DNA from: an archaeon
GTDB lineage: Archaea > Aenigmatarchaeota > Aenigmatarchaeia > GW2011-AR5
Assembly (NCBI GenBank): GCA_016191585.1
Contig: JACPVU010000008.1
Location: forward strand, 1 to 33,829
Direction: 5' to 3'
Length of the DNA stretch: 33,829 nucleotides
Under the pieces are notes generated by a model, which worked only from the letters and a program-made list of their open reading frames with translations, was not told the DNA's origin and searched no databases. Shown one piece after another: positions 1 to 33,829 of this stretch (position 1 is the first letter of the stretch; each line of letters starts with the position of its first letter). A program made the position numbers and the translations under genes.

Positions 1-81
1 AAATAAATCCATATCGGTATAGAAAATTATGCGTTAAAACAATTAGTTGTAAAATATAGTTTGGAAAATATACAAAATCTA

Positions 82-224
82 TTTATATACGAACTAAGTT
101 TTAAATATGACTATACTCAATTAGATATAAGAGTATTAGTCTTATGAGGTATGATCCCATGTGGACGTCGCCTCTAAGATGTTGACGACTCACCTTCTGT
201 CGAAAGACAGAAGCAATCTTTTTT
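82..224 (+). ncRNA. candidate structured small RNA (three consecutive hairpins, then a T-run)
   Basis: TATA-like tttatata at ~82-89; hairpins 109-141 (GACTATACTC/GAGTATTAGTC), 161-193 (GTGGACGTCG/CGACTCAC) and 194-213 (CTTCTGTC-GAAA-GACAGAAG, GNRA loop), then TTTTTT at 219-224. Confidence 0.4.
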
Positions 225-1035
225 ATATTTCTCTGAAATGAATTCTTTTTGGGTCAAAATCATATTTGTTATCGATATAGTACCCTAATACAATGTCTAC
301 AGATTGAATTTCTTTGGATTCATTAATTTGCGTCTTACTAGCATAGAAGTCAATAATACATCCATTCAGTAATTTTATTGTTGCTCTCATCTTTTGGTCT
401 TCTCTCGTGTTCTTTAGAACCGCAATTACTTTGCCTGTCGCCCTCAGTCCTATTTGGCGTATCAGGTTTTCGATAAATATATTCGTGCCATGCTTCTGAT
501 GACGAATATTGTAGTCTTCGTTTACTTTAACTTCAATATCACAATCCTTCTTTTGTGATTTAATCCACGACTCCAAGTCTTCTGAAATACAATTTGGTAT
601 ATGGAACAAGTAATAGTCTTTGTGTGAGTATCTTTGAGGAATTCTATGTTGAAATATGTTTATCTTAATTTTAAGTGAATTATTTACAAGAGAAACTATA
701 TCATTTCTGCACAAGCCTTTTTGTTTATTTGTTAATTTATGATAATGAAACGGGGATCTGATACCTCTTTTAACAAATATTTTTTCCATATCCGCATAAA
801 ACTCAAATATTTCCTTGTAACTTCCTGAAATTACTCCACTGAATTTCAACTGTTTTGCCGAATCGATAGCTATAAAATATGCCATATATTCTTGTTGGAC
901 TTTAAAGTATTTATGAATAGCACGAAATACGGCAAGGCAAAAAAGTGGAGAACGCCTACTTTTCTGTAAGCCGATCAGACTTCTTAAAGAGCGTTTGCAA
1001 TTCTTCCATATTACTGGATGATATTTTGAAGTCAT
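223..1035 (-). CDS. hypothetical protein; true start may be the internal Met (MAYFIAIDSA...); possibly a divergent DUF3800/RNase H-like protein
   Basis: 270-aa ORF; N-term FIAIDSAKQLKFSG and C-term ESKEIQSVDIVLGYYIDN loosely resemble DUF3800 motif spacing; assignment weak. Confidence 0.55.
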   Translation of the reverse strand: MTSKYHPVIWKNCKRSLRSLIGLQKSRRSPLFCLAVFRAIHKYFKVQQEYMAYFIAIDSAKQLKFSGVISGSYKEIFEFYADMEKIFVKRGIRSPFHYHKLTNKQKGLCRNDIVSLVNNSLKIKINIFQHRIPQRYSHKDYYLFHIPNCISEDLESWIKSQKKDCDIEVKVNEDYNIRHQKHGTNIFIENLIRQIGLRATGKVIAVLKNTREDQKMRATIKLLNGCIIDFYASKTQINESKEIQSVDIVLGYYIDNKYDFDPKRIHFREI

Positions 1036-1273
1036 GCATTAAAAAATAAGAATGACCCAGTGTCGCCCTTCCGAAGAAGGTGCAAGACTGGGGAACATAT
1101 TAATTAATCTTGTATTCTCAGACTTTTTAAAGGTTTTTCATGGTTAGGTTTTGGGCTTATAAATAGCCAAAGTATATATACTTTGTAAAAAATATAATGA
1201 CTGTGAGTAAGTCCTTCCGAAAGGATGATGGCTCCCTGGTGAGCTTGGGACGATTGGAAGGGGTCACATATTT

Positions 1274-1899
1274 CTAATATATTGATTTCAGGCATTTTAC
1301 CTTGTCTTTTATTATGTCAAAATATATCTGATTTTTGTTCGTTATTTTGTGCATCGCAGCACCACAGGCAAAATCCACACAAAAAAGACCCTGATTTTCC
1401 TGTGATTGAAGATGTTTTATTGATATTTTATTTACGGCGTTCATGAGATGCTCATTCTGAGTCAATAAATACAATTCTAACGCCTCTTGCTGAATTCTTG
1501 AGAAAGAGCGGTCAAAAATTATTGATGTATCTTCTTCTATTGACTGCGAAAAACATTTTTCAGCCAAAATCTTAAGCAAGTAAGAATACATTCTTACGGG
1601 ATCATCTTTTATGTAGCCGTATGCATTGTGTTTGTCTACATAAATGAAAAACATTCCTACATCAAGATTTGCAATATCATGAAGTATCCTTTTTCTATTT
1701 TCTGGGGATGTATTAGAGAACTTTATTTCATTCCTTTCTTCTTTCTTCCTCTTTACCCTTTTTCTATGCCGCTTTATTACCTGTTCAAGTATTTTTCATC
1801 TTTTATTTTCAGTGCACCAACAAGAAAGAAATCTGATGGCTTCCAACCTTTCTTAAAGTCGAATCCAAGATCGCCGGATTCGTCAATAAATACGTACAT
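1274..1899 (-). pseudogene. DUF3800 domain protein, frameshifted (two ORF fragments)
   Basis: N-term MYVFIDESGDLGF (DUF3800 signature) starts at 1899; stops at 1777 (KYLNR*), but the shifted frame reads QVIKRHRKRVKRKKEERNEIKFSNTSPENRKRILHDIANLDVG into the 1274-1654 ORF (...IIFDRS...ENQGLFCVDFACGAAMHK). Confidence 0.7.
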
Positions 1900-2174
1900 T
1901 TTATCGAAAATAATAAGATTCAGAAGATATAAAATACTGATTCGATACATGACATGGCAAATAAATGTCTTTTCTGACCAGTTTCCCCTCTTTTTCTTGC
2001 TAATTTCTTTCATTTATCAGTATTTTCTAAGGAATTCGTGAATAATTTTTGAATTTTTTCTTAAAAACAGATGTGCGGCAGTATGACAGCAATATAGAAT
2101 GAAACTTGTCACTTTATGGTTGTAATTTATCCGTAATTGAAAGTATATAAAGAACGAATTGCAATACATTTGTA

Positions 2175-2390
2175 ATGTCTCAGGTTAGTGTGGTTGAGAA
2201 AAAGATTATCGACATTCTCGATAGCAATGAGATTCTTTCTACTTCTGAAATAGCAAGGCAGCTGAACATGAGAAGAGAGGTTACAGCTGGTTACCTGGAC
2301 GCCTTGGCAGACCAGGGAAAGCTGAAAAAAACAAAAGTAGGAAGGTCAAATGTTTTTATTCAACTAAAAAACGAGAAAAAAGTTTGCTGA
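2175..2390 (+). CDS. small winged-helix/HTH transcriptional regulator
   Basis: 71 aa: VEKKIIDILDSNEILSTSEIARQLNMRREVTAGYLDALADQGKLKKTKVGRSNVF, classic wHTH; TATA-like tatataaag upstream. Confidence 0.8.
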   Translation: MSQVSVVEKKIIDILDSNEILSTSEIARQLNMRREVTAGYLDALADQGKLKKTKVGRSNVFIQLKNEKKVC

Positions 2391-2507
2391 ATCACACCAA
2401 ACGAGAAAAAAATATGGCAGGTCAAGAAAACGGAATTAAAAACTATATATAGGACGCAAAAACAAGATTAAATCAGGGAATTTTTCCTGAAACTTGGGGT
2501 TCATGAA

Positions 2508-5500
2508 ATGGAAAAAAGCATGAAAGGTTTGCTGAAAGGCTCACACAAAGGCCTGATGACCGGTGCAATATTCGTACTTGCAATTGCGCTAGTCCTCGGA
2601 GTACTGTACGTGACAACAGTATCAGCTTCTCACAGCACAGCAACCACGGTCGCTCCGGCAGGGCCTGTAGATACATCGCAGGCAATCCAGCTGAACTTCA
2701 CAATTACAAGGACAGGTGCGGATAACTTTACCAGGATAAATATAAACTTCACGGCTGCAGGGTGGGGCGTGCCAAGCAGCAACAACTCGATAACATGTTC
2801 TAATTCTGGAAGCACCCAGTGGAACGCATCGCTGCCAGGCGGCGGCATAGTAAGGTGTTTTGCGGACGTCGCTGATATAAACTTCACAGGCACAACTTTC
2901 AATATTACTGTTTCCGGGACAGCATCCCCTGCTGCACCGCAGACATCAACATTCACCATCAATACCACAGACGACACAGGCATTACAAACGTGTCTACTG
3001 TTGCCATAACAGTTACCCAGTTGTTTGCCAATGCAACTCTGAACGACACAGTAGCTGAGATAAGCTCGGCAAAAGCATACACGTTCACGATAGGAAACAA
3101 CGGAACAGACGAGATAAACAGGATCATAATTACCTATACAAATGCGGCGTTTGCCGACCCGTCTGCGGGGAATATTGTCTGCCCGTCGATATCTGGTTCG
3201 TGGGGCTCTGCGTCCGTTGATGCGGATCTCAATACAATAACCTGTACAAACAGCGGAGGCCAGAACCTTGTTTCAGGGCAGTCGACAACAATCACAGTAG
3301 GAAGCTTTACTGCTCCTGCCACAGCCGGCGTAAAAACTTTTGATATCGATGCCCGCGGCAATCTTGGCGGCAACTTCTCGCTGCAGGCCAACAGGCCGAC
3401 CGTGACAGTATACGGCACAATGGCTCTCACGTCTGTCGACCGCGCATCAGGCGCAACAACGGTCGCGATCGGCGCGGCTAATAAAATCATGGGACAGATA
3501 AACCTTTCGTCGACAGGCGAGGCAATTTCGTCAATTGCAATACGCGTAAACACAGTCGCGACAAATCTCAACGACCTTTCAAGGATAATGGTATACAATG
3601 ACACAGGCTGCAATGGTACAATAGATGCAAGCAATGATTTTATTCAGGTAAGCGACACTGTAAACCAATCAATGGTGCTCACGCTCGCGTCAACAGGCAA
3701 TATTCCTTCAGGGAAAGCACAGTGTTACCTTATTGCCTATAATATATCAGCGACAGCAACAGGCGGAGACACGATAAAAATATCAGTCGGCGGAACAAAC
3801 ACAACAGGTACAGGCGACAGTTCCTCGCAGACTATTACATCAACTGGCTCTGCTTTCGGCTCTTCAACAGTCACGATATTCGGCGCTCTCAATATATCAG
3901 GAACAAACCGCGTCGCAACCACCAAGCAGATAGGGACATCAAATGTTCTTGTCATTACGTACAACTTCACCGCGACAAGCGAGGACATGAACGTCACTAA
4001 TATACAGTTGACAAGGACAGGCACTTCGCAGGACGCTGACGTGACAGCTGTCGCTTTGTACAACGAAACAAACATAAATGACGGCGTGCTGAACGGAACA
4101 GAAACACTGATAGGATGGAAAACAGCATCGCCCAACGGCGTGTACAATTTCACTAACATGAATTTCATCGTAAAGAGCGGCGCCACAAACTACCAGACAT
4201 TATTAATTATACTCAATTTGTCGTCGAGCGCGACAGCAGGCAGGACATTCGGAGTCGAACTCACCCCAACAAATGTTTCAACTACATCGATTACATCTGC
4301 TCAGGCAATAACCGAGACAGTCACGACAGGCGCTTCAACAGCGTCGAAAATCTACGGTACTTCAGCGATAATAGGAATCAACCAGAATCCTGCGACGACT
4401 GTAATAGCATCCAATAATGTAGTAACCATAATCTACAACATAACTGCCACAGGCGAGCAGATGAACCTTACGGCGATAAACATAACACGACTTGGCTCAA
4501 TGGCGGGCTCGACAAATACAAATATCAGCTCAATTGGATTGTATAATAATTCTGTCGGCGATACAGCACTCGGGAACGCTACACTGATGAGATGGAATGC
4601 AACAGAACCTGTGAATGGTGTTTACGTTTTCAACATCAGTGCAGATGACTCGACAGATATACTGAATATATCATCAGGCGGCAGCCAGCTGCTTTTCGTG
4701 GTGTTCAACATAACACCAGATGCAACAGGCGGCCAGACATTCGGCGCGAACATAGCAACAGCCAATTTGAGCATGCTCGGATCTGCGTCAGGGGTTGTGA
4801 TCACGCCGACTCTGACAAGCTCTAACTCATCGTTGTCGACGATATACGGAAACTTCTCTGTTGTAGTCGCTGATTTGACGCCGACCAATGTTGACCAGAG
4901 CCAGGAAGCTGGAATAATCAGCCTTGCGTTCAAGGCGCTGGGCGAGGCAATGAACATAAAAGAGCTCAATGCCACAATGGTCAACACAAACAATAATGAT
5001 GTCACTGCGGCAAAGCTCTACGAAGACACTGATACGAGCTCTTCATACACTTCCGGCGATACTTTAATTACAACAGCAGCACTGTCAGGAAATGTTGCAA
5101 GATTCGGCTCAGGCGCGACAAATGGCATATACAACGTGTCCAGAGGATTAACAAAAACATTGATAATTACCTATGTCATAAACGCGAGCGCAACAGCATC
5201 CAATACAGTAGATGCACAGGTTGTTGGAGCAGGAAATATCACGGTTACTGGCGCCTTGTCTGGTGTTGCGATTACAACCATAGGCGCATTTGCACTGAAC
5301 CCTGCAGGCACGTCAAACATACTTGCGCTCTCTGCAACCGCGGTTGTCAACGATACAACACAGCAAATAAATTTGAGAAAGAACCTGAAGTTCACGATTA
5401 CAAATCCTTCAGGCGGAGACAGCATAAACGAGATAAGAGTCAATTACTCGATATCAGGATATGCTGATACTGAAACAGCAAATCTGACGTGTCCTACAAT

Positions 5501-8500
5501 AGGTGCAGGTGCGTGGGACAAGACTATTGATTCTAATGGCAAGGTTGTGAAATGTACAAAGACCTCTATAGCATCGGCACTTGCTGCTGGCGCAAATGCG
5601 GATGTCTCGATTGCAAGCTTCCTTGCGCCGGCAACCGCGGGCTCAAAGGTCTTTGACATAACAGTGAATGGTTCTGCAGGCGGCAACTTCACGCTGTCTT
5701 CAAGCAGGCCGACGATGACAGTATACGGAACACTCAGTTTAACAGGAACAAACAGGGTGGCTTCAACAAGGCAAATAGGGACAACTAATGTCACAATAAT
5801 CACATACAACCTGACAGCCGCAGGCGAAGCAATGAATGTTTCTGCCATACAGCTTACAAGAACAGGATCTGTGCAGGACGCTGATATAAGTGCTGTCGGT
5901 CTGTACAACGATACGTCAAATGAAGGCGTGTATAATGCGACAGAAACCCTGATAGGATGGAACACAACGTCAAATGGAGTCTATACCTTTTCTAACATTA
6001 ATTTGATTGTGCCTTCAGCAGGCTCACAGATACTTCTTATAGTATTCAACCTGTCAAGCTCTGCAACAGGCGGACGAACTTTCGGCGTTGAAGTCATTGC
6101 TGCAAATGTGACAACAACCGGCGTTTCTTCATCACAATCAATAACCGAAACAGTTACAACAGGCGCATCGACAGCGTCAACTATTTTCGGAACCTCAGCA
6201 ATAACAGGAATCAACAGGCTTACACCTACAGTGAATGTCAGCTCGACAAATGTGCCTGTGATAATCTACAACATAACTGCCACAGGCGAGCAGATGAACC
6301 TTACGGCGATAAATATAACTCAGCTTGGCACATCGGCAGGGCCGACCAACACAAATATCACGGCAGTCGGATTATATAATAATTCTGCAGGAACTGACCT
6401 GGCAACAGCAACATTGATGAAATGGAACGCAACAAGACCTACAAACGGCGTCTATGTTTTCAACATCAGTGCAGATGACGGAACAAGCATATTGAATGTA
6501 TCTGCAGGCGGCACTCAGTACCTATTTGTTGTGTTCAACATATCAGGCACAGCTGACGTAACATTCGGCAAGACAGTAGGCGCCAACATAGCGACAGCCA
6601 ATTTGAGCATGCTAGGCAGCGCGTCTGGCGTAGCGATCACGCCGACGCTGACAAGCTCGAACTCAAGCCTTGCAACGATTGTCGGCACTTCATCAATAAC
6701 AGGCATCAACAAGGCAGGCGCATCGAATAATGTAAGCACATCAAATGTTGCCATCATAGTTTACAATATCACAGCTACAGGCGAGGCAATGACCTTGTCG
6801 AACCTGAACATAACAAGGCTCGGCACGGCAACTGCGGCAGACATAGCAGCTGTCGGCGTATACAACAACTCTGTAACGACATCGGCAACAGATTCGACAC
6901 TGATAGGATGGAACAGCTCTTCGCCGACAGGATTAATATATAACTTCTCGGCCACATCGCTTGCAGCAGTCGCAGCCGGCAGCAACCAGCACATCATAGT
7001 TGTATTCAACCTGTCAAGCTCTGCAACAGGCGGACGAACTTTCGGCGCGAACATAGCAACGGTCAATCTGACACTTACAGGCGCGACGTCATCACAGGCA
7101 ATAACACCGACACTGGCAAGCTCTAATTCATCGACTCCGACAATATTCGGAACTACAAGCCTCACAGGAATAAATCAGGTTACGGCGACAACAAACATCA
7201 GTTCAACGAATGCTGCGGTCATGGTTTACAATATCACAGCCACAGGCGAGGCAATGAACATTACTGAATTCAATATAACAATGACAGGAACAGCCACGGC
7301 AGCTGACATCCCTGTAATCGCACTGTATAATTCTTCAACGAGCACAAGCATAACAGGAGCCACTGCTGTATCAACAAACGGAACAAGAACAGGAATAAAC
7401 GTCAGGTTTGCAGGAACACCTGCTGTCGCAGTTGCAGCTGGCGGTTACCAGCATTTGATAGTTGTTGTTAATGTAGCAGCCGGTGCAACAGCCGGCAATA
7501 CGTTTGGCGTCAATACTGCAACAGCGAACATGACATTCAGGGGCGGAACATCGAACATAGAGGCAGTTCCTGTTGTTTCGACCACAGCTTCCAGCACATC
7601 GACAATAATCGGCACATCAACAATCACAGGCATCAACCAGGTCAGCGGAACAACCAATGCAAGCTCTTCAAATGTAGCGATTGTGGTCTTCAACCTGACA
7701 GCCACAGGCGAGGCAATGAATCTCAGTGAGATAAATATAACAATGCTCGGCTCGGCTTTAGCAGCTGACGTCACTACTGTTGCTTTGTATAATTCCTCGA
7801 CAGGCACAAGCATAACAGGCGCGACTGCAATATCGGCAAACGGAACAAGGTCAGGCATAATGGTCAATTTCACAAAGACAGCTGAAGCACCGCTTGTTGC
7901 AGTCGCAGCTGGCGGCTACCAGCACCTGATAGTTGCATTTAATGTGGCAAGCGCTGCTACAGGAGGACGCACATTCGGCGCAGCTTCGACAACCGCCAAC
8001 ATGACTGTGATATCAGGCACAACAGGACAGAACATAAAACCTTCAACCCAGGCAGCATTGACGTCAACGACATCAACAATATACGGAACGTCAGCAATAA
8101 CAGGAATCGACAAGCAGGTAACTATGAATCCTGCAGGAACAAATAATATCGCGGTAGTTGTCTATAATATTACAGCAATGGGCGAAGCTGTTAATCTGTC
8201 ATACTTGAACATAACAAGGCTCGGCACGGCAACTGCGGCAGACATAGCAGCTGTCGGCGTGTACAACAATTCTGTCACGACGTCTGCAACAGGTTCGACA
8301 CTGATAGGATGGAATTCGTCATCGCCTAGCGGCTTGGTGTACAGCTTTTCTGGTACACCTATTGTGACAGTCGCAGCCGGCAGCAACCAGCACATTATAG
8401 TTGTATTCAACTTGTCAAGCTCTGCAATTGGTGGACGCACATTTGGTGCGAACATAGCAACAGCGAATCTTACAATGGTTGGCGGAACAACTAATAATGC

Positions 8501-10856
8501 AATAGTACCAACTGTTACAAGCACGGCTTCATCAACGTCCACGATAAGCACTTTGAACATAACTGGTATCAACAAGCTTGGTGCAACAACCGACATAGGC
8601 GCGACAAACGTTGTTGTCATGGTCTACAATATAACATCGTCAAGCGAGCAGATGAACCTTACAGCGATAAACATAACAAGGACAGGAACAGCAGTAGACG
8701 GAGATATCGTTGCTGTCGGATTGTATAATAACACGGCTGATACAGTGCTGGCAAATTCCACGCTGTTGAGATGGAATACATCCTCACCTGTGAATGGTGT
8801 GTACAACTTTACTGGTGCCAGTTTGCTGAATATATCTTCAAACAGCTTCCAGCACCTTCTCGTAGTGTTTAATATTTCAAGCAGCGCAACAGGAGGACGC
8901 ACATTCGGAATATCGCTCGGCTCAACAAATATGAGCATCACGTCAGGAACAAGCGGATACTCTGTCACGCCCCAGACGCTGACGTCAGCCGGCTCGAATA
9001 TATCAACAATAGCAGGCACACTCACAATAACAGGAACCACACGTGTGGCGGCAACAACAGCAATAGAAACCAAGAATATCACTGTTGTAACATTTAACAT
9101 ATCCGCTACAAGCGAGCAGATGAACATATCAGAGATACTGATTACAAGGACAGGAAACATAAATGACGGAGACATAGCATCTGTCTCATTATATAACGAT
9201 ACTATAAACGACGGCGTGTTCAACGGAACAGAGACACTGCTCAGCATCAAGACTACAAGCTCAAGCGGAAAATATAACTTCTCAGGCTTGTCGCTGGCAA
9301 TACCGTCAGGCGGCTCCAGGATACTATTGGTAGTGGTTAACACGACAGCAACTGCTGCAGGAGGCCACACGTTTGGCATGGGAATAAATGTCTCTGCTGA
9401 TGTCGCAACGATTGGCGGATCATCAGGACAGACTGTTGCAGAATCAATAACAACGGGATTATCAGATAATTCAACACTGTACGGAAACCTTACAATAACA
9501 GGGACAAATAAGATATCGCAATACATGGCAGCCGGGGCAGTGAACGTGTCTGTGATAAGCTATTCATTCACAGCATTCGGCGAGACAATGAATATCAACA
9601 ACTTCAGCCTGACAAGAACTGGAACCGCAGGCGACGGCGACATACTTGCTGTCGGCCTGTTCAATGCAACTAATGATGACGGTGTATTAAATGCAACAGA
9701 GACGCTCGTAAGATGGAACCTTACAATGTCCGGCTCTGTGTATAACTTCTCTGCTGCTCCATTGTTCACTGTCACGAACGGCACGACGCAGGTGCTTATA
9801 GTGGTCGCAAATGTTTCATCAGGCGCAGTAGGCGGCAGGACATTCGGGCTGACGACATCCACTGCGAACATGACAGTGGTAGGCGCCTCTTCTAGCGTTG
9901 CGATAACACCGACTGTGGCAACTCTGGGCTCGAACACGTCAACGACAACGGCCGATTCAAGCGCTCCGACAATAACAGCAACAGCACCAACCACAGCAGC
10001 AAAGGTCACAACAGCTACGCCGGCACTGCTTGTGAACACAAGCGAGAACGCAGTATGCAAATTTGATACTTCCAGTAAGGTATATGCAAGCATGGCAAAT
10101 ATAATGGACGGAAGCGGAACAACGCACAACTATACATTAGCATCATTAACGAACGGCGTATATACTTACTATGTAAGATGTCAGGACACATACGGAAACG
10201 TAATGACAACTTCAGAACCAATAAACTTTGAGGTCAACGCAACTGACACAGCTGCTCCGGTAATAACAGCTACAGCACCTACAACAGCTGCAACCGTTAC
10301 AACAAGTACGCCGGCACTGCTTGTCAACACAAGCGAAACAGCAACCTGCAAGTTTGACACTTCTGACACAACGTATGCAAGCATGTCAAGCACGTTTACA
10401 GGCAGCGGGTCAACAGCACATAATTACACGTTGTCTTCACAGAATGATGGTGTCAAGGCTTACTATGCAAGATGCCAGGACACAGCAGGCAATGTCATGA
10501 CGTCCTCTTCTGTCATATGGTTCAGTATTGATACGACGGGAAACTACAATTACACGCAGCCGACAACAGGATACTTCAGCACAGGATGGAAGACGTTATT
10601 CATACCAACGCAGACGATAATGGAATCCACGGGCAAGACATCTGCAGCAACTGGCAGCTTCAACTTCACTTCCATCTTATCCAGCATGGGCTCGAACTGG
10701 AACTATATGTATTATAACGTCAACGGTTCCAGCAGCGGATGGGTGCTCGCGACAAGGACAGACCCTGGCGGCTCGACGCTGAAGTATGTGAACAACACGA
10801 ACGACAAGCCGTACTACATAAACGTAACGGCATCCAACGTGAGATTTACGCTCTGA
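2508..10856 (+). CDS. giant secreted/surface repeat protein (S-layer/adhesin-like)
   Basis: 2782 aa; N-terminal hydrophobic signal (GAIFVLAIALVLGVLYVTTVSAS); ~13 repeats of ~155 aa; many N-x-S/T sequons; two Ig-like APxITATAPTTAA... modules near the C-term; no obvious C-terminal TM. Confidence 0.9.
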   Translation: MEKSMKGLLKGSHKGLMTGAIFVLAIALVLGVLYVTTVSASHSTATTVAPAGPVDTSQAIQLNFTITRTGADNFTRININFTAAGWGVPSSNNSITCSNSGSTQWNASLPGGGIVRCFADVADINFTGTTFNITVSGTASPAAPQTSTFTINTTDDTGITNVSTVAITVTQLFANATLNDTVAEISSAKAYTFTIGNNGTDEINRIIITYTNAAFADPSAGNIVCPSISGSWGSASVDADLNTITCTNSGGQNLVSGQSTTITVGSFTAPATAGVKTFDIDARGNLGGNFSLQANRPTVTVYGTMALTSVDRASGATTVAIGAANKIMGQINLSSTGEAISSIAIRVNTVATNLNDLSRIMVYNDTGCNGTIDASNDFIQVSDTVNQSMVLTLASTGNIPSGKAQCYLIAYNISATATGGDTIKISVGGTNTTGTGDSSSQTITSTGSAFGSSTVTIFGALNISGTNRVATTKQIGTSNVLVITYNFTATSEDMNVTNIQLTRTGTSQDADVTAVALYNETNINDGVLNGTETLIGWKTASPNGVYNFTNMNFIVKSGATNYQTLLIILNLSSSATAGRTFGVELTPTNVSTTSITSAQAITETVTTGASTASKIYGTSAIIGINQNPATTVIASNNVVTIIYNITATGEQMNLTAINITRLGSMAGSTNTNISSIGLYNNSVGDTALGNATLMRWNATEPVNGVYVFNISADDSTDILNISSGGSQLLFVVFNITPDATGGQTFGANIATANLSMLGSASGVVITPTLTSSNSSLSTIYGNFSVVVADLTPTNVDQSQEAGIISLAFKALGEAMNIKELNATMVNTNNNDVTAAKLYEDTDTSSSYTSGDTLITTAALSGNVARFGSGATNGIYNVSRGLTKTLIITYVINASATASNTVDAQVVGAGNITVTGALSGVAITTIGAFALNPAGTSNILALSATAVVNDTTQQINLRKNLKFTITNPSGGDSINEIRVNYSISGYADTETANLTCPTIGAGAWDKTIDSNGKVVKCTKTSIASALAAGANADVSIASFLAPATAGSKVFDITVNGSAGGNFTLSSSRPTMTVYGTLSLTGTNRVASTRQIGTTNVTIITYNLTAAGEAMNVSAIQLTRTGSVQDADISAVGLYNDTSNEGVYNATETLIGWNTTSNGVYTFSNINLIVPSAGSQILLIVFNLSSSATGGRTFGVEVIAANVTTTGVSSSQSITETVTTGASTASTIFGTSAITGINRLTPTVNVSSTNVPVIIYNITATGEQMNLTAINITQLGTSAGPTNTNITAVGLYNNSAGTDLATATLMKWNATRPTNGVYVFNISADDGTSILNVSAGGTQYLFVVFNISGTADVTFGKTVGANIATANLSMLGSASGVAITPTLTSSNSSLATIVGTSSITGINKAGASNNVSTSNVAIIVYNITATGEAMTLSNLNITRLGTATAADIAAVGVYNNSVTTSATDSTLIGWNSSSPTGLIYNFSATSLAAVAAGSNQHIIVVFNLSSSATGGRTFGANIATVNLTLTGATSSQAITPTLASSNSSTPTIFGTTSLTGINQVTATTNISSTNAAVMVYNITATGEAMNITEFNITMTGTATAADIPVIALYNSSTSTSITGATAVSTNGTRTGINVRFAGTPAVAVAAGGYQHLIVVVNVAAGATAGNTFGVNTATANMTFRGGTSNIEAVPVVSTTASSTSTIIGTSTITGINQVSGTTNASSSNVAIVVFNLTATGEAMNLSEINITMLGSALAADVTTVALYNSSTGTSITGATAISANGTRSGIMVNFTKTAEAPLVAVAAGGYQHLIVAFNVASAATGGRTFGAASTTANMTVISGTTGQNIKPSTQAALTSTTSTIYGTSAITGIDKQVTMNPAGTNNIAVVVYNITAMGEAVNLSYLNITRLGTATAADIAAVGVYNNSVTTSATGSTLIGWNSSSPSGLVYSFSGTPIVTVAAGSNQHIIVVFNLSSSAIGGRTFGANIATANLTMVGGTTNNAIVPTVTSTASSTSTISTLNITGINKLGATTDIGATNVVVMVYNITSSSEQMNLTAINITRTGTAVDGDIVAVGLYNNTADTVLANSTLLRWNTSSPVNGVYNFTGASLLNISSNSFQHLLVVFNISSSATGGRTFGISLGSTNMSITSGTSGYSVTPQTLTSAGSNISTIAGTLTITGTTRVAATTAIETKNITVVTFNISATSEQMNISEILITRTGNINDGDIASVSLYNDTINDGVFNGTETLLSIKTTSSSGKYNFSGLSLAIPSGGSRILLVVVNTTATAAGGHTFGMGINVSADVATIGGSSGQTVAESITTGLSDNSTLYGNLTITGTNKISQYMAAGAVNVSVISYSFTAFGETMNINNFSLTRTGTAGDGDILAVGLFNATNDDGVLNATETLVRWNLTMSGSVYNFSAAPLFTVTNGTTQVLIVVANVSSGAVGGRTFGLTTSTANMTVVGASSSVAITPTVATLGSNTSTTTADSSAPTITATAPTTAAKVTTATPALLVNTSENAVCKFDTSSKVYASMANIMDGSGTTHNYTLASLTNGVYTYYVRCQDTYGNVMTTSEPINFEVNATDTAAPVITATAPTTAATVTTSTPALLVNTSETATCKFDTSDTTYASMSSTFTGSGSTAHNYTLSSQNDGVKAYYARCQDTAGNVMTSSSVIWFSIDTTGNYNYTQPTTGYFSTGWKTLFIPTQTIMESTGKTSAATGSFNFTSILSSMGSNWNYMYYNVNGSSSGWVLATRTDPGGSTLKYVNNTNDKPYYINVTASNVRFTL
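3418..9955 (+). repeat. ~13 tandem/imperfect repeats of ~465-nt units encoding GTSxITGINxxx...NITATGEAMNLTxINITRxGTA...FNLSSSATGGRTFG...TIYG
   Basis: Repeat heads recognised near 3418, 3886, 4360, 4850, 5728, 6188, 6685, 7150, 7610, 8086, 8550, 9016, 9480. Confidence 0.85.
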
Positions 10857-10989
10857 TTGACGGATAGATGGTTATTTTTATATTTTCATGATTTTTATTA
10901 AGGCAATAAAAAATCCTGAACCGAAAAACCGAATGAAAAGACGGCAGGATTTCCTGTGCTTACTGCAGCATCAAAATGGGGTTGTGTCA

Positions 10990-12144
10990 ATGAATAAATT
11001 TTTAATCTGTACAATGATAGCATTAATGCTCGTACCAGTTTCTTTTGCAGCGTCGCCTGTCTTTTTCCGCGGATATGCGTTCCTTGACGGCTCAACAGCT
11101 GCAAACGGCACGGTTGTAGAGGTCTTCATAAATAATGCGTCAACGTCCTCAGCAGGCGTTTCCATAGGACAGGGAGTTCTTGCAGACGTGACGCCGCAGG
11201 GGCGCTACGTAATTTCTTTTGAGGCAAGCACAGGCGATAATATTACTTTTAAGATAAACAGCGCAGCACTTGTGGCTGCAAACGGCACGAACACTTCTGC
11301 GCAACAAATCACTGCAGGCATGTTTGTTGTCGAGAACTTTAATTTATCAGCGAACAGCTCTGCGAACGGCGTTGCATGCACGTACGCATCCGGATGCTCG
11401 GGCGGATACTGCGTACATAACATATGCAGAGCAGCGTCAACAAACTGCGGCGACGGCTACTGCGACACAGGCGAGTCTTGTTCAACAGATAATTCTGCAT
11501 GCTCGGCAAGTCAATCCTGTACAAATGGCTGCCAGACAACAGCAACAACGACAACATCTAGCAGCGGAAGCGGCGGAGGCGGTGCTGTTTCCTTGCCGTC
11601 AACAACTGCAAGCGCAGGGTCAATAGCAAGCGGCGAGACAAAGAGCGTTGCAATAACAGAAGCATCCCTTCCAGTCACTACAATAGAGCTTACAGCCAGC
11701 CAGTCAGTGTCAGCTGTGTCTGTCACTGTAAAAGAATCGAGCGCGCCTTCGACTGCGAATATTGTCATATCTTCCTCGTCAGGATCTGTCTACAAGTACA
11801 TGGAAATAACCCAGACAGCCCCGTCTACGTCGATATCGAACGCAAAGATAAAATTCAAGGTGCCAAAATCGTGGCTTGACCTGAACAAGATAGGCGCGTC
11901 TACTGTTGCTTTGAACAGGCTTGCAGGAACAACATGGAGCAAATTGCCGACAACAAAATTATCTGAAGATACATTGAATGTTTATTACGAGGCAGAAACG
12001 CCGGGCTTCTCGACGTTTGCTGTTACTGGCCTGAAGACTATCGGTTTTCTTGACATCATCAGCAAGATTGACGACTACTACAAGAACAAGGTAAGCTTCC
12101 TCAGCGTGATAGATTTCATAGATTTATATTATAAAAACAAATAG
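10990..12144 (+). CDS. secreted PGF-pre-PGF domain protein with Cys-rich motif
   Basis: Signal peptide MNKFLICTMIALMLVPVSFA from internal ATG 10990; CGDGYCDTGESC; PGF-pre-PGF-like SNAKIKFKVPKSWLDLNKIGASTVALNRLAGTTWSKLPT...YYEAETPGFSTFAV; C-term duplicated DYYKNK motif. Confidence 0.8.
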   Translation: MNKFLICTMIALMLVPVSFAASPVFFRGYAFLDGSTAANGTVVEVFINNASTSSAGVSIGQGVLADVTPQGRYVISFEASTGDNITFKINSAALVAANGTNTSAQQITAGMFVVENFNLSANSSANGVACTYASGCSGGYCVHNICRAASTNCGDGYCDTGESCSTDNSACSASQSCTNGCQTTATTTTSSSGSGGGGAVSLPSTTASAGSIASGETKSVAITEASLPVTTIELTASQSVSAVSVTVKESSAPSTANIVISSSSGSVYKYMEITQTAPSTSISNAKIKFKVPKSWLDLNKIGASTVALNRLAGTTWSKLPTTKLSEDTLNVYYEAETPGFSTFAVTGLKTIGFLDIISKIDDYYKNKVSFLSVIDFIDLYYKNK

Positions 12145-12152
12145 GTGATTTG

Positions 12153-12914
12153 ATGAAAAAAATAATGATAGCTGTTTTGATGTTTGTGCTTATGGGCACG
12201 GCTGCCTTTGCTGTCACGGTGGACAGGAGCATGCCTTCTTCTGTTGACCCTTCATCTTCATTTACAGTTTCGTTTAATATTAATCCGGAAGGCACTCTTA
12301 CAGGATTCGACCTTGCTGATTTTGTTCCAAATGGATGGAATTTGAATGACTGGTCTGTGACAGGATACTTGAAATCTGACATCACATACGACAGCCAGTC
12401 GAAAGAATATCAGGGCGCAACAAGGAACGTGCTTCACTGGAAATTCAACAAGAACATGACATCAGCAGCGACGCTGACTTATACGATGAGCGCGCCTTCA
12501 ACCACAGGGACGTATGATCTCATTGCATTATGGCTGTACCCTGGCGGATTCAACTCCAAGACTTCCAGCTTGGCTGTTGGAACACAGCAAGCGCAGCCAC
12601 AGCCTCAACCACAGCCAGAACCGCAACCGCCTGTGCAGGTAGTATGCGGCAACAACGCTGTTGAATCAGGAGAAGAATGCGACGGCACTGACCTTTCGGG
12701 ACAGACCTGCATTACAAAAGGATTCCAGGCAGGGACACTGAAATGTACGAACTGCAGGTTTGATTCCAGTGAATGCGGATCCATAGCACCTGTTCCAGGA
12801 TTTAATCTAGGTGCTGACCAGTCTATGACAGTGTACGCAATTGTCGCGATAGTGATCATAGCTGTTGCAGGCTACTGGTACTACCGCAAGCCGAAGAAAG
12901 TTGCAAATGTATAA
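12153..12914 (+). CDS. membrane-anchored Cys-rich secreted protein
   Basis: Signal peptide, PQPQPQPEPQPP linker, CGNNAVESGEECDGTDLSGQTC motif, C-terminal TM (MTVYAIVAIVIIAVAGYWYY) plus basic tail. Confidence 0.8.
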   Translation: MKKIMIAVLMFVLMGTAAFAVTVDRSMPSSVDPSSSFTVSFNINPEGTLTGFDLADFVPNGWNLNDWSVTGYLKSDITYDSQSKEYQGATRNVLHWKFNKNMTSAATLTYTMSAPSTTGTYDLIALWLYPGGFNSKTSSLAVGTQQAQPQPQPQPEPQPPVQVVCGNNAVESGEECDGTDLSGQTCITKGFQAGTLKCTNCRFDSSECGSIAPVPGFNLGADQSMTVYAIVAIVIIAVAGYWYYRKPKKVANV

Positions 12915-12951
12915 TTTTTTCTTTTTTGATGATTTAATTAATCGATTTATG

Positions 12952-12992
12952 CAGATTTGCGCAACATAAGTTATAAGAATTACGCAAATCTG
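12952..12992. promoter_or_regulatory. 10-bp perfect inverted repeat CAGATTTGCG...CGCAAATCTG
   Basis: Arms 12952-12961 and 12983-12992, spacer 21 nt. Confidence 0.6.
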
Positions 12993-13013
12993 ATATCCAA
13001 TATTGATTATTCT

Positions 13014-13146
13014 GGCTCTGTAGAAATGCTCAAGGAAAGCATCGGTGTGAGGGGTATCGTCTATATATGATACCTCTAGTTGACATATACGTCATGTTGA
13101 CGTATATGTCTACACCGATGCTTTTTCATAGGTTTTCTACAGAGCC
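13014..13146. mobile_element. MITE-like element, 133 bp, 13-bp TIR GGCTCTGTAGAAA, flanked by 8-bp direct repeat ATTATTCT
   Basis: TIRs 13014-13026 and 13134-13146; second perfectly paired block AAAGCATCGGTGT (13036-13048/13112-13124); TSD 13006-13013 and 13147-13154. Confidence 0.85.
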
Positions 13147-13153
13147 ATTATTC

Positions 13154-13203
13154 TTTAAGACCAACGTCTTAAAAAAATACGTAAAGCTTTATTAAGACGT
13201 TAG
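13154..13203 (+). promoter_or_regulatory. palindromic operator-like site upstream of HEPN/MNT pair
   Basis: TTTAAGAC-caac-GTCTTAAA at 13154-13173 and half-site TTAAGACGTTAG at 13192-13203. Confidence 0.5.
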
Positions 13204-13217
13204 TACATATAATACGT

Positions 13218-13649
13218 ATGCAGGAACAAAAACATATTGAAGCACTGAAAGAAGTCATGGAAACACTGGAGCAAAGCCTGAAAGATTCACGCGGTCTTTG
13301 TGCATGGCAAAGAAGACTTGCTTCTATGCTGTCATTAGGATCACAACATCTTATAGAGTTTTATTTCCATAGAATGGGTGCTATGAAACCGGGGGCACAA
13401 CTAAAACACGAATGGCTTAAAATGGAAGAAAAAAACCTTAAGATCAGATTGAACGGCATAATGACAAAGTCTGCTTCAAATATCAAAGACTGGAATGAAA
13501 TATTTGCAATAGCCAAAGTAATTGAGACGGATAGAAATGATCTCGTTTATGGTTCAAACATGAAAGATGATGCAAAACTAAGGAGCAAGGTAGAGCACTT
13601 TCTTGACCTGAAAAAAATTGTGGAAAAGAACACGGGTGATATTCTATGA
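13218..13649 (+). CDS. HEPN-like (HepT-type) protein, putative toxin of a HEPN/MNT system
   Basis: All-helical 143-aa protein with ...IETDRNDLVYGS...; 4-nt overlap (ATGA) with downstream nucleotidyltransferase. Confidence 0.5.
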   Translation: MQEQKHIEALKEVMETLEQSLKDSRGLCAWQRRLASMLSLGSQHLIEFYFHRMGAMKPGAQLKHEWLKMEEKNLKIRLNGIMTKSASNIKDWNEIFAIAKVIETDRNDLVYGSNMKDDAKLRSKVEHFLDLKKIVEKNTGDIL

Positions 13650-14269
13650 CAATGCACGACGATATGCTGAGTTATGCAATAACCTCTTCTGCGTATATAA
13701 TTTCATCGATGTCATATTCCGACAGGAAAAAGATAAAAAATGTCATATTATTTGGAAGCGTTGCGCAAATGAGAACACATGAAGAATCCGACGTGGATAT
13801 ATTTTTTGATACGGACGCACCCCAAACCGTCCAGAATAGAATAAAAACCAGCATAAATAAAATGACCGGGCAGTGGAAAATGACACAGGACGCACTCAGG
13901 TTTAAAATGAAAAAGATTGACAACGATATAAATGTGACCGTTGGCAATCTTGATGAATGGGCAGACCTTCACAGAAGCATTGCGTCATCCGGTATAGTTC
14001 TTTATGGCAAATATGTTTCAAAACAGCTGTCAAAAACCATGCATATCATATTTTCCTGGGAAAATCTCGGAAAAAATAAAGGTGCCATACTAAATAAACT
14101 TTATGGATATAAATCAGGAAAAAAATATTACTCTGGATTACTGGAAAAAAATCACGGAAAAAAACTTGGCAGAGGAACAATCATGATACCTGCAGATAAA
14201 AAAGAAATTATTACGGACATGTTTGAAAAATATGGCATTGATTATTCTATGTTTGAGGTATGGGCATAA
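13646..14269 (+). CDS. MNT-type nucleotidyltransferase domain protein
   Basis: ILFGSVAQMRTHEESDVDIFFD = GSx(n)DxD Pol-beta NTase signature. Confidence 0.8.
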   Translation: MTMHDDMLSYAITSSAYIISSMSYSDRKKIKNVILFGSVAQMRTHEESDVDIFFDTDAPQTVQNRIKTSINKMTGQWKMTQDALRFKMKKIDNDINVTVGNLDEWADLHRSIASSGIVLYGKYVSKQLSKTMHIIFSWENLGKNKGAILNKLYGYKSGKKYYSGLLEKNHGKKLGRGTIMIPADKKEIITDMFEKYGIDYSMFEVWA

Positions 14270-14328
14270 ACCGGGTATCGTGCGAACACGTGCAAACTAA
14301 TAAATAACATCTCACATAAGAAATATTC

Positions 14329-14672
14329 ATGCTAACGATTGAAACAGTTGTGGCAATGCTTGCGGCAATGGTGATCATTACTGCAGCAGGCTTTTTTCTT
14401 GTGGTGAGAACAAAGAGGGGACCCACTGATTACGCACACTGTTTGTAGTGGGAATAATATCTGCTGTAACTGGATTTCTAATCGATAATTATGCGCTTAT
14501 CCTGTTAGGTATTTTAATATCGATGATCAGCTTTGCCAACAGGGACACGTGGGAAAAGAACAAGACAAACTGGAAAAAGATCAGCAGGGAAGAAAGAAAG
14601 ATAAGCGCAATAATCATGATGCTGATACTTGCCGTGATCATTATAGGTCTTGCATCATACAGTCTGAGATGA
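14329..14672 (+). pseudogene. small membrane protein split by a frameshift (or two overlapping ORFs)
   Basis: MLTIETVVAMLAAMVIITAAGFFLVVRTKRGPTDYAHCL* (14329-14448), then GTG-start MGIISAVTGFLIDNYALILLGILISMISF... (14448-14672); the shifted frame reads TLFVVGIISAVTGF through the junction. Confidence 0.5.
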
Positions 14673-14816
14673 CATAAGATTGTTGCTCATTATATTGATC
14701 AATAAATAACAATATTGCTCAATACATTAAGCAATAAGAATTCGAGTTAAGGTCAACAGAAGGAAATTTTCCGTAAATTCCCTTTTTGGGGCGCATAATC
14801 TCTCCCTTTGATAAAA

Positions 14817-14986
14817 TGCGCCCGCCGGGATTCGAACCCGGATCATCAGCCGAACTTCTTGGGAAGAAGTTCGATCAAGAACCTTCCCATAGATTTACTT
14901 CTGATACAGCCTTTATTTCTTAATCGACTTTCTTTCCTAAAGAAAGTCGTTGGAAGGCTGAGGTCCTACCATTAGACTACGAGCGC
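14817..14986 (-). tRNA. tRNA-Gly(UCC) with ~99-nt intron (approx. 14852-14950)
   Basis: Acceptor GCGCTCG/CGGGCGC+A, D-arm GTCTAATGGTAGGAC, anticodon arm TCAGC-CTTCCA...G-GCTGA, T-arm CCGGGTTCGAATCCCGG. Confidence 0.88.
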
Positions 14987-15036
14987 ATGATCATATTTGT
15001 TATAATTGTGAGTCGTGCCTTTATAAACAATATTTT

Positions 15037-15750
15037 TTAGAAGAACAGCACGACAAACAATGAGAAAAGCATTAAACTTCCTAGGTCTGCGATGGATGTT
15101 GTTATAGGGATCAAAAAGTTGTTCGGGTCCTCCTTCTTCTTGTATATCCATAATCCGCCTACGAATGAGACAATGATTATTATCCCGACCAGCGAGAACG
15201 TTGACAATAGTGCCAGCACTATAACCTTGAAAAACAATACAAATGACAGTTCAAACCCTCTTGCAACCGCAAACACGTAGGAAAGTACGCCTATGTAGAC
15301 AGCCGATATCAATGCCACTACTAGTATAGTCATGATAAGCTCGTGCACTTTTTCCGAGTTCCACCAATCCTTGCCTATGAAGCCCATATAAAGCATTGTC
15401 GTGAATTTTGACGAAATGATCGCGCCAAAATCACCTATCATGTCATTGAGCGCAGGAAGAAGGATGAGAAGAGGCAGAATAGTTATTATCGTGCTCTCTA
15501 TTGATTTCAGGTGGATGCCGCCTATCGAGCTCACGACAGCAGCCAGCATAAGGATTTTTATGCTTTCTTTTATGATAACTTTTGCAACATGAGAATGCGG
15601 GCCGTATTCCTTCATGTAAAACAGCGTCTTGTAAGACAGCTTGTGCTTGTGGTGCAGCTTGTGGATTATATGGTGGTGTTTTTCCCTTTTCAGAGATTCG
15701 ACTGAACTTACGTCGCGTTTTGTTATTGTGTGCTTTTTCATAAATATCAC
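15037..15750 (-). CDS. MgtE-like divalent cation transporter membrane domain (half-transporter)
   Basis: LPLLILLPALNDMIGDFGAIISSKFTTMLYMG...EDPNNFLIPITTSIADLGSLMLF, MgtE/SLC41 integral membrane motif. Confidence 0.75.
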   Translation of the reverse strand: MIFMKKHTITKRDVSSVESLKREKHHHIIHKLHHKHKLSYKTLFYMKEYGPHSHVAKVIIKESIKILMLAAVVSSIGGIHLKSIESTIITILPLLILLPALNDMIGDFGAIISSKFTTMLYMGFIGKDWWNSEKVHELIMTILVVALISAVYIGVLSYVFAVARGFELSFVLFFKVIVLALLSTFSLVGIIIIVSFVGGLWIYKKKEDPNNFLIPITTSIADLGSLMLFSLFVVLFF

Positions 15751-16286
15751 TATATTAAAGACAGTGCGATGAGTATGGATATCACGCTGACTATGTCACC
15801 TGTTGTAGTCGTATACGGGCCCATTATGTTATTCGGATCGTGACCGTGGCGGAAGAGCCAGAAGGTCGCAAATATCGTCAACGGTATTTCTATTACGTTG
15901 GAAATTATACCAGCAAGCAACGATACAAATATTATGTTCTGGTTCGTGATGCCAAAGAATTCCATCGACGCATAGTAAGCTACAAAACCGAGGAACAGGC
16001 TCATGAAGACAATGAGGACGAATGACGCGATCACGTTTCCCTTGACTATTTTCTTCCTGTTGTATTCCTGCTTGAATATGCCCAAATGCAAACCAGCGCT
16101 CAATCTTGCAGATAAAGAGCCGGACAGGTTGCCGCGTGTTTCAAGAAAGCCCGGCAAAAGGATGAGAAGTGCCGGTATCATCTCAATTCTATTCGTCGCA
16201 AACGTGAGTATGACACCTGTGATGAGGCCGCCTGTTATCGATACCAGCTCACTGCCCATGATTTCGCGAAAATCTTTTCCTATCAT
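15750..16286 (-). CDS. MgtE-like divalent cation transporter membrane domain (half-transporter)
   Basis: IPALLILLPGFLETRGNLSGSLSARLSAGLHLG...HDPNNIMGPYTTTTGDIVSV. Confidence 0.8.
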   Translation of the reverse strand: MIGKDFREIMGSELVSITGGLITGVILTFATNRIEMIPALLILLPGFLETRGNLSGSLSARLSAGLHLGIFKQEYNRKKIVKGNVIASFVLIVFMSLFLGFVAYYASMEFFGITNQNIIFVSLLAGIISNVIEIPLTIFATFWLFRHGHDPNNIMGPYTTTTGDIVSVISILIALSLI

Positions 16287-16449
16287 CGCTAATTATTTGC
16301 ATTAGGTAGTAGAAAAGCATTACGGAGAAATTACGCAGGGTTGTTTGCAGCAAAATCAGGTGAATTTCTAAAAAATTTCTCTGATGAAAAATCCCACAAA
16401 GTTTATATATGAGATATCTGCATTATAATAAACATTAGCGCGTGGTTTC

Positions 16450-19400
16450 ATGGGAAAAGAAGTATTGTTAATTGTATTTCTGTTATTTCTCTTGGCGGGT
16501 TCTGTAGCCTTTGCGAGCTATATCGATGTATCTGCGATGGCTTACTCCAACTACAGCTCAAACGTTACTGTCAAGGGCTACATAAAATTTGATAATTCTT
16601 CAGGAATCCAGAACACAAATGTCAGCGGGGTTCTTGGCAGCTCGAACTTCACGGTCATAACAAATTCGCTCGGCTATTTTGAGTTCAACCTGTCTGCCCC
16701 GAATTCCACGGGACAATTTAACGTTTCCCTGTCAACAAACAATTCCCTCACCAAGGATACGAACATATATGTATCGAATATATCTGCTGTTCTTTTTAAT
16801 TTCACCGACAAAAAACCGCCTTTCACTAACGGCACGCCTTTCATCGTGAATGTGTCATTCACGGGAAATACTCCTGTTGTGCCACTGCTCGATATATTCA
16901 ATCCAAACAGCGGCAACTCAACGGGCTGGGTCATAGCAAACCTTTCGGCAAAAGTCAATGTCAGCTCGGTTATATACAATATTACAGTGCCTGCAAATGC
17001 GGACGGCATATATATCATAATTTTTGAAAAAGGCGCCGGCTCCACGTCGTTCCTGGTCAAATCGTCCATCATAGTAGTTGCAGGCGTCCAGGACTCGACC
17101 AATTCATCAACAACGAACTTCGGGCAGGGCGAGAATATCACGGTTGTCGGGAAAATAAGGGACGACACAGGTCCTATAATAACGGCAAACGTAACAGCAT
17201 ACATCACACTGCCGAATAGCACTGTTGTCAACGTGACGCTGACGCATTCGACAGTCACAAACGGCACGTATACTGGTGTGTTTGTTAATCCAGGCATTGC
17301 AGGCGAATATGATATAGAAATCGTTGCAAACACATCAACAAAGATCATAAAATCATCATCTACGGCTACAGTCCAGCAGTTCGACGGCAAGCTTGAGATA
17401 GTGAAGGATTTCTTCTTTGATTTCGGCTCGTCGTCGTCATTCCGCGCAGGCGGGCCTGTTGAATTCAATATCCTGATTACTAACCTGACAACTGATACAA
17501 TGCTTAATGGCAGCCTAACAGGAAATTCAGTTGACGTCAATTGCACGTCTATCAGCGTACAGCAATACAAGAATTCCATGACAGGCGCTGCAGTATCGTC
17601 GCCATCTTTGACAAAGAGTATTGGCCTGTTCAATGGACAAAATGTATGCAAGATCAGGTTCACAGCGCCTAGTGCTGACGGCATATACGCAATCACGCTG
17701 AACGCAAGCATAGGCGCGACAAATGCAACTGTCAACGCACCAACAGTACTTGCAACAGGATACTTCTCTGTGCAGAGCTATATAATGAAGCCAAGCCCTG
17801 TCTCCTCGATAGGAGGAGGAAAGGAGTTCCTGAGCTTCCTGATGCCGGGCGACAACGCCACATTTGAGATATCAGTGAGAAACCTTTCTGCAAGCAACGG
17901 CGCAGCTGTTGCAGGAAATTATATATCGAACTTCAACGTCACGAAAATAAGCCCGATGTCGTTCACAGGGACAGGCGACTCGTCAATAACTAATATTACT
18001 ATTCTCGAATACACTGCCGGTACAGCAACAGCAAATCCAAGGATCAAGATTGTACTGCCAGAGAACAGGACAGGTCCTAATTCAATAGAGTTCCAGGCAA
18101 CTGTAAATGGCACAACAATCACTGGAACTGCGTTCTATTTCGCGCGCTATGTTGAGGGATTTGTCTTCCCAGGCAGCTTCGGCGGCGGATTTGGTGCTGG
18201 TCCTGGCGGCGGTGAAGGAGGAGCCAGCAGTGGCGGAGGCGGTGGAGGTGGCGGTCCACCAGGCGGTGAGGGAGACTTTGGCGGACCTACGGGCGGGACC
18301 TTCAAGTGCAGCGGCCTGCAGAATTTCACAGCCAGAATATTTGACGTCCGCACGCGCCAGGCAGCAAGGAGCGTTACATTCAACTCCATTCAAGAGGCGA
18401 GGGAGGAAATGACAGGAAGGAGCGTTGCAAATTCGCTGTCGCTTGTTTCATCAACGTCAACGGACAGCAACGGCGTCGGCAACCTGACGATAAATTTCAC
18501 CGGTTCGATGTCAGGATTCCATTTCATGCTTATCAACATCACCACAAGTGACGGCAAATCTGATTCTCTGCCAGGAGGCTTCGAATGCAGGCAGCTGTCG
18601 TTCTTCCCGCAGATACAGGCAATAGGCACAACAACAGGAGGTTACTCTGTGGCACCGTCATCCGGCATAAATGTTACAATAGGCGGCATAAAGAATCTCA
18701 TCACATCAAACACAACAAGATGGGGCACTGTTACCGTGTCAAGGATTGAAAGCTACGATCCTTCAAAAGGGCCTAAGTTCATTCCAGGCCTGGCGTCTTC
18801 GTTCAACCTCAACAACGGCACTGTTGCATTCACGCTATTTCCGACTAACTTCTCAGGGCTTGGCGGCAAATGGTTCAACGGATTCAACCAGATGGTTATA
18901 AGAGTCTGCGACAATTCCACAGCACAGCAGACGTGCGACACAAGCTTCAGCGGGTTCCAGGTCGTTGCCTTTGACGCATTCCAGGACTATTCCGTTGGCA
19001 ACCCTTCACAGACGCTGATAGCAGGAACAAACACAACGTACAACATAATGGCAAGGACAAACGTGACGAATTTTACTGTGCAGATTGGAATGCCGTGGGA
19101 AGGCTCACTGGTGGATGCAAATGTTGTCAGTTATTCATTGAAATCAGACGGCTGGGATAATCCTTCAAATAATTCATACAACAACTTCGAACGCTGGAAC
19201 ATAACGTTTACTGTGCCGTCTGACCTCAGGAAAGGCGGCAACATGATAACTATCAAAGTAACCAATTATCTGAACGAGACGACTGACATAATGACGTTCG
19301 GAACAGCAAGCAAGCTGTCGATATCAGTGCCTGACACAGAAGGCGCTTTCATGGCAGGCTTCTTTATAGCTGCTAACGTGACAAATCCGACAGACATCCA

Positions 19401-20946
19401 GGCGTTCCTTTCTACGTATTCGTTGAACCTTACAACACTTAATTCCACATACAATGTAAATTCCAAGTCAGGAAGGGTCTGCGTTGCGAGGACATTCAAC
19501 ACGACAAGGTACGGGATGAACCAGCAGAACGTTATATATTCAGGACTCGCCAATACGACTATACTCATGCTTGACAACTCATCAGCTGGAAACTACGACA
19601 CGTTTATCGTAAGCGTCAGCAGCGGAAGCCAGATAGGCGTCGTGCATTCAGGAAACCGATCCCTTTCATCAGCAGGATTTGGCTACCTGTATTTTGCAAA
19701 GGCCGAAGACTGCGGATACGTGCAAATAGTCAACAGCCAGCTTAACGGAACAGGCTTTGGCTCAGGATTCGGGGGACAGCATGCCGTGAATACGATTGCA
19801 CAGATACCATTTATTGCAAGACAGGGATCTACTGCCAAAACAGGCGTCACTATTGATGTGTTCCAGATTATCAAGCAGGAAGACTTCGGAGGCGGCAGAG
19901 GCGGGTTCGGATTCTCCGGCAGCCTGCCATCAAGCAGCTATACAGTCACGTCAGCAACAACGGATGCGAATGGCATTGCTTTCCTAAGGCTTAATGTGTC
20001 AACAGCTGGATCATACAGCATAATGTGGAACTTCAGCACTGCTGCAGCGGACAATGATGTTGCCGATTTCTCTGAAGGAGTGCCTATAGAAATAAAAGCT
20101 CTCAAAACAGACGGCGGCATACTGACCGGGAACCATCCACTGCCTTTGAGAGTTGCCACATTCACAAGGAGCGACGAAACAAGGAACGCGACAATTGGCA
20201 ACAGCCCGATATACGCAGCAACATGGAACGAATCTTCCCAGGGAGAATTCCTGAACGACGGGAGCACCCGCTTCCTCTATCTGGCTATAAGAAACTCTAC
20301 GCAGTCCTCATATGGAGCTCCGCTATCAGCCATCCCCGGAGGCGCATTCACGGAGCTGGTCATCGACAACGATGGAAATCTCAATACAACAGCAAGTGAC
20401 GGCGGCGATGCGTTCGGTCCGGTATTCGGCAATTTCACAGAGCAGTTCGGCCCAAGCCAGCCAAGCTGGAGAAATATAATGGGCGACAGCCTCGAGATTG
20501 AAGAGAACCAGACAGTTGACGATAACACAACAAAGCTCGTGTTCGCAAATCCTAACATGATGCAATACAAGTTTATATTCAACACAGGCAGCTCAAACAG
20601 GATGGATGCCAACATCACAGTGCGTACCTGTGCCTATACATTCACAAATCCGCAGAAGCCGATAATAGGCGCGACGGTGTCGGGCCTCATAACAAGGAGC
20701 TTCAGCTTCAGCGGGCCGCCGGCAACAGAAAATCTCACGATATACAGCCCATTCAACGGAAGCGCTGTGGCATCACTGCTTACTGGCTACAGCGGATGCG
20801 CTGTGTTCAATGTTTCAAGAGTGAACGGCTGGAAATCAGGCGCACCCAACGAAATAAAGGCGACGATAACATCAGGAAGCTCCTCTGAGCAGGTTATGCT
20901 TGGAAACGTGATGGTCAGCTGCCCGTCATCAGGATCATGTTTTTGA
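16450..20946 (+). CDS. large secreted multidomain surface protein with Gly-rich linker
   Basis: 1498 aa; signal peptide MGKEVLLIVFLLFLLAGSVAFAS; Ig-like/macroglobulin-like beta modules; GGGFGAGPGGGEGGASSGGGGGGGGPPGGEGDFGG linker; many N-glycosylation sequons. Confidence 0.85.
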   Translation: MGKEVLLIVFLLFLLAGSVAFASYIDVSAMAYSNYSSNVTVKGYIKFDNSSGIQNTNVSGVLGSSNFTVITNSLGYFEFNLSAPNSTGQFNVSLSTNNSLTKDTNIYVSNISAVLFNFTDKKPPFTNGTPFIVNVSFTGNTPVVPLLDIFNPNSGNSTGWVIANLSAKVNVSSVIYNITVPANADGIYIIIFEKGAGSTSFLVKSSIIVVAGVQDSTNSSTTNFGQGENITVVGKIRDDTGPIITANVTAYITLPNSTVVNVTLTHSTVTNGTYTGVFVNPGIAGEYDIEIVANTSTKIIKSSSTATVQQFDGKLEIVKDFFFDFGSSSSFRAGGPVEFNILITNLTTDTMLNGSLTGNSVDVNCTSISVQQYKNSMTGAAVSSPSLTKSIGLFNGQNVCKIRFTAPSADGIYAITLNASIGATNATVNAPTVLATGYFSVQSYIMKPSPVSSIGGGKEFLSFLMPGDNATFEISVRNLSASNGAAVAGNYISNFNVTKISPMSFTGTGDSSITNITILEYTAGTATANPRIKIVLPENRTGPNSIEFQATVNGTTITGTAFYFARYVEGFVFPGSFGGGFGAGPGGGEGGASSGGGGGGGGPPGGEGDFGGPTGGTFKCSGLQNFTARIFDVRTRQAARSVTFNSIQEAREEMTGRSVANSLSLVSSTSTDSNGVGNLTINFTGSMSGFHFMLINITTSDGKSDSLPGGFECRQLSFFPQIQAIGTTTGGYSVAPSSGINVTIGGIKNLITSNTTRWGTVTVSRIESYDPSKGPKFIPGLASSFNLNNGTVAFTLFPTNFSGLGGKWFNGFNQMVIRVCDNSTAQQTCDTSFSGFQVVAFDAFQDYSVGNPSQTLIAGTNTTYNIMARTNVTNFTVQIGMPWEGSLVDANVVSYSLKSDGWDNPSNNSYNNFERWNITFTVPSDLRKGGNMITIKVTNYLNETTDIMTFGTASKLSISVPDTEGAFMAGFFIAANVTNPTDIQAFLSTYSLNLTTLNSTYNVNSKSGRVCVARTFNTTRYGMNQQNVIYSGLANTTILMLDNSSAGNYDTFIVSVSSGSQIGVVHSGNRSLSSAGFGYLYFAKAEDCGYVQIVNSQLNGTGFGSGFGGQHAVNTIAQIPFIARQGSTAKTGVTIDVFQIIKQEDFGGGRGGFGFSGSLPSSSYTVTSATTDANGIAFLRLNVSTAGSYSIMWNFSTAAADNDVADFSEGVPIEIKALKTDGGILTGNHPLPLRVATFTRSDETRNATIGNSPIYAATWNESSQGEFLNDGSTRFLYLAIRNSTQSSYGAPLSAIPGGAFTELVIDNDGNLNTTASDGGDAFGPVFGNFTEQFGPSQPSWRNIMGDSLEIEENQTVDDNTTKLVFANPNMMQYKFIFNTGSSNRMDANITVRTCAYTFTNPQKPIIGATVSGLITRSFSFSGPPATENLTIYSPFNGSAVASLLTGYSGCAVFNVSRVNGWKSGAPNEIKATITSGSSSEQVMLGNVMVSCPSSGSCF

Positions 20947-20985
20947 CCGGATAATCTTTGCTGAAGAGAACAGAAGGTAAAAAGT

Positions 20986-22482
20986 ATGAAAGGAAAACCA
21001 ATAAGTGCTGCATTGCTAGGACTACTGATGCTTCTGGCCTTTTTCATGCTGTCATCACTCGGCGCTGCCGAAACGCAATGTCTTACAGAAGTGTCAACGA
21101 GCACGTCAACGTCGCGCGCGACGACAGGAACAAGCGTCACAGTGACAGTGGCGACAACCGGCTCGTCCTGCACGATCAGCACGCTTTCATGTGTGTCGAC
21201 GCCTTCGCTGACAGTCAACGATCCGTCGAGCGGGCAGTACAGCGGCTTCTCTGCAGGCACTTCAAAAGCCTTTGCTGTCACAGCAGGAACAGCAGGCACC
21301 TATACTTATTATTCACGCGGAACAACAACAGCGGGCAGCGTAGACTCGACATCACAGATACTTGAATTCGTCTCGCCGTCTGATTTAACAATCACACCGT
21401 CGCCGTCTTCGGCAACTGTCACAAGCAGCAATTCGTTCAACCTCACGATGAATGTCCAGAATCCGCAGACAAGCGACATTTCCACGTCTTATGCGCTTAA
21501 CCTGCCTTCCGGCTTAACCAGGCAGAGCGGCGATCCTGCAAGTTCATCAGCCACGACAATAAGTGCGTCAAGCACAAAGGCGCTTGTATTTGAGATAAAA
21601 CACAGCACTTGCTTTACTGGCTCGAAAACAATAACTTTTGACCTAGGCGGCTCTTCTGGCGCTGCATCAGTTACTGTCACAGGCAATACGTCCTGCACGT
21701 CTACGACAACGACAACATCATCCTCTTCATCATCAGGCTCAAGCTCAAGCAGTTCGTCAAATACGACCAGCAACGTACTTGCGAACTATAACATAACTGT
21801 TGTGAAAATGGCAGCGGGCACGACCAGTTCAGTAAATATAATGGATGCAAACATAGCCGTAAAGCAGGTCATGGTAGACGTCAATGCCGACACGCAGAAC
21901 GTGAAGGTTTCGGCTTCAAGGCTTGCTGCCAAGCCGTCGTACATAACAAATAATGTGAACGGCAGCGTGTACCAGTACCTTGACTTGACGCTTACTAACC
22001 TGCCTGCAAGCAGCATAAGTTCAGGGAAAATAAGGTTCAACATGACCAAGCAATGGTTCACGTCGTATGGATTCCAGCCTTCTCACGTTTCAGCTTACAG
22101 GTATTATGTCAGCGACTGGCAAAAGCTCAATACAAGCATGATAAGCGAGTCTTCTACGGAATACCAGTTTGAGGCTGCAACGCCCGGATTCTCTGTATTT
22201 GTAATATCAGCATACAAGCCAGCTGTGGCCAATCAGACAATTTCATCAGCAAACCAGACAACGCCGACAGAGAACCAGACAGTTACACAAACATTAAACC
22301 AAACCGGCAACCAGACAGGCAACGGAACTGTTTCAGCAACCGATACCGGCGTGGGAACAGCATTCCCGCAGGACATGCTTTATGTTATTCTTGCAGTACT
22401 GGTGATGATCATTCTTTTTGTTGTCTACCACATTATACTGAAAAATAAGCCGGTCAAATACGAATTCAAGCCGAAGAAATAA
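20986..22482 (+). CDS. PGF-pre-PGF domain surface protein with C-terminal TM anchor
   Basis: Signal peptide; ISSGKIRFNMTKQWFTSYGFQPSHVSAYRYYVSDWQKLNTS...FEAATPGFSVFVIS; C-term TM MLYVILAVLVMIILFVVYHIIL + basic tail. Confidence 0.85.
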   Translation: MKGKPISAALLGLLMLLAFFMLSSLGAAETQCLTEVSTSTSTSRATTGTSVTVTVATTGSSCTISTLSCVSTPSLTVNDPSSGQYSGFSAGTSKAFAVTAGTAGTYTYYSRGTTTAGSVDSTSQILEFVSPSDLTITPSPSSATVTSSNSFNLTMNVQNPQTSDISTSYALNLPSGLTRQSGDPASSSATTISASSTKALVFEIKHSTCFTGSKTITFDLGGSSGAASVTVTGNTSCTSTTTTTSSSSSSGSSSSSSSNTTSNVLANYNITVVKMAAGTTSSVNIMDANIAVKQVMVDVNADTQNVKVSASRLAAKPSYITNNVNGSVYQYLDLTLTNLPASSISSGKIRFNMTKQWFTSYGFQPSHVSAYRYYVSDWQKLNTSMISESSTEYQFEAATPGFSVFVISAYKPAVANQTISSANQTTPTENQTVTQTLNQTGNQTGNGTVSATDTGVGTAFPQDMLYVILAVLVMIILFVVYHIILKNKPVKYEFKPKK

Positions 22483-22569
22483 ACGGAATTTTTCTTCTCA
22501 GTTACATAAACATAATAAGAGTCAAATTCTTTTAAAAAGACTGGAAGGAAACGAAAACTTGTGTGTGAC

Positions 22570-25500
22570 ATGAAAAGCTATTGGTACTTAATCGCTGTAT
22601 TTGCAGTGGCGCTATCTTCTTTAAATCAAATAGGGTTTTCTGCAGAGGTTGACCCAGGTTTATTAGTTTCAATAGGCAAAATGCAGCCAGACGATTATAT
22701 ACACGTAATTATAATAGCAAACGATAAACTGTCAGAAAGTCAGCACGAACTCTTAAGAAGTCTGGGCGTAACGATTGAAAGAAATTTTACTTTAGCCACG
22801 TGGTACGAGGCTAGTTCATACGTTAAGGACATCTATAACCTGCAAAATCTAGATTTCGTAACCCAAATAAAATCCATAGAAGATTATGAGCCACTGGCCG
22901 GTGAAACACCTGCAAAAGACAATAATGATACGAGCCTGCTTATTCCTACCGTGATTTTATTGGTCATTTTTGCCGTAGCCGCGCTCTCCATGAAAAGAAA
23001 ACACTATAAAATTCTCGCTCTAGCATTACTTGTTGCTGCACTCTTTTCACAGATTCCCGTATCCCATGCGGAAGAGGGAGGAATACCTCTTGAGCTCAAT
23101 ACGGCATCGACAGGGTTTCAGGAAGCAAAAAACATAGAATTGCCGGAGAAAGCATATCCCAGAATTGCTCAAAACCAGATAAAGGCAAAGGACAATAAAG
23201 TAGATCCGAGGATTCTGGCTTCGGGCGACGACACAGTCAAGGTCTTGGTAGAAACTACTGACGAGTATACAGATTCTGATTTAAGATATGTGCAGAAGAC
23301 CAAGATGCAGGAATTTCAATTAGGAAACTTTCTTTATATGGAAGTACCAAAATCTGAAATTAACAAACTGGAAAAAACAAGTTCTGTCAAAAAAGTACAG
23401 TTTGATGAAGAGTACAAGCCATTGCTGGATATTGCAGTTCCTTTGATAAATACGGGTTCTTTTCTGGCGAATAATTTCAACGGAAGCGGAATAAAAGTAT
23501 GCGTATTGGATACTGGGGTAAATAAGACACACCCGGCATTAATTTCCAGAGTTGTGGCAGAAAAGGATTTCGTGACTACAGATAGCGACGGCGATAACCC
23601 TGCAGATTTTCACGGTCACGGCACACATGTGGCTGGAATTGTCGCCAGCAACGATTCCATATACAGGGGAGTTGCTTTCGGCTCAAGTATTCTTAATGCA
23701 AAAGTCTTCAGCTCAACCAGCGGAAGCGCTACAACAGGCTCAATAATATCGGGTATCGACTGGTGCATCAGCCAGGGCGCAAATATCTTAACGCTGAGCC
23801 TGGGAGGAAAGGATGAGCAAAATGACGGGAGTGACGTGTTGTCACAATACGTAGATTTGGCAGCAGACCAGGGGAAAGTGGTGACTATTGCAGCCGGGAA
23901 CAGCGGTCCGTCTGGAGATACCAGTTGCAGGACAAACAGGGATTCCAGCGGCTCCTCTTATTCTGTTTGCGAGCCTGGCCTGGCACACAAAGCGATCACC
24001 GTGGGCTCGACACAAACCAGCAAGTATACAGGCAATACTAATGACGGGCTTAGTGGATTCAGCAGCAGGGGGCCGGCAAGCGACAACAGAATAAAACCGG
24101 ACGTTACGGCACCCGGCCAGGTAATAACGTCAAGCTGGATTAATGGCGGATATAACAGCATTAGCGGCACAAGTATGGCCACTCCAGTGGTTGCCGGTCT
24201 ATCGGCATTGATTTTACAAGCAAGAAATGTGTCACCAGAGGAGGTCAAAACGCTTCTGATGAACACCGCGGTTGATTTAGGCTCAACTGGTAAAGATAAT
24301 AGCTATGGCGCGGGGAGGGTCAATGCTTCCAGAGTTTTTGATGAAATCAACAATACGGTCAGGGACGCAATAGACACGCCGGCGTATAAGATACATAATA
24401 TCTTTGTTCCTTCCGGGGATAAAGAAATAAGAGCTACATTATACTGGCCAGAAAATTATTCTTTGCATAATGATGTGGATTTGTATTTATTAGACCCAGC
24501 CGGAAACGTAAGGACATATTCAATATCATCTTATAATACCGACGAAATAATAAAACTTCCGAATCCTTCACCAGCCGGAAACTGGAAACTGCTTGTCGAT
24601 CCGTTTAACGTCAGTGGAAACCAGGTTTATTCTTTGGCCAGCAATTTCAAGCCTTCAGGGCAGATGTATCTGGCTGCTACGAACGTATCTAATAAAATTA
24701 TATACCACCAGATTAATGTAACTAATAGCTCTAAAAAATTAATTGTGGACCTTGACTGGAATTTTACAAATGTGAATTTAGATATTTATCTCTATAACAC
24801 ATCGGGACATCTTGTAAATTACTCTAACGCTGTTAACACAAATTATGAAGAAGTTATTATAGATAATCCGTCAACAGGCATATGGCTTGTCAGGCTAGTG
24901 CCGTCTTATCTGGCTGGAAAGGCTGGTGTGGATTATGCGTTAACTTCAACGTTTGCAATTTCAAGCCAGATTACAGATGACATACCGCCAGATGTTACAC
25001 TGATAGAACCTGTAAATAAAACTTACGGCGCACGAAATATTAATTCGACGTTTAGAGCTGCTGATAATCTAAATACATTCGTTGATTGCTACAGAAATCT
25101 TGACAACACCACGGATTTTATCGGCACTATTCAAAATAATTCATTATTTGCATATAATTTTTCCGTTTCCGATGGCGCACATAATATTTCCATAACATGT
25201 GCTGACACCGCGAACAACTTTGGCAACTCGTCTTTAATTTATTTTTCAGTTGATACAATTCCACCAACAATAACATTTGTTTCCCCGTCCGATTCAAACA
25301 ATAGCTTTGTCAACAGAAATCACACATTTATTGGTGTCAACGTTGCCGACTCGAACGATATAGATTCGTGTTTCCTGGAATGGAACAATGTCAACCAGTC
25401 CATGACAAAGATCGGTTCTGGGAATTCTATTACATGTTTCCTGAATAAAACCGATTCAGACGGCACTTATTCTTACAAAATTTATGCAAACGACAGCATA

Positions 25501-27807
25501 AGCAATTCCGGATATGCCGGCAGGGTAATAACTTTTGATACGATTTATCCTGTCATTAATAATTATACACCTTCTGATTATTCCAGCTATTCCAAAGGCG
25601 GCCAGAACGAGTCTTTGTCCGTTAATTACACAGAAATTAACTTAGATAGCGTATACTTTTTCTGGCAAAACGGCTCTGGTGGGAACTTTACACAGACTAA
25701 TCTGACTGGCTGCGAATCTGGCAACAAAAAGATATGTTCAGCGAATCTTAACTTGTCAGGATTTACAGAAGGCACTTTGATTCAATTCTACTTTGGGGTG
25801 TTCGATAAGACAGGGAAATCAAGCTATTTATTTACGCCGTCTGCAGATCCGTTTAGTGCGACTATTGATCGAATTTCACCAAACGTGACAATTTCTTCTA
25901 TACGCAATTCACAAAAATTCAACTCTGACAATGTAACTTTAAATTTCACAGCCATAGACAATAAATTGATTTCCAGTTGCTCGTACAAATTAAATAGCAA
26001 CGGTGATGCGAGCATAACTAAAAATATAACATTTGTCGCAGAACAAGGCAATAACACCCTTATAGTTTCTTGCACTGATAGCGCTGGAAACAAGGGCAAT
26101 TCTTCAGTTGCTTTCTTTGTTGATTCTGTATATCCAATTATTTCTCTTCAATCACCGCAAAATACAACTTATAATTTCAATACTTCATTGAAATTGAATT
26201 CCACAGTAAATGAAGCAAATCTTGATAAGATTTGGTACAGGCTCGATAACAATGAAAACATCACACTGACAGAGAATACAACGTTCAGTGCGTCAGAAGG
26301 TTCGCATGTATTATACATGTCTGCAAACGATTCCGTAAATAACCTAAAATCTACTTCTATAGAATTTACAATAGATATAACGCCTATTCAGGTATCATTT
26401 GTCAGTGCAACACCACTGAACGAAATTCTCAATATGAGAAATTCTATAACCATAAACGTTACAACAAACGGGGTTCCGGATTCTATTGTGTTAGAATGGA
26501 ATGGGACAAATGAGACTATAAATGGTAACGGCACAAATTGGTTTATATCAAAAGTTAGTTTATCAGATGGTAACTATACGTTCAAAGCTTATCTTAATGA
26601 TTCGGTTGGAAATCAAAATGTATCCGAGATGAGATGGGTATTCATAAACGTTACAAGAAACACGACTTCTTTGATACGAAATATAAATCAAACACTATCA
26701 TTTCAAAACATAACAGTCAAGATTCTAAATTCAGCAGGCGAACCTATGGATAGCAGTCAATTGATTTCATTTGAAAACTATACGCTTCAATTTAACATAA
26801 GCAATGTTTTCATAGAAACGGCAAACTTTTTGGTTAATAGTCTTAATTCTTCTGCAATAGTTAATATCACAAATAATATCACCGCAGAATTAAACATATC
26901 AGCGGCATTCAACAAATCAGGCGGTTCGCTAGACAACTATGTATGGGTGGATTTGAACAATTTGCTGCCTTCGGGCAACTTCACAGCTAAGATAATATTC
27001 CCGAGAATTTATGCACTATACTTCTACCTGAATGGCACAAGGGATGCACCTAACATAACGCAAGTCAAAAGTGTCTGTAACATAAACTTATCTAATATCC
27101 CTTGCTATAATATCTCCGCTAACATATCTACTCTGTACCTTCCTTCGTTTTCAGGAGGTGCTGGTGGCAATGACACGCAAGCACCGTCGATTAGTGTAAG
27201 CTCGCCAATATCAGGTACCACTTATTCTTCTTCGTCTATACCATTGACCTACACTGTAAGTGATAATGTAGCTGTTGATAAGTGCTGGTACAGTTTGAAT
27301 TCTGGGTCTAACACAACTTTACCAAATTGTGCAAATGCTACCATAACAGCATCCGATGGGTCGAACACCCTTAATGTTTATGCAAATGACACATCAAATA
27401 ACCTGAACCAGATAACTGTGGCGTTTACGTTTAGCCAACCAGTACCAACTTCATCTAGCGGCGGAGGCGGGGGAGGCGGGGGATATATTCCATCTCAGCA
27501 GACAAAGCAAAATCAGACGAATGCAACAACTACTGCGCAAAAAACAGAACAGCAGGCTAACAAAACAGTTACCATATCAATTTCAAATCAAACATTAGTT
27601 AACCGAACCGCGCAAATAACAACCGGAAATGAAACAAGCAATAAAAACAAGTCAAATGAAGCAAATCAGACAGCGAACATAGGCCCTTCAGGATTTGTTA
27701 TAGGTTCTCCTGAAAATATTGTTATTGGAGGGTCCTTATCAGCAATAATTGTTGCAGGTTTGGTTGTCTGGAAATTCAAATCTGCAAGAAAACAAAGGAA
27801 GAAGTAA
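22570..27807 (+). CDS. subtilisin-like serine protease (S8), multi-Ig-domain, membrane anchored
   Basis: Catalytic blocks VCVLDTGVNKTHP (D), HGHGTHVAGI (H), SGTSMATPVVAG (S); Ig-like repeats; C-terminal TM ENIVIGGSLSAIIVAGLVVWKF. Confidence 0.92.
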   Translation: MKSYWYLIAVFAVALSSLNQIGFSAEVDPGLLVSIGKMQPDDYIHVIIIANDKLSESQHELLRSLGVTIERNFTLATWYEASSYVKDIYNLQNLDFVTQIKSIEDYEPLAGETPAKDNNDTSLLIPTVILLVIFAVAALSMKRKHYKILALALLVAALFSQIPVSHAEEGGIPLELNTASTGFQEAKNIELPEKAYPRIAQNQIKAKDNKVDPRILASGDDTVKVLVETTDEYTDSDLRYVQKTKMQEFQLGNFLYMEVPKSEINKLEKTSSVKKVQFDEEYKPLLDIAVPLINTGSFLANNFNGSGIKVCVLDTGVNKTHPALISRVVAEKDFVTTDSDGDNPADFHGHGTHVAGIVASNDSIYRGVAFGSSILNAKVFSSTSGSATTGSIISGIDWCISQGANILTLSLGGKDEQNDGSDVLSQYVDLAADQGKVVTIAAGNSGPSGDTSCRTNRDSSGSSYSVCEPGLAHKAITVGSTQTSKYTGNTNDGLSGFSSRGPASDNRIKPDVTAPGQVITSSWINGGYNSISGTSMATPVVAGLSALILQARNVSPEEVKTLLMNTAVDLGSTGKDNSYGAGRVNASRVFDEINNTVRDAIDTPAYKIHNIFVPSGDKEIRATLYWPENYSLHNDVDLYLLDPAGNVRTYSISSYNTDEIIKLPNPSPAGNWKLLVDPFNVSGNQVYSLASNFKPSGQMYLAATNVSNKIIYHQINVTNSSKKLIVDLDWNFTNVNLDIYLYNTSGHLVNYSNAVNTNYEEVIIDNPSTGIWLVRLVPSYLAGKAGVDYALTSTFAISSQITDDIPPDVTLIEPVNKTYGARNINSTFRAADNLNTFVDCYRNLDNTTDFIGTIQNNSLFAYNFSVSDGAHNISITCADTANNFGNSSLIYFSVDTIPPTITFVSPSDSNNSFVNRNHTFIGVNVADSNDIDSCFLEWNNVNQSMTKIGSGNSITCFLNKTDSDGTYSYKIYANDSISNSGYAGRVITFDTIYPVINNYTPSDYSSYSKGGQNESLSVNYTEINLDSVYFFWQNGSGGNFTQTNLTGCESGNKKICSANLNLSGFTEGTLIQFYFGVFDKTGKSSYLFTPSADPFSATIDRISPNVTISSIRNSQKFNSDNVTLNFTAIDNKLISSCSYKLNSNGDASITKNITFVAEQGNNTLIVSCTDSAGNKGNSSVAFFVDSVYPIISLQSPQNTTYNFNTSLKLNSTVNEANLDKIWYRLDNNENITLTENTTFSASEGSHVLYMSANDSVNNLKSTSIEFTIDITPIQVSFVSATPLNEILNMRNSITINVTTNGVPDSIVLEWNGTNETINGNGTNWFISKVSLSDGNYTFKAYLNDSVGNQNVSEMRWVFINVTRNTTSLIRNINQTLSFQNITVKILNSAGEPMDSSQLISFENYTLQFNISNVFIETANFLVNSLNSSAIVNITNNITAELNISAAFNKSGGSLDNYVWVDLNNLLPSGNFTAKIIFPRIYALYFYLNGTRDAPNITQVKSVCNINLSNIPCYNISANISTLYLPSFSGGAGGNDTQAPSISVSSPISGTTYSSSSIPLTYTVSDNVAVDKCWYSLNSGSNTTLPNCANATITASDGSNTLNVYANDTSNNLNQITVAFTFSQPVPTSSSGGGGGGGGYIPSQQTKQNQTNATTTAQKTEQQANKTVTISISNQTLVNRTAQITTGNETSNKNKSNEANQTANIGPSGFVIGSPENIVIGGSLSAIIVAGLVVWKFKSARKQRKK

Positions 27808-27901
27808 AATGACTAGCGATTTTCTTCCTGACTACGAAACCAAATTTCATTGTTAAGGCAAAAGAATACTGTCTTTCTTTGGTAGATGAATTGTGCCATA
27901 A

Positions 27902-27998
27902 ATATAGCAGATGTCATTATTTTTCGTACAAAAATAATGTCTCTGTATATAGCATCTGACATCATAATATGTCTGAATATTTATGTCAGATGCTATAT
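27902..27998. repeat. intergenic paired hairpins
   Basis: CATTATTTTT-cgtac-AAAAATAATG (27915-27939) and 16-bp perfect IR ATATAGCATCTGACAT/ATGTCAGATGCTATAT (27947-27962/27983-27998). Confidence 0.75.
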
Positions 27999-28115
27999 GA
28001 GCCATACTCTCCTCATTAAAACAACCCGAAACGACATCAGGGTGTTCCTAACTGATACAACATCCTTAAGTGTGCGGAAGCGGTCATTTATAAAGACTTC
28101 TTAAAAATAAATCGC

Positions 28116-28439
28116 ATGGATTATCTTATAAAATTCGGATACAGAAAAGACGGCACATTTACCGGGTCAAAACTAAATAAAAATCAGATAAACGATATAG
28201 AATCCGCAATAAAAGCAGGAATGCTTAGAAAATATGAACTAATTGAATCACCGTCCAGAAACAAGCAATTCAGCGTTGAGATCGAAGACAACAATCAATA
28301 CGCAAAACTAGATGTTTTTCCCAGATTGGAAAGCTGCGATACCGGCAGAATCAAGAGAGAAATAATGAAAATAAGGAAAAAAAGCGGCAACGAAAATATA
28401 AGCATAAGACTATACAGCAGCATGAAATCTTACTTCTGA
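28116..28439 (+). CDS. hypothetical protein
   Basis: 107-aa ORF with TATA-like tttataaag ~25 nt upstream of the start region. Confidence 0.6.
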   Translation: MDYLIKFGYRKDGTFTGSKLNKNQINDIESAIKAGMLRKYELIESPSRNKQFSVEIEDNNQYAKLDVFPRLESCDTGRIKREIMKIRKKSGNENISIRLYSSMKSYF

Positions 28440-28481
28440 TTTTAACGCTGGTTTTTAATAATTAGAAAATACTGATACACT

Positions 28482-28949
28482 ATGCACGTGCTCATGAAGT
28501 TCGTTTACGAGGCGATAAGGGACATATCGTCTTTAGGCGGAATAGCGTTCTACGGACTGCTTTTCCTGTTCACTCTCGCGGTTCAACAATACATAATAAC
28601 AATGAAACTTCTTTTCATGATAATTGCCATAATGATAGTGACGTATTCAATAAAGTCCGTATACTTCAAGGCGAGGCCTGACAACAAGGCAAAAAAGAAG
28701 GGAAAAAATCTGCTGGAAAAAGCCGACCTCTCCTCATTTCCGAGCGTCCATTCGGCAAGGATAACAGCCTTGGGCGTACTGGGCTCACTGACATTCATGA
28801 ACATATGGCTGACGTTGCTGCTCACTGCTATTGTCATAGTTGTATGTGTGTCAAGAATCGTACTCAGCCGCCATTACAAGGCAGACGTCGCAGCAGGCAT
28901 AATACTTGGATTGATCGTCGGGTACGCGGCGTTTGTCCTTATTCATTAA
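28482..28949 (+). CDS. PAP2-family membrane phosphatase
   Basis: KARPDNK...SFPSVHSARITAL...SRIVLSRHYKADVAAG matches the three PAP2 phosphatase motifs. Confidence 0.88.
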   Translation: MHVLMKFVYEAIRDISSLGGIAFYGLLFLFTLAVQQYIITMKLLFMIIAIMIVTYSIKSVYFKARPDNKAKKKGKNLLEKADLSSFPSVHSARITALGVLGSLTFMNIWLTLLLTAIVIVVCVSRIVLSRHYKADVAAGIILGLIVGYAAFVLIH

Positions 28950-29327
28950 AGAAACACGCTCTTCCATGTTAAGAATTTTGCTGTATTTTTCAAAAAGTTC
29001 TGCATTTATTTCTGAAAAATTAATGCCATCTATTTTAGGAAAATCATTACTATCAATTTCTTTAGTAATCGTACCTTTACCTATACTGCTGATATAGGTT
29101 ACTTCTGGTATATCATTGATGACTACATTAAATTTCGAGTCTGCACATGCATTCACATAACCAATGCTGTTCTTTTCAGCGTCATCCCACCAAATGAATT
29201 TGTACGTATCATCATAGAAACTTGACCCTGCAACCATGATATTATCCATATACTCTTTTTCGTTTGTATGTTTTAACTTGACAAGTATACCTTTCTTCAG
29301 GATATTGTTGTATTTCATACTTATCAT
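28851..29327 (-). CDS. hypothetical protein, FIWW-motif paralog 2
   Basis: KYNNILKKGILVKLKH...TYKFIWWDDAEKNSIGY...VTY aligns with the adjacent upstream ORF. Confidence 0.6.
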   Translation of the reverse strand: MISMKYNNILKKGILVKLKHTNEKEYMDNIMVAGSSFYDDTYKFIWWDDAEKNSIGYVNACADSKFNVVINDIPEVTYISSIGKGTITKEIDSNDFPKIDGINFSEINAELFEKYSKILNMEERVSLMNKDKRRVPDDQSKYYACCDVCLVMAAEYDS

Positions 29328-29342
29328 CTGTCATATTTTTAC

Positions 29343-29672
29343 TTACAAAAGAGCTTTGTTAAGCATACTCTCCCACTTTTCAAATATATTTTTCTTTTCA
29401 TGATCTTCCCTGTATTCGGTATGTATACCGTTGAAAGCATTTTTATACGTCACGTTTAGTGAACCATCCAGTTTTTCGATATTAATATGGTCAACAAAAA
29501 TCTCGGCGTGTTTAATGGCTTTTTTATTAGGGTCTTTCCACCAAATGAAACCATAGGTCTCGTCCTCTTTGTCAAAATTTTTAACAACAGCACGCACGTA
29601 ATTTTCGCCGAATCTGTGCCTGAGATTTACGAGTGTGCCAACGCCGAGAAGTTCAGAATATTTCAATGCCAT
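29343..29672 (-). CDS. hypothetical protein, FIWW-motif paralog 1
   Basis: KYSELLGVGTLVNLRH...TYGFIWWKDPNKKAIKH...VTY. Confidence 0.65.
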   Translation of the reverse strand: MALKYSELLGVGTLVNLRHRFGENYVRAVVKNFDKEDETYGFIWWKDPNKKAIKHAEIFVDHINIEKLDGSLNVTYKNAFNGIHTEYREDHEKKNIFEKWESMLNKALL

Positions 29673-29794
29673 GCAATATCAATTTCTCAAATCTTTTTAA
29701 ACCTGACTGCACAGAATAAGACTATGAGCAGTGGACGTCCCTGTTGTCGGTACTGATTCTTATCTGTTTAGATATAATAAAGGAGAGAAGAATG

Positions 29795-29825
29795 ATAAGG
29801 AAGAGAACCTTGGTTCTCGCCTTAT
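29795..29825 (+). promoter_or_regulatory. hairpin in tRNA-Cys 5' leader
   Basis: ATAAGG-aa-GAGAACC-tt-GGTTCTC-g-CCTTAT, ending 1 nt before the tRNA 5' end. Confidence 0.6.
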
Positions 29826-29826
29826 T

Positions 29827-29984
29827 GCTGGGTTGGCAGATCGGCCATGCGCCGGCCTGCAGACAAATCCCTTTTCTTGAAAGAAAAGGTCTTTGTATTC
29901 CCTAAAAGAACTCAAGGACTGTCAAGAAAGAAAGTGGATTGAAGCAGTAAGCCGGATAGGGGCGTTCAACTCGCCCACCCAGCT
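29827..29984 (+). tRNA. tRNA-Cys(GCA) with 87-nt intron (29863-29949)
   Basis: Acceptor GCTGGGT/ACCCAGC with U73; anticodon arm CCGGC-CTGCAG|intron|A-GCCGG; T-arm GGGCG-TTCAACT-CGCCC; central helix CTGC/GCAG with TAA 3' bulge consistent with a BHB splice motif. Confidence 0.9.
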
Positions 29985-30008
29985 CTGAATAAAGATAAAG
30001 GTGATTAT

Positions 30009-31421
30009 GTGCCGTTCAGGATTTTCAACACGATGAAGAGAAAGAAACAGGTTTTCAAGCTTGGACATATCAAGATCGTTAAGCTGTATACGTGCGGGCC
30101 GACTGTCTACAACTATGCACATATAGGAAATTTCCGCGCGTACCTTTTCTACGATATTCTGAGAAGATATTTAGAGTACATAGGCTATGAAGTGAAACAC
30201 GTCATGAATCTGACTGATGTGGACGATAAAACTATACGAGACAGCCAAAAAGAAAACATGGCTCTGAAGGATTTCACGCAAAAATATATAGACGCATTTT
30301 TCAACGATATAAAAATACTAAGGATAAAACCAGCCCATATTTATCCGAAGGCTACTGACCACATAAACGACATGGTTGACATGATAAAGAAATTGATGCT
30401 TAGGGGTTATGCGTACAGGGGAGATGATGGGTCGGTTTATTTTTCAATCAAAAAGTTTAAAAATTACGGGAAACTGTCAAAACTGAAGATAAAGAAACTG
30501 AAAGCCGGGGCAAGAGTCAGCCAGGACGAATACACCAAACAAGAGGCAAAGGACTTTGCCTTATGGAAAGCATGGATTCCTGAAGATGGTAACATTTTCT
30601 GGATAACGCCGCTTGGCAAGGGAAGGCCTGGCTGGCATATCGAATGCTCTGTAATGTCTCAGAAGTATTTGCAGTCCATAAACATACACGGCGGCGGTGT
30701 CGACCTGATATTTCCGCACCACGAAAACGAGATAGCGCAGTCGGAATGCTCGTCAGAAAAGAAGTTCGTGGACTACTGGGTTCACTGCAATCATTTGTAT
30801 GTGGACGGAAAAAAGATGAGCAAGTCGCTTGGCAACTTCTACACACTCCGTGATATCCTGGAAAAAAATTATGATCCCGTGGCTTTCCGGTATCTCTGCC
30901 TGTCAACCCATTACAGGAGCCAGCTGAATTTCACCTTTGGTTCATTGGAAAAAGCAAAAACAACAGTTGACAACTTCAACGAATTCCTGAGAAAACTGGA
31001 GTGGCTGCAGAAAGAGAAGTCAGACGTCAGGCCAAACCACATCCTTCATAAATTGATCAAAAACACGAAGGAGAAGTTCAGGAACGCCATGGACAACGAC
31101 CTCAATACGCCGCAGGCGCTGGCATCTGTTTTCAACCTTATCAAGGCCGTTAATATTGCAATAGACAAAAACACCGCTGACAAACGTACGCTGCAGGCGG
31201 TCTACAAGTTCCTTATGGAGATAAACGATATATTCGACATAGTGGAAAAAGAAAGTGCGGAAGAGCTTACGGCAGAAGAGAAAGGGTTGATCGAGAAAAG
31301 GGAGCAGCTAAGAAAGGAGAAAAACTTCGAAGAAGCCGATAAAATAAGGAATGCACTGAAGAATAGAGGCATTATTCTGGAAGACACGCCGCAGGGCGTC
31401 ATGTGGAAGAGAGAGAAATGA
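30009..31421 (+). CDS. cysS: cysteinyl-tRNA synthetase (GTG start)
   Basis: FRIFNTMKRKKQVF...LYTCGPTVYNYAHIGNFR (HIGH-type), GWHIECSVMSQKYL, HHENEIAQSE, KMSKSLGNF. Confidence 0.97.
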   Translation: MPFRIFNTMKRKKQVFKLGHIKIVKLYTCGPTVYNYAHIGNFRAYLFYDILRRYLEYIGYEVKHVMNLTDVDDKTIRDSQKENMALKDFTQKYIDAFFNDIKILRIKPAHIYPKATDHINDMVDMIKKLMLRGYAYRGDDGSVYFSIKKFKNYGKLSKLKIKKLKAGARVSQDEYTKQEAKDFALWKAWIPEDGNIFWITPLGKGRPGWHIECSVMSQKYLQSINIHGGGVDLIFPHHENEIAQSECSSEKKFVDYWVHCNHLYVDGKKMSKSLGNFYTLRDILEKNYDPVAFRYLCLSTHYRSQLNFTFGSLEKAKTTVDNFNEFLRKLEWLQKEKSDVRPNHILHKLIKNTKEKFRNAMDNDLNTPQALASVFNLIKAVNIAIDKNTADKRTLQAVYKFLMEINDIFDIVEKESAEELTAEEKGLIEKREQLRKEKNFEEADKIRNALKNRGIILEDTPQGVMWKREK

Positions 31422-31879
31422 CAGGAAAAAATAACATGAAAATCCGCAATGCCAGAAGGACAGACGTGAATAGTCTCTATAGGATGGCAAGAAACGATCT
31501 TGGAAGGTTCAGCTGGTTCCACAAGGAATCACTAATCAAGAACCTGAAAGAAGAGCCAAAATTATGTTTTGTGCTGGAATGCAACAAAAAAACCGAGGGC
31601 GCATTGTTTTTCAGACAGGAATGGAACGACGTTGTATGGGAATGGTTGATTTTCCTTCATGGTCATATGCAACATAAAGGGCTTGCGCAAGATTTCGAGA
31701 AAAATGCCATGAGGATCCTGAGAAAAAAAGGATACAAAATAGCGTACGCAGAAGTTGACCTAAGGAACAGGCATATGCTTCACTGGTGCAGGAAGAACGG
31801 ATACAAGAAAGTTTGCAGGTTTCCGGACTGGTTCGGAAATGGAAAGCACGCAGTAATTTTCAGGAAGAATATAAAGTAG
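31418..31879 (+). CDS. GNAT-family N-acetyltransferase
   Basis: MKIRNARRTDVNSLYRMAR...HGHMQHKGLAQDFEKNAMRILRKKGYKIAYAEVDLRNRHMLHWCRKNGYKKV; start overlaps cysS stop (ATGA). Confidence 0.8.
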   Translation: MTGKNNMKIRNARRTDVNSLYRMARNDLGRFSWFHKESLIKNLKEEPKLCFVLECNKKTEGALFFRQEWNDVVWEWLIFLHGHMQHKGLAQDFEKNAMRILRKKGYKIAYAEVDLRNRHMLHWCRKNGYKKVCRFPDWFGNGKHAVIFRKNIK

Positions 31880-31888
31880 GTGCGAAAA

Positions 31889-32047
31889 ATGATACACTGG
31901 TTCGTGTTCAATCTCATAGTTCTGATAGTGGCGCTGTCGCTATTGCTCGGGGTGAAGAACGAGATAACCACGGCAATAGCGATGATACTCGTTGTAATAA
32001 CCATTATACTGATGATAAAGGATTTCTTCATGGTAAGGGGCGAATAG
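31889..32047 (+). CDS. small two-TM protein (52 aa)
   Basis: MIHWFVFNLIVLIVALSLLLGVKNEITTAIAMILVVITIILMIKDFFMVRGE*; below the ORF-track length cutoff. Confidence 0.55.
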   Translation: MIHWFVFNLIVLIVALSLLLGVKNEITTAIAMILVVITIILMIKDFFMVRGE

Positions 32048-32076
32048 TCTGAAAAGAAAGCTTTATAAGTTCTAAA

Positions 32077-32094
32077 ATATAACATACGTTATAT
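32077..32094 (+). promoter_or_regulatory. inverted-repeat operator overlapping a start codon
   Basis: ATATAAC-atac-GTTATAT ending in the ATG (32093) of the HTH-NTase gene; TATA-like tttataag ~25 nt upstream. Confidence 0.5.
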
Positions 32095-32674
32095 GAAGAA
32101 ACCGATCGTTCCTAAAAGTTACCGTAGAATCATAACAGAAACTGGGAGACAGAGGGTTTTGGAAATACTGGCTAAATACCCGGAAATGGAATTCAGTTTG
32201 AGTGATTTGGCAAAAGAATCCGGAGTAGCAAAGGCAAACATAGGATCGATACTGGACGATTTGCAAAAGATGAATCTTGTTGAAATAACAAAACTAAGCA
32301 AGATATGGAGGATCAGGGCAAAACAGGGCAGCCCTGAATTCATAAAAAATAAAATTATACACAATCTTCATTTAGTCTATTACAGCGGGCTTGTGGAATT
32401 TCTCAGCGACTATTTTAACAACCCAAAATGCATCATACTCTTCGGGAGTTTCAGGCATGGTGATGACGTATCGGGCTCTGACATTGATATAGCAATAGAA
32501 ACAGACAAAAAAAGAGACGATATCATAGAAATCAAGGAATTGATGGCTTTTGAAAAAGAAATCGGCAGAAAGATACAGATTCATCTGTTCAACAGGAAAA
32601 ATGTTGATTTGAATGTCTTTAATAATATAGCAAATGGCATAGTTCTTTCAGGTTTTCTGGAGGTCAAACCATGA
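32093..32674 (+). CDS. HTH + MNT-type nucleotidyltransferase protein
   Basis: N-term wHTH (EFSLSDLAKESGVAKANIGSILDDLQKMNLVEI), C-term ILFGSFRHGDDVSGSDIDIAIE. Confidence 0.85.
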   Translation: MKKPIVPKSYRRIITETGRQRVLEILAKYPEMEFSLSDLAKESGVAKANIGSILDDLQKMNLVEITKLSKIWRIRAKQGSPEFIKNKIIHNLHLVYYSGLVEFLSDYFNNPKCIILFGSFRHGDDVSGSDIDIAIETDKKRDDIIEIKELMAFEKEIGRKIQIHLFNRKNVDLNVFNNIANGIVLSGFLEVKP

Positions 32675-33108
32675 AAAAGGAAACTGTAGAAAGATTATTG
32701 AAATCAGGCGATATACGCATCAGGCAAAAAGATATGGAAAGGATAAAATCCCTGATAAAATCGGCTGAGATAAATGCAAGCATTGCCAAGAAAATAGAAT
32801 TGAATGAAAACAGCGCGACTCTCGTATTCAGGGAAATATACGAATCAATCAGGCAATTGGGCGATGCAAAATGGTGGCTTTTCGGCTACGAGCCTGAAAA
32901 TCATGAGGTAAGTCTGGAAACTCTAAAAGAAATGAGCATAAAAGAAAAAATAAAGCTGAATCACATAGACAGGTTCAGGAAAATAAGGCACGACGCAAAT
33001 TACAGAGGTTATATGGTGTCTGTTTCCCAGACAGAAGAAATGATAGAATTCTGGGACAAATGCGGGCCAGATATAATAAATATTTTGCTCAAGGAAGCAA
33101 AGAGCTGA
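32671..33108 (+). CDS. HEPN domain protein
   Basis: Helical protein with FRKIRHDANYRGY (RxxRHxxxY-type HEPN motif); 4-nt overlap with the MNT gene. Confidence 0.75.
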   Translation: MKKETVERLLKSGDIRIRQKDMERIKSLIKSAEINASIAKKIELNENSATLVFREIYESIRQLGDAKWWLFGYEPENHEVSLETLKEMSIKEKIKLNHIDRFRKIRHDANYRGYMVSVSQTEEMIEFWDKCGPDIINILLKEAKS

Positions 33109-33113
33109 TAAAA

Positions 33114-33464
33114 ATGCCGACGAGAAGAAACGACCGCAGGAGCAAGCCCGAATACCAGGTAAAGATAGCAAAAGAGCGCATCAACATACTCATGAACGAG
33201 GCTATGGCTGCACAAAAAGAAAACCCTGAGATGTCAAAGAGATACTTCATTTTGGCGAAAAAAATAGGCATGAGGTACAACGTGCTGATACCAGGAAACA
33301 AGAAAAGAAAGTTCTGCAAAAAGTGTTTTTCCTTCCTGTCAGAGGGCTGGAGATTTAAGGGCGGCCAGGCGCGTGTGACCTGCAAAAATTGCGGACAATC
33401 GATGCGCTACCCTTATAAACCTTTTAGGTCAAAGAAAAAGAACAAAAGAACGGAACACAGGTAA
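33114..33464 (+). CDS. rnp4: ribonuclease P protein component 4 (Rpp21/Rpr2 family)
   Basis: IAKERINILMNEA...KRYFILAKKIGMRYNVLIPGNKKRKFCKKC...VTCKNCG; start at internal ATG 33114. Confidence 0.88.
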   Translation: MPTRRNDRRSKPEYQVKIAKERINILMNEAMAAQKENPEMSKRYFILAKKIGMRYNVLIPGNKKRKFCKKCFSFLSEGWRFKGGQARVTCKNCGQSMRYPYKPFRSKKKNKRTEHR

Positions 33465-33519
33465 TAAATGACAATAAAAACGTTCTTAATCTTTACGGAT
33501 TAATTAGAGCGAAGTAATT

Positions 33520-33829
33520 ATGACATTGATAAAGGATGCAAACGCAAGCGAACTTGTGGAAAAAGTAGCTGAAGAACTGAAAGACAAGATAACCATGCCT
33601 GAATGGGCCCGCCATGTAAAAACCGGCGTATCCAGAGAAAGACAGCCTGAGCGTGATGACTGGTGGTATATCAGGTCGGCCAGTGTTCTTATGCGCATAT
33701 ACTCAAGAAATAATATCGGCGTCCAGAGGCTGAAAAGCTATTACGGCGGTCTTCATAGAAGGGGTCATAAACCTGCACATTTTGCCCGCGGTTCAGGGAA
33801 AATAATACGCGTTGTGATGCAGGACCTTG
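33520..33829 (+). CDS. rps19e: 30S ribosomal protein S19e (3' truncated by window end)
   Basis: MPEWARHVKTGVSRERQPERDDWWYIRSASVLMRIYSRNNIGVQRLKSYYGGLHRRGHKPAHFARGSGKIIR. Confidence 0.95.
   Translation, partial: MTLIKDANASELVEKVAEELKDKITMPEWARHVKTGVSRERQPERDDWWYIRSASVLMRIYSRNNIGVQRLKSYYGGLHRRGHKPAHFARGSGKIIRVVMQDL

What the first reader, a model, noticed from the sequence alone, without database searches (positions are those of the whole stretch)
13006..13154. 133-bp MITE-like cruciform element with intact 8-bp target site duplication
Seen directly: terminal inverted repeats GGCTCTGTAGAAA (13 bp, perfect), a second paired block AAAGCATCGGTGT/ACACCGATGCTTT at symmetric positions separated by 9 unpaired nt on each side, then two internal hairpins (AGGGGTATC/GATACCTCT and a perfect 13-bp GACATATACGTCA-TGT-TGACGTATATGTC). 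The whole element folds as a branched cruciform and is flanked by exact ATTATTCT repeats. The GGnnCTGTnGnAAA-type end and 8-bp duplication resemble IS6/IS240-type insertion sequences, suggesting a non-autonomous derivative. There is no ORF inside. The nested palindrome architecture is unusual for a simple internally deleted IS.
Basis: partly seen in the sequence, partly recalled or inferred. Interest (0 to 1): 0.78.

Follow-up and report, generated by a model that had tools for sequence, protein, structure and literature searches.

The report
Archaeal mini-transposon with three-armed palindrome
This is a 133-base gene-less jumping element from a Candidatus Aenigmatarchaeota genome, and its three-armed palindromic middle is shared by jumping elements with two unrelated kinds of ends and seems to be kept foldable at the level of DNA rather than RNA.

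Summary
It is a real mobile element: the genome and its family hold dozens of copies, at least ten with this kind of ends and a different exact 8-bp target duplication each, and relatives have matching sites without the element. Full-length insertion sequences with the same ends in a relative encode IS5-family transposases, and one shares 23 of 27 right-end bases with this copy (26 of 30 with another subtype). What is unusual is the inside: a three-way-junction core of about 88 bp (13-bp stem, two 12-bp arms, AGCT between them) that is also carried by a second MITE class with unrelated ends and 9-bp duplications. Those ends match an IS240/IS6-like insertion sequence. In 24 copies, 27 of 35 base pairs have double substitutions, yet G·T is as rare as A·C, unlike tRNA, so pairing is kept at DNA level. 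No orientation bias and no Rfam match were found. The core is confined to one archaeal family plus one truncated outlier. Best reading: an IS5-mobilised MITE with an exchangeable cruciform core, a new variant of a known kind.

The parts
13006..13013 (+). left copy of the 8-bp target duplication ATTATTCT
   Evidence: sequence; recovered by script with 0 mismatches
13014..13026 (+). left terminal inverted repeat GGCTCTGTAGAAA
   Evidence: identical to the left end of the IS5-family IS in G017:C8
13027..13035 (+). left unpaired spacer TGCTCAAGG (subterminal sequence repeated in other copies)
13036..13048 (+). P1 stem, 5' side (13 bp)
   Evidence: fold; pair counts
13049..13049 (+). G that faces T13111 at the junction (G-T in all 24 aligned copies as aligned)
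13050..13077 (+). arm P2 (12-bp class hairpin)
13078..13081 (+). unpaired junction J23, AGTT here, AGCT in most copies
13082..13110 (+). arm P3, perfect 13-bp hairpin with TGT loop
13111..13111 (+). T that faces G13049
13112..13124 (+). P1 stem, 3' side
13125..13133 (+). right unpaired spacer TTCATAGGT; with the right TIR and the foot of P1 it matches the right end of the IS5-family IS in G017:C8
13134..13146 (-). right terminal inverted repeat GGCTCTGTAGAAA
13147..13154 (+). right copy of the 8-bp target duplication ATTATTCT

Best explanation
The element is a non-autonomous MITE of a Ca. Aenigmatarchaeota genome. Inferred from the ends: an IS5-family transposase acting in trans binds GGCTCTGTAGAAA, cuts the target with an 8-nt stagger and leaves 8-bp duplications. 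Shown: the element is repeated, with other 8-bp duplications, in this genome and in others of the family, and insertion sequences with the same ends and an IS5-type transposase exist in a relative. Its interior is not a coding remnant of an IS but a foldback core: a 13-bp stem closed by G-T, two 12-bp hairpin arms and AGCT between them. The same core, with the outer half of P1 replaced, sits in a second MITE class with GATTG...CAATC ends and 9-bp duplications that match a different, IS240/IS6-like, IS. So the core behaves as an exchangeable module. Most likely step, inferred: recombination or template switching within the inverted-repeat stem swaps and flips the core between ends. The arms are kept almost perfectly Watson-Crick by a DNA-level process, either hairpin-templated correction or selection for an extruded cruciform. 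An extruded core could help a 130-bp element, shorter than the bending length of duplex DNA, to bring its two ends together for the transposase.
For: Copies: C51 76%, C74 and core-only copies; core model hits about 13 places in this genome and 8 others of its family at E < 1e-3. Duplications: 10 exact, different 8-bp ones at type A ends and 6 exact 9-bp ones at type B ends. Sites without the element: two in G014 against G018 and the G006 orthologue of the downstream gene pair, where homology starts at 13155, just after the duplication. IS5 partners: G017:C8 (GGCTCTGTAGAAATCC, 8-bp duplication GTGAATTA, NF033579 E 1.4e-27 and 3.9e-22) and G017:C50 (perfect ends GGCTTTGTAGAAA, open frame of 286 aa, 148 bits, over the IS5 cut-off). 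The right end matches the IS5 right end at 23/27, and at 26/30 in a sister subtype. Covariation: 27 of 35 pairs with changes on both sides, 95.8% paired against 75.5% in shuffles. Strand symmetry: G-T 12, A-C 14 in the element; 22 and 2 in phage T5 tRNA stems, Fisher p = 0.0007. Arms of 12 bp in nearly all copies, also where J23 is AGTAACTA.
Against: No IS5 transposase at E 0.001 or better was found in this genome, which is only 69% complete. The G017:C8 transposase frame is broken at an assembly gap, and G017:C50 lacks a clean duplication. Type A and B ends share no obvious sequence, so the transfer route of the core is inferred. Hairpin-templated correction alone could explain the covariation without any function of the core, although it does not obviously explain the fixed 12-bp arms and AGCT. 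No experiment shows extrusion.
Confidence: 0.82

Rival explanations
1. The core is a structured RNA (a regulatory RNA or ribozyme) that hitchhikes in MITEs; base pairs are kept because the transcript must fold.
For: Strong covariation and fixed arm lengths; near-invariant GTGAG/CTAGCTG/CTAC around the junction.
Against: G-T is no commoner than A-C, unlike a tRNA control. Among tandem genes the core points with transcription about as often as against it (my count of about 10 to 9), and many copies lie between divergent genes. No Rfam match.
Confidence: 0.12
2. A MITE of the IS6/IS240 family.
For: GG...CTGT.GAAA ends and 8-bp duplications are also typical of IS6 elements (PMC7986276); an IS240-like gene exists in this genome.
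Against: That IS240-like IS has GATAGAATTCC... ends which match the other MITE class; both ISs found with the type A ends carry IS5-type transposases.
Confidence: 0.05
3. An ordinary MITE with no role for the core: both end classes carry the core by descent and chance recombination, and the arms stay perfect only because hairpin-templated replication slips correct one arm from the other.
For: Strand-symmetric pairing; core flips relative to the ends; nested extra hairpins in some copies (G000:C3, G015:C27, G014) show that hairpin-generating events occur.
Against: Arm length of 12 bp, AGCT and overall length of 130-134 bp hold across unrelated ends and strongly diverged arm sequences.
Confidence: 0.4

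Closest known systems
MITEs derived from IS5-family insertion sequences (ISH1/IS903-like ends; the subgroup is recalled, not tested)
   Same: Short, non-coding, terminal inverted repeats shared with an IS5-family IS, duplications of 8 bp, intergenic, multicopy.
   Different: The interior is a conserved branched core not seen in the IS and shared with MITEs of another transposase family.
Archaeal IS6-family MITEs (such as MITEHarch3, PMC6807381; PMC7986276)
   Same: GG-ended repeats and 8-bp duplications.
   Different: The ISs found with these ends are IS5 family; the two IS6 MITEs cited in PMC7986276 are 227 and 336 bp.
Double-hairpin elements and other palindromic repeats of mitochondrial genomes (e.g. 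PMC7218506, PMC2800124)
   Same: Compact palindromic units with adjacent hairpins, found repeatedly.
   Different: Here the hairpin pair sits in a stem inside transposon ends and has target duplications. Resemblance only; no sequence comparison was made.
REP palindromes (GTAG-tagged, PMC3733652)
   Same: Small intergenic palindromes; the reverse strand of most copies reads GTAG at the foot of P3.
   Different: TIRs with duplications and DDE-type partners; the AGTAACTA subtype has no GTAG at that place. No REP-associated tyrosine transposase was looked for.

Membership tests
MITE | short, no ORF, terminal inverted repeats | tested here: met
   133 bp, 13-bp perfect ends, no ORF listed
MITE | target duplications that differ between copies | tested here: met
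   10 exact 8-bp duplications at type A ends
MITE | sites without the element in relatives | tested here: met
   two orthologous spacers of G014; G006 orthologue of the downstream gene lacks it
IS5-family MITE | an IS of the family with the same ends | tested here: met
   G017:C8 and G017:C50
IS5-family MITE | mobilisation in trans by that transposase | not testable with these tools
   needs a transposition assay
IS6/IS240-family MITE | 8-bp duplication and GG-ended repeats | tested here: met
   shared with IS5 subgroups, so not decisive
IS6/IS240-family MITE | an IS6-type IS with the same ends | tested here: not met
   the two PF13610 genes of this genome have no such pair of ends (scan) and those of relatives showed none on inspection; the ISs with these ends are IS5
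structured RNA family | match to a described family | tested here: not met
   none at gathering score for 9 loci; none relevant at E up to 1 for the window stretch
structured RNA family | excess of G-U over A-C among non-Watson-Crick pairs | tested here: not met
   12 against 14; tRNA control 22 against 2

The most novel reading that the evidence does not exclude
The three-way-junction core is a selfish DNA-structure module in its own right. It is swapped between MITEs of two transposase families because its extruded, fixed-geometry cruciform (two 12-bp arms) actively helps very short elements to pair their ends or recruits a host DNA-junction protein.
Probability: 0.25. Interest if true: 0.7.

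Novelty: new variant of a known kind. Interest (0 to 1): 0.45.

Why it matters
MITEs are usually thought of as leftovers of one IS. Here one folded core travels in the ends of two unrelated transposases with a nearly constant total length, which suggests that what lies between the ends may matter for the mobility of very short elements. It also gives a clear case where covariation, normally taken as evidence of RNA structure, more likely reflects DNA-level upkeep; counting G-T against A-C is a simple way to tell the two apart.

Tried and rejected
RNA-family match: Rfam gave nothing relevant. IS6 parentage: rejected by the ends of the IS240-like genes. Independent mobility of the extra double hairpin nested in C3b/C21b: no copies outside these two elements. 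Hairpin excess in the window as a whole: 14 perfect short hairpins against 2-8 in shuffles, but two lie in a tRNA intron and few are related to the element. Virus source: the core pattern is absent from IMG/VR. Distribution outside the family: 160 genomes of the class hold no match at E 0.001 beyond the family, apart from a truncated but convincing copy in JACQOB010000171 = G143 of another family. A tRNA control from fetched loci was too small and was replaced by phage T5 tRNAs. No paper on transposons of Aenigmatarchaeota that describes such elements was found.

Full report
Observation. The element is as described: window 13014-13146, 133 bp, perfect 13-bp ends GGCTCTGTAGAAA, exact flanking ATTATTCT, perfect 13-bp inner stem and two inner hairpins. 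Its fold energy lies 12.6 standard deviations below dinucleotide shuffles, and no listed ORF overlaps it. It lies between ORF 12150-12914 and a gene pair 13218-13649 / 13646-14269 whose second member is a nucleotidyltransferase.

It is repeated and mobile. A DNA search of the own genome (756 kb, 105 contigs, 69% complete) found two further full copies, C51 (76% identity, duplication AGGTAAAT) and C74, and several places that match only the middle. A covariance model of the middle found about 13 places in this genome and copies in 8 other genomes of its family at E < 1e-3. An exact-pattern scan of 85,462 GTDB species gave 18 stretches, all Candidatus Aenigmatarchaeota, and none in IMG/VR. A script that looked for end repeats and adjacent direct repeats recovered ten exact and mutually different 8-bp duplications at this kind of end. 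The C74 duplication overlaps the element end and is imperfect.

Sites without the element. In G018:C44 two elements 2 kb apart, one of each end class, are both absent from the orthologous spacers of G014; the genomes differ by about 25%, so the sites are matched by flanking genes and not base for base. For the window copy, the downstream gene pair has an orthologue in G006 whose promoter region is homologous from 13155 on, the base right after the duplication, with no element upstream. The G006 contig ends before the upstream gene could be compared.

The parent is most likely an IS5-family element. In G017:C8 an insertion sequence begins GGCTCTGTAGAAATCC, ends TTTCTACGAAGCT and is flanked by GTGAATTA on both sides. 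Its frame, broken by an assembly gap, matches NCBIfam IS5 family NF033579 in both halves (E 1.4e-27, 3.9e-22). In G017:C50 perfect ends GGCTTTGTAGAAA, 909 bp apart, enclose an IS5 frame of 286 aa above the family cut-off. The right end of the window element matches the right end of the G017:C8 IS at 23 of 27 positions, and a sister subtype matches at 26 of 30. The IS240/IS6-like gene of this genome at C3:33500 is bounded by GATAGAATTCCATTAACGTATGAT-type ends and is not the parent. IS6 and some IS5 groups both give duplications of 8-9 bp (PMC7986276, PMC3281130), so duplication length alone could not decide.

The core is shared by two MITE classes. Many copies have quite different ends, GATTG(A/T)ATYCCA...GTATGAT / ATCATAC...CAATC, with 9-bp duplications (six exact). 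Those ends match the C3 IS240-like IS. Yet the inner part of P1, both arms and AGCT are the same module. The core stands in either orientation relative to the type A ends (G015:C40 against G015:C58). Total length of copies without inserts is 130-134 bp in both classes.

Anatomy and upkeep of the core. P2 and P3 are 12 bp in nearly all copies, also in a subtype whose junction reads AGTAACTA instead of AGCT. In 24 aligned copies 95.8% of cells pair (shuffled 75.5%), 27 of 35 pairs have changes on both sides, and sliding the partner by one column destroys this. Relatedness inflates the shuffle control, but not the slide control. Apart from the constant G-T pair at the junction there are 12 G-T and 14 A-C cells among 815. 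The same count on 24 phage T5 tRNAs gives 22 G-U and 2 A-C (Fisher p = 0.0007); cells of related copies are not independent, so the p-value is indicative. The tRNA frame was chosen by pairing, which favours G-U a little. In tandem gene pairs the core points with or against transcription about equally often (my count of about 10 and 9, crude ORF calls), and many copies lie between divergent genes. These facts speak for DNA-level upkeep of the palindrome and against a strand-specific RNA.

How it works. Shown: repeated, inserted with duplications, absent from relatives' sites, ends shared with IS5 elements, core shared across end classes, pairing kept symmetrically on both strands. Inferred: trans-mobilisation by an IS5 transposase; exchange of cores through recombination or template switching in the P1 stem; correction of one arm from the other, or selection for an extruded junction. 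The idea that the folded core helps a 130-bp element to bring its ends together is a proposal that the fixed lengths suggest but do not prove.

Place among known things. It is a MITE by every feature tested and belongs with the IS5 family by its ends. The branched core that crosses transposase families is the new part. I found no description of it in the papers searched, though that library lacks many journals and ISfinder could not be searched.

Noticed in passing
window 14816-14987, minus strand: tRNA gene with a 97-nt intron in the anticodon loop, missed by the default ARAGORN run and found when introns were allowed (named Trp(cca) there, identity uncertain); the intron holds two hairpins of its own.
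   Followed up: partly
window 29827-29985, plus strand: Second candidate tRNA with an 87-nt intron (ARAGORN: Ser(gct)).
   Followed up: no
window 13155-13217: Inverted repeats TTTAAGAC..GTCTTAAA and AAGCTTTATTAAGACGTTAGTAC before the gene pair 13218-13649 / 13646-14269 (second gene a nucleotidyltransferase, first weakly HEPN-like), conserved in G006: probable operator/promoter of a HEPN/MNT-type pair.
   Followed up: partly
G000:C2:1019, C8:874, C12:1523 (L012, L011, L010): A second repeated element with two hairpins (CCCACACCT..AGGTGTGGG and CACACGAC..GTCGTGTG), resembling the ends of IS200/IS605-type elements.
   Followed up: no
L087 (G000:C3:27694-27835), L184 (G015:C27), L173 (G014:C2, near 250.7 kb): Copies in which pairs of short hairpins, mostly with 3-nt loops, are nested inside arm P2 or P3, making tree-like palindromes.
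   Followed up: partly
L088 (G000:C72:2205-2293): A three-armed palindrome of the same geometry (11- and 12-bp arms, AGAA junction) with other ends (GATCGATATTTG).
   Followed up: no
L173 5838 (G014:C2:255138): A lone type A left end directly abutting the 3' end of a tRNA-like sequence.
   Followed up: no

Follow-up and report, generated by a model that had tools for sequence, protein, structure and literature searches.

The window, by which we mean the whole 33,829-nucleotide stretch of archaeal DNA analyzed here, contains a complete tRNA-Cys(GCA) gene, interrupted by an intron, directly upstream of cysS on the same strand. The tRNA is probably the first cistron of a tRNA-cysS transcription unit that yields one shared precursor, and comparison of genomes indicates that the arrangement is an old and recurrent feature of the class. 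The features of the locus are as follows.

29767-29774, + strand: TATA-like sequence TTTAGATA, candidate promoter of the tRNA-cysS unit, matching TTTAWATA at 7 of 8 positions
29795-29825, + strand: predicted 5' leader hairpin (from folding) with core palindrome GAGAACCTTGGTTCTC at 29803-29818, ending 1 nt before the tRNA
29827-29984, + strand: whole tRNA-Cys(GCA) gene, complete and intron-containing
29827-29862, + strand: exon 1, GCTGGGTTGGCAGATCGGCCATGCGCCGGCCTGCAG, tRNA positions 1-37, from ARAGORN, the covariance model and alignment with relatives
29863-29949, + strand: 87-nt intron at 37/38 with a predicted relaxed bulge-helix-bulge (BHB), from folding, ARAGORN and profile alignment
29950-29984, + strand: exon 2, tRNA positions 38-73, with U73 at 29984; CCA is not encoded
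29985-30008, + strand: 24-nt gap between tRNA-Cys and cysS, CTGAATAAAGATAAAGGTGATTAT, with the Shine-Dalgarno-like AAAGGTGAT inside
30009-31421, + strand: cysS, cysteinyl-tRNA synthetase, GTG start, a full-length match to TIGR00435 (509 bits against a cut-off of 340, residues 4-468)

The tRNA forms a cloverleaf with a GCA anticodon, U73 and an acceptor stem of seven Watson-Crick base pairs (GCTGGGT/ACCCAGC). The original prediction had described this gene, and on re-reading the sequence and with ARAGORN its coordinates, strand, acceptor, U73, anticodon, 87-nt intron and 24-nt distance from cysS all proved exact. The unspliced window gives no detection of the gene with default ARAGORN or Rfam RF00005, and at a loose threshold Rfam gave no meaningful match there. 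ARAGORN calls the spliced 71-mer tRNA-Cys(gca). In intron mode the program detects the gene with the splice point two bases off, and so prints Ser(gct). We rejected this call as a splice-point artefact. BHB geometry sets the cuts at AG^A and UA^A, relatives carry the same tRNA without an intron directly before cysS, and a tRNA-Ser requires a long variable arm; the identity is assigned as Cys for these reasons.

Nine spliced tRNA-Cys sequences, the window's own and eight from relatives, were used to train a covariance model, which matches the window at this locus only (76.7 bits, E = 2e-18, with the window sequence in the training set). With strict filters the model missed the window gene and that of G024 in the genome scan, and sequence patterns and inspection of upstream regions were used instead. 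The unspliced RNA is predicted to fold into the cloverleaf plus an intron stem, with z = -4.1. The core is atypical, having a 13-22 mismatch in the D-stem and U at position 15; the mismatch is common to all nine aligned relatives. An atypical 15-48 pair has also been described for tRNA-Cys of Escherichia coli (PMC9976931). Two sequence patterns gave a single tRNA-Cys match in the assembly containing the window (756 kb, about 69% complete), and this is apparently its only tRNA-Cys. Since default Rfam and ARAGORN are blind to this tRNA, genomes of this kind can seem to lack tRNA-Cys through faulty annotation alone.

In the predicted fold the intron junction has a central CUGC/GCAG helix flanked by AGA and UAA bulges. 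A 5x3 internal loop (alternatively a 3x2 loop with a bulged A) shifts the intron-side helix away from it. The junction had been proposed to be BHB-compatible. The exon-side helix and the UAA bulge are as proposed, but the displaced intron-side helix departs from the strict motif, and the junction is best modeled as a relaxed BHB. The intron contains a stable hairpin at 29870-29889, and the tRNA-Cys of G001, from the same genus, is interrupted at the same position by a related intron of 55 nt. EndA is encoded in the genome of the window (PF01974 on contig C75, 95 bits, in an open frame of 208 codons) and in all five relatives that were checked.

Profile alignment of 42 tRNA-Cys loci reveals zero, one or two introns per gene, with lengths of 10-108 nt. 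They lie at 37/38, in the D-arm, in the anticodon stem and in the T-arm, the splice points away from 37/38 being approximate. As 13 of the 42 loci are intronless, and others have introns in other arms, the coupling of tRNA and cysS cannot depend on the intron, which has no demonstrated part in the arrangement. Linked tRNA-Cys genes with introns at four different places provide a natural series for studying intron gain and the breadth of EndA specificity. Within the 108-nt intron of L003 (G024) a stretch of about 46 nt is duplicated in tandem (CAACCTTTAAAAAAGGTTGGATCCAAAACCGAAGAARTTCAGTCAAAA). Just six tRNAs exceed the Rfam cut-off in the genome of the window and five of these matches span 106-170 bases, which suggests that introns are common there. 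The window itself has a tRNA-Trp(CCA) with a 97-nt intron at 14817-14986 on the - strand (Rfam RF00005, 52.9 bits; ARAGORN intron mode). A DUF3800-X RNA (RF02984, 54 bits against a cut-off of 38) is located at 1201-1269 on the + strand.

For the standard amino acids, the genes of a synthetase and its tRNA generally lie apart. The juxtaposition in the window had been thought uncommon, which fails within the class. We located cysS and inspected its upstream region in 59 and then 145 genomes of the class. A same-strand tRNA-Cys is found 13-56 nt before the cysS model match at 30 of the 108 class cysS loci, so the synteny comparison suggested with the original prediction shows the adjacency recurring in 30 genomes from 11 families. 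At 11 further loci tRNA-Cys lies 0.25-1 kb upstream of cysS, adding three families and bringing the total to at least 14. A structural detector applied to the 108 upstream regions gave 35 detections on the coding strand and three on the reverse strand; shuffled sequence gave none. One of the reverse-strand detections is a genuine divergent gene (G008) and at least one is due to chance; computed matches at L214 and on the reverse strand of L022 were discarded as chance on inspection. No tRNA-Cys was found near cysS at any of 79 named loci from outside the class, searched with ARAGORN in intron mode up to 3 kb on each side. These were drawn from 80 named loci fetched by similarity to the window cysS, with other archaeal phyla represented by six loci. 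The class arrangement has the layout of a cognate tRNA-synthetase operon, on the same strand, with a short gap and conserved in relatives.

Some loci have other tRNA sequences in the vicinity. At L220 (G085) an apparent tRNA-Gly(GCC) with a T-loop intron is directly upstream of cysS, and in the f9 genomes a tRNA-Gly is also near tRNA-Cys and cysS. L151 (G005, C7:38167-38249) and L122 (G013, C11) have 3' parts of tRNA-Cys, for which a pattern search found no 5' half nearby; that of L151 directly follows a long hairpin. A split tRNA, decay or an assembly gap are candidate explanations. At L145 (G015) and L147 (G017) the 5' half of a second tRNA-Cys, with a T-rich end, immediately precedes an intact tRNA-Cys of another acceptor type.

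The 24-nt gap in the window contains no T-run and no TATA-like site. The original prediction of no evident separate promoter for cysS is upheld, as the gap is too short and the best TATA-like site, TTTAGATA, precedes the tRNA. This is the sole TATA-like 8-mer in 29690-30008, although with a background of 1.6 per kb it carries little weight alone, and its distance of 60 bp from tRNA-Cys would make the leader unusually long. Throughout the class the gap between tRNA-Cys and the start codon is mostly 11-43 nt. T5 runs are lacking from 28 of the 30 tight gaps, the exceptions being G029 and G049 with T-runs of 5-6 after the tRNA. A TATA-like site occurs within the T-arm plus gap at four of the 30 tight loci, with none at the other 26, and upstream of the tRNA at 18 of the 30, often at -28 to -35. 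The short gaps, the paucity of T5 runs and the location of TATA-like sites upstream of the tRNA rather than in the gap constitute the main argument for one transcript. As the gaps leave too little room for cysS to have a promoter of its own, the best model is a tRNA-mRNA precursor processed by RNase P, EndA and RNase Z.

We infer the following pathway. Transcription from a promoter upstream of tRNA-Cys would generate a single tRNA-mRNA precursor, which RNase P would cut at 29827. EndA would excise the 87-nt intron via the relaxed BHB, and cleavage by RNase Z after U73 would release a cysS mRNA having a 24-nt leader with its own ribosome-binding site. The arrangement keeps the sole tRNA-Cys with its charging enzyme, and has apparently persisted through repeated replacement of cysS. 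Coupling of tRNA maturation to CysRS expression, put forward in the original prediction, is a conjectural consequence of such co-transcription.

The palindrome GAGAACCTTGGTTCTC of the leader hairpin has a single copy in the genome of the window. Similar hairpins precede tRNA-Cys in G008 and G011, and comparison of the upstream regions of relatives showed none before tRNA-Cys in G001, G014 and others. In G008 the GAGAACCTAGGTTCTC form of the palindrome is dispersed in many exact copies, and a variant also precedes tRNA-Cys there. We rejected the palindrome as a class-wide regulatory element, since it is absent in most relatives and is a dispersed repeat in G008.

The window belongs to family f1, whose tRNA-Cys is similar throughout. 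In most sampled members the distance between tRNA-Cys and cysS is 6-12 kb, or the two genes are divergent or lie on different contigs. In G001 the tRNA lies just after a PAP2 phosphatase gene, the same gene that is upstream of tRNA-Cys in the window; cysS follows 6.2 kb further along the same strand. In G008 it is divergent from cysS at a distance of about 245 bp, and in G003, G014 and G015 a two-gene cassette of large putative surface proteins stands between the two. Homologues of this cassette are found in the window at 16450-20946 and 20986-22482, encoding two large proteins (1498 and 498 aa) without a Pfam match. The homologues of this pair are beside cysS in G003 and G015, and more distant in G014; it is a putative variable surface-protein cassette near the locus. 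The linkage is not indispensable, being loose or lost in most f1 members. The adjacency in the window could have been re-formed by deletion. Given the tight same-strand adjacency in ten other families, the simpler reading is that it has been retained.

The genome of the window has one copy of cysS above the family cut-off, and the cysS genes at these loci are not orthologous. In a tree of 64 cysS sequences those of the window, G001 and G002 do not group with their counterparts in G008, G009 and G018, which belong to the same family. Monophyly of these six f1 members is rejected (AU p = 0.00016), as is that of all 30 class sequences (p = 1e-39), and the class cysS sequences are polyphyletic and interleaved with those of bacteria. 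Downstream of cysS, the window, G003 and G008 all have genes for RNase P component 4 and S19e; in the window the former is 1.6 kb downstream of the locus and scores 67 bits, below its cut-off of 162. In family f2 a GCGAGGT acceptor is common to G024, G019 and G029. As the flanking genes and the family tRNA-Cys stay while cysS differs, the simplest account is that cysS was replaced in place beside a resident tRNA-Cys. That the two genes stay linked across the class even where the enzyme has been replaced suggests either selection for expressing them together or a genomic route for swapping synthetases while keeping the matching tRNA. The locus might even be a fixed slot in which the tRNA stays, cysS is repeatedly replaced, often by a bacterial-type gene, and tRNA and enzyme feed back on each other through the shared precursor, with CysRS acting on the tRNA ahead of its own coding sequence, but we regard this fuller scheme as doubtful.

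Other explanations of the locus must be weighed against a shared precursor. The two genes could be adjacent without co-transcription, the tRNA having its own promoter and termination, with a cysS promoter inside the tRNA and the order preserved because compact genomes break up slowly. This would accommodate the loose or lost linkage in many relatives, including most of f1, and the T-runs after the tRNA in two of the tight gaps. Yet in gaps of this size a BRE/TATA element would fit only inside the GC-rich T-arm, where most of the tight loci have no TATA-like site, and same-strand upstream placement dominates (30 tight cases, with clear exceptions in the divergent G008 and in G050, where the tRNA is just downstream of cysS). 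We therefore consider this rather unlikely. It is also conceivable that CysRS binds the nascent pre-tRNA at the front of the cysS transcript, or that this pre-tRNA senses charging; the tRNA would then be an autoregulatory leader as well as a product. The tRNA is a natural ligand of the encoded enzyme, placed in the leader of that enzyme's own mRNA, the linkage persists despite cysS replacement and the intron has a stable hairpin. Such regulation is nevertheless improbable, as no leader or intron structure is conserved across the class, where intron positions and lengths vary and many loci are intronless.

The polyphyly of the class cysS could be taken to mean that tRNA-Cys and cysS were acquired together as a cognate pair. 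However, members of a family have almost the same tRNA and yet differ in cysS (in f1, and in f2 with its GCGAGGT acceptor), the flanking RNase P component 4 and S19e genes are unmoved, indicating replacement of cysS alone, and no tRNA-Cys adjoins cysS in the bacterial relatives examined. Joint transfer is thus very improbable. That the tRNA is a pseudogene or a mis-called tRNA-Ser is scarcely credible. The Ser(gct) call, the lack of an Rfam match and the atypical core would be consistent with it, but intronless relatives with the same core are read as Cys(gca), the stems are all intact and there is no long variable arm; the relatives largely refute this reading. A tRNA-cysS precursor remains the explanation that we favor.

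A literature search, with most subscription journals outside its coverage, found no report of tRNA-Cys-cysS linkage in this group. Comparable associations are known elsewhere. In the pylTS cluster of methanogens the tRNA-Pyl gene is directly upstream of that for its cognate PylRS (PMC9499178), the same order as in the window. But pylTS is a dispensable extension of the code, while the window has a housekeeping Cys pair whose tRNA contains introns. tRNA-Cys occurs in a compact operon with SepRS/SepCysS in Bathyarchaeota BA2 and others (PMC5424206). Both arrangements join tRNA-Cys with enzymes that make Cys-tRNA, although that of the window is the direct CysRS rather than SepRS/SepCysS. Operons of tRNA-Trp and TrpRS-A, whose synthetase has been transferred laterally, are found in CPR bacteria and archaea (PMC5370408); they share with the window the layout of a cognate operon and, probably, transfer of the enzyme. 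TrpRS-A genes are extra copies beside a canonical pair, however, whereas the genome of the window has the one cysS. Multiple and non-canonical tRNA introns in archaea have been described mainly from Crenarchaeota, Thaumarchaeota and Nanoarchaeota (PMC4090602). The window resembles these in its 37/38 site, predicted relaxed BHB and the presence of EndA, but differs in that one linked tRNA-Cys carries 0-2 introns within a single class, placed variously in the D-arm, anticodon arm or T-loop. Cognate tRNA-synthetase operons are therefore already known, and the pair in the window is a housekeeping, class-wide and intron-variable variant.
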